Part shown: in pieces, positions 1-53,296 of the stretch
Numbering within the stretch: position 1 is the stretch's first letter
Layout: every line of letters starts with the position of its first letter
Assembly (NCBI GenBank): GCA_017503105.1
Contig: JAFVTS010000002.1
Coordinates: 1 to 53,296, forward strand
DNA: 53,296 bases
Source of the DNA: Clostridia bacterium
GTDB lineage: Bacteria; Bacillota; Clostridia; Oscillospirales; CAG-272
Reading direction: 5' to 3'
Translations under genes and position numbers: made by a program
Notes under the pieces: model-generated
The model's database searches: none
Told to the model about the DNA's origin: nothing
What the model saw: only the letters and a program-made list of their open reading frames with translations

Positions 1-23
1 AAAAATCGCAATCCAAGTCAAGG

Positions 24-358
24 AAAATTGCGAGAAAACTGCGAGAAACGCTTCTCGCAAAGTGCATCAAAAGATGCGAAAAACCCAATAAAATCAAGGG
101 TTTTCAAGAAATTACATAAACAGACGAAGGAAGTTTTCAAGACCGCCTCGTTATGACCGCTTCGATAACCCTCCGTGTATAAAATTATATCAAAAACTTA
201 TGTAAATGGCAAGTAAAATTGCGAGAAAACTGCGAGATGACCATCTCGCACCGTGCATCAAAAGATGCGAAAACTCCAGTAAAATCAAGGGTTTTAGCGA
301 GGGCTAAAGGAAGAAAACAATTAGTTTTCAAGACCGCCTCGTTGTGACCGCTTCGATA
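24..358. repeat. Direct repeat family A, two copies
   Basis: Two copies at about 24-167 and 215-358. Both begin AAAATTGCGAGAAAACTGCG, pass through GTGCATCAAAAGATGCGAAAA and an AATCAAGGGTTTT block, and end in GTTTTCAAGACCGCCTCGTT followed by RTGACCGCTTCGATA. Short self-complementary pieces recur, such as GCATCaaaaGATGC. No open reading frame here looks like a gene. The second copy runs almost directly into repeat family B, so the two form one composite block. The function is unknown; it could be a REP-like non-coding repeat or the decayed end of a mobile element. Confidence 0.75.
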
Positions 359-366
359 TTCCTGCA

Positions 367-794
367 TATAAAAGGCGCGGTTTACCGCACCTTTTATATG
401 CAGTCCTATACCGAAGAGGCTCGTGAAACTCGTTTCACGAATCCGCTTCGAATACCCCACGAAGACGCGACAAGCTCGCTTGAGAGCGGCAAGTGAGGGT
501 ATCCTCGCCAAAGGGCGAGATATTCCTGCAGTGCAGTAAATCCATCGTACCTAACTATTTAATTGTACCGTCGGTAAAAAGCACGCAAGACCGACAGCTA
601 TAAAAGGCGCGGTTTACCGCACCTTTTATATGCAGTCCTATACCGAAGAGGCTCGTGAAACTTGTTTCACGAATCCATCATCGCTACCCCCACGAAGACG
701 CGACAAGCTCGCTTGAGAGCGGCAAGTGAGGGTATCCTCGCCAAAGGGCGAGATATTCCTGCAGTGCAGTAAATCCATCGTACCTAACTGTTAA
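367..794. repeat. Direct repeat family B, two copies of about 195 bases
   Basis: Copies at about 367-560 and 599-794, nearly identical apart from a short variable patch near 444-460 and 676-692. Each holds three potential hairpins: AAAAGGCGCGG-ttta-CCGCACCTTTT (one mismatch), CGTGAAA-ctcg-TTTCACG (the second copy has ttg in the loop), and CTCGCC-aaag-GGCGAG. The spacer at 561-598 contains its own GTCGGT/ACCGAC dyad. The dense hairpins suggest a structured RNA or a REP-like element. There is no coding potential. The window begins inside this repeat block, so more copies may lie upstream. Confidence 0.8.
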
Positions 795-1107
795 ATTCCC
801 GACGCAAAAGCGTCGCGCGAAAAATCATTGCTTATATATAATACCACATTTTCTTTGAAAAGTCAATAGAAAAAACAAATTTATTTAGCGGCGTCAATTA
901 AAAAAAGGACCTCGCATCTGAAGCCTTTTTCAGAAGAATATCGTACGGCTTGAGAGATGTCCGTGCTGAAAAAAAGGCGTGCTTTGAATTTTTAGTGCGC
1001 AGGTTGACAATAGTAATATTTATAGGGTGAATTGTTGATTTTTACCGTAATTTTTGCGGTTTTTTTTAGGAATAGTGCATAAATGTGATATTTTTTCAAA
1101 AAATGCA
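795..1107. other. Intergenic stretch, nothing recognised
   Basis: Between the repeats and the serC promoter the DNA is AT-rich, with several poly-A and poly-T runs. No gene, tRNA or known riboswitch core was recognised. A TTGACA at 1004-1009 has no well-placed -10 box. Confidence 0.5.
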
Positions 1108-1136
1108 TTGACAAATGTGTACCAAAGTAGTATAAT
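1108..1136 (+). promoter_or_regulatory. serC promoter
   Basis: TTGACA at 1108-1113 and TATAAT at 1131-1136 with a 17-base spacer, a perfect sigma-A type match. The leader is about 85 bases and contains only a weak 5-bp stem around CATCC/GGGTG; no T-box or riboswitch was recognised. Confidence 0.9.
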
Positions 1137-1227
1137 ATGAACAATTTCATCCCTTTAGCAGGGTGAAGCGATAAAACAATTTTTAAGAAAGGAAATTACC
1201 GATAACGGTAAACCGCAGGTGAAACAA

Positions 1228-2328
1228 ATGGAAAGAGTATACAACTTTTCCGCAGGTCCCTCCATGCTCCCACTCGAAGTTCTTGAAAAGGCACAGGCAG
1301 AAATGCTTTGTTACGGCGAGTCGGGAATGTCGGTCATGGAGATGAGCCACCGTTCAAAGGACTTTATGGATATTCTCGCAGGTGCTGAAGCCTCACTCCG
1401 TAAGCTAATGAACATTCCCGACAACTACAAAGTTTTATTTATGCAGGGCGGTGCCTCTACGCAGTTTGCCGCTGTTCCGCTCAATCTCCTTTCCGAGCGC
1501 AAGTGCGCCGATTATATAGTATCGGGTCAGTTCTCGAAAAAGGCAGCGACCGAGGCTAAAAAGTATGCCGACGTTGCCATAGCGGCATCCAGCGGCGGAG
1601 CAAACACTACGTTCTCCACCATTCCCGAGACGACTCGCGCGGATTTCCGTCCCGACGCTGACTACGTCCATATCTGCTTCAACAACACTATTTACGGAAC
1701 GAAGTTCCACTATATTCCCGACACGGGCAATATTCCTCTCGTTGCGGATATGTCCTCTTGCATTCTTTCTGAGCCCATCGACGTATCCAAGTTCGCTCTT
1801 ATTTACGCAGGAGCGCAGAAGAACGTAGCTCCCGCAGGCGTCACGATAGTTATCGTAAGAAGCGATCTTATAGGAAACGCGGATCCCAAAACGCCCGCGA
1901 TGCTTGACTACAAGCTTATGGCCGAGAACGATTCTATGTACAACACTCCCCCTTGCTGGTGCATATATATGGCAAAGCTCGTTTTCGATTGGCTCCTCTC
2001 CATCGGCGGTCTTGAAGAGATGAAGCGCCGCAACGAAAGAAAGGCAAGTCTTCTTTACGATTATCTCGATGACCAGCACTACTATACCACAAACGTGGAT
2101 AAGAAGTGCCGTTCGCTTATGAACGTCGTCTTCTTCACGGGTGACGCGGAGCTTGACGCGAAATTCGCGAAGGAAGCTGCCGCAGCGGGTCTTAAGAACC
2201 TTAAGGGTCACAGATCCGTCGGCGGTATGAGAGCTTCTATTTATAATTGTATGCCTTACGAGGGCGTAGAAAAGCTCGTTAAGTTTATGAAGAAGTTCGC
2301 TGAGGATAACCCTAAGCTTACTCTCTGA
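1228..2328 (+). CDS. serC: Phosphoserine aminotransferase
   Basis: PLP-dependent cytosolic transaminase that converts 3-phosphohydroxypyruvate and glutamate to phosphoserine, the second step of serine synthesis. The 366-aa product opens with MERVYNFSAGPSMLP, typical of SerC, and carries the PLP-lysine motif AGAQKNVAPAGVT around residue 197. The C-terminal KGHRSVGGMRASIYN is the phosphate-binding tail of the family, and the length is normal. I start at ATG 1228 and not at GTG 1219 because AGGTGA at 1217-1222 is a well-spaced ribosome binding site for 1228. It is followed by a hairpin and then serA, so the two probably form one unit with reduced downstream expression. Confidence 0.96.
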   Translation: MERVYNFSAGPSMLPLEVLEKAQAEMLCYGESGMSVMEMSHRSKDFMDILAGAEASLRKLMNIPDNYKVLFMQGGASTQFAAVPLNLLSERKCADYIVSGQFSKKAATEAKKYADVAIAASSGGANTTFSTIPETTRADFRPDADYVHICFNNTIYGTKFHYIPDTGNIPLVADMSSCILSEPIDVSKFALIYAGAQKNVAPAGVTIVIVRSDLIGNADPKTPAMLDYKLMAENDSMYNTPPCWCIYMAKLVFDWLLSIGGLEEMKRRNERKASLLYDYLDDQHYYTTNVDKKCRSLMNVVFFTGDAELDAKFAKEAAAAGLKNLKGHRSVGGMRASIYNCMPYEGVEKLVKFMKKFAEDNPKLTL

Positions 2329-2337
2329 TTTCACTTT

Positions 2338-2363
2338 GGACCGTCCTCATCCGAGGGCGGTCC
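2338..2363 (+). terminator. Hairpin between serC and serA
   Basis: GGACCGTCCTC-atcc-GAGGGCGGTCC, 11 pairs with one G-T wobble, followed by TTGCGTTTATTTATTTTT. The T tract is broken, so it may be a partial terminator or an mRNA-stabilising hairpin. No promoter for serA was seen in the short gap after it, which favours partial read-through. Confidence 0.7.
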
Positions 2364-2401
2364 TTGCGTTTATTTATTTTTAATTTTAAGGAGAATTTAT
2401 T

Positions 2402-3562
2402 ATGCAGAAGATAAAGCTTATGAATAAAATAGCGAAGGTCGGAACGGACGTTCTCGCTGATCGCTACGAGGTTTCCGAGAACGTAGAAAATCCCGACGCG
2501 ATAATGGTAAGATCCGCGGCGCTTCACGATATGCCGATAAACCCTGAGCTCCTTGCCATTGCAAGAGCGGGTGCGGGTGTTAATAATATTCCCGTTGAAA
2601 AGTGTGCCGATGAGGGCGTCGTCGTCTTCAACACACCCGGAGCTAACGCAAACGGCGTTAAAGAGCTTGCAATAGCGGCTCTCATTCTCGCATCGCGTGA
2701 CATCGTCGGCGGTGTAGAGTGGGTGAAGAGTATTGCCGACGATCCCGACATCGCGAAGACCGTTGAAAAGGGCAAGTCCAAGTTTGCCGGCAACGAGATC
2801 CTCGGAAAGACGCTCGGAGTTATCGGTCTTGGCGCGATAGGCGGACTCGTTGCGAACAGCGCGAAAAATCTCGGTATGAGAGTTACGGGCTGCGACCCCT
2901 TCCTTACGGTAAACGCCGCTTGGAGCCTCTCAAGCTCTGTTCATAACGCGAAGAATTACGACGAAATCTACGAAACTGCGGATTACATCACTCTTCACGT
3001 TCCCTCGACGAAGGATACCAAGGGAATGATAAACAAGGATACGATAGCGAAGATGAAGGACGGCGTACGTATCATCAACCTCGCGCGTGCCGATCTTGTA
3101 AACGTTGCCGATATAAAAGAGGCTCTTGAGTCGGGAAAGGTAGCCGCATACGTTACGGACTTCCCGATTCCCGAAACTATGGGTCTTAAGAACACCGTCA
3201 ACATTCCTCACCTCGGCGCATCCACGGAGGAGAGCGAGGATAACTGTGCCGTAATGGCGGCAGAGCAGCTCGGTGACTTCTTGAGCACGGGTAATATCAA
3301 GAATTCCGTAAACTATCCCACCGTTGCTATTCCTCACACGGGTAAGTCAAGAATCTGTCTTTGCCACAAGAATATCGCAAACACGCTCTCAAGGATCACT
3401 ACGATAGTTTCCTCTGCGGGCATAAACATAGAAAACCTCTCTAACGGCTCCAAGGGCGATTATGCGTACACCATAGTTGAAATGAACGACGAGGTGCCCG
3501 AAAGAATCGTTCCCACCCTTGAGGGAATCGAGGGAATGATCAGAGTTCGCGTAATAAAATAA
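2402..3562 (+). CDS. serA: D-3-phosphoglycerate dehydrogenase with C-terminal ACT domain
   Basis: Oxidises 3-phosphoglycerate to 3-phosphohydroxypyruvate with NAD, the committed step of serine synthesis. The 386-aa protein has the 2-hydroxyacid dehydrogenase fold: substrate-domain motif NTPGANANGVKELAIA, Rossmann motif LGVIGLGAIGGLVA, the INLARADLVN strand (usually ARG in this position) and the catalytic-histidine segment IPHLGASTEESEDN. The last 70 residues (KNIANTLSRITTIVSSAGIN onward) are an ACT domain, suggesting allosteric control, possibly by serine. It is the shorter SerA form, without the inserted ASB domain of long SerA proteins. AAGGAG lies before ATG 2402. Confidence 0.95.
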   Translation: MQKIKLMNKIAKVGTDVLADRYEVSENVENPDAIMVRSAALHDMPINPELLAIARAGAGVNNIPVEKCADEGVVVFNTPGANANGVKELAIAALILASRDIVGGVEWVKSIADDPDIAKTVEKGKSKFAGNEILGKTLGVIGLGAIGGLVANSAKNLGMRVTGCDPFLTVNAAWSLSSSVHNAKNYDEIYETADYITLHVPSTKDTKGMINKDTIAKMKDGVRIINLARADLVNVADIKEALESGKVAAYVTDFPIPETMGLKNTVNIPHLGASTEESEDNCAVMAAEQLGDFLSTGNIKNSVNYPTVAIPHTGKSRICLCHKNIANTLSRITTIVSSAGINIENLSNGSKGDYAYTIVEMNDEVPERIVPTLEGIEGMIRVRVIK

Positions 3563-3569
3563 ACCGCTC

Positions 3570-3597
3570 TTGACAAATCTCAAAAAATGTTTATAAT
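3570..3597 (+). promoter_or_regulatory. Promoter of the heavy-metal-binding protein gene
   Basis: TTGACA at 3570-3575 and TATAAT at 3592-3597, 16-base spacer. All but the first base of the -10 lies inside the left arm of the 16-bp palindrome at 3593-3626, so a repressor binding that dyad would block the promoter. Confidence 0.8.
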
Positions 3598-3630
3598 GGT
3601 AGTTAGCGAGCGCTAACTACCATTATTTTT
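3593..3630 (+). terminator. 16-bp perfect palindrome: serA terminator and likely operator
   Basis: The arms 3593-3608 and 3611-3626 are perfectly complementary around an AG centre (core GTTAGCGAGCGCTAAC) and are followed by T at 3626-3630. RNA reading through from serA would fold a strong intrinsic terminator. The same DNA contains the -10 and probable start site of the next gene, so it could also bind a dimeric, perhaps metal-sensing, repressor. The operator role is inference. Confidence 0.75.
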
Positions 3631-3649
3631 GCAAGAAAGGAACCCGAAA

Positions 3650-3910
3650 ATGAAAAAGATAACCTTCAAGGTCGACGGAATGATGTGCCCTATGTGCGAG
3701 TCTCACGCGAATGACGCCGTGAGGAATATTTATCCCAAAGCTAAGGTGTCGTCCTCGCATAAAAGCGGCGAAACGATAGTCGTAGGAGAGGGAATAGACC
3801 CCACCCGTGTTAAAGAATCGATAGAAAAAACGGGATATCGCGTGCTTGACGTGAAAGAAGAAGAGTACGTCAAAAAAGGCTTTTTCTCGTCCTTGTTTTC
3901 GAAAAAGTGA
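3650..3910 (+). CDS. Small heavy-metal-associated (HMA) domain protein
   Basis: 86-aa cytosolic protein made of one HMA (CopZ-like) domain and a basic tail. The metal site is GMMCPMC (Cys13 and Cys16); the family binds Cu(I) or related soft metals and passes them to P-type ATPases. Its layout (GMMCP-C-E, an HK-G turn, a terminal GYRVLD) resembles the C-terminal HMA domain of the copper ATPase encoded at 42028-44517, a possible partner, although the genes are 38 kb apart. The tail KKGFFSSLFSKK is amphipathic and could touch the membrane. Start chosen at ATG 3650 after AAGAAAGGA, not at TTG 3629. The bound metal cannot be told from sequence. Confidence 0.85.
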   Translation: MKKITFKVDGMMCPMCESHANDAVRNIYPKAKVSSSHKSGETIVVGEGIDPTRVKESIEKTGYRVLDVKEEEYVKKGFFSSLFSKK

Positions 3911-3987
3911 TGAGGGCGCGCGGCGGAATGATAAGCTTTGGCACACGGCGCCCCTGAGCACCGCTTTCGCTTCCTATGACTTTTCAC

Positions 3988-4021
3988 AAAAAAAGCGTTC
4001 CTGACGTCGGGAACGCTTTTT
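3988..4021 (+). terminator. Intrinsic terminator after the HMA gene
   Basis: AAAAGCGTTCC-tgacgtc-GGGAACGCTTTTT: a strong stem with a T tract. Confidence 0.9.
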
Positions 4022-4045
4022 GCATTTTAATTTTCATAAATTTTG

Positions 4046-4074
4046 TTGCTTTTTTTAAAAGCATATGTTATAAT
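4046..4074 (+). promoter_or_regulatory. Promoter of the BspA-like gene
   Basis: TTGCTT at 4046-4051 and TATAAT at 4069-4074, 17-base spacer. GGAG at 4098-4101 serves the ATG at 4110. Confidence 0.8.
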
Positions 4075-4109
4075 AAAATTATTATTAAATACTTTGCGGA
4101 GAAAAAAAG

Positions 4110-7100
4110 ATGAAAAAAACGGCAGCCGTGCTTTTCGCGGCTCTTGCACTCTTGTCTTGCATATGCTTTTTCTTTGCCTCTTGCGGTGAAGAGGAAACGA
4201 ATAAAGACGACGGTACGGATATCGGTACGGACGGTCTTGCATACAGGCTTACCACAGACGGGACTTATTCCGTCAGTCTTGGAAGAGCTGTTTATTCGGA
4301 AGAGATCGTCATACCGTCAACTTATCGGGGAAAGCCCGTTTCGTCTATACCCGACGGCGGATTTGCCGATGCTGAAAACATTCAAAAAATAACTATCCCG
4401 TCGAGCATTCGCCGCATCGGTGCCGACGCTTTCTTAGGCAGTGATGAGATCTCTGCTGTTTGCATTTCGGATATTGCCGCGTGGTGCGGGACGGAATTTT
4501 CCACCGCCGCGTCCAATCCCCTTTGTTATTCGGCGGAACTGTACGTAGGCGGCGCGCTCGCAACGGACCTTGTTATTCCGAACGGTGTGTCACGTATTTC
4601 CGATTATGCGTTCGCTCTTTGCTCGGGATTAAGATCGGTGAGGATACCCGACGGCGTGTCGTCCATCGGGGTGCGTGCTTTTGCCGACTGTAAGGAGCTG
4701 GAAAACGTTTTTCTCGGAAATTCCGTTTCAAAAATAGAAGCGTCCTCTTTCTTGGATTCGCTGAATATCAAGTATAATTATTACGACGGCGCTCTTTATC
4801 TCGGAAATGAAGAGAACCCTTATCGCGTTCTCGTTTTTGCGGTAGGAAAGGATGTACGCTCGTGCAAAATGCACGACGACACCGAAGCTGTGGCAGCGGG
4901 TGCTTTTTCCGACTGCGAAGAGCTTGTGATGGTCAGTATCGGCAAAAAAATAAAGAGCATAGGATTCAGGGCATTTTCCGATTGTAACGCTCTTTCGGCA
5001 GTTCACACGCCCGACATCGTAGGATGGTGCGGAATTGATTTTGACGGTTATTACGCTAATCCTCTTTCGGCAGGCGGCGACTTTTACGTCGGCGGAAAAT
5101 CGGTGGATAAAATAGAGATACCAAACGGAGTAGAGTCCGTCGGTGCTTACGCGTTTTATAACTGCAACGCTATTACGGAGGTAATTATTCCCGACAGCGT
5201 AAAGGTGCTTGGAGAGTGCGCGTTTTCGTACTGCAAATCGCTTAAAAGCGTGAAGATCGGGGCGTCCTGCGAACGCATTCCCAAAAGAGCCTTTGACCAC
5301 TGTATCTCCCTTGAAAGCGTTGATTTCGGTATAAACGTAAAAACGATAGACGAATACGCCTTTGATTCGTGCTCCTCTATTGAAGAGCTCGACCTCGGTG
5401 CCTCTCTTGAAACCGTTGGAAAAGCGGCGTTCTTGCGCTGTGCGGGAATACGTGAGCTGAATATCGGCCCGAGCGTCCGCACCGTGTGCGAGGAGGCGTT
5501 CAGCGAATGCGAGGGGCTGCGCTTCTTGAAAATATCGGATGGCGCAAAGACCGTGGGAGCGCGGGCTTTTTACGGCTGCAAAAATCTTATGAGCGCAGAG
5601 CTCCCGTCAACGCTTTTGACCGTAGGAAGCGAGGCGTTTTCCGAATGCTTTAAGCTTGCCGAGGTGATAAATCACTCAGCTCTTGATATAAAAGCGGGTC
5701 TTGCCGATCACGGGTGCGCGGGGCTTTACGCGATGGAGGTCCATAATTCCGAGAGCAAGCTTGAAGTCTTGAACGGCTTTTATTTCTATTCCCATAACGG
5801 AGTCAATCGCTTGCTCGGCGTGGCGGAAGCCACGAAAACGCTTGTTTTGCCATCGAACTTTAACGGAAAAGATTATTTCATCGGCGACTATGCCTTTTTC
5901 AAGGAAAAGGGGATAGATATCGTATTGATCCCGAAAGCGGCAAAAGCTATCGGCGACTACGCATTCTTTGAATGTACGGACCTTGAGAGCGTGAGTATGG
6001 CTGAAGGAGTAGCCTCGGTTGGAGCATACGCCTTTTACGGTTGCTCGGCTCTTACGAGCTTTACGTCGGTCGCGTCTATTCAAAAAATCGGAGAATCCGC
6101 CTTCGCACAGTGCTCGGGACTTTTCAACGCGAAGATCGGCGACGGAGTCGTGAGCGTTGGTAAAGAGGCGTTCTACAAGTGCTCGTCCTTGCAAAGCCTT
6201 TACGTCGGAAGCCGCGTGGCATCTATCGGCGCGGACGCTTTCAAAGGATGCTCGTCACTCGAAAGAGTGGAAACGGCGAGCCTTCGCTCCTGGTGCGCTC
6301 TTGAATTTGATACGTATTATTCCAACCCTCTGTTCTATGCTCTTGCGCTTTACGAAAACGGAGAGCATTTGAACGTGATCCGTATCCCTTCGGGGGTCGA
6401 AACCGTTTCACGGTACGCCTTTTATAATTTCCGCGGCGTTGTCAGCGTCGTTCTGCCAAAATCGCTTAAGAGCATCGGACCGTATGCTTTTTACGGTTGC
6501 TCTCATCTTGCGGAGGTCGTTAACGCTTCAGATCTGGAAATAGAGCTCGGCAAAGCGTCTAACGGCTACGTCGCAGAGCACGCGGTGTCGGTTCATTCTG
6601 ATGCCGTCCGTACCGTGCGTGTCGGTGATTTCCTCTTTTACTCTGACGGAGAATGCGTGTATCTCGTGTCTTACGTCGGAGAAGGTTCCGAAATTGTTCT
6701 GCCAAGCGACTTTGACGGCAAGAGTTATGCGATCTCCGACTACGCGTTTTATCGTTTGGACGTTAAGAGCGTTACCGTTCCCGACGGAGTTATCGGGATT
6801 GGCGCTCACGCTTTCTTCGAGTGCTCGCGTTTGACGGACGTGACCGTTGCCGATACGGTGAGCTATATCGGGGCTTACGCGTTTGCGGGATGCGAGAGGC
6901 TTTCTTCTGTCAATATGGGCAACGGCGTTACAGAGATCGGTGCGTGGGCGTTTAAGGACTGTGAAGCGCTTGGCGAGCTGACCCTCTCTTCGTCGCTTAA
7001 GAAAATAGGCGCGGCGGCGTTTTATTCCTGTACTTTGCTCGAAGACGTCGTTATTCCCGCGAGCGTCGAGGTGCTTGGCAACTTTTTGTTTGAGAATTGC

Positions 7101-7388
7101 ACGAATCTTGCAAGCGTCTCCTTTGAGTGTGTGGATTCGTGGTTCGCGCTGTCCAATTTTGAGCGATATGAGTTTATGCTCGGAGAGTACGGCAGAGATG
7201 TAGTGTCCGAGATAATCTTATCTACGATGGATGCAGAACTTTACGAGGCTGCTCTTCAAAAATACGGAAAGACTGTCGTTAACGATATTATAAGAGGAAC
7301 TTACGGCATAAACGTGGCGCAGCCGCTTAATATGCCCGGTCTATTTAAAACGAATTATCTCGAAAAAACACTTCTCAGAATGAATTGA
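4110..7388 (+). CDS. BspA-like leucine-rich-repeat (LRR_5) surface lipoprotein
   Basis: A 1092-aa predicted lipoprotein. The signal peptide ends in the lipobox FASC (Cys25), so it should be lipid-anchored on the outer face of the membrane. The rest is dominated by LRR_5 repeats of about 23 residues with the signature IGxxAFxxCxxLxxVxIPxSV. Three modules with W-C-x(3)-F and NPL landmarks occur near residues 121, 304 and 726. Two longer units starting near 518 (VINHSALDIKAG) and 801 (VVNASDLEIELG) show an internal duplication about 283 residues apart. The last 60 residues lack the repeat. BspA-type proteins bind host proteins or other cells; ligand unknown. It is transcribed alone between two terminators. 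Confidence 0.9.
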   Translation: MKKTAAVLFAALALLSCICFFFASCGEEETNKDDGTDIGTDGLAYRLTTDGTYSVSLGRAVYSEEIVIPSTYRGKPVSSIPDGGFADAENIQKITIPSSIRRIGADAFLGSDEISAVCISDIAAWCGTEFSTAASNPLCYSAELYVGGALATDLVIPNGVSRISDYAFALCSGLRSVRIPDGVSSIGVRAFADCKELENVFLGNSVSKIEASSFLDSLNIKYNYYDGALYLGNEENPYRVLVFAVGKDVRSCKMHDDTEAVAAGAFSDCEELVMVSIGKKIKSIGFRAFSDCNALSAVHTPDIVGWCGIDFDGYYANPLSAGGDFYVGGKSVDKIEIPNGVESVGAYAFYNCNAITEVIIPDSVKVLGECAFSYCKSLKSVKIGASCERIPKRAFDHCISLESVDFGINVKTIDEYAFDSCSSIEELDLGASLETVGKAAFLRCAGIRELNIGPSVRTVCEEAFSECEGLRFLKISDGAKTVGARAFYGCKNLMSAELPSTLLTVGSEAFSECFKLAEVINHSALDIKAGLADHGCAGLYAMEVHNSESKLEVLNGFYFYSHNGVNRLLGVAEATKTLVLPSNFNGKDYFIGDYAFFKEKGIDIVLIPKAAKAIGDYAFFECTDLESVSMAEGVASVGAYAFYGCSALTSFTSVASIQKIGESAFAQCSGLFNAKIGDGVVSVGKEAFYKCSSLQSLYVGSRVASIGADAFKGCSSLERVETASLRSWCALEFDTYYSNPLFYALALYENGEHLNVIRIPSGVETVSRYAFYNFRGVVSVVLPKSLKSIGPYAFYGCSHLAEVVNASDLEIELGKASNGYVAEHAVSVHSDAVRTVRVGDFLFYSDGECVYLVSYVGEGSEIVLPSDFDGKSYAISDYAFYRLDVKSVTVPDGVIGIGAHAFFECSRLTDVTVADTVSYIGAYAFAGCERLSSVNMGNGVTEIGAWAFKDCEALGELTLSSSLKKIGAAAFYSCTLLEDVVIPASVEVLGNFLFENCTNLASVSFECVDSWFALSNFERYEFMLGEYGRDVVSEIILSTMDAELYEAALQKYGKTVVNDIIRGTYGINVAQPLNMPGLFKTNYLEKTLLRMN

Positions 7389-7400
7389 ATTACAAAAAAC

Positions 7401-7444
7401 AAGAGCGCGGTTTTTGATTTGCTTCGAAATCCGTGCTCTTTTTG
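7401..7444 (+). terminator. Intrinsic terminator after the BspA-like gene
   Basis: AAGAGCGCGG at 7401-7410 pairs with CCGTGCTCTT at 7431-7440 (one G-T pair), followed by TTT. The loop is about 20 bases. Confidence 0.8.
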
Positions 7445-7500
7445 TAAATAACGACGGAATGCCGCCCGTTTGAGCTGAAAAAATCTGTAAAAAATAATTC

Positions 7501-7529
7501 TTGCATTTTTCCATAAAATATGATAAAAT
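7501..7529 (+). promoter_or_regulatory. typA promoter
   Basis: TTGCAT at 7501-7506 and TAAAAT at 7524-7529 with a 17-base spacer. Confidence 0.75.
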
Positions 7530-7566
7530 ATATTTTTGGAAAATAAAGAGAAAAGAAGGAAAGAAA

Positions 7567-9408
7567 ATGAAGCGTACCGACCTTAGAAACATCGCAATAA
7601 TCGCGCACGTTGACCACGGAAAAACGACTCTCGTTGACGAGATGCTCCGCCAGGGCGGAATTTACCGAGAAAACCAAGAGATGGAAGACCGCGTAATGGA
7701 CTCAAACGACCTTGAGCGTGAGCGCGGAATAACGATTCTTGCAAAGAATACGGCGATACATTACAAAGATGTAAAAATAAACGTAATAGATACCCCCGGT
7801 CACGCCGATTTCGGCGGTGAGGTCGAGCGAATTCTGAAGATGGTAAACGGTGTTATCCTCCTCGTTGACGCGGCGGAGGGACCTATGCCTCAGACCAGAT
7901 TCGTGCTTGAAAAAGCGCTTTCGATGAATCACAGAGTTATCGTCGTTGTCAACAAGATCGACCGCCCCGACGCAAGACTTGATGAGATAGGTGACGAGGT
8001 GCTTGAGCTTCTTCTTGAGCTTGACGCGACGAACGAGCAGCTCGACTCTCCGATGCTCTTCTGCTCGGGAAGAGCGGGAACCGCGTCGCTCGACCCCCAC
8101 ACACCCGGTAAGGATCTTACGCCTCTTCTTGACACCATTCTTGATTATATGCCCTCACCCGAGGGTGATGAGGACGAGCCCCTGCAGCTTCTCGTTTCGT
8201 CGATAGATTATAACGAGTTCGTCGGTAGAATAGGTATCGGACGCATTGAGCGCGGTACTATTAAGCAAGGTCAGGGCGTTTCCATCTGCAACTATCACGG
8301 TGACGCCAAGTCCCGCCCGGGCAAGGTCGTGTCTCTTTATCAGTTCGACGGACTCAAAAGAGTTCCCGTAACGGAAGCGAAGGTCGGAGATATAATCTGC
8401 TTCTCGGGTTGTGAGGATATTTCCATTGGCGATACGGTTTGCTCCCCCGCAAAGGTCGAGCCTCTTGAGTTCGTCAAGGTCGGTGAACCCACGATGGAGA
8501 TGACGTTCTCCGTTAACGATTCTCCCTTCGCCGGTAAGGAGGGTAAGTTCGTTACCTCCCGTCATCTTCGCGCAAGACTTTATAAGGAGCTTTTAAAAGA
8601 CGTTTCTCTGCGTGTTGAGGACGGCGACACCACGGACAGCTTCCGCGTTGCGGGCAGAGGAGAGATGCATCTTTCCATCCTTATAGAAAATATGCGCCGC
8701 GAGGGCTTTGAGCTTTGCTGCTCCAACCCCAGAGTTCTCTTCAAAGAGATAGACGGCGTTAAATGCGAGCCCGTAGAGGACGTAATTATAGACGTTCCCG
8801 AGGAGTACGCGGGCTCGGTCATAGAAAAACTCAATATGCGCAAGGGCACGCTCGTTGATATGCAGCTCCACGGCTCAAGACAGAAGATATTCTATTCCAT
8901 TCCCACAAGATGCCTCTTCGGTTACAGAAGTGAGCTTCTGACCGACACGCGCGGAGAAGGACTTATCTCCTCGCTCTTCGCGGGATACGAGCCCTTCCGC
9001 GGTGAGATAAAGACGCGCTTTACGTCTTCTCTCGTTGCATCGGAGAAGGGTATTGCCACCACTTACGGACTTTATCAATCGCAGGACAGAGGTCCGCTCT
9101 TCATCGGTCCGCAGACCCCCGTTTACGAGGGAATGATAGTCGGTGAGAACCCCAAGTCCGACGATATCGAGGTCAACGTGTGCAAGGAAAAGCACCTGAC
9201 CGCTATCCGTTCGTCGGGCGCCGATGAAAAGCTGACGCTTATAACGCCTATACAAATGTCGCTTGAAGAAGCTATCGAGTTTATCACCGACGAGGAGCTT
9301 ATTGAGGTAACCCCCAAGAGCATAAGACTTCGTAAGGTCATTCTTGATACTCCCACGAGAAAGCGTATGCAGGCGCAAAAGCGTGCCGCACTTAAGGGCG
9401 AAAAATAA
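7567..9408 (+). CDS. typA: Ribosome-associated translational GTPase TypA/BipA
   Basis: 613-aa GTPase of the EF-G family that binds the 70S ribosome and helps 50S assembly and stress adaptation. G-domain motifs are in order: G1 AHVDHGKTTL, the switch I segment ERGITILAKN, G3 DTPGHADFGGEV, G4 NKIDRPDA and G5 SGRAG. Domain II and the EF-G-like domains III and V follow, then the TypA-specific C-terminal region with motif TTYGLYQSQDRGPLFIGPQT. The length fits the family. ATG 7567, behind AAGAAGGAAAG, matches the usual MKRTDLRNIAIIAHVDHG start; the longer in-frame reading from 7501 is upstream DNA. It is a single-gene unit ending at a shared convergent hairpin. Confidence 0.96.
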   Translation: MKRTDLRNIAIIAHVDHGKTTLVDEMLRQGGIYRENQEMEDRVMDSNDLERERGITILAKNTAIHYKDVKINVIDTPGHADFGGEVERILKMVNGVILLVDAAEGPMPQTRFVLEKALSMNHRVIVVVNKIDRPDARLDEIGDEVLELLLELDATNEQLDSPMLFCSGRAGTASLDPHTPGKDLTPLLDTILDYMPSPEGDEDEPLQLLVSSIDYNEFVGRIGIGRIERGTIKQGQGVSICNYHGDAKSRPGKVVSLYQFDGLKRVPVTEAKVGDIICFSGCEDISIGDTVCSPAKVEPLEFVKVGEPTMEMTFSVNDSPFAGKEGKFVTSRHLRARLYKELLKDVSLRVEDGDTTDSFRVAGRGEMHLSILIENMRREGFELCCSNPRVLFKEIDGVKCEPVEDVIIDVPEEYAGSVIEKLNMRKGTLVDMQLHGSRQKIFYSIPTRCLFGYRSELLTDTRGEGLISSLFAGYEPFRGEIKTRFTSSLVASEKGIATTYGLYQSQDRGPLFIGPQTPVYEGMIVGENPKSDDIEVNVCKEKHLTAIRSSGADEKLTLITPIQMSLEEAIEFITDEELIEVTPKSIRLRKVILDTPTRKRMQAQKRAALKGEK

Positions 9409-9451
9409 TACGCTTTGGTATAAAACAAAGAAAAAATATAAAAACAAGCGC

Positions 9452-9506
9452 TAAGATCGGCACTTTAGGCCTTTTGTAAAATAGAGGCTTCGGGGTGCCG
9501 ATCTTA
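9452..9506. terminator. Shared terminator between typA and the flippase gene
   Basis: TAAGATCGGCAC at 9452-9463 pairs with GTGCCGATCTTA at 9495-9506 across a long loop. It lies between convergent genes and covers the stop codon of the flippase gene (TAA, 9504-9506 on the minus strand). T runs flank it on both sides, so it may act both ways. Confidence 0.75.
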
Positions 9507-10919
9507 ATTTTCTTTAACTTTGTTTACCATTCGCTTGAAAATTCCGAGCGTGGGCAGGACCAGAGCCGCGAGCATCAAAAGCCTTGCCAAGAGCGCTCCC
9601 CTCAAAAGATAGCTTGCGATCACCGTAAGCGCCGTCAATCCGAGTATTAAAAAGAGCTTCTTTTCAACCACCTTTCCGTCACCGCAGAAATGGCGCGTTA
9701 GCAGGGATAGTATAACGTAAGAAAATAAGAATGTGACGGATGCGTACGCGTAAGATAATCTCGTGAAGATCAAAGCGTTAAGCCCTATGTTGACGGCGGC
9801 TGCGAAAAGGGCCGAGAGGGATGATGCGAGAGGGCGTCCGCGCGCCAGCAGTACGCAAGACGACGTGCCCGAGAGGAACATAGGCAGAGCGCACAGAGCA
9901 AAGACGTAGACGGCGGGCAAGGCGTCGAGGTATTCCGTCGGCGCAAGAAAAGCGAAAAGCTCGGGAGCCAAGCAACAAAGAGCGAGCGTGAGCGTACAAA
10001 AAACAGTAAAAAGAAGGCTCACGCTTTCCCGCACGGCTTTTACGTCACCTTTTGAAAGCTTCCTTGTTATCCACGGCTTCAGAGCTCCGAAAACACTCGC
10101 CGTTACGAACGTCAGAGTGAGCCCGAGAGAGTGGGCGACAGAGTATTTCGCAAGAGCGAAGGCGCCGTAATATTTGCTTATCATAAGCTTGTCGACGCTT
10201 GAGAGCAGCACCGTGGAGGCAAGACTCGGCAACATCGAAAGGCACGTCAGAAAAACGTATCTCATCATCTCTCCGTTCGCTCGTCCGAGCTTTCCCTTTA
10301 AAATAACGAGCAGGTACGCGGTACTTGCCAACGCACCGAGCACCGCGCCGATGCTCCTTGCAAAAGAAGGGAGAAACGGGATGATCAAAAGTGCCGTCAC
10401 GGGGGCTGTCACGGCGGCGACGGTGTTCGCGATAAAGACCTGTTTATAGCCGTAGAAATATCGCTCTCTCGTGCAAATGAGCGACGCCGAGGCTTCAAAA
10501 AAGATGTGTACGCTCATTAGAGCGAGCAGAAAGACGGGCAATCCCGAAAACCTTGACAGCGGCTTGATGAAAACGAAAAGCGGCACGCAGAGGGCGAAAA
10601 ATACCGACATCAGGACGGCAAGGGCACTCTTGGTAAAATCGCGGTCCTTGCCTTCGAATTTTGCGAATCCGCCGTAGAGTGAGGCGCTTCCCGTTTCCAA
10701 GGTCATAACGGCGGATAGTATTGACATCCAACTTGCGTAAAGCGGATAGACGCCGTAGCTCTCGCCGTTTAGTACTCTCGTAAAAACGGGAGTCAGAAGA
10801 AAGCTTGTCCCGCGCGTGACGAGAGCGGACGCGGCGTACCACGCCGAGGCTCTGGCGGGCAAGCGCAAAAACGGTATTCTGGATTTTTTCTTTTCGGTTT
10901 CCGAAATTTCGCCGTGCAA
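9504..10919 (-). CDS. Polysaccharide/lipid-linked oligosaccharide flippase (Wzx/RfbX-like)
   Basis: 471-aa polytopic membrane protein with about 12-14 hydrophobic segments, matching the MOP-superfamily polysaccharide-synthesis flippases. After a short basic N-terminus, residues about 28-80 have the RGTSFLLTPVFTRVLNGESY signature of the family (first helix, G-x-PVFTRVL). Such proteins flip undecaprenyl-linked glycans across the membrane. No glycosyltransferase or polymerase gene is adjacent, so the substrate cannot be named. The start is TTG at 10917-10919, supported by GGAGGTG at 10927-10933 seven bases upstream; no better in-frame ATG was seen. MurJ is a less likely alternative. Confidence 0.82.
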   Translation of the reverse strand: MHGEISETEKKKSRIPFLRLPARASAWYAASALVTRGTSFLLTPVFTRVLNGESYGVYPLYASWMSILSAVMTLETGSASLYGGFAKFEGKDRDFTKSALAVLMSVFFALCVPLFVFIKPLSRFSGLPVFLLALMSVHIFFEASASLICTRERYFYGYKQVFIANTVAAVTAPVTALLIIPFLPSFARSIGAVLGALASTAYLLVILKGKLGRANGEMMRYVFLTCLSMLPSLASTVLLSSVDKLMISKYYGAFALAKYSVAHSLGLTLTFVTASVFGALKPWITRKLSKGDVKAVRESVSLLFTVFCTLTLALCCLAPELFAFLAPTEYLDALPAVYVFALCALPMFLSGTSSCVLLARGRPLASSLSALFAAAVNIGLNALIFTRLSYAYASVTFLFSYVILSLLTRHFCGDGKVVEKKLFLILGLTALTVIASYLLRGALLARLLMLAALVLPTLGIFKRMVNKVKEN

Positions 10920-11113
10920 GCCTTTTCACCTCCGCTTTTTTCTTTTATTTTGCCACGAAGAAAATGAAAAGACTCTTATAAATGTGAAGTGTTGTAAATT
11001 GCTAAATTTCATATTATAAAGGAAAGAAAGGTAAATGAAGGGTAAAATGCAGTTTTTTGACATCCAAGCTTGCAAAAAAATGATAAACGAGAGAAAAAAT
11101 ATTTTAAAAACTA

Positions 11114-11142
11114 TTGATTTTGCAAAAGAAATAATGTATAAT
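11114..11142 (+). promoter_or_regulatory. gdhA promoter
   Basis: TTGATT at 11114-11119 and TATAAT at 11137-11142, 17-base spacer; AGAGGTGA at 11161-11168 is the ribosome binding site. Confidence 0.8.
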
Positions 11143-11173
11143 AAAGTATATTTCAAAATAAGAGGTGATTTTT

Positions 11174-12523
11174 ATGTTCAAATCAGAGTATTTAAACGAT
11201 CTCGTTGCTCGCGTTGAAAAGCGTAACGCGGGTGAGCCCGAGTTCCTCCAGACTGTAAAAGAGGTTCTTGAGTCTATCGAGCCCGTGCTTGAGCAGAGCC
11301 CCGAGTACGTCAAGAGCGGCGTTATCGAGCGTATGGTCGAGCCCGAGAGAATTATTAAGTTCAGAGTTCCGTGGGTCGACGACAACGGCAACGTTCAGGT
11401 GAACCGCGGATTCCGTATCCAGTTCAACAGCGCTATCGGTCCTTATAAGGGCGGACTTCGCTTCCATCCTACCGTAAACGAGTCTATCATTAAGTTCCTC
11501 GGCTTTGAGCAGACCTTCAAGAACTCTCTCACCAGCCTTCCTATGGGCGGCGGTAAGGGCGGCTCCGACTTCGACCCGCAGGGCAAGTCCGACGCTGAGG
11601 TTATGCGTTTCTGCCAGAGCTTTATGACCGAGCTTCAGAAGTATATCGGAGCAGATACCGACGTTCCCGCAGGTGACATCGGCGTTGGCGCAAGAGAGAT
11701 CGGTTATCTTTACGGTCAGTATAAGAGACTTCGCGATGAGTTCACGGGCGTCCTTACGGGTAAGGGTCTTTCTTACGGCGGTTCTCTCATCCGTCCCGAG
11801 GCTACGGGCTACGGCGCGGTATACTACACCGTTGAGATGCTCAAGCACTTCGGCGACGATATTAAGGGTAAGACCTTTGCGATCTCGGGCTTCGGTAACG
11901 TTGCTTGGGGTACCGTTAAGAAGGTTACCGAGCTTGGCGGTAAGGTAGTTACTATCTCCGGTCCCGACGGATATATCTACGACGAGGACGGTATCAATAC
12001 CCCCGAAAAGATCGATTATATGCTTGAGATGCGTGCTTCCTGCCGTAACAGAGTCGAGGATTACGCAGACAAGTTCGGCGTTCCCTTCTTCAAGGGTGAG
12101 AAGCCTTGGGGCGTAAAGGCTGATATTCTTATGCCTTGTGCTACCCAGAACGAGGTTCGTGAGGCAGATGCTGAGAAGATCATTGCCAACGGCGTTAAGT
12201 ATTACGTAGAGGTTTCCAATATGCCCACCACCAACGAGGCGGTTGCTATGCTCAAGAACGCAGGCGTTATCGTAGCTCCTTCCAAGGCGGTCAACGCAGG
12301 TGGCGTTGCTACCTCGGGTCTTGAGATGTCGCAGAACTCTATGCGTTATTCTTGGACCGCAGAGGAGGTCGACGCTAAGCTCAAGATGATTATGAAGAAC
12401 ATCTTCGAGGCTTCCGTAAACGCGGCAAACAAGTACGGTCTCGGTGACGATCTCGTTGCCGGCGCTAACATCGCGGGCTTCATCAAGGTTGCTGACGCAA
12501 TGATGGCTCAGGGTGTGGTTTAA
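11174..12523 (+). CDS. gdhA: Glutamate dehydrogenase, NADP-type family
   Basis: 449-aa cytosolic enzyme that makes glutamate from 2-oxoglutarate and ammonia (or the reverse). The length and the opening YLNDLVARVEKRNAGEPEF fit the hexameric family I GDH. Key segments are NRGFRIQFNSAIGPYKGGLR (substrate lysines), LPMGGGKGGSDFDPQGKS with the catalytic lysine, the PAGDIGVGAREIGYLYG block and a Rossmann motif SGFGNVAWG. NADP preference is inferred from the overall family, not from a decisive residue. ATG 11174 is preferred over GTG 11165, which lies within the ribosome binding site. It is transcribed alone between its own promoter and terminator, and probably highly expressed given its strongly biased codons. 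Confidence 0.95.
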   Translation: MFKSEYLNDLVARVEKRNAGEPEFLQTVKEVLESIEPVLEQSPEYVKSGVIERMVEPERIIKFRVPWVDDNGNVQVNRGFRIQFNSAIGPYKGGLRFHPTVNESIIKFLGFEQTFKNSLTSLPMGGGKGGSDFDPQGKSDAEVMRFCQSFMTELQKYIGADTDVPAGDIGVGAREIGYLYGQYKRLRDEFTGVLTGKGLSYGGSLIRPEATGYGAVYYTVEMLKHFGDDIKGKTFAISGFGNVAWGTVKKVTELGGKVVTISGPDGYIYDEDGINTPEKIDYMLEMRASCRNRVEDYADKFGVPFFKGEKPWGVKADILMPCATQNEVREADAEKIIANGVKYYVEVSNMPTTNEAVAMLKNAGVIVAPSKAVNAGGVATSGLEMSQNSMRYSWTAEEVDAKLKMIMKNIFEASVNAANKYGLGDDLVAGANIAGFIKVADAMMAQGVV

Positions 12524-12541
12524 TTTAAATAGTATAACCGT

Positions 12542-12579
12542 AAAGCGGACTCTGACGGGTCCGCTTTTTCTTTTTTTAG
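12542..12579 (+). terminator. Intrinsic terminator after gdhA
   Basis: AAAGCGGAC-tctgacgg-GTCCGCTTTTT followed by a second T run. Confidence 0.9.
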
Positions 12580-12641
12580 GCGGAAAGAGGGGACCCGTGT
12601 TAATTTTTTGCCTGACTGTCCTTCTTTTCGGACAGCTTTGT

Positions 12642-12669
12642 TGACATACGGAGCTTTTTGTTGTATAAT
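12642..12669 (+). promoter_or_regulatory. Promoter of the WYL regulator
   Basis: TTGACA at 12642-12647, TATAAT at 12664-12669, 16-base spacer. A small dyad CTGTCC/GGACAG lies just upstream of the -35 and could be an operator. The leader is only about 20 bases, with GAGG at 12685-12688. Confidence 0.82.
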
Positions 12670-12693
12670 AAGATAAAAAACTGTGAGGCGAAT

Positions 12694-13671
12694 ATGGCAA
12701 AGAGCGAAAACCAAAAGCTGAAGCTTATAAGACTTCTTGAGATACTTATGAGGCACACCGATGACGAGCACGGAATGGATATGGCACAGATAATTTCGGC
12801 GCTTTCCGAATTTGGTATATCCGCCGAGAGGAAAAGCGTTTACGCCGATATGGACTGCCTCTCGGAGCTTGGCTTTGAGGTCTTGAAGATGACGGACGCA
12901 AGACCGCCGAAATACGCCCTCGTCGGCAGATATTTTGAAAGCGCGGAATTGAAGATGCTCGTTGATGCGATAGAGGCGGCGAAATTCATTCCGCAGAGCA
13001 AATGCCGTGAGATAGTAAAAAAGCTTGAGCTTTTCGCGGGCAAGAAGGGGGCTCGCGATCTTGCAAGACGGGTCTACGTTGATGACAGATCCGAGAACAG
13101 ATCTATTCTTTACGCAGTTGATGCGATACATACGGCGATCAACGCTTCGGTTCTCGTCACCTTTAAATATTTCAAATATAACGTCGAAAAAAAGAAAGAG
13201 TATCACAAGGGAGGTGCGCGTTACCGAGTCAGCCCGCTGAGCCTCGTATGGAACGATGAAAATTACTATCTCATTGCCTTCGATGAAGACGAGAGGATAG
13301 TGAAGAATTTCCGCGTTGATAAAATGGAGAGCGTCGATCTGACCGAAGAGCCGCGCTCTTTGGCAGCTCTTGAATGTCATATCGACCCGGGCAGCTATAC
13401 GAGGAAGGTCTTCGGAATGTACGGCGGCAGGGAAGAGCTCGTTGTGCTTGAATGCAAGGATTCGCTTGCGGGAGTCATAATTGACAGGTTCGGTAAAAAC
13501 GTGTTCTTTGAGCGGCGTGACGGGAGCTTTCTCGTCAGGCTGAAAATCACGGTGAGCCCCAATTTCTTCGCGTGGGTCTCGGGCTTCGGCAAGGATATGC
13601 GCATAGTCGCTCCGACCGAGGTGAAGGACGAATTTTTATCTCACGTGAGAGCTATATCGGAGCTTTATTGA
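12694..13671 (+). CDS. WYL-domain transcriptional regulator (HTH + WYL)
   Basis: 325-aa predicted DNA-binding regulator. Residues about 8-80 form a winged helix (RLLEILMRHTDDEHGM to DMDCLSELGFEV), the usual HTH of this class. Residues about 150-230 are the WYL ligand-sensing domain, with YRVSPLSLVWNDENYYLIAF and the following basic strand NFRVDKMESV. The C-terminal part (residues 235-325) is the WCX extension. WYL regulators sense small ligands or nucleic acids; the ligand here is unknown. The start is ATG 12694 after GAGG. The HAD phosphatase begins 45 bases downstream, so the two may share a transcript. Confidence 0.88.
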   Translation: MAKSENQKLKLIRLLEILMRHTDDEHGMDMAQIISALSEFGISAERKSVYADMDCLSELGFEVLKMTDARPPKYALVGRYFESAELKMLVDAIEAAKFIPQSKCREIVKKLELFAGKKGARDLARRVYVDDRSENRSILYAVDAIHTAINASVLVTFKYFKYNVEKKKEYHKGGARYRVSPLSLVWNDENYYLIAFDEDERIVKNFRVDKMESVDLTEEPRSLAALECHIDPGSYTRKVFGMYGGREELVVLECKDSLAGVIIDRFGKNVFFERRDGSFLVRLKITVSPNFFAWVSGFGKDMRIVAPTEVKDEFLSHVRAISELY

Positions 13672-13716
13672 GCGTAAAAACGAATCACGGATTTTGGCGA
13701 AAAGAAAGGCTGAAAG

Positions 13717-14379
13717 ATGAAAATATACGACACGGTCCTGTTTGATCTTGACGGAACTCTGACGGATCCTGAGCGCGGACTCGTTTCTTCGTTCGAATAC
13801 GCGCTCCGTAAAATGAAGCTTTGCTTCGGTGAGCGCACGGAGCTTAAAAAATACATCGGACCTCCTCTTTACGCCGAGTGGAAGCGTGAATTTTCACTTA
13901 CGGAGAGCGAGGCGGACAGGGCGCTTATGCTGTTTCACGAGTACTATTCCGTTTACGGATGGTGGGATAACGATGTTTATCCCGACGTGAAGGAGATGCT
14001 TTGCGCCTTGAAAAAGGCGGGGAAGACGCTCTGCGTAGCAACTTCGAAGCCGGAGTTTTTCGCAAAGAAGGTGCTCGCACGCTACGGTCTTGACGCTTAT
14101 TTTGATTTTATAGGGGCTGCTGACGGCGATCGGGCGCGGGATAAAAAGCACGAGGTCATAAATTACGTTTTTGAGAATATCGGAGAAGAACGTCGCGCCT
14201 CGGCGGTTATGATAGGCGACAGAAGCTACGACGCTCTCGGGGCTATTGCGTGCGGAATAGATTCGATAGCCGTCCTTTGGGGTCACGGTACGGAGGAGGA
14301 GATAGACGCGGCGGGATTTTGCGCTCGGGCGAAGGACGTCGGAGAGCTTTTATCTATCCTCGGGGTTGAAAAAGAATAA
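13717..14379 (+). CDS. HAD-superfamily hydrolase, phosphoglycolate-phosphatase-like
   Basis: 220-aa cytosolic phosphatase of HAD subfamily IA. Motif I is LFDLDGTLTDPERG (nucleophile Asp10, acid Asp12); motif II is CVATSKPEFFAKKVL; the motif III lysine is in the RDKKHEVI region; motif IV is MIGDRSYDALGAIACG. The inserted helical cap between motifs I and II fits the Gph/YjjG group. Substrates of this group range from 2-phosphoglycolate to nucleotides and pyrophosphate and cannot be read from sequence. It follows the WYL regulator closely and ends before several hairpins. Confidence 0.88.
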   Translation: MKIYDTVLFDLDGTLTDPERGLVSSFEYALRKMKLCFGERTELKKYIGPPLYAEWKREFSLTESEADRALMLFHEYYSVYGWWDNDVYPDVKEMLCALKKAGKTLCVATSKPEFFAKKVLARYGLDAYFDFIGAADGDRARDKKHEVINYVFENIGEERRASAVMIGDRSYDALGAIACGIDSIAVLWGHGTEEEIDAAGFCARAKDVGELLSILGVEKE

Positions 14380-14426
14380 AAAAAGAGCTTGGTTTAGAGC
14401 GTCACTCTAAAGGACAGTTTTGGGGG

Positions 14427-14458
14427 ATACGGTATATCTCGAAAGGGATATGCCGTAT
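14427..14458. terminator. 12-bp hairpin after the HAD gene
   Basis: ATACGGTATATC-tcgaaagg-GATATGCCGTAT (one G-T pair). A short broken T tract follows, so it is a moderate terminator or a processing hairpin. Confidence 0.6.
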
Positions 14459-14538
14459 TTCGCGTTTATGTACACAAATGCAGTGCTTCATATGCCTTAA
14501 TTAAAGACTACAAAACGAGTGACAAAAGTAACGCAAAG

Positions 14539-14573
14539 GCACTTATGGCAAGTGATTTCCATAAGTGCTTTTT
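14539..14573 (+). terminator. Strong hairpin with T tract inside the repeat island
   Basis: GCACTTATGG at 14539-14548, a 10-base loop, CCATAAGTGC at 14559-14568, then a run of T. Confidence 0.75.
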
Positions 14574-14584
14574 TCTACCTTCCG

Positions 14585-14648
14585 GGAGGTGCGCCGCCCC
14601 TCGTGTCATCCTGAGCGGAGGTGTGCCGCCCCTCGTGTCATCCTGAGC
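14585..14648. repeat. 32-base tandem repeat, two copies
   Basis: Units 14585-14616 and 14617-14648 differ at one base. Each starts GGAGGTG and ends in GTGTCATCCTGAGC. The GTCATCCTGAGCG string is a motif I recall as common in intergenic repeats of many gut bacteria; that is from memory, not from a search. Confidence 0.8.
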
Positions 14649-14886
14649 GGAGGGCGAAGCCCGCAGTCGAACCCGTAGGGCGATGCGTAGCATCGGGATC
14701 TACGAGGGGAAAGGATGATATTCTCGCCCGAGATCCTGCTCGGCTACGCCTCGCACTGCTCCGCAGTTCGACTTCGCATACGCTACGCTCAGGATGACAC
14801 GGCGAGATTGCGCTTTGCAGGAGAATATGTCTTTAATTAAGTCAGCGCTTGTCAGGAAAATTGACAAGTCATAGATGAACAAAAAG

Positions 14887-14920
14887 AAAAGGCTCCCTTT
14901 ACACAAGGGAGACTTTTATC
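14887..14920 (-). terminator. Terminator of the 136-aa minus-strand gene
   Basis: On the minus strand: AAAAGTCTCCCTT-gtgta-AAGGGAGCCTTTT followed by CTTTTTG. It lies 40 bases past the stop codon. Confidence 0.85.
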
Positions 14921-14958
14921 GAGTAACGCTTAAACGTTTCTTTACAAATTGAGATTTT

Positions 14959-15369
14959 TTAAACAATCCACTCGTATTCGATATAGTCGGCTGCTATGTC
15001 GAGAGTGATATCAGTTTTGCTAAACAACTTGATAATCATAGATTGATATCCAACATAATGGTAAAGATATTCGAGTCCTTCCTTTTTAGCAATTTTTTCA
15101 AGTTGGGCGTTATCAATACGGGAATAATCCCCTCTACACCAAGGCTTTCTATAGTATTTCATTTTATATGTATCAAAATCATCAACCAAATGAATTTTGA
15201 TGACTAAGGATTTTGCATCGGGATTGATGTGCCGAATAGAATCATGATACGAAATGTCATCCTCAAACTCAAATATAATATAATCTCCTTGTATAGTCAC
15301 TTTCTTTATTTCACAATCGTGCGGTGTAGGTATTGTTGGAACTGTGTCTTTATTTAGATAATAAAACAT
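14959..15369 (-). CDS. Hypothetical protein, 136 aa
   Basis: I do not recognise this family. The protein is soluble, rich in Tyr, Asp and Lys, with alternating short strands (VTIQGDYIIFEFEDDISYHD) and no signal peptide or membrane segment. It begins MFYYLNKDTVPTIPTP and ends DIAADYIEYEWIV. GGAG lies before ATG 15369, and it has its own promoter and terminator, so it is very likely expressed. The coding DNA is clearly more AT-rich than neighbouring genes and sits beside a repeat island, which hints at acquisition by transfer. The size and acidic fold would suit a toxin-immunity protein, but that is only a guess. Confidence 0.75.
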   Translation of the reverse strand: MFYYLNKDTVPTIPTPHDCEIKKVTIQGDYIIFEFEDDISYHDSIRHINPDAKSLVIKIHLVDDFDTYKMKYYRKPWCRGDYSRIDNAQLEKIAKKEGLEYLYHYVGYQSMIIKLFSKTDITLDIAADYIEYEWIV

Positions 15370-15416
15370 ATTGCTTATCTCCTATACAAATTCTAATTAA
15401 GCATTCGTACCTATAA

Positions 15417-15445
15417 ATTATAACACAAAAACCGCAGAAAATCAA
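15417..15445 (-). promoter_or_regulatory. Promoter of the 136-aa gene, nested in the putP terminator
   Basis: On the minus strand: TTGATT (15440-15445) and TATAAT (15417-15422), 17-base spacer. The -35 is exactly the loop of the upstream terminator hairpin. Confidence 0.75.
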
Positions 15446-15457
15446 TCTGCGGTTTCT
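15428..15457 (-). terminator. putP terminator
   Basis: On the minus strand: AAACCGCAGA-ttgattt-TCTGCGGTTTTTG. A 10-bp perfect stem with a T tract, about 130 bases past the putP stop. Confidence 0.85.
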
Positions 15458-15589
15458 ATGTTTTCAATTTTTGTTGGGAACGATAGAAAATTTGAGTTTC
15501 TTTCCTGTCGGTAGGTAACGTACAATCAAAACTGTCCTTAAGAGTACGTGCCTTTGACCGAGCTCTTTTCTATGTTAACTGTTTTTTGC

Positions 15590-17146
15590 TTATTTTTTGC
15601 GGCAGAGCGATTTTACCTTATCGTAGGTGCTCGTGACGTCCTTTTCGGGTGCGGGAGTAAGGAGCGACACTGCGACTATGGCGATCGCGCCGAGAATGAA
15701 GGCGGGAAGAAGCTCGTAAATATCCCACGCGCCGCCAAGAGGACGGACGAGGAATTTCCAAACGAAAACGGTAGCGCTTCCGGTAAGTATGCCCGCGAGA
15801 GCTCCCCACTTGTTCGTTCTGCGCCAGAAGAGGGCGAAGAGGACCGTAGGACCGAATGCCGCGCCGAAGCCTGCCCAAGCAAATTCCACTATACGGAATA
15901 CGGATGAGTTCTGATCCCAAGCGAGGAATATTGCCGCAACGGCAATGACCGCGACTGTGAGGCGAGCAAGCCACATCTGTGACTTTTCTTTAATATCCTT
16001 CTTTATAAAACGCTTGATTATATTCTCGGAAACGGAAGACGACGCCGCAAGAAGCTGAGAGTCCGCCGTTGACATAATAGACGCGAGGATACCCGCAAGA
16101 ATAAGTCCTCCGATAACCGCACCGAAGGTGTCAAGGCTGCCTATCGCGTCAGCGATATAAATGACTATTCGCTCAGGGTCAAAGCCCTCTTTGCCGACGA
16201 GTCCCTCGGAAACCGCGAAGTTGTAGCCGATAACACCTATCAGAATAGCGACAGCCATAGAGATGAATACCCAAACGGTAGCGATGCGGCGCGACATTTT
16301 AAGCTTTTTCTCATCCTCTATCGCCATAAATCTTAAGAGGATATGGGGCATACCGAAGTATCCGAGACCCCAAGCAAGTGTGGAAACTATGGGAAGGAAG
16401 CCGTAGCTCTGCCCGTCCGTGCCGAAGGGATTGAAGTACTGTCCTACGGAAGAAATGCCGTCGTGAGCGAGTATCGTATCGCGGATAGAGCCGAGTCCGC
16501 CCGCGTATTCCACACCGAAGCCGATTATTACGAAGAGGGCGACGGTCATTATGATGGACTGAACGAGGTCGGTCACTGATGCCGCAAGGAATCCGCCGAT
16601 AACGGTATAAGCGACGAGCACGATGGAGCCTACTATCATAGCGGCGTGGTAATCAATGCCGAAGGTAGAATTAACGAGCTTACCTATCGCGGAGAAGCCT
16701 GATGCGGTATAAGGAACGAAGAATACGACGATGACGATGGCTGCGATGGCGGTAAGGAAGCCTTTTTTGTCGCCAAAGCGGTCGGAAAGGAAGGAGGGGA
16801 TCGTCGTCGATCTCGTCTTTTCCGAATAAATACGAATGGGACGCGCGACGAGAAGGAAGTTAAGATAAGTTCCGATGCCAAGACCGAGCGCCGTCCAAAG
16901 CGCTTCGGCAAATCCCGTCGTGTTTTCCGCGACGGCTGTCATCAGCGCGACGCCGGGCAGACCCATCAAGAGCCACGAGGACATATCCGATGCCTCCGCG
17001 CTCATAGCGGTCACCCAAGGACCGAGCTTTCTGCCTCCGAGATAGAAATCATCGGAGTTCTTGTTCGCCCCTGAGCATTTGATGCCCAAATATATGATAT
17101 AAGCCATATAAAGGACGATGGTGAAGATCATCATTGTAATTTTCAT
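15590..17146 (-). CDS. putP: Sodium/proline symporter (SSS family)
   Basis: 518-aa membrane transporter with 12-13 predicted helices. The N-terminal FYLGGRKLGPWVTAMSAEAS and SDMSSWLLMGLPG match PutP and carry residues of the Na+ and substrate site in helix 2. The SSS signature region is LAWGLGYFGMPHILLRFMAI. Family members move proline with Na+, and the match to PutP is better than to pantothenate or glucose symporters. ATG 17146 has AAAGGA upstream. The gene is separated from rpmF by a terminator, so it has its own promoter, not clearly seen. Proline uptake fits amino-acid fermentation or osmotic protection, but no proline catabolic gene is nearby. Confidence 0.93.
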   Translation of the reverse strand: MKITMMIFTIVLYMAYIIYLGIKCSGANKNSDDFYLGGRKLGPWVTAMSAEASDMSSWLLMGLPGVALMTAVAENTTGFAEALWTALGLGIGTYLNFLLVARPIRIYSEKTRSTTIPSFLSDRFGDKKGFLTAIAAIVIVVFFVPYTASGFSAIGKLVNSTFGIDYHAAMIVGSIVLVAYTVIGGFLAASVTDLVQSIIMTVALFVIIGFGVEYAGGLGSIRDTILAHDGISSVGQYFNPFGTDGQSYGFLPIVSTLAWGLGYFGMPHILLRFMAIEDEKKLKMSRRIATVWVFISMAVAILIGVIGYNFAVSEGLVGKEGFDPERIVIYIADAIGSLDTFGAVIGGLILAGILASIMSTADSQLLAASSSVSENIIKRFIKKDIKEKSQMWLARLTVAVIAVAAIFLAWDQNSSVFRIVEFAWAGFGAAFGPTVLFALFWRRTNKWGALAGILTGSATVFVWKFLVRPLGGAWDIYELLPAFILGAIAIVAVSLLTPAPEKDVTSTYDKVKSLCRKK

Positions 17147-17220
17147 AACGGTGTGTCCTTTGATTGTAAATATTTAAAATGTATACGTGTACGTTAAAAT
17201 ATACAAATATGCTAAAACTT

Positions 17221-17252
17221 AAAAAGGACGGAGGTAACTGCTCCATCCTTTT
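17221..17252 (-). terminator. Terminator of the yceD-rpmF operon
   Basis: On the minus strand: AAAAAGGATGGAG-cagtta-CCTCCGTCCTTTTT. Strong stem with T tract, 25-30 bases past the rpmF stop. Confidence 0.9.
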
Positions 17253-17278
17253 TAATTAAGCTCTGCCGAGCGGAAGAA

Positions 17279-17473
17279 TTACTTCTCTGCTTCAGCCTTT
17301 GCAACGATCTCAACACCCTTATAGTAGCCGCAAGCCTTGCAAACTCTGTATGCACGGTTGTACTCGCCGCACTGGGGGCATTTTACGATGTTGGTGGGGT
17401 GCTCAAGCTTCCAAACGCTGGAGCGTCTCTTCATCTTTCTCGAGTGAGAAACTTTTCTCTTCGGTACTGCCAT
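17279..17473 (-). CDS. rpmF: 50S ribosomal protein L32
   Basis: 64-aa ribosomal protein. The N-terminus MAVPKRKVSHSRKMKRRS is characteristic of L32. Two cysteine pairs, CPQC and CKAC, form the zinc-binding ribbon of the C+ form, which tends to be replaced by a Zn-free form under zinc limitation in some species. The C-terminal tail after YYKGVEIV is short. It lies 23 bases after yceD on the same strand, the conserved order in bacteria, and ends at a strong terminator. Confidence 0.97.
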   Translation of the reverse strand: MAVPKRKVSHSRKMKRRSSVWKLEHPTNIVKCPQCGEYNRAYRVCKACGYYKGVEIVAKAEAEK

Positions 17474-17496
17474 TGTTGTTTACCTCGCATTTATAC

Positions 17497-18045
17497 TTAT
17501 TTTTTATTTTCTTCTTTTTTCATAGCATCAAGAATTTTCTGAAGAGGCGCCAAGCGCGGGTCTATCTCTTTTTTCTGACAGTCGCAATCGCCTTCGTTCA
17601 AATTCTTTCCGCACTTCGGGCAAAGCCCTTTGCAATCTTCCCTGCAGAGGAAGCGGAGCGGAAACTCCATTTCGAGCTGTTCCTTGAGGGGCTCATCCAT
17701 ATCGAGAAATCCGTCTTCGATTATGGCAAAATCATCGAGCCTGTCCTCGTCGAGGTCGCCAAGCAGATCCCTGGGTGCGACGGTTTTCTCAAGGTCAAGA
17801 GTGAACTCGCCCGAGACAGGTGAGAGGCATCTTGCGCACGTGGCTTCATAATCCACGGACATCGTAAGTGTCATTCTCATATATCCCGCGGTGTTGGTAA
17901 TGTCACCCGAAACCTTCATGGGAGAAGGAAAACTCACACCGAAGAGGAAGCTTGAAGAATCCTCAGGGTCAGTATCAAGCGGCAGCTCGTAATCAAAAGA
18001 CAAGTATCTGTCACCGGCAAGCAAGGGCCTTAAATCAAGCCTCAC
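17497..18045 (-). CDS. yceD: YceD/DUF177 family protein
   Basis: 182-aa conserved protein of the DUF177 family, usually encoded just before rpmF and implicated in 23S rRNA processing or accumulation. The central motif DYEATCARCLSP has the conserved Cys-x-x-Cys, and the C-terminal CREDCKGLCPKCGKNLNEGD adds a cysteine cluster that probably binds zinc. A stretch of acidic residues (residues about 108-135) separates them. The start is GTG 18043-18045 with GGGAGGT seven bases upstream; the resulting MRLDLRPLL start is typical. The last five codons are lysine/glutamate-rich. It is co-transcribed with rpmF. Confidence 0.93.
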   Translation of the reverse strand: MRLDLRPLLAGDRYLSFDYELPLDTDPEDSSSFLFGVSFPSPMKVSGDITNTAGYMRMTLTMSVDYEATCARCLSPVSGEFTLDLEKTVAPRDLLGDLDEDRLDDFAIIEDGFLDMDEPLKEQLEMEFPLRFLCREDCKGLCPKCGKNLNEGDCDCQKKEIDPRLAPLQKILDAMKKEENKK

Positions 18046-18118
18046 TTCTGATACCTCCCGTATGTGTTTTCGACATTTGGGCGCAGTTTAGGCTACGAGC
18101 CGCAAAGTCGTACACTAT

Positions 18119-18147
18119 ATTATAAACTTTTTATCCTGCTTTGTCAA
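18119..18147 (-). promoter_or_regulatory. yceD-rpmF promoter
   Basis: On the minus strand: TTGACA (18142-18147) and TATAAT (18119-18124) with a 17-base spacer, a full consensus match in line with ribosomal-protein expression. Confidence 0.92.
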
Positions 18148-18246
18148 GGGCTTTTTAAAAAAAACTCAAAAATTCAGGTTAACGCGTAATTTTTTTGTTT
18201 TGCACCGTTTTTTTATCCGCTTTTTTGGTAAAGATATAAAAAAGGC

Positions 18247-18275
18247 TGGATTTTGAGTCGGATGTGTGATATAAT
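18247..18275 (+). promoter_or_regulatory. Weak promoter of the AraC-YitT pair
   Basis: TATAAT at 18270-18275; the best -35 at 17-base spacing is TGGATT (18247-18252), a poor match, so an activator may be needed. Confidence 0.4.
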
Positions 18276-18306
18276 TTTTTTAGTAAAAATCACGGAGGGG
18301 ACTCTG

Positions 18307-19299
18307 ATGAAAAAGGTCTTTGCTGAAAAAAATCCAATAACGCCCAACGTTTTTGTAGCACCCGAATATAAAAACAATCGGGACGTTACTTACAAAAGAA
18401 ATTATAAAGGCGATGCGTATCTTGAGCAAGAGCGCGGTTGGTTTGAAGAGCAGGGGGCAAAATGCGCTCTTCAGACTACCCCGCCGAGAAGCGTCGCGAC
18501 CAAGGGGCATTTACACGACGCCCTTGAGATCATATACATAAATTCGGGCAGCTTTACGGCGTACATAAACGACGTGCGCTACGAGGTCGGCCGCGGCGAT
18601 ATGCTCTTTTTCCGAGGCGGTGATATTCACAGCATTTACACACTTGACGAAAAAGAAAATTCGTATTACGTTATTAAAATACATCCCTCGCTCGTATTCG
18701 ACGTTTCGGATAAGAAAAACGGTGCGGCGTATATGCTTCTTTTCGCTCTTCGCAACGATGCGGCAAAAAGACATTGGCGCGCAGAGGAGCTTGAAGGCAC
18801 GCGCGTTGAAAGAACGGTGAGGGCACTTGCTGACGAATGCGCCCAAAGACGGCCGTATTTTGATATAGCTGTCAAAGAATACGTAGCAAGTCTGCTTCTT
18901 TTTATTCTCAGAGGCGGCGACGAGGCGCCCGAGATGAAGGAGGAGCATATCGGACGCGCCGAGGTGAGCGTTCTTGAGCTTGTTTACAGCGCGATGACTT
19001 TCATCAATAATAATTATTCATCGGAAATAAGCGCGGCAGATGTCGCTCGCGCGGTGGGAATGAGTTACAGCCATTTCTCGCGCTCCTTCGGAAACGTCAC
19101 GGGTCAAAGCTTCAAGGAATATCTGAACGGCGTCAGAATAAGACGAGCGGAAGAAATGCTTATCACGACGGATGAGGACGTTTTTCGTATCGGGGAGATG
19201 TGCGGATATGCGAGCGCCTCGTACTTCATAATGAATTTCAAAAAAATAAAAGGAATCACCCCGCACGCGTACAGGAACGATATGAAGCGCGCGAGATGA
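18307..19299 (+). CDS. AraC-family transcriptional regulator with cupin sensor domain
   Basis: 330-aa regulator. Residues about 60-150 form an AraC-type cupin (HLHDALEIIYINSGSFTAYI, then VGRGDMLFFRGGDIHSIYTL), which binds a small effector, often a sugar. Residues about 230-330 hold the paired HTH motifs: SSEISAADVARAVGMSYSHF for the first and EDVFRIGEMCGYASASYFIM for the second, followed by FKKIKGITPHAYR. The start is ATG 18307 after GGAGGGG. Its stop overlaps the start of the YitT gene (ATGA), so the regulator and membrane protein are translationally coupled. No sugar genes are adjacent, so the effector is unknown. Confidence 0.9.
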   Translation: MKKVFAEKNPITPNVFVAPEYKNNRDVTYKRNYKGDAYLEQERGWFEEQGAKCALQTTPPRSVATKGHLHDALEIIYINSGSFTAYINDVRYEVGRGDMLFFRGGDIHSIYTLDEKENSYYVIKIHPSLVFDVSDKKNGAAYMLLFALRNDAAKRHWRAEELEGTRVERTVRALADECAQRRPYFDIAVKEYVASLLLFILRGGDEAPEMKEEHIGRAEVSVLELVYSAMTFINNNYSSEISAADVARAVGMSYSHFSRSFGNVTGQSFKEYLNGVRIRRAEEMLITTDEDVFRIGEMCGYASASYFIMNFKKIKGITPHAYRNDMKRAR

Positions 19300-20222
19300 C
19301 CTTTTTCGGAAAGAAGGTGTTGGACGTCGGATTAAAGCAATTTAAAAATATAGCTTTGGTAATTGCGGGCACCGTTCTGATAGCGTTCGGCACGAGCGTT
19401 TTTCAGGTTCCTTTTGATCTTGTAGCGGGAGGAATATCGGGAATAGCGATAGTTCTCGCGAAGATATCGCCGCCGTATCTCACGGAGGAGCTGTACGTCG
19501 CATTGACGTCGTGGGGCTTTTTTACCGTGGGTGCTCTCGTTTTCGGAAAGAACTTCGCGGCGAAGACCTTCATCTCCACCTTGATATACCCCCTCGCTTT
19601 TTCGCTTTTTTACAGACTCTCGTCATCCGACGCTCTCGGTGGAATTTTCAAAGTCGCATCAGAGGAGCATCCCGATGCGGCTTTGGTCGTCGCCTCCGTT
19701 TTCGGAGGGATCGTTATCGGTGCGGGAGTCGCGTTGGCCTTTCTTGGCGGTGGCTCAACGGGCGGTGTTGACGTTGCGGCACTTATTATCTCAAGGCGTT
19801 TTAAAAGGCTGACGAGTGCGCGGGCAATGCTTATCATCGACGCTTTCGTTATACTCGTCGGTGCCGTTCTCATAGGCGATCTCGTAATATCGCTCCTCGG
19901 CGCGGTCTCCGCTTTTACGTCATCCGTCGTGACGGAGAAAATCTTCGGAAACGGTAAAAAGGCGTTCGCCGCGAGCATCGTGACAGATAAAGCTGCGGCG
20001 GTGAGTCGCTCCGTTATTGAAAACACGAAAAGAACGACGACCCTCGTAGAATGCGTCGGCGGTTATTCGGGCGAAAAGAAGGGGTTGCTTATGGTCACGT
20101 TTGATATTGCCGAGTATTCGTCGCTCCTGTCAGCCGTTCTTTGCGCGGATGAAAGGGCGTTCGTCGTTATTCACAGAGCACACGAGATAAACGGCGAAGG
20201 ATGGCACGGTAAAACCTTCTGA
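19296..20222 (+). CDS. YitT family integral membrane protein
   Basis: 308-aa membrane protein of the YitT (DUF161 plus DUF2179) group. Five or six hydrophobic helices cover residues about 10-200, with family motifs FQVPFDLVAGGISGIAIVL and FLGGGSTGGVDVAALIISRR. The C-terminal 80 residues form the soluble DUF2179 domain, with STLVE-like TTLVECVGGYSGEKKGLLM and the AFVVIHRAHEINGEGW ending. The molecular role of the family is unsettled; transport is likely. The start at 19296 overlaps the AraC stop by four bases (ATGA), with no separate ribosome binding site needed. A weak hairpin terminator follows. Confidence 0.9.
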   Translation: MTFFGKKVLDVGLKQFKNIALVIAGTVLIAFGTSVFQVPFDLVAGGISGIAIVLAKISPPYLTEELYVALTSWGFFTVGALVFGKNFAAKTFISTLIYPLAFSLFYRLSSSDALGGIFKVASEEHPDAALVVASVFGGIVIGAGVALAFLGGGSTGGVDVAALIISRRFKRLTSARAMLIIDAFVILVGAVLIGDLVISLLGAVSAFTSSVVTEKIFGNGKKAFAASIVTDKAAAVSRSVIENTKRTTTLVECVGGYSGEKKGLLMVTFDIAEYSSLLSAVLCADERAFVVIHRAHEINGEGWHGKTF

Positions 20223-20322
20223 TCAAATCTCATATCCCATAAGGCGGTACCCGTGTTAAAAAAATACACGCCGAGACGTTTGATATGTAAACTAAAGATT
20301 ACAAAAGTCGCAAGAATTTTCC

Positions 20323-20348
20323 GCCGCGGAGATCTGCGGCTTTTACTT
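20323..20348 (+). terminator. Hairpin after the YitT gene
   Basis: GCCGC-ggagatct-GCGGC followed by TTTTACTTTTT. Short stem; moderate terminator. The rest of 20223-20416 contains nothing else recognisable. Confidence 0.6.
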
Positions 20349-20416
20349 TTTGCTGAAATGAAGTAAAGAACTCGAGCTTTTTTGACAACTTTTTTTGTTT
20401 TTAGAGCTATCCTCTC

Positions 20417-20445
20417 TTGACAAATAAATGCGGATATGATAAAAT
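20417..20445 (+). promoter_or_regulatory. Promoter of the purine operon
   Basis: TTGACA at 20417-20422 and TAAAAT at 20440-20445, 17-base spacer. It should drive all eight pur genes; no internal terminator was seen before 31147. Confidence 0.85.
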
Positions 20446-20468
20446 AAAGCGTAACATTTATTTTAATA

Positions 20469-20488
20469 ACGCACGTACACACGTGCGT
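20469..20488 (+). promoter_or_regulatory. Hairpin in the purE leader
   Basis: ACGCACGT-acac-ACGTGCGT, a perfect 8-bp stem in the 110-base untranslated leader. As DNA it is also a palindrome that could bind a repressor. No purine riboswitch core and no match to the Bacillus PurR box were recognised, so its regulatory role is inference. Confidence 0.45.
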
Positions 20489-20557
20489 GAGTGCGCGAGC
20501 CGTATGGCCGTTGTCACGAGTTCTTTTGTTATTATTTATACCGAGGAGGATATGTTT

Positions 20558-21052
20558 ATGAAAAAAGTTGCGGTTCTTATGGGAAGTGACAGTGATCTTC
20601 CCATAGTCGAAAAAGGGATAGCGGTTCTTAAGGACTACGGAATTCCCTTTGAAGTTCACGTTTATTCCGCTCACAGGACACCTAAGGAGGCGGCAGAGTT
20701 CGTTTCGAGTGCTCGAGACAACGGCTTTGGCGTCATTATTGCGGCTGCCGGTATGGCGGCTCACCTTGCGGGTGCTGTCGCGGCAAACACGGTCTTGCCC
20801 GTTATCGGAATTCCCGTTTCCTGCAAGAATACGGGCGGTATGGACGCTCTTCTCGCAACAGTGCAGATGCCCTCGGGTATTCCCGTTGCGACCGTCGCTA
20901 TCGACGGTGCGGCAAACGCGGCTCACCTCGCCGCTGAGATATTGGCACTCGGGGACCCCGACCTTCACGAAAAGCTCGTGGAAAAGCGCGCAGAGGGCGC
21001 TCGTAAGGTTCTTGCAAAGAACGCAGAGATAGAAGCAAAATTCAACGCATAA
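20558..21052 (+). CDS. purE: N5-carboxyaminoimidazole ribonucleotide mutase (class I PurE)
   Basis: 164-aa enzyme of purine synthesis. The N-terminal MGSDSDLP motif, [10 protein letters not shown] with the catalytic histidine (His39), and [16 protein letters not shown] plus [20 protein letters not shown] identify PurE. Class I PurE rearranges N5-CAIR made by PurK; class II uses AIR and CO2 directly. No purK is in this operon, so the substrate question is open. The start is ATG 20558: GGAGGA at 20545-20550 is well placed for it but too close to ATG 20552. It is the first gene of the operon; the PurF-like gene starts 29 bases later. Confidence 0.94.
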
Positions 21053-21081
21053 TTTGACAAAGCAAATAATCAGGAGGGCTT

Positions 21082-22506
21082 ATGGGAGGTTTTTTTGGAG
21101 TTGTAAGTAAGCGCGACGCAATATCCGATGTTTTCTTTGGCACGGATTATCATTCACACCTTGGCACGAAAAGAGGCGGAATGGCGGCGTATGATGATGA
21201 GATTGGACTTCAACGCGACATACATAATATTGAAAATTCACCTTTCAGGACTAAATTCGCAAATATTTTAGAAGAAATGAAGGGAAAGGCGGCTATCGGC
21301 TGTATCAGCGATACGCATCCGCAGCCCTTGCTTATCCGATCGCGAATAGGAACTTACGGCATTTGTATTATCGGACACATAAACAATTCGGAAGAGCTTA
21401 TTGAGGAATACGAATTGACGAACGGCGGACACTTTGGTGTTATGACGGGCGAAAACGTAAACTCGGTTGAGCTTGTAGCCTCCCTGATAAACAAAAAGGA
21501 TAGCTTTTGTGAGGGAATACGGTTCGCACAGGACGTTATTGACGGTACTGCGGCGATTATGTTGCTTGTTAATGACGGAAGTATTATTGCCGCAAGAGAC
21601 AAGCTTGGCAGACTGCCCGTGATTATCGGCAAGAACGATGACGGCCATAGCGTTTCGTTTGAGTCCTTCGCCTTTGAAAAGCTTGACTATGAAAAGATTA
21701 TGGAGCTTGGCCCCGGTGAGGTTGTCAAGATTACGGCAGATAGCGTAGAGCAACTTGCAAAACCCCGCGATGAAATGAAGATGTGCGCATTCCTTTGGAC
21801 TTATTACGGTTATTCGACCTCGGATTACGAGGGCGTGAACGTCGAGATGATGCGCTACAAGAACGGAAAAATTCTCGCAAAGAACGACAAGGCAAGGGGA
21901 GTAGCGCAGGATATTGACTACGTGTGCGGTATGCCCGACTCGGGAACACCTCACGCAATTGGATACGCAAACGAAAGCGACGCGGATTTTGCCCGTGCAT
22001 TTATAAAATATACGCCTACTTGGATGCGTAGCTTTACACCGACGCTTCAGACCGAGCGCAATAAGATCGCAAAGATGAAGCAGATACCCATTAAGGAGCT
22101 TATTAAAGACAAAAAGCTTCTTATAGTTGACGACTCGATAGTAAGAGGAACTCAGCTTAAGGGGACGGTGGACTTTCTTCTTGGAAACGGCGCTAAAGCG
22201 GTTCATATGCGTTCCGCGTGCCCGCCCATAATGTATAGTTGCAAATATCTTAACTTCTCGCGTGCGACGAGTTCTCTTGAGCTTATCGCAAGACGTACGA
22301 TACTTGAGCTTGAGGGCGAGAAGGGCTTTGAGTATATTGAAGAATACAGCTCTCCCGATACGGAAAGAGGAAAAAATCTCCGCAAGGCGATTGCTGAAAA
22401 ATTTCACTTCGATTCGCTCGAATTCCAATCTCTTGAGGGAATAATCGAGGCGATCGGCATCGAACCGTGTAAGCTCTGCACGTATTGCTGGACAGGCAAA
22501 GAATAA
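21082..22506 (+). CDS. PurF-like amidophosphoribosyltransferase without glutaminase residues
   Basis: 474-aa protein with the PurF layout: N-terminal Ntn-hydrolase-like domain (residues 2-230), then a phosphoribosyltransferase domain with PRPP loop KLLIVDDSIVRGTQ (345-358) and the GMPDSGTPHAIGYA segment. Cysteines 235, 387, 463 and 466 fit the Fe-S ligands of Bacillus-type PurF. However the nucleophilic Cys after the initiator Met is Gly2 (MGGFFGVV), the HVRY-type arginine region reads GCISDTHP, the HNGN oxyanion site reads IIGHINN, and the later Asp is replaced near ENVNSVEL. The start is firm: AGGAGGG precedes ATG 21082 and an in-frame TAA lies at 21067. It may make phosphoribosylamine from free ammonia or from ammonia delivered by a partner. 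Confidence 0.85.
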   Translation: MGGFFGVVSKRDAISDVFFGTDYHSHLGTKRGGMAAYDDEIGLQRDIHNIENSPFRTKFANILEEMKGKAAIGCISDTHPQPLLIRSRIGTYGICIIGHINNSEELIEEYELTNGGHFGVMTGENVNSVELVASLINKKDSFCEGIRFAQDVIDGTAAIMLLVNDGSIIAARDKLGRLPVIIGKNDDGHSVSFESFAFEKLDYEKIMELGPGEVVKITADSVEQLAKPRDEMKMCAFLWTYYGYSTSDYEGVNVEMMRYKNGKILAKNDKARGVAQDIDYVCGMPDSGTPHAIGYANESDADFARAFIKYTPTWMRSFTPTLQTERNKIAKMKQIPIKELIKDKKLLIVDDSIVRGTQLKGTVDFLLGNGAKAVHMRSACPPIMYSCKYLNFSRATSSLELIARRTILELEGEKGFEYIEEYSSPDTERGKNLRKAIAEKFHFDSLEFQSLEGIIEAIGIEPCKLCTYCWTGKE

Positions 22507-22546
22507 TTTGAATATAAATATTTGTTGACGAGAGGAATTATTTAAA

Positions 22547-23593
22547 ATGAAAAATAGTTACAGCAAAAGCTACGCCGCAGCAGGCGTTGACATTACCGCG
22601 GGTTATAAAGCCGTAGAGCTTATGAAGGCTCATATCGCCCGTACCCGCAACGAGGGTTGCCTTGATGACGTTGGAGGCTTCGGAGGTTGCTTCGGTCTTC
22701 CCGTAAAGGGAATGGAAGAGCCCGTGCTCGTTTCCGGCACGGACGGATGCGGAACAAAAGTAAAGCTCGCTATACTTATGGACAAGCACGATACTATCGG
22801 TATCGACGCCGTAGCAATGTGCGTGAACGATATCATCTGCTGCGGAGCAAAGCCGCTCTTCTTCCTTGATTATATCGCTTGCGGCAAGAACGTTCCCGAA
22901 AAGATAGCTTCTATCGTAAGCGGCGTTGCCGAAGGCTGCGTTCAGTCGGGCGCGGCGCTCATAGGCGGCGAGACTGCCGAGCACCCGGGTCTTATGCCTG
23001 TCGAGGACTACGACCTTGCGGGCTTTGCGGTAGGTATCGTTGATAAGAAAAAGATAATTGATAACAAGAAAATGAAGGCGGGCGACGTTATCATCGCGCT
23101 TCCCTCTACGGGTATTCACTCAAACGGCTTCTCCCTTTGCCGTAAGGTCTTTGACATAGACAATAACAACCCCGAGCTCTACAAGGCTCGCGAGGAGCTC
23201 GGCGGCAGAACGATAGCCGAGGCGCTCCTCACCCCCACGAGAATATACGTAAAATCCATTCTCGCTCTTCTTGAGAAGGTTGCGGTGAAGGGCATTTCCC
23301 ATATTACGGGCGGCGGATTTTACGAGAATATTCCGAGATCCATTCCCGACGGTCTTGGCGCGAAGATCAACAAGGCTGACGTAAAGGTCCTCCCCATATT
23401 CGACCTTATCAAGGAGTTCGGAAATATTCCCGAGCGTGATATGTTCAACACCTACAATATGGGCGTCGGTATGAGCGTCGTGGTTTCTCCCGAGGACGTT
23501 GACGCGGCGCTTGAAATACTCAGGGCAAACGGCGATGACGCTTACGTTATCGGAGAGATAATCGAGAGCGACGACGGTGTGGTGTTCTGCTGA
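22547..23593 (+). CDS. purM: Phosphoribosylformylglycinamidine cyclo-ligase (AIR synthetase)
   Basis: 348-aa ATP-dependent enzyme that closes the imidazole ring (FGAM to AIR). The N-terminal [19 protein letters not shown] and [10 protein letters not shown] loops, the [10 protein letters not shown] motif and the [20 protein letters not shown] signature identify PurM. Later segments [12 protein letters not shown] and [17 protein letters not shown] follow the family order; the length is normal. GAGAGGAATT precedes ATG 22547. The stop codon shares one base with the purN start, so the two are translationally coupled. Confidence 0.96.
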
Positions 23594-24234
23594 TGGAGAA
23601 GAACTGTGTAAAAATAGCCGTTCTCGTTTCGGGCGGCGGAACTAATCTCCAGGCGCTCATTGACGCAGAGAAGCGCGGTGAGCTCGGCGCAGGCAAGATA
23701 AGCCTCGTCCTTGCGTCAAAGCCGGGCGTTTTCGCGCTCGAACGGGCCGCAAAGCACGGCATAGAGTCGAAGGTGCTTGCAAGACGTGATTTTGAAACGA
23801 TAGCGGAATATTCAAAGGCTCTTGCCGACGCTCTCGTTGCAGAGAAAATAGATCTTGTTGTCCTTGCGGGCTTCCTTACAATAATAGACGAGCAGGTCTA
23901 TGAAAAATTCCCGAACAGAATACTTAACGTGCACCCCGCACTCATCCCCTCGTTCTGCGGAAAGGGCTTTTACGGTCTTCACGTCCACGAGGCGGCTCTT
24001 GAAAAGGGCGTTAAGGTCTCGGGCGCTACCGTACACATCGTGACTCCCGAATGTGATGCAGGCCCGATAGTTCTCCAAAAGGCAGTCGAAGTTAAGGATG
24101 ATGACACTCCTGAAACGCTTCAGAGAAGAATTATGGAGGAAGCGGAGTGGAAGATACTGCCCGAGGCAGTAAGGCTCTTCGCCGACGGAAAGCTCATCGT
24201 AGAAAACAACAAAGTATATATTAAAGGAGAGTAA
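23593..24234 (+). CDS. purN: Phosphoribosylglycinamide formyltransferase, folate-dependent
   Basis: 213-aa enzyme that transfers a formyl group from 10-formyl-tetrahydrofolate to GAR. The N-terminal phosphate loop is LVSGGGTNLQAL. Catalytic residues are Asn112 and His114 (LNVHPALIPSF) and Asp155 (ECDAGPIVLQ), in normal order. A folate-loop segment AGFLTIIDEQV precedes them. Its start overlaps the purM stop by one base and purO begins three bases after its stop. With purN present, formate-dependent PurT is not needed. Confidence 0.96.
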   Translation: MEKNCVKIAVLVSGGGTNLQALIDAEKRGELGAGKISLVLASKPGVFALERAAKHGIESKVLARRDFETIAEYSKALADALVAEKIDLVVLAGFLTIIDEQVYEKFPNRILNVHPALIPSFCGKGFYGLHVHEAALEKGVKVSGATVHIVTPECDAGPIVLQKAVEVKDDDTPETLQRRIMEEAEWKILPEAVRLFADGKLIVENNKVYIKGE

Positions 24235-24237
24235 GCA

Positions 24238-24954
24238 ATGAAGGTTTCAAGCATAAAAGAAGAACTTAATTCTCTTGCTTATCACGGCAGAGGCATAATC
24301 ATCGGCAAGAGCGCCGATTCAAAGAAGGCTGTAACGGCTTATTTCATAATGGGAAGAAGCGAAAACAGCCGTAACAGAGTTTTCGTTGCCGAGGGTGACG
24401 CTATGCGTACCAAGGCGTTCGACGAGTCGAAGATGACCGATCCTCACCTTATAATCTACTATCCCGTGAGAGTGCTCGGAAACAAGACCATAGTTACCAA
24501 CGGCGATCAGACCGACACCATTTATGAACTTATGGACAAGCAGATGACCTTTGAGCAGGCGCTGAGGACCCGTGAGTTCGAGGACGACAAGCCGAATTTC
24601 ACCCCGAGAATTTCGGGCATAATCCGCCGCGAGTGCGACGGAATGAATTTCGCAATGTCGATTCTCAAGAGCGCCGAGGGTGACGACTCCTCTTGCGAGA
24701 GATTCACCTACGCTTACTCGGCCCCCATCGCGGGCAGAGCGAAGTTCATCCATACTTATAACGGTGACGGAAATCCCCTCCCGTCGTTTGAGGGTGAACC
24801 CAAGACCCTTGAGCTTCCCGACGTGGATATCGACACGCTTACCGACCTTATCTGGACGAATCTTAACGCCGATAACAAGGTATCTCTCTTCGTAAGATAT
24901 ATCGACATCGCAAGCGGAGAGTGCGAAACGAGAATAGTAAATAAAAACATCTGA
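24238..24954 (+). CDS. purO: IMP cyclohydrolase, PurO-type
   Basis: 238-aa protein of the stand-alone IMP cyclohydrolase family (IMP_cyclohyd), best known from archaea, which closes FAICAR to IMP. Recognisable segments are the N-terminal SLAYHGRGIIIGKSAD, GRSENSRNRVFVAEGD with the conserved N-R pair, the TNGDQTDTIYE loop and DDKPNFTPRISGII. It is unrelated in fold to the N-terminal half of bacterial PurH. GGAGAG for its start lies in the end of purN. The next gene encodes only the transformylase, so the two together replace fused PurH. The family assignment is from motif memory. Confidence 0.88.
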   Translation: MKVSSIKEELNSLAYHGRGIIIGKSADSKKAVTAYFIMGRSENSRNRVFVAEGDAMRTKAFDESKMTDPHLIIYYPVRVLGNKTIVTNGDQTDTIYELMDKQMTFEQALRTREFEDDKPNFTPRISGIIRRECDGMNFAMSILKSAEGDDSSCERFTYAYSAPIAGRAKFIHTYNGDGNPLPSFEGEPKTLELPDVDIDTLTDLIWTNLNADNKVSLFVRYIDIASGECETRIVNKNI

Positions 24955-24964
24955 GGTGCTGAAA

Positions 24965-26149
24965 ATGAAAGAATTTGAACTTAAATACGGCTGTAACCCT
25001 AACCAGAAGCCCGCAAAAATATATATGAACGACGGCTCGGAGCTTCCCATTGAAATACTCAACGGAAGACCCGGATACATAAACTTCCTTGACGCCTTCA
25101 ACTCCTGGCAGCTTGTAAAGGAGCTTAAAGCGGCACTCGGACTTCCCGCCGTTACTTCCTTCAAGCACGTAAGCCCCACCTCTGCCGCCGTCGGAATCCC
25201 GCTTTCGGATAAGCTCAAGAGAGCTTGCTTCGTTGACGACATCGAGGGGCTTGACGACTCTCTCCTTGCTTGTGCTTACGCAAGAGCAAGAGGCACTGAC
25301 AGAATGTGCTCCTTCGGCGACTGGGTCGCGCTCTCCGACGTTTGTGACGTAACTACCGCAAAGATGCTCGCGCGCGAGGTCTCCGACGGTATAATCGCTC
25401 CCGGCTACGAGCCCGAGGCACTTGAGATACTCAAGGGCAAGAGAAAGGGCGGATATAATATAGTTAAGATAGATCCCGATTACGTTCCCGCCGAGCAGGA
25501 AACGAAGCAGGTCTTCGGTATCACCTTCGAGCAGGGCAGAAACAACTTCAAGATCGACCGCGAGCTTCTTACGAATATCGTAACCGCAAACAAGGATATG
25601 CCCGAGAGTGCTGTCCGTGATCTTATCGTCGCTCTTATCACTCTTAAATACACTCAGTCCAATTCCGTATGCTTTGCCGTTGACGGTCAGGCAATAGGCG
25701 TTGGCGCAGGTCAGCAGTCAAGAGTTCACTGCACGCGTCTTGCGGGCGGAAAGGCTGATACCTGGTTCCTTCGTCAGTGCGACAAGGTCCTTGACCTTCC
25801 CTTCAAGCCTACTCTCGGTCGCCCCGACAGAGATAACGTCATCGACGGTTATATCAACCAGAACGAGGAGGACGTTTGCGCTGAGGGCAATTGGCAGAAA
25901 TACTTCACCGAAAGACCTGAGCCCTTCACCAAGGAGGAGCAGAGAGCTTACCTTGACACTATTGACGGTGTTGCGCTCGGCTCCGATGCGTTCTTCCCCT
26001 TCAGTGACAACATTGAGCGCGCGAAGAAATCGGGCGTTAAGTACATAGCCGAGCCCGGTGGCTCCATTCGTGACGATCTCGTTATAGAGTGCTGCGACAA
26101 CTACGGTATCGCAATGGCATTCACGGGAATGCGCTTGTTCCACCATTGA
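24965..26149 (+). CDS. Stand-alone AICAR transformylase (PurH2/PurV-type)
   Basis: 394-aa protein corresponding to the AICAR-transformylase half of PurH: it formylates AICAR with 10-formyl-THF. It opens KEFELKYGCNPNQKPAKIYM, has the catalytic lysine-histidine in TSFKHVSPTSAAVGIPL, and the C-terminal KYTQSNSVCFAVDGQAIGVG and GAGQQSRVHCTRLAG segments. No IMP cyclohydrolase domain precedes it; that function is in the gene just upstream. The start is ATG 24965, since GAGGTG at 24953-24958 (overlapping the purO stop) serves it; GTG 24956 is part of that site. Confidence 0.92.
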   Translation: MKEFELKYGCNPNQKPAKIYMNDGSELPIEILNGRPGYINFLDAFNSWQLVKELKAALGLPAVTSFKHVSPTSAAVGIPLSDKLKRACFVDDIEGLDDSLLACAYARARGTDRMCSFGDWVALSDVCDVTTAKMLAREVSDGIIAPGYEPEALEILKGKRKGGYNIVKIDPDYVPAEQETKQVFGITFEQGRNNFKIDRELLTNIVTANKDMPESAVRDLIVALITLKYTQSNSVCFAVDGQAIGVGAGQQSRVHCTRLAGGKADTWFLRQCDKVLDLPFKPTLGRPDRDNVIDGYINQNEEDVCAEGNWQKYFTERPEPFTKEEQRAYLDTIDGVALGSDAFFPFSDNIERAKKSGVKYIAEPGGSIRDDLVIECCDNYGIAMAFTGMRLFHH

Positions 26150-26173
26150 TCGGTCGGAGGTCTTCTGAAAACG

Positions 26174-27442
26174 ATGAGAGTAATGGTAGTAGGTGGCGGC
26201 GGAAGAGAGCACGCCATCATAAAAAAGCTTAAGTCCTGTGCGGGAGTTGACGAGATATTCGCTCTTCCGGGCAACGGCGGAATGGCAAACGATGCGACCC
26301 TCGTTCCCATCGGGGCGAAGGATATTGACGCAATTGCCGATTACGCAAAGAACAATAAAATCGATTTTGCCGTAGTAGCTCCCGACGATCCCCTCGTTCT
26401 CGGCTGCGTTGACAGGCTTGAAGCACTTGGCATTCCTTGCTTCGGCCCTCGCGCAAACGCGGCGATAATAGAGGGCAGTAAGGTCTTTTCCAAAAACCTT
26501 ATGAAAAAGTACGGGATCCCCACGGCGGAGTACGAGGTGTTCGAGAGCGCAGATGCCGCATACGAATACCTTAAAACGGCACCCATTCCTACGGTAATAA
26601 AGGCTGACGGACTTGCGCTCGGCAAGGGCGTTATAATAGCTATGACGCGTGAGGAGGCGATCGACGCCGTAAAATCCATAATGTCCGAGAAAAAGTTCGG
26701 CGATAGCGGCAACAAGATCGTCGTTGAGGAATTTCTCACGGGTCCTGAGGTGTCCGTTCTTTCCTTTACGGACGGCACGACCGTTGTTCCTATGGTATCG
26801 TCGATGGACCACAAGCGCGCTCTTGATAATGACGAGGGGCTTAACACGGGCGGTATGGGAACCGTTGCGCCCAATCCCTATTATACCTCGGAGATCGCCA
26901 ACGAATGTATGGAAAAGATATTTCTCCCCACTATCCGCGCAATGAAAGCGGAGGGCAGGGAATTCCGCGGCTGCCTCTATTTCGGCCTTATGCTCACGCC
27001 TAAGGGACCGAAGGTCATAGAATACAACTGCCGCTTCGGAGATCCCGAAACGCAGGTAGTGCTTCCTCTTCTTAAAAGCGACCTTTTTGAGATTATGCAG
27101 GCTGTCGCGCGCGGCACTCTCGCAGACTGTAAGGTCGAGTTCTCGGACGGTGCTTGTGCGTGCGTAATAATGGCGTCGAGCGGCTATCCCGAGAAGTACG
27201 AGAGCGGATTTGAAATAAAAATGGCTGACGAGGTGCAGGATTCCGTTTACGTCGCGGGCGCTAAGCTCTCGGACGGAAAGCTCCTTACGGCAGGCGGCAG
27301 AGTGCTCGGCGTAACCGCTACGGCACAGACTCTTGAGGACGCTATCCGCGCCGCTTATGAAAAAGTGGAAAAGGTCAGCTTCGAAAATGCATTTTACCGT
27401 AAGGATATAGGTGCTCGCGCCCTCCTTGCAAAGAAAGGATAA
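26174..27442 (+). CDS. purD: Phosphoribosylamine-glycine ligase (GAR synthetase)
   Basis: 422-aa ATP-grasp enzyme joining phosphoribosylamine and glycine. N-terminal MRVMVVGGGGREHAI is diagnostic. ATP-grasp segments are IPTVIKADGLALGKGVIIAM and KIVVEEFLTGPEVSVLSF; the PurD signature YNCRFGDPETQVVLPLL closes the active site. The C-terminal domain (GYPEKYESG onward) is complete. GGAGG lies 13 bases upstream, a slightly long spacing. Because phosphoribosylamine is short-lived, PurD would have to draw directly on the unusual PurF-like protein of this operon or on another PurF in the genome. Confidence 0.96.
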   Translation: MRVMVVGGGGREHAIIKKLKSCAGVDEIFALPGNGGMANDATLVPIGAKDIDAIADYAKNNKIDFAVVAPDDPLVLGCVDRLEALGIPCFGPRANAAIIEGSKVFSKNLMKKYGIPTAEYEVFESADAAYEYLKTAPIPTVIKADGLALGKGVIIAMTREEAIDAVKSIMSEKKFGDSGNKIVVEEFLTGPEVSVLSFTDGTTVVPMVSSMDHKRALDNDEGLNTGGMGTVAPNPYYTSEIANECMEKIFLPTIRAMKAEGREFRGCLYFGLMLTPKGPKVIEYNCRFGDPETQVVLPLLKSDLFEIMQAVARGTLADCKVEFSDGACACVIMASSGYPEKYESGFEIKMADEVQDSVYVAGAKLSDGKLLTAGGRVLGVTATAQTLEDAIRAAYEKVEKVSFENAFYRKDIGARALLAKKG

Positions 27443-27448
27443 CATCAA

Positions 27449-30400
27449 ATGGTATATCGTATTTATGTGGAGAAAAAGCAGGGACTTGATAACGAAGCTC
27501 GCGCTCTTCTCTCCGAGATCTCAACTTTCCTTGATATAAAAAGCGTTGAGCGCGTAAGAGTTATCAACCGTTACGATGCTGAAAATATCACCAAGGAGCT
27601 CTTTGATTACGCAGTAGGCGCGGTATTCTCCGAGCCTCAGCTTGATGACGTTTATACTGAGCTTGACCCCGACGGCGCTAAAGTGTTCGCCACGGAATTC
27701 CTTCCCGGTCAGTTCGACCAGAGAGCTGATTCCGCGGCACAGTGCATCCAGCTCATCTCTCACGGTGAGAAGCCCGACGTCGCAAGCGCAAAGGTATATA
27801 TGCTCTACGGAAATATATCGGACGGCGAGCTTGCGAGGATCAAGAAGCACGTTATAAACCCCGTCGAGGCAAGAGAGGCAAGCCTTGATAAAAAAGATAC
27901 TATAAAGATGGAATACGCAATCCCCACCGAGGTAAAGGTGCTTGACGGCTTTACCGAGCTTGACGAGGCGGGTCTTGCAGACTTCGTTGCAAGCTACGGT
28001 CTTGCGATGGATCTTGACGATATTAAGTTCTGTCAGGGATATTTCAAGAAGGAGGGCAGATGCCCCACTATCACCGAGATCCGTATGATAGACACGTATT
28101 GGTCCGACCATTGCCGTCACACGACCTTCCTTACTACCGTTGATTCCGTAAAGTTTGAGGACGCGGTGCTTGAGGAGGCGTATAAGGAATATTTATCCGC
28201 GCGCGAGTTCATTGAGAGAAAGAAGCCCGTAAATCTTATGGACATCGGCACCATCGCCGCAAAGTGCTTGAAAAAATGCGGCAAGCTCGACGGACTTGAC
28301 GAGTCCGAGGAAATAAACGCTTGTACCGTAAAGATCACGGTCGACGTTGACGGCACTCCCGAGCCTTGGCTCCTTCTTTTCAAGAACGAAACCCACAACC
28401 ACCCTACGGAAATAGAGCCCTTCGGCGGTGCGGCTACCTGTATCGGCGGTGCTATACGCGACCCCCTTTCGGGCAGAGCGTACGTCTACGGCGCGATGCG
28501 TCTTACGGGCGCGGCTGACCCCTTGAAGCCCATTTCCGAAACTCTTGAAGGAAAGCTTCCTCAAAGAAAGATTGTAACGACCGCGGCAGCAGGATATTCC
28601 TCTTACGGAAACCAGATCGGTCTTGCTACGGGTATAGTTGATGAAATATATCACGACGGCTATGCGGCGAAGCATATGGAGGTCGGCGCGGTGATCGCGG
28701 CGGCTCCCGCTGAAAACGTGCGCCGCGAGGTCCCCGAGGACGGAGATCTCGTAATACTTCTCGGCGGACGTACGGGAAGAGACGGCTGCGGCGGTGCTAC
28801 GGGCTCGTCCAAGTCGCATAACCTTAAATCTCTTGAAAACTGCGGCGCCGAGGTGCAGAAGGGTAACGCCCCCGAGGAAAGAAAGATCCAGCGTTTGTTC
28901 AGAAACAAGACCGTTTCGAGAATGATCAAGCGTTGTAACGACTTCGGTGCGGGCGGTGTCTCCGTTGCTATCGGCGAGCTTGCTGACGGACTTGAGATCG
29001 ACCTTAACGCAGTTCCCAAGAAGTATGACGGTCTTGACGGCACCGAGCTTGCTATATCCGAATCTCAGGAGAGAATGGCAGTAGTTATCGAGGCGCATAA
29101 TAAGGACGCGTTCCTCGCACTTGCCGACGCGGAAAACCTTGAGGCAACCGTTGTCGCGAGAGTTAAGGCAGAGCCGAGGCTCACTATGCATTGGAACGGC
29201 AAGACGATAGTCGACCTCTCCCGCGAGTTCCTTAACTCCAACGGAGCAGAGAAGCACATAAACATCGAATCTCCCAAGATCGGTAACGTAAACAAGGAGC
29301 TCCCCGCTTGCTTCAAATGCGGTATGAATGCCGTTGCTACGGGTCTTAACACCTGCTCAAAGCGCGGTCTTTCCGAAAGATTTGACTCTACTATCGGTGC
29401 GGGCACGGTTCTTATGCCCTTCGGCGGAAAGTATCAGCGCACCCCCATTCAGGCAATGGTGCAGAAGATCTCCGTTGAAAAGAAGCACACCGACCTTGCG
29501 TCCTTTATGTCCTGGGGCTATAACCCCGACATTTCCACGGCAAGCCCTTATCACGGCGCTTATCTTGCCGTAGTTGAGTCTGCGGCAAAGCTCGTTGCGA
29601 CGGGCGCTGAATTCAAAGAGGTCTATCTCACCTTCCAGGAATATTTTGAGAAGCCGATGAAGGACCCCAAGAGATGGGGCAAGCCTCTCGCGGCTCTTCT
29701 CGGCGCATTCCGCGCACAGATGGATCTCGGCATTGCCGCAATAGGCGGAAAGGACTCAATGAGCGGAAGCTTTGAGAAGCTTGACGTTCCGCCGACCCTT
29801 ATTTCCTTCGCTGTCACTACCGATAAAATAGAGAACGTAATTTCTCCCGAATTCAAAAAGGCAGGCACCCGTGTAGCGATTTTGGAGCCCGAACGCGATG
29901 AAAACGGACTTCCCAAGGCAGAGTCGCTCCTTGCGCTCTTTGATAAGATCACCGCTCTTATGAGAGCAGGAAAGGTACTCTCCGCTTACACGCCCACTAT
30001 CGGCGGTGTTTCCGAGGCGGTTATGAAGATGGCTATGGGTAACGGCTTTGGCTTCAGGTTTGACGACGCTCTCACTCTTTCCGACATCTTCGCTTATAAC
30101 TACGGCTCGTTCGTCATCGAAACGACCGATGAGTGTGTCGGCAAGACTCTCGGATGTGTAACCGATGACGGCGAATTTACCTATAAGAATGACAGCGTTA
30201 AGTGCGCTGACGTAAACGCGGACTACGAGAACAAGCTTGAGAGCGTTTATTCCTGCAATATCGGCTATCAGAAGACTGCTCCCGAAACCGTAAGCTCTCC
30301 CGCAAAGACGAGAGTCGCTCCCGCGGTGAAGGTTGCTAAGCCCAAGGTCCTTATCCCCGTATTCCCGGGCACGAACTGTGAGTACGATTCCGCGAAAGCG

Positions 30401-31135
30401 GTAATGGACGCGGGCGCCGAGGCTGAGATATTCGTTATCAACAATCTCACCGCCGACGGTATCAAGAGAAGTGCCGAAACCTTCGCGGAGAAGATAAGCA
30501 CCTCGCAGGCTATCTTTGTTCCCGGTGGCTTCTCGGGCGGTGACGAGCCCGACGGCTCGGGCAAGTTCATCACGGCATTCTTCCGCGGTGAGGTGGTAAA
30601 GAACGCCGTCGGAGAGCTTCTTGACAAGCGTGACGGTCTTATGTGCGGTATCTGTAACGGCTTCCAGGCTCTTATCAAGCTCGGACTTCTTCCTTACGGC
30701 AAGATCATCGACACCGACGAGAGCTGCCCGACCCTTACCTTCAACAATATCGCGCGTCACCAATCCAAGATCGTTCGCACGAGGATCGCGTCGAATATGT
30801 CGCCGTGGCTCGCTCTTACCAACGTCGGTGACGTCTATAACGTTCCGATCTCTCACGGAGAAGGAAAGTTCCTTGCCGACGAGAAAACGGTCAAGGAGCT
30901 TGTCAAGAACGGACAGATAGCAACGCAGTACGTCGACCTTGACGGAAACGCAACCTATAACATCGATTACAACCCCAACGGCTCGACCCTTGCGGTAGAG
31001 GGTATCACCTCTCCCGACGGACGCGTCTTCGGTAAGATGGGACACTCCGAGCGTATCGGCGAAGGACTTTATAAAAACGTCCTCGGCGATTACGACATCA
31101 AGATGTTCAAGTCTATGGTCAAGTATTTTAAGTAA
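27449..31135 (+). CDS. purL: Phosphoribosylformylglycinamidine synthase, single-chain PurL with PurQ domain
   Basis: 1228-aa fusion enzyme that converts FGAR to FGAM with glutamine and ATP. The N-terminal third holds the PurS-like and linker parts, with TYWSDHCRHTTF near residue 220 and FKNETHNHPTEIEPFGGAAT near residue 310 marking the synthetase. After about residue 965 comes the class I glutaminase (PurQ-like) domain, with PVFPGTNCEYDSAKA, the nucleophile in GICNGFQAL (Cys1069) and its histidine in PISHGEGKF (His1136). Unlike the PurF-like protein upstream, this glutaminase site is intact. It is the long single-chain form used by proteobacteria and many Clostridia. It ends the operon, 12 bases before a strong terminator. 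Confidence 0.96.
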   Translation: MVYRIYVEKKQGLDNEARALLSEISTFLDIKSVERVRVINRYDAENITKELFDYAVGAVFSEPQLDDVYTELDPDGAKVFATEFLPGQFDQRADSAAQCIQLISHGEKPDVASAKVYMLYGNISDGELARIKKHVINPVEAREASLDKKDTIKMEYAIPTEVKVLDGFTELDEAGLADFVASYGLAMDLDDIKFCQGYFKKEGRCPTITEIRMIDTYWSDHCRHTTFLTTVDSVKFEDAVLEEAYKEYLSAREFIERKKPVNLMDIGTIAAKCLKKCGKLDGLDESEEINACTVKITVDVDGTPEPWLLLFKNETHNHPTEIEPFGGAATCIGGAIRDPLSGRAYVYGAMRLTGAADPLKPISETLEGKLPQRKIVTTAAAGYSSYGNQIGLATGIVDEIYHDGYAAKHMEVGAVIAAAPAENVRREVPEDGDLVILLGGRTGRDGCGGATGSSKSHNLKSLENCGAEVQKGNAPEERKIQRLFRNKTVSRMIKRCNDFGAGGVSVAIGELADGLEIDLNAVPKKYDGLDGTELAISESQERMAVVIEAHNKDAFLALADAENLEATVVARVKAEPRLTMHWNGKTIVDLSREFLNSNGAEKHINIESPKIGNVNKELPACFKCGMNAVATGLNTCSKRGLSERFDSTIGAGTVLMPFGGKYQRTPIQAMVQKISVEKKHTDLASFMSWGYNPDISTASPYHGAYLAVVESAAKLVATGAEFKEVYLTFQEYFEKPMKDPKRWGKPLAALLGAFRAQMDLGIAAIGGKDSMSGSFEKLDVPPTLISFAVTTDKIENVISPEFKKAGTRVAILEPERDENGLPKAESLLALFDKITALMRAGKVLSAYTPTIGGVSEAVMKMAMGNGFGFRFDDALTLSDIFAYNYGSFVIETTDECVGKTLGCVTDDGEFTYKNDSVKCADVNADYENKLESVYSCNIGYQKTAPETVSSPAKTRVAPAVKVAKPKVLIPVFPGTNCEYDSAKAVMDAGAEAEIFVINNLTADGIKRSAETFAEKISTSQAIFVPGGFSGGDEPDGSGKFITAFFRGEVVKNAVGELLDKRDGLMCGICNGFQALIKLGLLPYGKIIDTDESCPTLTFNNIARHQSKIVRTRIASNMSPWLALTNVGDVYNVPISHGEGKFLADEKTVKELVKNGQIATQYVDLDGNATYNIDYNPNGSTLAVEGITSPDGRVFGKMGHSERIGEGLYKNVLGDYDIKMFKSMVKYFK

Positions 31136-31146
31136 TCGAAAGCTAA

Positions 31147-31182
31147 AAAACTCCACACGGGTACCCCCGTGTGGAGTTTTTG
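31147..31182. terminator. Bidirectional terminator between purL and nagA
   Basis: AAAACTCCACACGGG-tacc-CCCGTGTGGAGTTTTT: a 15-bp perfect stem with T runs on both strands, serving the convergent pur and nag operons. Confidence 0.95.
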
Positions 31183-31191
31183 ATATAATAA

Positions 31192-32394
31192 TCATCTGTT
31201 TCCTTTTGCTCTGTTGTGCGTTTTGCAAAGCATTTGACAGTTACCGATATCTGCGGGCTTTCCATTGACGAATACCGCCTTTATAACTATGTTTTCATCA
31301 AACACCGCAAAATCTGCGTCCATACCGCGCTCAATAACACCTTTTTTAGAGAGATTCATTATATTAGCGGGAGTAGAGGTTATCATTTTAATAGCATCGG
31401 TAAGCGGAATCCCCGCTTGTGCCGTGGCAACACGAACTAATCTGTCGGCTGTTGCTATGCTGCCTGCAAAAGCGCTTCTGTCCATCAATTTGCAGACACC
31501 GTCCTCTATTATAAACTCCGTATCCTGCATAAATCCGTGCACCTCATCGGTTCCCGCGAGTGCAAGACTGTCGGTGATCAACGCTATCCTGTCTGCTCCT
31601 TTTATTTTGTAGATAAGACGTATGAGCTCGGGCGGCAGGTGCTTTCCGTCACATATTATCTCAACGTTCATTCCGTCTAAAAGGAACGCGCTTTCAATAA
31701 CCCCAAGGCGCCTGAATCCGGACTCGCGTGTGACTGTGGAGGTGCAGGAATAAAGATGCGTCACAAGCTCGCATCCGTTTGAAAAAGCTTGCATAACGTC
31801 GGCGTACGTGGCGTCTGTATGACCCATAGAAGCTACGATGCCGTGCTTTTCAAGACTTTTTGCAAAGCTCGCGTCCTCATCGTTTTCGGGAGCATAAGTC
31901 CATCTTGCAATGACCGACGGATATTTTTCTATGAGCGGAAGATAGTCTTTTTCTATCGGAACGGTTATATTGGTCGGACACTGTGCACCGGCTTGCTTCG
32001 AGGAAAGGTACGGCCCCTCAAGGTGCGCACCGATAACGGTTCCCAAAACGCGGGGATCCTTCATAGCAAGCTCTATGTTTGCCACCGATCTTGCCATAAT
32101 TTCAAAAGGAGCGGCAGATATCGTCGGGCAGATCGAAGTGGTACCGTGCTTTAAATGGAAATTGCACGCGCTTACTATCTCATCTGCATCGCCTTCGAAT
32201 CTGCATCCTCCGCCTCCGTGGGTATGAATATCTATAAAGCCCGGGCTGACGTAATATCCCGTCATATCATATTCTTCCGAAACGGGAAGCGACTCATCCG
32301 TTACGTGCAGGATGCGACCGTCTTCAAAATAGACGTAGCCGTCAAAGAGTTTGTCTGAGAGTATGATTTTATCGGATCTTATTCTTTTCATCAT
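31192..32394 (-). CDS. nagA: N-acetylglucosamine-6-phosphate deacetylase
   Basis: 400-aa metal-dependent amidohydrolase giving glucosamine-6-phosphate and acetate. The metal motif is FIDIHTHGGGG (His57 and His59); HLEGPYLS holds the metal-binding Glu; SMGHTDATY and THLYSCTS carry further histidines, and ALITDSLALAGT the catalytic Asp. The THLYSCTS segment reads THLFNAM in classical NagA, so substrate range may differ. It is the last gene of a five-gene operon, starting a few bases after the nagB stop without a strong ribosome binding site of its own, suggesting coupling. The start could be either of two adjacent ATGs. Confidence 0.9.
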   Translation of the reverse strand: MMKRIRSDKIILSDKLFDGYVYFEDGRILHVTDESLPVSEEYDMTGYYVSPGFIDIHTHGGGGCRFEGDADEIVSACNFHLKHGTTSICPTISAAPFEIMARSVANIELAMKDPRVLGTVIGAHLEGPYLSSKQAGAQCPTNITVPIEKDYLPLIEKYPSVIARWTYAPENDEDASFAKSLEKHGIVASMGHTDATYADVMQAFSNGCELVTHLYSCTSTVTRESGFRRLGVIESAFLLDGMNVEIICDGKHLPPELIRLIYKIKGADRIALITDSLALAGTDEVHGFMQDTEFIIEDGVCKLMDRSAFAGSIATADRLVRVATAQAGIPLTDAIKMITSTPANIMNLSKKGVIERGMDADFAVFDENIVIKAVFVNGKPADIGNCQMLCKTHNRAKGNR

Positions 32395-32399
32395 AAGAA

Positions 32400-33158
32400 T
32401 TACAAAAGAGAGCTGCTGTCAGCGTCAAGATAAAGAACTGCACTGCCGTGGCGGCGCAGAATGGTGGCAGGGCATTTTTCGCTGACTTCGTCGCAAAGAG
32501 TTGCGCGCACTGCCGAAGCCTTGCTCTTTGCGGGGACGATACAAAACAGGAATTTGCCTGCAAAAAGCGTGGGAACGGTCAAGGTGATGGCTGTTTTCGG
32601 CACGTCTTCTATCTTTTCAAAACAACCGTCATTTACCTGCTGATTACGGCAGATCTCGTCAAGCTCCACGACCTTTACCGCCTTTTTATCGTTAAAATCA
32701 GCGACAGGCGGATCGTTGAAGGCAACGTGACCGTTTTCACCGATGCCCAGTATCACTATGTCGGCGGGATGCTTTTTAAGAAGCTCCGCGTAACGTGCGC
32801 ATTCTTCGTCAGCATCGGTTGCCGTTATATCTATGTAAGATACGCTCTTGAAATCGGCAAGCCCGAAAATATGAGCCTTCAAGAAGTTGCCGAAGCCCTG
32901 TGGCGCGTCTTTTGATAGTCCTACGTACTCATCCATATGGAAAGCCCGTACCCTGTTCCACGGTATTTCAGCATCGATAGCCAGGGAAGCGAGCACCTCG
33001 TTTTGCGAAGGTGCGGCAGCGAATATTATATTTATACTTTCCTTTGTCTTTAAAAGAGAGAGTATGCATCTTTTTATGTCGTTTGCCGCCGCTGCCCCCA
33101 TCTCAAAGCGCGACTGAAATACGTTTACCGTTAAAAAATCTTTTTTAAATGTTTTCAT
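32400..33158 (-). CDS. nagB: Glucosamine-6-phosphate deaminase/isomerase
   Basis: 252-aa enzyme that turns glucosamine-6-phosphate into fructose-6-phosphate and ammonia. The family motifs are IIFAAAPSQNEVLASL (phosphate loop; canonical NagB has ATGSSP), FHMDEYVGL with the catalytic Asp76, and LGIGENGHVAFNDPP. The altered phosphate loop suggests a NagB paralogue, perhaps for a related substrate. Its start overlaps the stop of the TIM-barrel isomerase gene (ATGA). The C-terminal lid FCIVPAKSKASAVRATL is present. Freed ammonia could feed other pathways, but no link is shown by sequence. Confidence 0.88.
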   Translation of the reverse strand: MKTFKKDFLTVNVFQSRFEMGAAAANDIKRCILSLLKTKESINIIFAAAPSQNEVLASLAIDAEIPWNRVRAFHMDEYVGLSKDAPQGFGNFLKAHIFGLADFKSVSYIDITATDADEECARYAELLKKHPADIVILGIGENGHVAFNDPPVADFNDKKAVKVVELDEICRNQQVNDGCFEKIEDVPKTAITLTVPTLFAGKFLFCIVPAKSKASAVRATLCDEVSEKCPATILRRHGSAVLYLDADSSSLL

Positions 33159-33997
33159 ATGAGCTCCTTAAATTTTATTACCGCATCCTCAAAGGCGGCT
33201 TTGGGATCCGCATATTGATACGGATTTTTAAATGACCGTCCCACAAGCGCGTTGAGTCCTGAAAAGGTTTGCAAATGCGGCTCAAGCGACACGAAGAAAT
33301 CGTCTTTTGCATAGCTTCTGTGAGCTGTAAGAATTTCTTTTATTTTAGCGTTTCCCTTGCCCGGGGGTACTATCGCGCCTTCAAAAAGCGCGTCCTTGAT
33401 ATGAAAGTAGGCGACGTGCTTTTTTAAGAGCTCGTAAGCCTTGGGATAGGGGTCGATCCCTTCCAGAACGTAGTTCCCCATATCAAAAACGCATCTGACC
33501 TCACCGCCGAAATGATCGAGTATCTCCACCACGCGCTCAGGAACGTCGCCGTATATTTTAGCTTCATTCTCGTGGCATAAAGTCACTCCGTATTTTCTCG
33601 CCAATAAAACGAGCTTTTCAAGCGAGTCAAGTACGTCCCCCTTCATTTTTCTTATATCGTTTCCGTCAGGGGCGTAAAAGCTGAATACACGGACGAAGCC
33701 CGTTTCAAAAACGTTAGCAGCCTCAAAAATGTGCCTTGCGGTTTCCAAATGAGCAGTCATACCGTCACCAAGCTTTATCTTTCCGAGAGGAGAGCCTATT
33801 GAAGAAACCTTAATGCCGTAAAGGTCAAGAGCTTTTTTTGCTTCTTTTATCTCGTCTTTCGTTAAGACTGAAACGTTTTTGCCGTTAAGATGTCTTATTT
33901 CGATGTTATCAATACCAAAGCGACGAAGCGCCTTTAACTGCTCTTCCGTGGAATCTGCGTATTCGTCCGCAAAGGCTGAAAATTTCAAACCGTTCAT
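33155..33997 (-). CDS. Sugar-phosphate isomerase/epimerase, TIM-barrel (AP endonuclease 2-like)
   Basis: 280-aa protein of the xylose-isomerase-like TIM barrel superfamily. Likely metal ligands appear in order: TLCHENEAKIYG (Glu), VFDMGNYVLEGID (Asp), AYFHIKDAL (His) and FVSLEPHLQTF (Glu). The N-terminal KFSAFADEYADSTEEQLKAL is common among operon-encoded sugar epimerases. Such proteins isomerise or dehydrate keto-sugars made by Gfo/Idh oxidoreductases, and two of those lie immediately upstream. Substrate unknown. It overlaps nagB by four bases. Confidence 0.85.
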   Translation of the reverse strand: MNGLKFSAFADEYADSTEEQLKALRRFGIDNIEIRHLNGKNVSVLTKDEIKEAKKALDLYGIKVSSIGSPLGKIKLGDGMTAHLETARHIFEAANVFETGFVRVFSFYAPDGNDIRKMKGDVLDSLEKLVLLARKYGVTLCHENEAKIYGDVPERVVEILDHFGGEVRCVFDMGNYVLEGIDPYPKAYELLKKHVAYFHIKDALFEGAIVPPGKGNAKIKEILTAHRSYAKDDFFVSLEPHLQTFSGLNALVGRSFKNPYQYADPKAAFEDAVIKFKELI

Positions 33998-34005
33998 ATA
34001 TCACG

Positions 34006-34875
34006 TTAAAGCTCTATTTTGTTTATAGGCTCTTCCTTCCCACTTTTTAGGGAACGCTCAATGGCGTTCATTATAAATACGGGGGAGATAAATTCTTCGT
34101 AGCTCACCGTCTGCTCGCTGCCCGACATAATGCTGTAAAATTCCTCGAATTCGCGCAAAAACCAATCCGATGTTGCGGAAATCACAAGACCTTTAGAACT
34201 CAATTCTGCCATACGCGCAGCATAATATTTATAGCTCTCATCACAAAACAGACCGACGCAATCATAGTTTTCATAATGGAAGATCACGTTGATTTGCTTT
34301 CCGTTTTGTTTTGCAAAAACGGAAAGCGGAAATCTTCCGAAGATCTCTGTAACCATCTCCACGAGATGCTGTGCGTAAAAATAAAATCCGCCGTATGCAT
34401 TTTTGCTTTGATAAGGTGCGCGAACGTAACCTCCTACGGTCTTTCCGTCGACACCGTTTTCGGCATCCTCCTTTAACTGCTTTACAAAAACGTCGTGCTT
34501 AAGTGAAGAACCGCCCGTTATGCGAACGTTTTTATCTTTAAGCTTTCTCATAAATTCAATCGCATCAGCCTCGCTGACGGTGACAGGCTTGTCGATAAAC
34601 ATAGGTATACCGCTTTCGATATAAGGCGCTGCGTATTTATAGTGATTGTCGCCGTGGCGCGCGGTAACTATAAGACCGTCTGTTTTACCAAGCGCGTCGG
34701 TATAATTCTCAAGGACGGGAACGCCGAATTCCGAGCTCAGCTTTTCGGCAGCCTCTCTTTCGTCACTGTATACACCGACGACCTCAACGTCGGAAAACTT
34801 ATCCATCTCCCTGATGAATTTCAGAAACGAATTAGCGTGAGAATTCTCACAACCGAGTATAGCAATTCTTTTCAT
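34006..34875 (-). CDS. Gfo/Idh/MocA-family oxidoreductase (short form)
   Basis: 289-aa NAD(P)-dependent dehydrogenase. The Rossmann start is RIAILGCENSHANSFLKF, with GCENSH in place of the common GxGxxG, so nucleotide binding may be altered. The family EKP site is replaced by MFIDKPVTVSEADAIEF (IDKP). The C-terminal domain has the SKNAYGGFYFYAQHLVEMV helix typical of this subgroup. Members oxidise sugar or cyclitol hydroxyls. It sits between another member and a TIM-barrel isomerase, a frequent partnership in degradation of modified sugars. Confidence 0.85.
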   Translation of the reverse strand: MKRIAILGCENSHANSFLKFIREMDKFSDVEVVGVYSDEREAAEKLSSEFGVPVLENYTDALGKTDGLIVTARHGDNHYKYAAPYIESGIPMFIDKPVTVSEADAIEFMRKLKDKNVRITGGSSLKHDVFVKQLKEDAENGVDGKTVGGYVRAPYQSKNAYGGFYFYAQHLVEMVTEIFGRFPLSVFAKQNGKQINVIFHYENYDCVGLFCDESYKYYAARMAELSSKGLVISATSDWFLREFEEFYSIMSGSEQTVSYEEFISPVFIMNAIERSLKSGKEEPINKIEL

Positions 34876-34885
34876 TTTTCACTCC

Positions 34886-35956
34886 TTAATATTTAAGAGG
34901 CAACGGATTTTGTGCGTGGACAGCCTCTATGACCGAAATGATCTCTGCCGCCACTTGCGGTGTCACGCTCATTTCGCGCCCTTCGCTTATCTTATAGTAA
35001 AGTTCTTCGTAAAGCGTCCTCGTGCCAACGTCAAACGCCGTTCCGTTAAAAGTTCCGCTCTCCGTATGCTTTATAAGGTTTTCAGAGCAATAAACGGGAT
35101 TACCCTTGTCGTCCTTAAGGAATGTTTCTATGACGGGGCGCTTCGGGTTTTCGCCGTCGCAAATATAAGTCATCTCGTAATTCTTAGGGGTTGATTTAAG
35201 CGTGCCCCGTGTACCTTGAACCTTTACGTTATAATCAGAATACGCGTCGATCGACGATATCTCTATATCCACGAGCGGCTTTTTCGGTGCCGAAATAAGT
35301 ATCTTTGCATAATCGTCGGAATCGCCGCTTGCCAAGGCGATATCAAGCTTACTGTATTCAAGCCTTGCTTCTTTGTCAAAATCCAAGAATCCAAGCCCCA
35401 TTCCTATCGGATGAGGTCCTGTGTTATAAGTGCCGCCCGCGCATTTTTTCTGCAGGGTCTGCCAGTCCCAACGCCTTGAAAGACTGTTGTAACGAACGTT
35501 TATCTGCTTTATATCTCCAAGCTTTCCTGATTTGATAACGTCATAAACGAAACGGTAAAACGGAGCAAAGAAGGTCTGTTGAAATACCGCGAGAACAAGC
35601 CCTTTTTCTTCCGCTATTCTGATAAGCTCGTCGCATTCGTAGCGAGAGCGTCCGAACGGCTTTTCAACAAGCACGTTCTTGCCGTGTAAGAGAAGATCCT
35701 TCGTTATGGAATAATGCATCTCCGAATAAGTAGCATTCACAACCAGATCAATATCGCTGATCTTAAAAAGTTCTTGATAGCTTTCAAAGGTCTTGCATCC
35801 GGGATATCGCTCTTCCGATACCTTCCTTCGAAATTCGTCGGCTTCGACAACGTATTTTACGTTAAAGTATTTGTTATCATCACTGATATAATACTTGCCG
35901 TGGATGTCTTTTCCGCTTCTTCCTTGTCCTATGATAGCAAGGTTTAATTTTTTCAT
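34886..35956 (-). CDS. Gfo/Idh/MocA-family oxidoreductase
   Basis: 356-aa NAD(P)-dependent dehydrogenase. Rossmann motif AIIGQGRSGKDIHGKYY, catalytic EKPFGRS (VLVEKPFGRSRYECDEL) and the substrate-domain motif AGGTYNTGPHPIGMGLGF are complete, and the C-terminal alpha/beta domain (residues about 130-356) is of normal length. It is the first gene of the operon, with AAAGGAG before ATG 35956 and a promoter in the divergent gap. Substrate is unknown; an amino sugar or its derivative is inferred from nagB and nagA downstream. Confidence 0.88.
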   Translation of the reverse strand: MKKLNLAIIGQGRSGKDIHGKYYISDDNKYFNVKYVVEADEFRRKVSEERYPGCKTFESYQELFKISDIDLVVNATYSEMHYSITKDLLLHGKNVLVEKPFGRSRYECDELIRIAEEKGLVLAVFQQTFFAPFYRFVYDVIKSGKLGDIKQINVRYNSLSRRWDWQTLQKKCAGGTYNTGPHPIGMGLGFLDFDKEARLEYSKLDIALASGDSDDYAKILISAPKKPLVDIEISSIDAYSDYNVKVQGTRGTLKSTPKNYEMTYICDGENPKRPVIETFLKDDKGNPVYCSENLIKHTESGTFNGTAFDVGTRTLYEELYYKISEGREMSVTPQVAAEIISVIEAVHAQNPLPLKY

Positions 35957-35995
35957 ATCTTGTGCTCCTTTTTGAAATATTTGATTGCTACTTCA

Positions 35996-36024
35996 ATTAT
36001 AGAGTAACATTTTTGATAAGTAAA
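35996..36024 (-). promoter_or_regulatory. Promoter of the amino-sugar operon
   Basis: On the minus strand: TTTACT (36019-36024) and TATAAT (35996-36001), 17-base spacer. The -35 is weak, as expected for an AraC-activated promoter. Confidence 0.6.
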
Positions 36025-36045
36025 TAGCAAATAATGCATTTTGTA

Positions 36046-36074
36046 TTGCAAAAAATGAACAAACGTGCTATAAT
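36046..36074 (+). promoter_or_regulatory. Promoter of the divergent AraC gene
   Basis: TTGCAA at 36046-36051 and TATAAT at 36069-36074, 17-base spacer. It is arranged back to back with the sugar-operon promoter, about 22 bases apart. Confidence 0.75.
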
Positions 36075-36097
36075 TAAATCACGAAAGGAGCTTAGAT

Positions 36098-36892
36098 ATG
36101 ATGAACGATTATATAAGAACGACGGAGCGAATGTTTTTCAAGCACGAGATCACGGAAAATCTGCCTTGCAATGCGTTTTCTATGCACACGCACAACGCCT
36201 ATGAGCTTATATACTTCTTAGACGGCGATGCAACTCACGTTATAGAGGACAGAAAGTACAAACTAAAAAAGGGGGATCTTATTTTGATCCGCCCCTTTAA
36301 ATATCATTTTATCCAGATCGACTCCCCCGCAAAATACGAACGCTATAACGTTCTTTTTGACTTAGAGAAGCACAATGTTGAAAGCGTATTGAGAATACCG
36401 TACGACGCGGAGGTCTTGAGCCTTGCGAAAAACTCCGTTGTCGAGGATATTTTCAGAAAATGCGATCTTTACTTCAGGCACAGCGACAAAGAAACGTTTG
36501 AAAAAATACTCTCTCATCTTCTTTCGGAGCTGTTTTATTACGTCAGCCTCTTTCCTCAACCGTCGTCAAAGGAAACGGCGTCTCTTTCTCCGCTGATATC
36601 GAAAGCTCTCAAATATACTAACGACAATCTCTTTACCGTCGAGGGAATAGCTGAAATTGCCGAACATCTTTTCGTAAGCGAAAGCTATCTGTTCAGGCTG
36701 TTTAAAAAGGAATTACACCAAACCCCGAGAAAATATATAATGGAAAAACGACTTCTGATCGCACAAAAAATGATAGCCTCGGGAGAAAAGGCTCAGGTTG
36801 TCTGTGAGAGCCTTGGTTTCAGAGATTACACTACCTTTTACCGTAATTACACGTCATTCTTCGGTCATTCACCGTCCGAAGAAACGCTGTGA
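36098..36892 (+). CDS. AraC-family regulator of the amino-sugar operon
   Basis: 264-aa regulator. The N-terminal cupin (residues 20-95) has FSMHTHNAYELIYFLDGDA and KKGDLILIRPFKYH; the two HTH motifs are TVEGIAEIAEHLFVSESYLF and QVVCESLGFRDYTTFYRNYT, with the PRKYIMEKRL linker typical of AraC. AAAGGAG precedes ATG 36098. Its divergent position argues that it controls the operon on the other strand, probably sensing a sugar; that link is inference. Confidence 0.9.
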   Translation: MMNDYIRTTERMFFKHEITENLPCNAFSMHTHNAYELIYFLDGDATHVIEDRKYKLKKGDLILIRPFKYHFIQIDSPAKYERYNVLFDLEKHNVESVLRIPYDAEVLSLAKNSVVEDIFRKCDLYFRHSDKETFEKILSHLLSELFYYVSLFPQPSSKETASLSPLISKALKYTNDNLFTVEGIAEIAEHLFVSESYLFRLFKKELHQTPRKYIMEKRLLIAQKMIASGEKAQVVCESLGFRDYTTFYRNYTSFFGHSPSEETL

Positions 36893-36940
36893 TAAGTCCT
36901 TAATTCTATATCCAAAAAACGAAAAACTAAACGGATGGCG

Positions 36941-37840
36941 TTATCGGAATGCGTAAAGCGAACCTTGCGAAAGCCCTCTTTCCTTCATCTTTTTATTTAC
37001 AGCGTCGATGACGGCGTGCTTATCCGCGTTCCACTCGGGCGCTAACAGCATATCCTTTGGACAGTCCCCCGTGAGTCTGTGAATTACGACGTCCTTCGGT
37101 ACGTGCGAGAGGACGTATACCGCCGCTTCCGTGTATTCTTCAAGACTCGGCGGTGTGTACTCACCTCTTTCGTACATATCGGCAAGGCGCGTGCCCTCCA
37201 TAACGTATATGGAGTGTATTTTCAGCCCCCAGATGGGCAGGCGTGTTAAGAAATCTACCGTTTTCTTGACTTCTTCCATACCTTCATCGGGAAGTCCTAT
37301 TATCACGTGCGCCACGACCTTGACGCCTGCGCTGTTTAAAATGCGGCACGCCTTTTCGAACACCTCGGTCTTATAGCCTCTGTTTATTATTTTCGCGGTC
37401 TTGTCACTCGCGCTCTGAAGCCCGAGCTCAACCCAAACCTCTCGCCCCTCGCGGTAGCTCGCGATAAGCTCAGCCTTTTCTTCGTCAATGCAGTCGGGGC
37501 GCGTTCCTATCGCAAGGACCGCTATACGTTCGTCCGTAAGCGCCGCGTCGTAGCGCTCTTTAAGAGTGGCAACGTCAGCGTAGGTATTTGTGAAATTTTG
37601 AAAATAAGCAACGAATTTTTCATCGGGCGAGGCGTTTTGAAGTGCCGACGCCACCTGTTCTTTTATAGAAAGCGTCGCGTCAATGTGCTCACCCGCGCCG
37701 CGCTCACCGCAGAAAATGCAACCGCCAAAGCCGCACGTCCCATCTCTGTTGGGGCAGGAAAAACCGCCGTCTATACATATCTTGCCGAGCCGTCTTCCGT
37801 ATTTTTTTCTGAAATATCCGCTTAAATTATTGTATAACAT
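36941..37840 (-). CDS. Radical SAM protein, YhcC/TIGR01212 family
   Basis: 299-aa radical SAM protein. The cysteine region CIDGGFSCPNRDGTCGFGG continues into CIFCGERG, with Cys29, Cys36, Cys41 and Cys44 arranged as in the YhcC/Elp3-like group. The following barrel segments VLAIGTRPDCIDEEKAELI and VWVELGLQSASDKTAKIIN match the B12-independent radical SAM fold. The function of the family is not settled. AAGGAG precedes ATG 37840. It stands alone, convergent with the AraC gene. Confidence 0.9.
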   Translation of the reverse strand: MLYNNLSGYFRKKYGRRLGKICIDGGFSCPNRDGTCGFGGCIFCGERGAGEHIDATLSIKEQVASALQNASPDEKFVAYFQNFTNTYADVATLKERYDAALTDERIAVLAIGTRPDCIDEEKAELIASYREGREVWVELGLQSASDKTAKIINRGYKTEVFEKACRILNSAGVKVVAHVIIGLPDEGMEEVKKTVDFLTRLPIWGLKIHSIYVMEGTRLADMYERGEYTPPSLEEYTEAAVYVLSHVPKDVVIHRLTGDCPKDMLLAPEWNADKHAVIDAVNKKMKERGLSQGSLYAFR

Positions 37841-37970
37841 AAGAAAAAGCTCCTTCTCTTACTATTCTATCATAAAGAAGCCGTTATTTCAAGATAAAGC
37901 GCGTATAAAAATCTCTTTTCGGGAAAACATAACTCACGGATGGAACCGCCACCCGAAAGGATTTTTCAAA

Positions 37971-38222
37971 ATGGACGACAAGATCAAAGAGGTAAAAAAG
38001 CCCACACCGAAGAGCAAGACATACAAGCCCGAATCGGAGCGCTTCCCGGGGAACAAGCAGAATTCCGTACCCGGTATCAACTCTCCCGAGATTTCACTTC
38101 CTGCTTACAATCCGCCCGTACCTAACCGCGCGTGGACCGCTATGCAGCAGGGCGTTGACATCGAGGAGCTCTCAGAGGAAGAAAAGCGCGATCTTTACCT
38201 CGGACGCGACAATTACTTTTGA
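37971..38222 (+). CDS. Hypothetical 83-aa hydrophilic protein
   Basis: I do not recognise the family. The protein is highly charged and proline-rich, probably disordered in its N-terminal half (KKPTPKSKTYKPESERFPGN), then has SLPAYNPPVPNRAWTAMQQG and an acidic end EELSEEEKRDLYLGRDNYF. No signal peptide or membrane segment is present. GAAAGG lies about 10 bases before ATG 37971, and a strong terminator follows the stop, so expression is likely. An upstream in-frame extension overlaps the radical SAM gene and was rejected. Confidence 0.7.
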   Translation: MDDKIKEVKKPTPKSKTYKPESERFPGNKQNSVPGINSPEISLPAYNPPVPNRAWTAMQQGVDIEELSEEEKRDLYLGRDNYF

Positions 38223-38226
38223 CGTG

Positions 38227-38266
38227 AAAAAACCTCTCGGGGCTAAGCTCCCGAGAGGTTTTTTTG
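38227..38266. terminator. Bidirectional terminator between the 83-aa and 58-aa genes
   Basis: AAAAAACCTCTCGGG and CCCGAGAGGTTTTTTT pair around an 8-base loop. T runs on both strands serve the convergent genes. Confidence 0.93.
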
Positions 38267-38273
38267 GTTTGAT

Positions 38274-38450
38274 TTAACCTAAATTGTAATTTGTAGAATT
38301 GACGTCGTCAATAAAAGATGCTCCGCTTGCATCGTCTGCCTTTTGCCAAGGCATCGTGATGCCTCCCGTGGTAACGTCCGCGCTCGTCGCGATAACGTCG
38401 GAGGAATCAAGGAGCTCTACTTTCAGCTTGAGTGCTTCGTATGCTTTCAT
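38274..38450 (-). CDS. Small 58-aa protein, conserved-core/variable-tail family (copy 1)
   Basis: Starts MKAYEALKLKVELLDSSDVI, continues with a TTGGITMPWQ block ending at residue 36 and finishes in SFIDDVNSTNYNLG. AGGAGG precedes ATG 38450 at normal spacing. It begins 18 bases after the stop of the 1120-aa secreted protein gene, so it should be the second gene of that operon, and a bidirectional terminator follows. A paralogue at 53110-53283 shares a 62-base core (60 of 62 identical, both changes silent) but not the tail. A conserved front with a variable end resembles a leader-core peptide precursor, yet no maturation enzyme is adjacent. No signal peptide is seen. Confidence 0.8.
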   Translation of the reverse strand: MKAYEALKLKVELLDSSDVIATSADVTTGGITMPWQKADDASGASFIDDVNSTNYNLG

Positions 38451-38468
38451 TTTTTATCCTCCTTTACA

Positions 38469-41400
38469 TTATATAAGCTTTGCGTATACCGCAGTGTAGT
38501 AATAGTAACCGTAAAGAGCTCTCATAAGGTTCTTGAACTCGGTGCTGTATGCGCCCGTGGTATCTGAAACGACAACGTTTGCTGCCGCAAGAACGGTAAC
38601 GTTGATTTTGTTATTGTTTACGTAAACGGTCTTGACGGTGTTGTAATCAACGGCTGTAAGACCCTCGATGTCAACGTAGTAGCTAACAACGCCGTTCTCA
38701 TCGGTTTCTGTGTGAATGCGTCCGCCATCAACCGTGGGAGCCTCGGTCACGTTAAGAGATATTCTGATCTTAAGCGCGGAATCAAGCACGAGCTTGACCT
38801 CGCCGAGCATCGTAACGTCGCTTGCCGTAGCGGTAAGGTCAACGCCGTCATAATCGGTGTTGGTAACCGACAGCGTATTGCTGGATACACCCGCGATGGT
38901 CGCAATGCTTCCCACCTCGGAGAACTGAACGGATGCACGCTCAAAGTTGGTCGTTGCCGCGCCCGCAGTCGCAAGATCCGAGCTACCCGCAAGGTATCTC
39001 TCGGCAAACGCGCCGTAGAGAACCATAGCCTTTGCCGCATTTACAGCAGCCGTACCGTAGGTCGCGGAATTCTTAACGAGGTATTCTGCGTATTCCTTTA
39101 CGGTGTAGTTGAAGCTGTCGTAAATTTTGGCGTCTTTCGTTATTATTGTCTTATTTCCCTCGCCGTCGTATATCTCAAGGGTAACGGGGGTGTCCATCTG
39201 AATGGAGGAGAGAAGTGCGGAAAGCTTGTAGCCGCTTTCGGTAATCTCCGCATCCCCTAAGTAAACCGTCTGAGTTTCATCACCGACGGTGAAGACCGCC
39301 TTTGCATTCTCGACATTGTTGACGGAGGTAGGAGTCACGTAGAAGTTAAGACCGATCTTCTCACCAAGAGCGACGTTGTAACCGTTAAGGTTGGCTGCGG
39401 GAACGTATATTCCGTCTGCGACGAGCTTGTTGTTAACGTACTCGCCGTACGCGCCGTTCTCAAGAGGAAGGTAACCCGTGTAAGAAAGGTCCGCATCAAC
39501 GACAGAGCCTGCTACGAGCTCGGGCGTCGTTGTGCCCTCATAAGCGTAAGCCTGGTAATTGCCCATATACATAAGGGGATCGTTCCACATATAGGAACCG
39601 TTATTGAAGTAAACTCCGACGGCTGCGAGATATGTGTTTTGCGAAAGAGAAACGGGACCTTTGTTCTTATCGTAATAATGGCGTAGATACTGCTGCTTTT
39701 CAACGACCTTGACACCGTTCGAATAAGCCTCGATGCTGTAAGTATCGGCGGTGCCGTCCCCGTTGGAATCAAAGTCGGGTGTAAGAACTATCATAACGTT
39801 GGTGTACGCGTCCTTGGAGAACACTCCGATGTCAGCACCTTGAATGTTGAGGTGATATTTGCCGTCGTCCGCATTCTTTATCAACGTTACGATGTGGTTG
39901 TCGTCGAGGTTTGAGCCTCCCGACGTCTTGAATCTGAGCTTTCCGAACGTAATAGAATCAAGGGGCTGCCCGTCAAGTCCGTCGCCTGCCTTAAGATCAA
40001 AGCTCAGAACGTAAGCCGCGTTCTGCGCGGTGGTTCCGAACGCGCCCGATGCGATCTGCATATCACCGCCGATGTTAGACTTGGTGCCAAGTGAAAGATT
40101 GGTGGTAGAACTGTAGTAATAATAGGTTGACTTGCGGTTCTTCTTCGTGAACTCGTAAATGTTGGTGTTTCCAACCTTGGTCACGACGTTTGTAGCGACA
40201 ATCGATTCGGATTCTGCCTGAACCTTAACAAGCACTGCGGTGCCGTCTTCCATAGTAACAGCAGCACCGTCAACCATCAAGGGGGCGTAAGCGGTAGTCG
40301 CGTCTATCGTAGCAGCAACCTTAGCGCCGTCGGCAAGAGTGAATGCATACGCACCGTCGGCATAAGTAACGTCGTAAAGCTTGCCGCCCGAGGCTGCCGC
40401 GTAAACGCCCTCGCCATTCTCAATCACGGGGATGTAATCACCGTTTTCATCGGTTGAGAATACGTATCCGGTAGCGTTTTTATTGTTGTTAAGACCCGTC
40501 ATAGCGATGTCGGTCTTGGTCGCAAGGGTGCCCGTAAGAGCGGTAACGTCCGATGCGCTGATAGAGGTGTAGACGTCGCTACTATAGTATACGTTTGTGA
40601 TTCTGCCCGTATGAGGAGCGAGAACGAGATTGTAAGGGCCGACAGTGACGGTTTTGCCGCCCTGTATAACGCCGTTCTCATAGTAGTAATAGTAGCCCGT
40701 TTCCTCATTCTTGAACACGCCGTTTGCGGGATCCTTGTTCGCGTCAATATAAGTGCGCGGGTCGCTCGCTTCTTCAAACGCGGCAGCGGGAGAGGTATAG
40801 TATACTCTCGCGGTGTCCATCGAGAATAATCTGCCTGCAAATACTCCCGCTGTGCCGAAGTGCGCGTCCGTCTGAACTTTGGTCATAGCATAGGAGATCT
40901 TGGTGTAGTTGTCGTCGGAGGTGTCCTCGGTGTCCTCGCCGCCCGTCCAGGTCGTCACGGTGTCGTAGTGGTTGGTGGATGCAACGAGGAAGTTTTTGTT
41001 AGTACCCGATGTCGAGGTGAGTATCTTCGGAACGCTCGTAATATACACGCCGTTTACGTAGAGGTAGACCGTGTCAAGCGCGTGGTCGTAAGCGGCGGTA
41101 AGATTGGTAAATTCGTCCTGACTGTAAATACCGACCGTGATGCCGTTTGCTTTAAGCGCACCTGTCGAAGCGTCATACCCGAAGAGGGTTTTCGCGCTCG
41201 AAAGGAGATCGCCCGAGGTCTGTGTTGTAACGACGCCGTTTACGCAGGTTTCAACCGTTTGTTTACTGTAAATTCTGATTCTTGATATATAACTGTTGTT
41301 TGCCTCGCCGCACTTAAGGCTCACGGAGCCGACGTAAAGAGTTCTGCCGTTCTTTGCGTATCCTTTGCTCGTTTGAGCGGGAGAACTGTAGACGAAGGTG

Positions 41401-41831
41401 ACGTCGGTCTTCGCATTGCTCGTTCCCTCGGCGACGGATGAGTCGAGGAGCTGAGCCTCGCCGTTCTTCCAAAGGAAGGTATCCTTCTCATTGTTGGGAC
41501 CGGGGCTGTCAAGCTGCTGGGTCGTCGCGCCCGTCGCATTCTGTACGAAGGAGACCTGGTTGCCTTCGGTGCCGCTGTAAGCACCCTCGGTAACTATTGC
41601 GGCATCAGAATTGATCTTTGTAAGAAGATCGGCAAATGCCATTTGTGTGTAAAGTGAGCCCGTTGCCTTTGATGCAAGGAAGTCGAGCACGCTTTCTTTT
41701 TCTTCGCCCTGAATTTCGGTCATTGCAGATTCGGAAGAAGCTTCCTCAGTGGCAAAGAGGCTGATGGGAGTGACGCCGACGAGCATTATAAGTGCAAGCG
41801 TGAGCGCCAAAATTCTGATTTTTTTGCTCAT
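38469..41831 (-). CDS. Large secreted protein with concanavalin-like domains
   Basis: 1120-aa predicted extracellular protein. The signal peptide (about residues 1-27, ending SLFA) is followed by a Ser/Thr/Tyr-rich, beta-strand-like sequence. Two regions (about 90-380 and 590-800) look like LamG/concanavalin-type sandwiches, with strands such as DHALDTVYLYVNGVYITSVP and TYSIEAYSNGVKVVEKQQY. The C-terminal 300 residues, from NGYNVALGEKIGLNFYVTP through KAMVLYGAFAERYL to ALYGYYYYTAVYAKL, resemble an accessory domain I recall from secreted proteins of gut Clostridia. No LPXTG motif or dockerin is visible, so the anchoring is unknown. Glycan binding is plausible but unproven. Confidence 0.8.
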   Translation of the reverse strand: MSKKIRILALTLALIMLVGVTPISLFATEEASSESAMTEIQGEEKESVLDFLASKATGSLYTQMAFADLLTKINSDAAIVTEGAYSGTEGNQVSFVQNATGATTQQLDSPGPNNEKDTFLWKNGEAQLLDSSVAEGTSNAKTDVTFVYSSPAQTSKGYAKNGRTLYVGSVSLKCGEANNSYISRIRIYSKQTVETCVNGVVTTQTSGDLLSSAKTLFGYDASTGALKANGITVGIYSQDEFTNLTAAYDHALDTVYLYVNGVYITSVPKILTSTSGTNKNFLVASTNHYDTVTTWTGGEDTEDTSDDNYTKISYAMTKVQTDAHFGTAGVFAGRLFSMDTARVYYTSPAAAFEEASDPRTYIDANKDPANGVFKNEETGYYYYYENGVIQGGKTVTVGPYNLVLAPHTGRITNVYYSSDVYTSISASDVTALTGTLATKTDIAMTGLNNNKNATGYVFSTDENGDYIPVIENGEGVYAAASGGKLYDVTYADGAYAFTLADGAKVAATIDATTAYAPLMVDGAAVTMEDGTAVLVKVQAESESIVATNVVTKVGNTNIYEFTKKNRKSTYYYYSSTTNLSLGTKSNIGGDMQIASGAFGTTAQNAAYVLSFDLKAGDGLDGQPLDSITFGKLRFKTSGGSNLDDNHIVTLIKNADDGKYHLNIQGADIGVFSKDAYTNVMIVLTPDFDSNGDGTADTYSIEAYSNGVKVVEKQQYLRHYYDKNKGPVSLSQNTYLAAVGVYFNNGSYMWNDPLMYMGNYQAYAYEGTTTPELVAGSVVDADLSYTGYLPLENGAYGEYVNNKLVADGIYVPAANLNGYNVALGEKIGLNFYVTPTSVNNVENAKAVFTVGDETQTVYLGDAEITESGYKLSALLSSIQMDTPVTLEIYDGEGNKTIITKDAKIYDSFNYTVKEYAEYLVKNSATYGTAAVNAAKAMVLYGAFAERYLAGSSDLATAGAATTNFERASVQFSEVGSIATIAGVSSNTLSVTNTDYDGVDLTATASDVTMLGEVKLVLDSALKIRISLNVTEAPTVDGGRIHTETDENGVVSYYVDIEGLTAVDYNTVKTVYVNNNKINVTVLAAANVVVSDTTGAYSTEFKNLMRALYGYYYYTAVYAKLI

Positions 41832-41869
41832 TGTCTTTGTTTCCTTTCTAAAATATTTAGGATAAACAA

Positions 41870-41898
41870 ATTATAACATAATGTTTAACATTTGTCAA
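41870..41898 (-). promoter_or_regulatory. Promoter of the secreted-protein operon
   Basis: On the minus strand: TTGACA (41893-41898) and TATAAT (41870-41875), 17-base spacer: a full consensus match, so strong expression is likely. Confidence 0.9.
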
Positions 41899-41962
41899 TA
41901 TAAATATTTTTACCAGAGCCTGCTAAACTAAAATAAAAACGGTAAAGAGATGTTCCACTCAA

Positions 41963-41991
41963 TTGACAAAACAAAGTAAATGTAGTATAAT
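41963..41991 (+). promoter_or_regulatory. copA promoter
   Basis: TTGACA at 41963-41968 and TATAAT at 41986-41991, 17-base spacer. No CopY-type TACAnnTGTA box or obvious dyad was seen. Confidence 0.88.
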
Positions 41992-42027
41992 AATCTTAAA
42001 AAATACGTAAATGGAGATGGTTACGGA

Positions 42028-44517
42028 ATGAAAAATTTTACCGTTGGAGGAATGAGCTGCGCGGCGTGCTCTGCAAGGGTCGAAAAGGCTGTCGGCTCGC
42101 TTGAAGGCGTCGAGAGCTGTTCTGTAAATCTTCTGACTTCATCTATGGCGGTCGAGGGTACGGCAAGCGACGAAAAGATAATAGAAGCGGTAGTGAGAGC
42201 GGGATATTCGGCAGCGGTCAAAGGCGCGCAGGCGAAGCCCTCGGAGGATGAGGACGCCCTTCGCGATAAAGAAACTCCGAAGCTTTTGAAAAGACTCATT
42301 GCTTCGCTTGTATTTTTACTCATTCTTATGTATTTTTCGATGGGGCATATGCTTTCGCTGCCTCTTCCGAGCGCGCTTTCTCAAAACGCGGCGGCGGTGG
42401 GGCTGATCCAGCTTCTTTTGTCGACAGCCGTGCTCGTGATAAATCAAAAATTCTTTATAAGCGGCACTCGTGCGCTCCTTTTGCGCGCTCCGAATATGGA
42501 CACGCTCGTGGCACTTGGCTCGGCGGCGTCCTACGGATACAGCGTGTACGGACTTTTCGGAATGCTCTTTGATGAAAAGAACGCGTCCGTCTATCTTCAC
42601 GACCTTTACTTTGAGTCGGCGGCAATGATACTCGTCTTGATAACGGTGGGGAAAACGCTTGAGTCGCTCGCAAAAGGACGTACGACGAACGCGATAAAAG
42701 GGCTGATGAAGCTCTCCCCGCGTGCGGCGACGGTCCTGCGCGACGGAAAAGAGGTGGAAATACCTACGGATGAAGTCGTTATAGGTGACGTTTTTACTTT
42801 GCGCCCGGGTGACAGTATTCCCGTCGACGGCGAGGTGATAGATGGAGAGAGTGCGGTCGATGAATCCACGCTCACGGGCGAAAGCCTTCCCTCGGAAAAG
42901 TCGGTCGGCGCAAAGGTCTTTGCGGCAACGATAAATAAATCGGGGTATCTTAAATGCCGTGCCACCTCCGTCGGAGAGGGAACGGCTATCGCGGGAATTA
43001 TAAAAATGGTATCGGACGCGGCGGCGACGAAAGCGCCGATAGCTAAGATAGCGGATAAGGTATCCGGCGTGTTCGTTCCGTTCGTTCTCGTCGCGGCTGT
43101 GCTAACGGGTGCGGTCTGGCTTATTTTGGATAAAAGCGTCGGGTTCTCTCTTGCCAGAGCCGTATCGGTCCTTGTTATAAGCTGTCCGTGTGCTCTCGGT
43201 CTTGCGACACCTGTTGCAATAATGGTGGGCAGCGGCGTTGGCGCGAAGAAAGGAATACTTTTCAAAAATGCTACGGCGCTTGAGGTGTCGGGCAAGGTCA
43301 AAAATATAGTACTTGACAAGACGGGCACGATAACCGAAGGCCACCCCCGTGTGACGGAAATGAGCACTTTCGGAGTAACTGAGGATGAACTTTTGCGCCT
43401 TAGTGCATCTCTTGAAGCATACAGCGAGCATCCGCTCGCCATAGCGGTGAGAGAGTATGCAGAGGAGAAGGGGATAAGCGTCTTCCCACCCGAGGGATTT
43501 GAAGCTGTGGCAGGCGGAGGCGTCCGTGCCCGCGTCGGCACCGAGGAACTCATCGGCGGAAGCCTAAAATTCATAAGCGAAAAAATAACGGTACCCGAGG
43601 AGGCTCTTTCGGTTTATGAAAAGTACGCAGCCGAAGGCAAAACGCCGATTTTCTTCGCAAAAGGCGAAAGGCTCGTCGGTATTATAGCAGTGCGAGATAC
43701 GGTAAAGCCCGATTCGCGCGCTGCAATAGCCGAAATGCGCAGAATGGGCGTTAAAGTAACGGTGCTTACGGGAGATAACGAACTCTCCGCACGCGCGATA
43801 GCTGCCGAGGTCGGTGCTGACAGCGTTATCGCGGGCGTTTTGCCCGACGGAAAGGAACGCGTTATTCGTGAGCTTTCGAAAGAAGGTGCCGTAATGATGG
43901 TGGGCGACGGAATAAACGACGCGCCCGCATTAACGCGCGCCGACGTCGGGGTTGCTATCGGCAGGGGCACCGACGTTGCAATAGATTCCGCAGACGTAGT
44001 GCTGACGAGAAGTACGCTTTCCGACGTGGTAGCCGCAGTAAAGCTCGGACGCGGCGTTTTGAGAAATATAAAACAAAATCTTTTCTGGGCGTTTTGCTAT
44101 AATATCGTCGGAATTCCTCTTGCCGCAGGCGCTTTTATATCGCTTTTCGGCTGGCAGATGAATCCTATGTTCGGGGCGGCAGCAATGAGCCTCTCAAGCT
44201 TCCTTGTCGTTACAAACGCCTTGCGCCTTAATTTTATCCGTCTCGGATACAGGGAGCGCATCTCCGTGCGCGAGCCCGAGGTCCTCTCTTCGGCGTCCGA
44301 TACGCAAACGGCACAGACGAGAATCTTTTCGGTAAAGGGAATGATGTGTCCGCACTGCGAGGCAAGAGTCAAAGCCGCGATAGAGGAACTTGACGGCGTG
44401 AGTGAGGTGAGTGCCGACCATAAAACGGGGCAGGTGTGCGTGAATTGTGACGCATTTGTGAAAGACGCCGATATTATATCCGAAATCGAGAACGCGGGCT
44501 ATAAAACGGTAGATTAG
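42028..44517 (+). CDS. copA: Copper-exporting P1B-type ATPase with HMA domains at both ends
   Basis: 829-aa membrane ATPase. The N-terminal HMA has GGMSCAACSARVEKA (Cys11, Cys14). The transport site SCPCALGLATPVAIMVG (Cys386, Cys388) is the CPC of Cu(I) pumps, with the actuator loop TGES and phosphorylation motif DKTGT (Asp430). MVGDGINDAPALTRADVG closes the ATP domain, and the YN and MxxSS sites of helices 7 and 8 are present (CYNIVGIPLAAG, MSLSS). Unusually a second HMA (KGMMCPHCEARVKAA, Cys774 and Cys777) follows the last helix. That domain resembles the small HMA protein at 3650-3910. It exports Cu(I) from the cytoplasm. GGAG lies upstream of ATG 42028; single-gene unit. Confidence 0.95.
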   Translation: MKNFTVGGMSCAACSARVEKAVGSLEGVESCSVNLLTSSMAVEGTASDEKIIEAVVRAGYSAAVKGAQAKPSEDEDALRDKETPKLLKRLIASLVFLLILMYFSMGHMLSLPLPSALSQNAAAVGLIQLLLSTAVLVINQKFFISGTRALLLRAPNMDTLVALGSAASYGYSVYGLFGMLFDEKNASVYLHDLYFESAAMILVLITVGKTLESLAKGRTTNAIKGLMKLSPRAATVLRDGKEVEIPTDEVVIGDVFTLRPGDSIPVDGEVIDGESAVDESTLTGESLPSEKSVGAKVFAATINKSGYLKCRATSVGEGTAIAGIIKMVSDAAATKAPIAKIADKVSGVFVPFVLVAAVLTGAVWLILDKSVGFSLARAVSVLVISCPCALGLATPVAIMVGSGVGAKKGILFKNATALEVSGKVKNIVLDKTGTITEGHPRVTEMSTFGVTEDELLRLSASLEAYSEHPLAIAVREYAEEKGISVFPPEGFEAVAGGGVRARVGTEELIGGSLKFISEKITVPEEALSVYEKYAAEGKTPIFFAKGERLVGIIAVRDTVKPDSRAAIAEMRRMGVKVTVLTGDNELSARAIAAEVGADSVIAGVLPDGKERVIRELSKEGAVMMVGDGINDAPALTRADVGVAIGRGTDVAIDSADVVLTRSTLSDVVAAVKLGRGVLRNIKQNLFWAFCYNIVGIPLAAGAFISLFGWQMNPMFGAAAMSLSSFLVVTNALRLNFIRLGYRERISVREPEVLSSASDTQTAQTRIFSVKGMMCPHCEARVKAAIEELDGVSEVSADHKTGQVCVNCDAFVKDADIISEIENAGYKTVD

Positions 44518-44531
44518 TCCCACCCCGTGTG

Positions 44532-44574
44532 AAAAAAAGCGAAGAGAAGGTCAAACCTACTCTTCGCTTTTTTT
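44532..44574 (+). terminator. Terminator after copA
   Basis: AAAAAAAGCGAAGAG at 44532-44546 and CTCTTCGCTTTTTTT at 44560-44574 pair perfectly across a 13-base loop. Confidence 0.93.
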
Positions 44575-44723
44575 GCTGCTCTTAAGTAAAATATAGTTTA
44601 CTTTTTTGCAAAAACGCTCCCGAATATGAAGGCGAAAAACGCTTTTTTGCGACTCTGTGTAACCGTATAACGGCAAGAGCGGGGGGACGGTGAAAATAAG
44701 ATGATATTTTTGCCACCGCTCGG

Positions 44724-44752
44724 TTGACTTTTCCTCGTCGGTATGGTATAAT
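44724..44752 (+). promoter_or_regulatory. trkA promoter
   Basis: TTGACT at 44724-44729 and TATAAT at 44747-44752, 17-base spacer. The region upstream, 44575-44723, has no recognised riboswitch. Confidence 0.82.
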
Positions 44753-44809
44753 TATAAAATAGAATAATATCTCTTTTATTTTCTTTTTTAGAAAAGGTGG
44801 AGTGTGAAT

Positions 44810-46165
44810 ATGAAAATTATAATTATCGGTCTTGGTACGGTCGGAAGAACCATCTTGAAAACTCTTTCGAGCGAAGAGCATACCGTTACCATAATTGACG
44901 ATGACAAGGATAAGGTCGATGCTCTTATAGCAAAATACGACGTTTTCGGCGTTGTCGGAAACGGAGCTTGCAAGGATATTCAAAAAGAGGCAAAAATGCG
45001 CGAGGCGGATCTCGCAATAGCCTTGACGCACAGCGACGAGCTTAACGTTTTCGCTTGCCTCGTCGCGAAGAAGCTCGGAGCAAAAAATACCATCGCAAGA
45101 GTGCGCAATCCTGCTTACAGAACGCAGATAATGGAGATGAAGGACGAGCTCGGCATATCTATGATAGTCAATCCCGAGCTTGAAACGTCGGAGGAAATAT
45201 TCAACAGGATAAACCTTCCGTCCGTCTCTCAGATAGAGCATTTTGCAAACGGAAGAGCTCTGCTCGTTGAAATTCCTGTAGAGGGGAACTGCTCTCTCAT
45301 CGGTGAAACGCTTATCTCTATTGGAAAAAAGCTTAATTCAAAGGTTCTTATCTGCGCCGTGCAAAGGGGAGACGAGGTCTTTATTCCCACGGGTAATTTC
45401 GTCATAGCGAGGGGCGACAGAGTTCATTTCACCTCGGACGCAAATTCCCTCGGCGATTTTCTCGCGGAGATAAACGTCGTCAACTCACCGCTCAAAAAGA
45501 TAATGATAGTGGGAGGCGGAAGAACGTCCTTCTACCTTGCCGAGGCTCTTTCTAAAAAGAAATATAAGGTTCGCATTATAGAAAGCAATAAATCCGTTGC
45601 GGAGGGGCTTGCCGACAGCCTTCCTAAAGTCACGGTCGTCCACGGAAACGGAACCAGACACGAGATCCTTCTTGAAGAGGGTATCGAGGCTATGGACGCC
45701 TTCGTCGCGCTTACCGACGTCGACGAGGAGAATATGATAGTTTCGATGTTCGCGAATAAAATGAACGTCAAAAAATCCATAACTCTTATCAAGAGCGACG
45801 ATCTTTACGAGATGCTCGGCGAGCTCGGTATCGACAACACCGTTTCTCCAAAGGATATAGTCGCAAACAGGATCATAAGCTACGTAAGAGCTCTTGCCAA
45901 TAAGCGCGGAAGTAACGTTCTGACTCTCCACCGCCTTGTAAACAATACGGTTGAGGCAGTCGAGTTCGCGGCGAAGAAGCACGAGCGTATTTATAACAAG
46001 CCCCTGCGTGAGCTTCACATAAAGGATAATTGCCTTATAGCTTGCATCATAAGAGATCACGAGGTCATAATTCCCGACGGAAACTCTGCGATAATGCTCG
46101 GTGATAACGTTATAGTGGTAACGACGCACAAGAATTTTGACGATCTTACCGACATAATAGATTAA
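44810..46165 (+). CDS. trkA: Trk potassium uptake regulatory subunit TrkA
   Basis: 451-aa peripheral subunit that gates the K+ channel-like TrkH. It is a tandem of two RCK units: the first nucleotide-binding domain begins MKIIIIGLGTVGRTIL and ends with TrkA_C near residue 220; the second begins KKIMIVGGGRTSFYLAEALS, again followed by TrkA_C (NRIISYVRALANKRGSNVL onward). Both bind NAD(H) or ATP. ATG 44810 is preferred to GTG 44804 given AAGGTGG at 44794-44800. trkH begins 11 bases after the stop. Confidence 0.95.
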   Translation: MKIIIIGLGTVGRTILKTLSSEEHTVTIIDDDKDKVDALIAKYDVFGVVGNGACKDIQKEAKMREADLAIALTHSDELNVFACLVAKKLGAKNTIARVRNPAYRTQIMEMKDELGISMIVNPELETSEEIFNRINLPSVSQIEHFANGRALLVEIPVEGNCSLIGETLISIGKKLNSKVLICAVQRGDEVFIPTGNFVIARGDRVHFTSDANSLGDFLAEINVVNSPLKKIMIVGGGRTSFYLAEALSKKKYKVRIIESNKSVAEGLADSLPKVTVVHGNGTRHEILLEEGIEAMDAFVALTDVDEENMIVSMFANKMNVKKSITLIKSDDLYEMLGELGIDNTVSPKDIVANRIISYVRALANKRGSNVLTLHRLVNNTVEAVEFAAKKHERIYNKPLRELHIKDNCLIACIIRDHEVIIPDGNSAIMLGDNVIVVTTHKNFDDLTDIID

Positions 46166-46176
46166 GGTGAATTTGT

Positions 46177-47718
46177 ATGAATTATAAAAAACTCGGGAAG
46201 ATCCTCGGCAAGATTATGATACTTGAAGGGGTCCTGATGATCTTCCCGCTTATAGTAAGCATTATTTACAAAGAAGGCTTCCAGAATATTTTTGCGTTCT
46301 CCGTGCCTATCTTCCTTCTGTTTCTTTCGGGAGCGCTTTTGCAGATACCTAAACCGAAGAGGGAGACCTTCTATCAAAAGGAGGGCTTTGCCTTAACGGC
46401 AATGGTGTGGATAGTGATGGCGCTGTTCGGGGCTTTGCCGTTCGTTATAAACCGTGAGATCCCAAACTACATAAACGCTCTTTTCGAGATAATGTCGGGC
46501 TTCACTACTACGGGTGCCAGCATTGTCGAGGACGTCACCGCGCTATCGCACTCCTCTTTGTTCTGGCGAAGCTTCTCGCACTGGATCGGAGGTATGGGAA
46601 TACTCGTCTTCGTCCTTATTTTCATTCCCGAGAGCAACGACGGCTCGTCGATGCACCTCCTTCGCGCGGAGAGCCCCGGACCTCAGGTCGGAAAGATTGT
46701 TTCAAAGATGAAGGTCACCGCAAGGATCCTTTACCTTATCTACCTTGGGCTCACCGTGCTTGAGGTTCTGATGCTTATGCTCGACGATCCCATCCCCGGA
46801 TACGAGGGGGAACAGTTCTTCCACAGTCTGCTCGCAGCCTTCGGATGCGCGGGCACGGGAGGATTCGGCTTTATTCCGAACAGTATGGAGCTCTTTAATC
46901 CCTTCTCTCAGTACGTTATGGCGACGTTTCTGATACTCTTCGGATGCAACTTCAGTCTTTATTACCTTCTTCTTATAGGACAGGTCAAGGCTGTATTTAA
47001 GAGCGAGGAATTTAAAACGTATTTTATTATAGTTGCGGCGTCCGTTGCTTTGATATTTATGAGCCTTGTCGCGCGTTTTGACGCCTTTCCGCAAAATTAC
47101 ACGACCGAGGAGGCGTTCAGGCATTCTTATTTCCAGGTCGCTTCCATTATAACCACGGCGGGATTTTCGACGACTGACTTTAACGCCTGGCCGATGATCG
47201 CGACGATGGTCCTTTTCGTGCTGATGTTTATGGGCGCTATGGCGGGCTCGACTGCCGGCGGAATCAAGACTTCAAGATTCGTTATCGCGATCAAGGGCTT
47301 TTATATAAACGTAAGAAAGCTCATAAATCCGAGATACGTTCCGAAGGTGAAATTCGAGGGCAAAACGCTTGAAGAAAAAACGGTGAACGACGTTTATTCC
47401 TTCTGTACGCTTTATTTCTTCATTCTTGTAGCCACGGTATTCGTGCTGTCCTTCGATTCCGTATGCGGCACGACCGTTACGGTGGTGTCAGACGCTGGGA
47501 CTTACACGGTCGAGCACGGATTCTTAAGCAATTTCTCGGCAACTCTTTCCTGCATATCGAACATAGGCCCCGGCTTTGAAGCCGTTGGCCCGTACGCAAG
47601 CTTTGCGGGCTTCAATCCGTTCTCTAAGGTGATTCTGACGCTTACGATGCTCATAGGCAGACTTGAGATATTGCCCGTGCTTATACTCTTCAGTCCGAGA
47701 ACGTGGACGAAGGTATGA
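46177..47718 (+). CDS. trkH: Trk/Ktr potassium transporter membrane subunit
   Basis: 513-aa membrane subunit with four M1-P-M2 repeats. Selectivity-loop regions read MSGFTTTGASIVEDV, GCAGTGGFGFIPNSM, ITTAGFSTTDFNAWP and SNIGPGFEAVGP, consistent with the TrkH pore glycines. The stretch FMGAMAGSTAGGIKTSRF is the family signature in helix M2. AAGGTGA precedes ATG 46177. With TrkA it forms a K+ uptake system used for osmotic control. The aldehyde dehydrogenase starts 19 bases downstream, with no terminator between. Confidence 0.95.
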   Translation: MNYKKLGKILGKIMILEGVLMIFPLIVSIIYKEGFQNIFAFSVPIFLLFLSGALLQIPKPKRETFYQKEGFALTAMVWIVMALFGALPFVINREIPNYINALFEIMSGFTTTGASIVEDVTALSHSSLFWRSFSHWIGGMGILVFVLIFIPESNDGSSMHLLRAESPGPQVGKIVSKMKVTARILYLIYLGLTVLEVLMLMLDDPIPGYEGEQFFHSLLAAFGCAGTGGFGFIPNSMELFNPFSQYVMATFLILFGCNFSLYYLLLIGQVKAVFKSEEFKTYFIIVAASVALIFMSLVARFDAFPQNYTTEEAFRHSYFQVASIITTAGFSTTDFNAWPMIATMVLFVLMFMGAMAGSTAGGIKTSRFVIAIKGFYINVRKLINPRYVPKVKFEGKTLEEKTVNDVYSFCTLYFFILVATVFVLSFDSVCGTTVTVVSDAGTYTVEHGFLSNFSATLSCISNIGPGFEAVGPYASFAGFNPFSKVILTLTMLIGRLEILPVLILFSPRTWTKV

Positions 47719-47737
47719 TCTCATATCGGAGAAAAAT

Positions 47738-49120
47738 ATGACGAGCAGTGAAATAAGTGCCCTTCTTGACGGGCAAAGAAAATATTACGCGAGCGGTGCC
47801 ACAATACCCGTGAAGTTCCGAATAGAGCAGCTGAAAAAGCTCTATTCCTCGGTAAAGGCGCACGCTGATGAAATAAGCGACGCGCTTATGGCGGATCTTG
47901 GCAAGAGCCGTCACGAGAGCTTCCTTTGCGAGATCGGACTTTCGCTCTCCGAGATCGGATATATGATAAAGCACGTGAAGAAATTCGCGCGTCCAAAAAA
48001 AGTTCGCACGCCCTTGGCGCAGTTCGCGGCAAAAAGCTTCACTCAAGCCGTGCCGTACGGAAATACGCTTATTATGAGCCCGTGGAACTATCCGTTTTTG
48101 TTGACCGTCGACCCGCTTGCAACGGCTATCGCCGCGGGAAACACCGCCATAGTAAAGCCGAGCGCGTATTCGCCGAACACGTCACGCGTTATCGAAAAAA
48201 TAGTAGCGGAGTGCTTCTCTTCCGAGTACGTTTGCGTTGTGACGGGCGGCAGAGAAGAGAACAGCGCCCTTCTTCTTCAAAAATTCGATATGGTATTCTT
48301 TACCGGCAGTCAGGCGGTCGGTAAGGAGGTCCTCAGAAAATGCGCGGAGCATCTTACCCCCGCCGTGCTTGAGCTTGGCGGCAAAAGCCCTTGCATAGTC
48401 GACAAAAGCGCCGATATAAAGCTCGCCGCGAGGCGTATAGTTTTCGGAAAATATCTTAACTGCGGTCAGACCTGCGTTGCTCCCGATTATATCCTCTGCG
48501 AAAGCTCTGTGAAGGATAGCTTCATCAAAGAGGCGGTGAACGAGATAAAGCGTCAGTACGGCGAAAGACCGCTTGAAAATCCCGATTACGGGAAGATAAT
48601 AAACGAAAAGCATTTTGACCGTCTTATCGGACTTATAGACCGAGAGAAGGTCGTCTTTGGCGGCGAGACCGATGCCGATGCTTGTCGCATTGCTCCGACG
48701 GTTATGGACGGCGTTACCAACGACGACGCCGTAATGGGCGAGGAGATCTTCGGCCCCATTATGCCGATTCTCACCTTTGACGATTTTGACGCGCTTGTTA
48801 CGGAGCTTAAAGCAAAGGATAAGCCTCTTGCGCTTTATCTTTTCACGAATAATAAGAAGCAGATCGAGCGAGTGACGAAAGAGCTTTCCTTCGGCGGCGG
48901 ATGCATAAACGACGTTATCATCCACTTGGCAACGAGCAATATGGGCTTTGGCGGTGTTGGCGAGAGCGGAATGGGCGCCTATCACGGAAGGGTCGGCTTC
49001 GACGCTTTCTCACACACGAAATCCATCGTAAACAAAAGGACGTGGATAGACCTTCCCATACGCTATCAACCATATAAAAGCAAGTTATATAAGAAGCTTG
49101 CAAAATTTTTCTTGAAATAA
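47738..49120 (+). CDS. Aldehyde dehydrogenase, class 3-like (YwdH/ALDH3 type)
   Basis: 460-aa NAD(P)-dependent enzyme that oxidises aldehydes to acids. The length is short, as in the ALDH3 group. Motifs are SPWNYPFLLTVDPLATAIAA (cofactor cleft), FTGSQAVGKEV, LELGGKSPCIVD with the catalytic Glu, and NCGQTCVAPDYIL with the nucleophilic Cys. The C-terminal FGGVGESGMGAYHGRVGF is also diagnostic. ALDH3 enzymes usually act on medium or long aliphatic or aromatic aldehydes. The start is ATG 47738 after GGAGA; an upstream in-frame extension reaches into trkH and was rejected. Confidence 0.92.
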   Translation: MTSSEISALLDGQRKYYASGATIPVKFRIEQLKKLYSSVKAHADEISDALMADLGKSRHESFLCEIGLSLSEIGYMIKHVKKFARPKKVRTPLAQFAAKSFTQAVPYGNTLIMSPWNYPFLLTVDPLATAIAAGNTAIVKPSAYSPNTSRVIEKIVAECFSSEYVCVVTGGREENSALLLQKFDMVFFTGSQAVGKEVLRKCAEHLTPAVLELGGKSPCIVDKSADIKLAARRIVFGKYLNCGQTCVAPDYILCESSVKDSFIKEAVNEIKRQYGERPLENPDYGKIINEKHFDRLIGLIDREKVVFGGETDADACRIAPTVMDGVTNDDAVMGEEIFGPIMPILTFDDFDALVTELKAKDKPLALYLFTNNKKQIERVTKELSFGGGCINDVIIHLATSNMGFGGVGESGMGAYHGRVGFDAFSHTKSIVNKRTWIDLPIRYQPYKSKLYKKLAKFFLK

Positions 49121-49150
49121 AATAAAATTAATTTAAAGGAGCTTATAACT

Positions 49151-50167
49151 ATGAAAATGTTATCCCCCGAACTTCACAGCGCACCTTGCATCAAAAAATT
49201 CGAGAAGCCCGTTCTTACGAAGGACGATGCTCCGTACGATGCGTCGCTTATCTTCAACGCCGGCGTAGCAAAGTATAACGGACAGTACGTAATGGTATTC
49301 AGAAACGATTACGGCCCCACCGAGCAGAATTATCCCGAAAAAAGATTTAAGACCTCTGTCGGCTTTGCGACGAGCGATGACGGAATCAATTGGCGCATTC
49401 GCGAAACGACGATCTTTGACAGCAAAGACGTTCTCCCCACCGATGAATTGATCCGCCTTTACGATCCGAGAATAACTGTGATCGAAGGAAAACCTTATCT
49501 TTGTATGGCGATGGACACTCACCACGGCGTTCGCGGCTGCATCGCTGAGATCGATGAAAACTTCGAGCGGATAAACATAATCAGCGCGTCGGCTCCCGAC
49601 AACAGAAATATGGTTCTTTTCCCCGAGAAGATAAACGGAAAGTACGTTCGTCTTGAAAGACCGTTCCCCGTATATTCAAGAGGCGGAAAGGACAGATTCG
49701 ACCTTTGGCTCTCTACCTCGCCCGACCTCGTTTATTGGGGCGAAACGGAGCTCGTTTTAGCGGTAGAGGACGTTCCGTTTGCGAACGATAAGATCGGCCC
49801 TGCCGCTCCTCCCATAAAGACGGATAAGGGTTGGTTGACCACGTTCCACTCCGTTGACAGAGATGAAACTCGCGGAAAGAACGGATGGGAGAAGACGTGG
49901 AAGAAGAGATACTGCGCAGGTATTATGCTTCTTGACCTCGAGGACCCCACAAAGGTTGTCGGTATGAGCAAGTTGCCCCTCATAGCTCCCGAAACTTACT
50001 ACGAAACCGAGTACGGCTTCCGTCAGCACGTTATCTTCCCCGGCGGAATGATTCTTGAGCCCGATGGCGAGGTTAAGATATATTACGGCGCTTCCGACAC
50101 CGTCGAGTGCCTTGCCACCGCAAAGCTTGACGATCTTATAGCTCTGTGCACGGAGAAGAGAAAGTGA
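49151..50167 (+). CDS. Glycoside hydrolase family 130 phosphorylase
   Basis: 338-aa cytosolic protein of GH130, inverting phosphorylases that split beta-mannosides to mannose-1-phosphate (for example mannosyl-glucose or beta-1,4-mannooligosaccharides). Family motifs: SLIFNAGVAKYNGQYVMVFR, SDDGINWR, IRLYDPRITVIEGKPYLCMA with the catalytic Asp, YVRLERPFPVYS, and GPAAPPIKTDKGWLTTFHSV. The HVIFPGGMI end and YYGASD follow. AAAGGAG precedes ATG 49151. The next gene, a phosphohexomutase, starts at its stop codon (TGATG overlap), and would convert the released hexose-1-phosphate; this pairing supports a phosphorylase. Exact linkage specificity is unknown. Confidence 0.9.
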   Translation: MKMLSPELHSAPCIKKFEKPVLTKDDAPYDASLIFNAGVAKYNGQYVMVFRNDYGPTEQNYPEKRFKTSVGFATSDDGINWRIRETTIFDSKDVLPTDELIRLYDPRITVIEGKPYLCMAMDTHHGVRGCIAEIDENFERINIISASAPDNRNMVLFPEKINGKYVRLERPFPVYSRGGKDRFDLWLSTSPDLVYWGETELVLAVEDVPFANDKIGPAAPPIKTDKGWLTTFHSVDRDETRGKNGWEKTWKKRYCAGIMLLDLEDPTKVVGMSKLPLIAPETYYETEYGFRQHVIFPGGMILEPDGEVKIYYGASDTVECLATAKLDDLIALCTEKRK

Positions 50168-51846
50168 TGAAAAGAAACTATAAAGCTATTTACGAGGAAT
50201 GGCTTTGTGCCGCAACCGACGCTGAAGTAAAAGCAGAGCTTCTTTCTATGGATGAGACGGAAGTGGAGAACGCCTTCTTCTCCGAGCTTGAGTTCGGAAC
50301 GGGTGGCCTTCGCGGAATTATGGCGGCAGGCACCAACAAAATGAACGTTTACACGGTTGCGAAAGCTACGCGCGGACTCGGTAAATATATTTTATCGAAG
50401 CTCGCGGACTGTAAAAAGGTCGCGATAGGCTACGATTCTCGAAATTATTCCGAACGTTTCGCAAAGCTTGCGGCGGCAATACTTGCCGATATGGGTATAA
50501 AGGTTTATATCTGGCGTGAGCTTTTGCCGACTCCTATGCTGTCCTACGCCGTAAGGTCGATCGGCTGTTCCGTCGGCGTTATGCTTACTGCATCGCACAA
50601 CCCCGCGGAGTATAACGGATATAAAGTCTATCGCGCTGACGGATGCCAGATAACCGAAGAGGCTGCTCGTGATATATCCGACTTTATTTCAAAGGAGAGC
50701 ACCTTCAAGGAAGGGGCTGACCCCGATTTTGAGGCGCTCTTGACCTCGGGAAGCATAGAGTATATCTCCGAGGACGTCTACGAGGCTTATATTGCCGACG
50801 TTATGAAAAACTCGCTCGTAGACCGCGAAATTGCCGTGGCTCAGCCGACGGTCGTTTATACTCCCTTGAACGGCACGGGCAGGCGTCCTGTGCTTGACGT
50901 TCTGGCAAGACGCGGCTTTAAAAAGGTCAGCACCGTGCCCGAGCAGACTTTTGCCGACGGCAATTTCCCGACCTGCCCATACCCCAACCCCGAAAGACCC
51001 GAGGCGATGAAGCTCGGTCTTGAATATGCTGAAAAAATCGGAGCGGATATTATGCTTGCGACCGATCCCGACTGTGACAGAGTGGGCGTCGGCGCTCGTA
51101 CGCCCGACGGCGGATACGCTCTTCTCACGGGTAATGAGATAGGGCTCCTCCTTCTTGAGTTTATATGCGAGAGAAGGCGTGCACTCGGTATTATGCCGAA
51201 AAACCCCGTTGTCGTCAAAACCGTCGTTACCACCGACGTCGCCCCGAAAATAGCCGAGAATTACGGCGCGAGTATGGCTGACGTTCTCACGGGATTTAAG
51301 TATATCGGAGAATATATAGGCTCTTTGGAGTCGCAGGGCAAAGAAGGGGACTTTATCTTCGGATTTGAGGAAAGCTGCGGATACCTTACCTCGGGTTACG
51401 TAAGAGATAAGGACGGCGTTCTCGCCGCAATGCTCATCTGCGAGCTTGCATCGTATCACGCAGCGAACGGCAGGAGCGTTTGCGAAGCACTTGCAAATAT
51501 TTACGAGAAGTACGGCTACTGTAAAAGCTCGCTTCGCACCTATACCTTCGACGGGCCTAAGGGCTTTTCCAATATGCAGGCAATTATGCAAAAGCTTCGC
51601 TCGGAAATTCAAAGCTTCGGCGGGCTTAGCGTAGAAAGCGTTCTTGATTTCAAGGACGGAATTATGGGTCTTCCGCCGTCCGACGTTATAAAATTCCTGC
51701 TCGCGGGCAATTCTACTCTCGTTGTCCGCCCGTCGGGAACGGAGCCGAAGCTCAAGGTATATTTCTCCACTACCGCGCAAAACGAAAAAGAAGCAAGCGC
51801 CCTTACGGACGCCATCGCAAAGGATATAGAGAGTTATATTTTGTAA
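50167..51846 (+). CDS. Phosphoglucomutase/phosphomannomutase
   Basis: 559-aa alpha-D-phosphohexomutase that interconverts hexose-1- and -6-phosphates. The phosphoserine is in MLTASHNPAEYNGYKVY (Ser143), the metal loop in ATDPDCDRVGVG (Asp300, 302, 304), the sugar loop in GFEESCGYLTSGYVRDKDG and the phosphate-binding loop in RPSGTEPKLKVYF. The length matches the Gram-positive PgcA/PGM2 group. ATG 50167 overlaps the GH130 stop by one base. It is the last gene before the bidirectional terminator at 51857. It may serve Man-1-P from the GH130 enzyme and general Glc-1-P metabolism. Confidence 0.95.
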   Translation: MKRNYKAIYEEWLCAATDAEVKAELLSMDETEVENAFFSELEFGTGGLRGIMAAGTNKMNVYTVAKATRGLGKYILSKLADCKKVAIGYDSRNYSERFAKLAAAILADMGIKVYIWRELLPTPMLSYAVRSIGCSVGVMLTASHNPAEYNGYKVYRADGCQITEEAARDISDFISKESTFKEGADPDFEALLTSGSIEYISEDVYEAYIADVMKNSLVDREIAVAQPTVVYTPLNGTGRRPVLDVLARRGFKKVSTVPEQTFADGNFPTCPYPNPERPEAMKLGLEYAEKIGADIMLATDPDCDRVGVGARTPDGGYALLTGNEIGLLLLEFICERRRALGIMPKNPVVVKTVVTTDVAPKIAENYGASMADVLTGFKYIGEYIGSLESQGKEGDFIFGFEESCGYLTSGYVRDKDGVLAAMLICELASYHAANGRSVCEALANIYEKYGYCKSSLRTYTFDGPKGFSNMQAIMQKLRSEIQSFGGLSVESVLDFKDGIMGLPPSDVIKFLLAGNSTLVVRPSGTEPKLKVYFSTTAQNEKEASALTDAIAKDIESYIL

Positions 51847-51856
51847 AATTAAAACG

Positions 51857-51891
51857 AAAAGAAGCAGTCGCATCAGGACTGCTTCTTTTTG
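51857..51891. terminator. Bidirectional terminator after the phosphohexomutase gene
   Basis: AAAAGAAGCAGTC-gcatcag-GACTGCTTCTTTTTG: 13-bp stem with T runs on both strands, ending the plus-strand run and the lexA operon from the other side. Confidence 0.93.
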
Positions 51892-51990
51892 TTTTAAACC
51901 AAAGCCTTTAAGATTCGTCAGCTCTTGGCTCGAATAATAAGGTCGCCTGTCAGAACTCTGCCAAAGGGCAAGGTCCGCCCGGGCGTCGGC

Positions 51991-52140
51991 TCACGCGGGA
52001 ATAATGCTCGTGATAGACGCGTAAGAGGGAAGTGTCATATCCACGATGACGTATGCGTATGTGTAGGACTTGCTCTCTACCACCTGATATTCGTACGTGT
52101 CTCCGTAATCCTTCGTGTAGGTAACTATAAACTTTTTCAT
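51991..52140 (-). CDS. Small 49-aa protein co-transcribed with lexA
   Basis: Starts MKKFIVTYTKDYGDTYEYQV and ends in LPSYASITSIIPA. I do not recognise it. It has an alternating beta-strand-like pattern rich in Tyr and Val, no signal peptide and no clear membrane helix. GGAGG overlaps the end of lexA region (52143-52147), and its ATG 52140 lies only 10 bases after the lexA stop, so the two genes are very probably one transcript and this protein would be induced with the SOS response. Known lexA partners such as YneA are cell-division inhibitors, but no LysM or membrane domain is seen here. Confidence 0.72.
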   Translation of the reverse strand: MKKFIVTYTKDYGDTYEYQVVESKSYTYAYVIVDMTLPSYASITSIIPA

Positions 52141-52150
52141 AACGTCCTCC

Positions 52151-52765
52151 TTATAGATCTTTCATAACCATTATTGCCTCGCCCTGAATGATGAGCCTCG
52201 CGCGGTCAGCACCGCTTATAACTATCGGTTCCATCTCGTCGTTTTCGGGGATAAGGTATATCGCGTTTTTGTCTTGCTTAAATCTTTTAAGCGTCGTTTC
52301 CGAGTTGTCGTAGAGAAATGCGGCTATCCGCCCCTCGCGCACACGCTCGCATCTCCTTATAAGCACGAGGTCACCGTCGTCAATGCCCGCGTTTATCATA
52401 GAGTTGCCCCTTGCGCGAAGCAGGAAAAAGTCGCCGCTTCCGATGAGTGCCGTTGGCATTCTGATGCTCTCAAGCTCCGCGTCGCACACCTCGTTCAGCA
52501 TACCGCAAGGGATAGAATTGCCCATCAGGACGCGGCTGGTGCCGCCCGTCGCCCCGCGCATATAGTCGGTGACGATGCCTCTGTGACCGTCGTAATCGAT
52601 CTCGCCGCGCTCGCTGAGCTCGCGCAAATATCTTTGAACCGTGGGTCTTGAGATACCCGTTCCCGATTCGATCTCTCTTGTGGTGGGCGATCTTCCGATA
52701 TCGTCAAAATACTTGTTGACGAAGTTTACGATAGTCGAATAATATTCCGTGTTTTTTGACCGCAT
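52151..52765 (-). CDS. lexA: LexA-family SOS repressor with Cys-Gly cleavage site
   Basis: 204-aa repressor. Residues about 8-60 are the winged-helix DNA-binding domain (SPTTREIESGTGISRPTVQR). The S24 autopeptidase domain follows, with Ser122 in RARGNSMINAGI, Lys160 in TTLKRF and the cleavage site in SIPCGML. Cleavage between Cys87 and Gly88 is predicted; most LexA have Ala-Gly, while UmuD has Cys-Gly. Positions line up with E. coli 84, 119 and 156. ATG 52765 has GGAGG upstream. A consensus promoter and a palindrome in the leader suggest autoregulation. It could instead be a phage-type CI-like repressor, but no phage genes are near. Confidence 0.9.
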   Translation of the reverse strand: MRSKNTEYYSTIVNFVNKYFDDIGRSPTTREIESGTGISRPTVQRYLRELSERGEIDYDGHRGIVTDYMRGATGGTSRVLMGNSIPCGMLNEVCDAELESIRMPTALIGSGDFFLLRARGNSMINAGIDDGDLVLIRRCERVREGRIAAFLYDNSETTLKRFKQDKNAIYLIPENDEMEPIVISGADRARLIIQGEAIMVMKDL

Positions 52766-52785
52766 TTCGCCCTCCTTTTTCTTTC

Positions 52786-52801
52786 TGAGCCGTTTGGCTC
52801 A
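52786..52801 (-). promoter_or_regulatory. Palindrome at the lexA start site, candidate SOS box
   Basis: TGAGCC-gttt-GGCTCA, 6-bp arms around 4 bases, located at about +1 to +16 relative to the predicted start. The N4 spacer fits the Gram-positive LexA box (CGAACnnnnGTTCG), but the arm sequence differs. Autoregulatory binding is inference. Confidence 0.55.
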
Positions 52802-52806
52802 ATTAG

Positions 52807-52835
52807 ATTATAGACTATTTTTCGGCGTTTGTCAA
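52807..52835 (-). promoter_or_regulatory. lexA promoter
   Basis: On the minus strand: TTGACA (52830-52835) and TATAAT (52807-52812), 17-base spacer; full consensus. Confidence 0.92.
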
Positions 52836-52933
52836 TAGGTTTTTTCAAAAAAATCCCGTTTTTTTTGAAAAAATCCTGTTTTTTTACTTTTTTCGCGCCG
52901 TAAGGGCGGGGGAGTGAAAATGCGGAAGTCGGA

Positions 52934-53003
52934 ATTAGGGATTAGGGATTAGGGATTAGGAGTTAGGAGTTAGGAGTTAGAAATTAGAAATTAGGGATTA
53001 GGA
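52934..53003. repeat. Heptamer tandem repeat, 10 copies
   Basis: Ten consecutive 7-base units of the form RTTAGRR: ATTAGGG three times, ATTAGGA, GTTAGGA twice, GTTAGAA, ATTAGAA, ATTAGGG and ATTAGGA. No spacer separates them, so this is a short tandem array, not CRISPR. It is similar in type to intergenic heptamer arrays of cyanobacteria. It lies in the gene-free stretch 52766-53109, which also holds the lexA promoter and a hairpin at 53057-53087. Confidence 0.9.
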
Positions 53004-53056
53004 TATTCCCGTCGGGGAGGGCTTGAAAAAGCAGAGCCTGCGTTTTGACAGAAAGA

Positions 53057-53087
53057 TCCCCGAACAGCCGTGAAAGCCGTTCGGGGA
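53057..53087 (-). terminator. Hairpin downstream of the 57-aa gene
   Basis: TCCCCGAAC at 53057-53065 pairs with GTTCGGGGA at 53079-53087. On the minus strand it is followed by TCTTTCTGTC, a weak T tract, and lies about 20 bases after the stop of the 57-aa gene. Confidence 0.6.
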
Positions 53088-53109
53088 CCTTTATAATGCT
53101 ATTGTTTTT

Positions 53110-53283
53110 TTAGGTGTCGTAACCTGAACCCTGCGGAAGCGACATCAGATTGAACGTCTGCGGATCCGTGGGAGCGGTCTGCCAGGGCATCGTGATGCCT
53201 CCGGTGGTAACGTCAGCGCTCGTCGCGATAACGTCGGAGGAATCAAGCGTGAGTATTTCAAGCTTAAGATTTTCGTATTTCAT
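53110..53283 (-). CDS. Small 57-aa protein, conserved-core/variable-tail family (copy 2)
   Basis: Starts MKYENLKLEILTLDSSDVIA, shares the residues around DVTTGGITMPWQ (to residue 35) with the 58-aa protein at 38274-38450, then diverges to TAPTDPQTFNLMSLPQ and a GSGYDT end. GGAGG precedes ATG 53283, close to the window edge, so the gene is complete. The N-terminal 12 residues also resemble copy 1 (MKxYExLKLxxxxLDSSD). There is no signal peptide or membrane helix. The gene upstream on this strand is off the window. Function unknown; see findings for the leader-core reading. Confidence 0.8.
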   Translation of the reverse strand: MKYENLKLEILTLDSSDVIATSADVTTGGITMPWQTAPTDPQTFNLMSLPQGSGYDT

Positions 53284-53296
53284 TTATCGTTCCTCC

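Follow-up and report, generated by a model that had tools for sequence, protein, structure and literature searches.

PurF catalyzes the committed first step of purine synthesis, a reaction taught as glutamine-dependent. Vertebrate carbamoyl phosphate synthetase I has naturally lost its glutaminase nucleophile, keeps the dead domain and uses ammonia as its donor, and the asparagine synthetases AsnA and AsnB serve a single step with one ammonia-using and one glutamine-using isoform. In the laboratory, changing Cys1 of E. coli PurF to Ala or Ser abolishes glutamine use and preserves ammonia use (Mei and Zalkin, as cited in excerpts of PMC3261824), and excerpts of PMC12017579 describe NH3-dependent synthesis of 5-phosphoribosylamine (PRA) by canonical PurF enzymes. 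Methanocorpusculum Mlab_0150 is likewise a PurF paralogue without the Cys, with Ser instead; in the excerpts of PMC3261824 it is treated as a recent duplicate of the PurF of that species and is not counted as a PurF.

Here we analyze a PurF homologue encoded in a 53,296-nucleotide stretch of DNA, hereafter the window, from a Clostridia bacterium (CAG-272; GCA_017503105.1, contig JAFVTS010000002.1, positions 1–53,296, forward strand). Compared with the canonical PurFs of B. subtilis (1ao0, 1gph) and E. coli (1ecb), this variant lacks Cys1, Arg26, Arg73, Tyr74, Asn101 and Asp127 and belongs to a separate clade on a long branch. Whereas the laboratory mutants carry a single engineered change, the variant represents a natural family in which the whole binding site is lost. 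Carbamoyl phosphate synthetase I is a different enzyme with a different class of glutaminase, and AsnA and AsnB have unrelated folds, whereas canonical and variant PurF are paralogues. A title search of the open-access PMC literature returned no study of the variant family. A widespread PurF without its own glutaminase would alter the predicted nitrogen demand, ammonium growth and purine prototrophy of gut bacteria, offers a natural test of the non-hydrolytic roles of the PurF glutaminase half, and should be missed by inhibitors of the PurF glutamine site.

A PurF family without a glutaminase site

The open reading frame between purE and purM (Table 1) encodes a PurF homologue without a glutaminase site. 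The initial annotation of this DNA, made from the letters alone, had reported Gly in place of the Cys nucleophile, loss of the Arg, Asn and Asp residues of the glutamine site, and retention of the PRPP loop and four Fe-S cysteines, all of which the alignment bears out. With the lost residues in E. coli numbering, in which Arg73 and Asp127 bind glutamine and Asn101 is the oxyanion residue, Gly2 replaces Cys1, Leu27 replaces Arg26, Ile97 replaces Asn101 and Ser128 replaces Asp127, and the Arg73–Tyr74 segment is deleted after Ile75. The protein has the overall PurF fold and falls outside the glutamine-dependent PurF family defined by TIGR01134 (EC 2.4.2.14), scoring 160.4 bits against a curated cut-off of 350; none of the NCBIfam models fits it better, and the Pfam Pribosyltran match to its C-terminal domain is weak and under the cut-off for that model.

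Loss of the glutaminase residues is a family trait. Cys1, Arg26 and Arg73 are gone in all 161 aligned variants, from Clostridia to Bacteroides, with Gly (156) or Ser (5) at the Cys1 position. The Asn101 position is occupied by Val, Ile, Thr, Ala or Leu in 161 of 161, and the Asp127 position by Ser (as in the window), Ala, Pro, Gln or Thr in 143 of 161. The Asp-Asp, Arg and Thr of the PRPP loop are present in every one of the 161 sequences, and the Fe-S ligands are kept.

The missing catalytic Cys could in principle reflect a decaying or mis-sequenced gene, a reading that we regard as practically negligible. The in-frame TAA just upstream excludes a missed N-terminus, as the initial annotation had argued. 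A sequencing error at the start codon, named there as a possible refutation, is countered by the agreement of all 161 aligned relatives on the loss of Cys1; a pseudogene is excluded by the intact reading frame and low dN/dS, and a single odd genome by the wide occurrence of the variant among relatives. Between the window and its closest relative (L032, 93% identical), dN/dS in the dead N-domain is ~0.05, with dN 0.043 and dS 0.95, compared with dN 0.024 and dS 0.87 in the C-domain (synonymous sites are at or near saturation in other pairs), which upholds the initial view that decay of an intact, operon-embedded gene is unlikely. Mean identity among 81 variants is 68% in the N-domain and 76% in the C-domain, against 61% and 62% among 31 canonical PurFs. 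The dead domain is thus somewhat freer yet clearly constrained and, being constrained, probably retains a structural or regulatory function.

The survey covered 293 genomes of the class that are ≥95% complete, many of them probably MAGs, and assembly gaps may account for some of the apparent absences. Canonical PurF exceeded its cut-off in 231 genomes and the variant occurred in 84, with both forms in 60, the variant only in 24, canonical PurF only in 171 and neither in 38. The variant count is 85 matched genomes minus G267, whose match is the canonical gene; the matched genomes include G337, with a copy split over two contigs, and G325, with a fragment. G238 was counted as having both forms, its canonical gene passing the cut-off once two pieces in one frame were combined, and G272 was counted as having neither, yet holds a frame-broken canonical gene. 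Named relatives comprise Peptoclostridium acidaminophilum (50.6% identity), Parabacteroides distasonis (47.7%), Phocaeicola massiliensis (46.4%) and Bacteroides finegoldii (46.2%), all found in records listed as plasmids; two are annotated as amidophosphoribosyltransferase and one as hypothetical protein, and the fourth record is unannotated. In Bacteroides ihuae, a control genome, purD is present, and the canonical PurF profile has no match at ≤1e-60 and a weaker one above it. A variant with 60.8% identity is also encoded by a 12.9-kb entry submitted as a gut phage (MT836108.1, 6276–7697), possibly bacterial DNA in a virome.

In a quick tree built without bootstraps, 91 variants are separated from 12 canonical PurFs by one long branch with full support. 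Most members of one clade (33 rows) are operonic, and most of another (44 rows) stand alone. Sixteen changes are needed between variant-only and both-form states, some of which may be assembly gaps.

Probable phosphoribosylamine synthesis and the likely source of its ammonia

The variant purF belongs to a series of eight closely spaced genes on one strand, ordered purE, variant purF, purM, purN, IMP cyclohydrolase-like gene, AICAR formyltransferase gene, purD and fused purL-purQ (Table 1). The promoter-like site ahead of purE agrees with 11 of 12 consensus positions and is a consensus match only, in a region with six such sites against 3.5 expected from shuffles. The purE start was picked by eye inside the ORF at 20417–21052. 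A check for riboswitch control gave no Rfam match of any kind in the window; in the loci of 14 relatives, the single riboswitch is of the c-di-AMP type, ~9 kb from the variant gene (L196). Bifunctional purH is replaced in the operon by the IMP cyclohydrolase-like gene (PF07826) and a separate AICAR formyltransferase (24238–26149). An NADP-type glutamate dehydrogenase gene lies at 11165–12523, ~8 kb upstream of purE.

Table 1 Features of the variant purF locus in the window
Feature	Position	Strand	Details
Sigma-70-type promoter-like site ahead of purE	20417..20445	+	TTGACA-17-TAAAAT, TG before second hexamer
purE (N5-CAIR mutase)	20558..21052	+	PF00731 and TIGR01162 over cut-off
In-frame TAA upstream of variant purF	21067..21069	+	
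Ribosome-binding site of variant purF	21072..21077	+	AGGAGG, read from sequence
Variant PurF without glutaminase site	21082..22506	+	474 aa, starts MGGFFG; putative NH3-dependent PRA-forming enzyme
N-terminal Ntn (glutaminase-fold) domain	21082..21771	+	border at residue 230 set by eye
C-terminal phosphoribosyltransferase domain	21772..22503	+	PRPP loop VDDSIVRGT; Fe-S cysteines 235, 387, 466, 469
purM	22547..23593	+	TIGR00878 over cut-off
purN	23593..24234	+	TIGR00639 over cut-off
IMP cyclohydrolase-like protein	24238..24954	+	PF07826 over cut-off; NCBIfam PurO models below cut-off
AICAR formyltransferase (PRK07106 type)	24956..26149	+	NF005492 over cut-off
purD	26174..27442	+	TIGR00877 over cut-off; consumes phosphoribosylamine
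purL with fused PurQ glutaminase	27449..31135	+	TIGR01857 over cut-off; GICNG cysteine motif kept

Genomes in which the variant is the only PurF found retain the enzymes that follow it. Among the 24 variant-only genomes, one of which (G301) is a single contig, purD is present in 23 (not G295), purM in 23 (not G397) and both in 22, compared with purD in one (G149, weak) and purM in none of 37 genomes with neither PurF (G272 left out; Fisher 1e-14 for purD and 6e-16 for purM, a statistic that ignores kinship, which inflates genome counts). Within the genus of the window, we fetched 16 canonical and 14 variant loci in addition to the window itself. At the purF slot of the pur operon, 14 genomes have canonical PurF and 12, the window's among them, have the variant. 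Gene order is otherwise alike, with purC present or absent, G004 rearranged and some contigs short. The remaining canonical genes of the genus (G024, G044) lie in nitrogen clusters and the remaining variants (G014, G026, G046) outside the pur operon. Canonical and variant genes stand side by side or ≤4 kb apart in six loci (G088, G261, G264, G270, L070, L107), four of them inside the pur operon, the pattern that ongoing gene replacement would produce. The sole-PurF genomes, nearly all with purD and purM, the exchange of the operon slot and the neighboring copies of the two forms argue that the variant very likely makes PRA without hydrolyzing glutamine of its own. The initial annotation had offered three roles, namely use of free ammonia, use of ammonia handed over by a partner, and regulation.

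A pure regulator is made unlikely by the sole-PurF genomes and the slot exchange. If the variant were a regulator or another non-PRA enzyme, with PRA coming from elsewhere, its position outside the pur operon in 41 of 56 both-form genomes examined and ahead of pepT in Bacteroides, Parabacteroides and Peptoclostridium would be readily accommodated; the invariance of the PRPP-loop residues adds to the case against, and we judge this explanation very improbable. Canonical PurF accompanies the variant in 60 of the 84 variant genomes, where the variant need not make PRA and could have a different duty. The partner role, in which a separate protein hydrolyzes glutamine and hands ammonia to the variant in a complex, as HisH does for HisF, draws on the scarcity of free NH3 at neutral pH and on the canonical PurF as a candidate glutaminase partner in the six loci where the two genes are adjacent or ≤4 kb apart. 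The ammonia channel that PurF enzymes form, according to excerpts of PMC12017579, also speaks for it. Against it, canonical PurF is absent from the 24 variant-only genomes among 293, all genes of the operon in the window could be assigned to families with no partner glutaminase seen, and the one other recurrent operon neighbor in relatives, initially unassigned, was profiled as purC. Around 78 class-set and three named copies, the neighbors recurring in at least 10 families are pur genes only, and outside pur operons in Clostridia the neighbors show no clear theme. With no partner seen among the operon genes and recurrent neighbors, we consider such a complex unlikely, although a distant, unlinked partner may exist.

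The own genome of the window gives a similar picture. A second PurF, which the initial annotation had suggested looking for, did not appear there: the one PurF match and the one GATase_7 match are both the variant gene itself. Four class I GATase matches lie outside the pur operon, which is counted against a partner. Two are HisH, of which one was profiled and the second has an identical score; a third resembles a gamma-glutamyl-GABA hydrolase but scores under the cut-off, and the fourth has no NCBIfam match. The PurL glutaminase falls under another Pfam model. The two hisH-like genes (G000:C23:6336–6926 and G000:C25:58419–59009) share score and length and are perhaps an assembly duplicate.

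With the glutamine site gone and a recurrent partner gene absent, free ammonia is the likeliest donor, and we think it likely, judging from conserved and lost residues and gene context, that the variant forms PRA from PRPP and free ammonia. The variant would then serve as the cell's 5-phosphoribosylamine synthase, a PurF paralogue no longer able to bind or hydrolyze glutamine. Its C-terminal domain is predicted from the conserved residues to bind Mg-PRPP like canonical PurF, ammonia would be taken directly from the cytosol, and the Ntn fold, its glutaminase residues lost, may be retained as a lid, structural or regulatory in function, that has no glutaminase activity. Against this reading, the conservation of the N-domain suggests that it still does something, perhaps ligand binding, and PurL, encoded in this operon, retains its glutaminase motif, which implies that glutamine is available to the cell.

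Peptoclostridium, Bacteroides and Parabacteroides (L142, L143, L144) have pepT after the variant gene, and in the latter two gcvT comes next, a gene order that suggests a possible connection with the use of peptides or glycine.

Two PurFs in one genome and nitrogen clusters

We examined the canonical gene in 56 both-form genomes, namely 53 of the 60 in the class and three of the window's genus, in which the variant lies in the pur operon in 15 and elsewhere in 41. In the canonical-only genomes used for comparison, which were sampled from the window's genus, canonical PurF is in the pur operon in 13 of 13. Where the variant occupies the pur operon (n = 15), canonical PurF sits in a nitrogen cluster (≥2 genes) in nine genomes, beside the variant in the pur operon in two and in neither setting in four. 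Where the variant is elsewhere (n = 41), canonical PurF is found in such a cluster in eight, with one such neighbor in seven, in the pur operon in 11 and in neither in 15. It thus lies outside both pur and nitrogen clusters in 19 of the 56 genomes. The cluster genes profiled in example loci encode an ammonium transporter–PII fusion, GSIII, GltB, GltD, AsnB, NadE, GuaA, GlmS, PyrG, CarA and CarB; those in the remaining loci were identified by similarity to the profiled ones. Only six of 92 variant loci have any nitrogen-cluster neighbor, in four cases carB.

A counterpart cluster in Prevotella ruminicola, with PII, amtB and asnB near GSIII, gltBD and dapF, responds to ammonium by up to 69-fold according to excerpts of PMC5552732. 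These are inconsistent on direction: the Results describe induction in limiting ammonium, the legend and Discussion place the highest expression in non-limiting ammonium, and the abstract calls GS-GOGAT expression similar. From the locations of the genes, we infer that the glutamine form is under separate nitrogen control, of either sign. In both-form genomes, the two PurFs would probably be nitrogen-donor isoforms under separate control, the putative ammonia form standing with pur genes or alone and the glutamine form often, if not always, in a nitrogen-assimilation cluster.

Six loci (L256, L257, L243, L265, L269, L282) carry clusters of glutamine-dependent amidotransferases in varying sets of AsnB, GlmS, GuaA, PyrG, canonical PurF and CarAB, some of them together with the ammonium transporter–PII fusion, GSIII and GOGAT. 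Stand-alone variants in three genomes of family f31 have a carB-like gene a short way upstream, and the G156 variant has one nearby (L196, L200, L208, L151).

Other amidations in the window's genome and its relatives

The GMP synthase of the window's own genome is 333 aa long (L312:608–1609, G000:C44) and matches positions 192–512 of a 512-position model, which means that the GATase domain is missing; the protein still passes the NCBIfam cut-off for glutamine-hydrolyzing GMP synthase. No GATase gene was seen in the ORFs of its 2.8-kb locus. Taking the variant PurF and the short GMP synthase together, two purine nucleotide amidations look ammonia-fed, alongside a PurL with its GICNG motif. AsnB was not seen in this genome, where the sole GATase_7 match is the variant PurF, nor was GlmS seen via the PurF profile; both searches were indirect, by the GATase_7 and PurF profiles. 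That the PurF profile picks up GlmS in many relatives is suggested by weak matches in ~600-aa frames, one of which was profiled.

CTP synthase (PF06418) was not found in 19 of the 31 genomes searched and is present in 14 of 14 control genomes. The 19 are G000 (the window's own), six other variant-only genomes of the same genus, G129, G130, G156, G157, G180, G239, G164 and G206, together with canonical G002, G004, G047 and G050. A true absence would mean either cytidine auxotrophy or another CTP-forming enzyme.

As a tentative proposal that may well be wrong, gut Clostridia and Bacteroidota might choose by nitrogen status between an ammonia-only PurF and a glutamine PurF moved to the nitrogen-assimilation regulon. 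Some lineages, the window's among them, might have largely dropped glutamine-dependent amidation, given a putative ammonia PurF, a GATase-less GMP synthase and no sight of CTP synthase, AsnB or GlmS, with the dead Ntn domain possibly acting as a sensor or gate.

The GMP synthase search covered 15 of the 24 class variant-only genomes (G000 included), a further six from the window's genus and 10 other genomes. Short GMP synthases (frame 300–420 aa) occur in 17 of 21 variant-only genomes tested, an association confounded by kinship because seven of the 21 belong to the window's genus, where the short form is also present in three of six canonical-only genomes. Across genomes with both PurFs, no general association of the variant with the short GMP synthase was found: the short form occurs in four of 40 both-form genomes against eight of 40 canonical-only genomes (drawn from 60 and 171, respectively), with no enrichment. 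Four genomes with both PurFs, chosen for their nitrogen clusters (G024, G044, G111, G119), each encode a full and a short GMP synthase.
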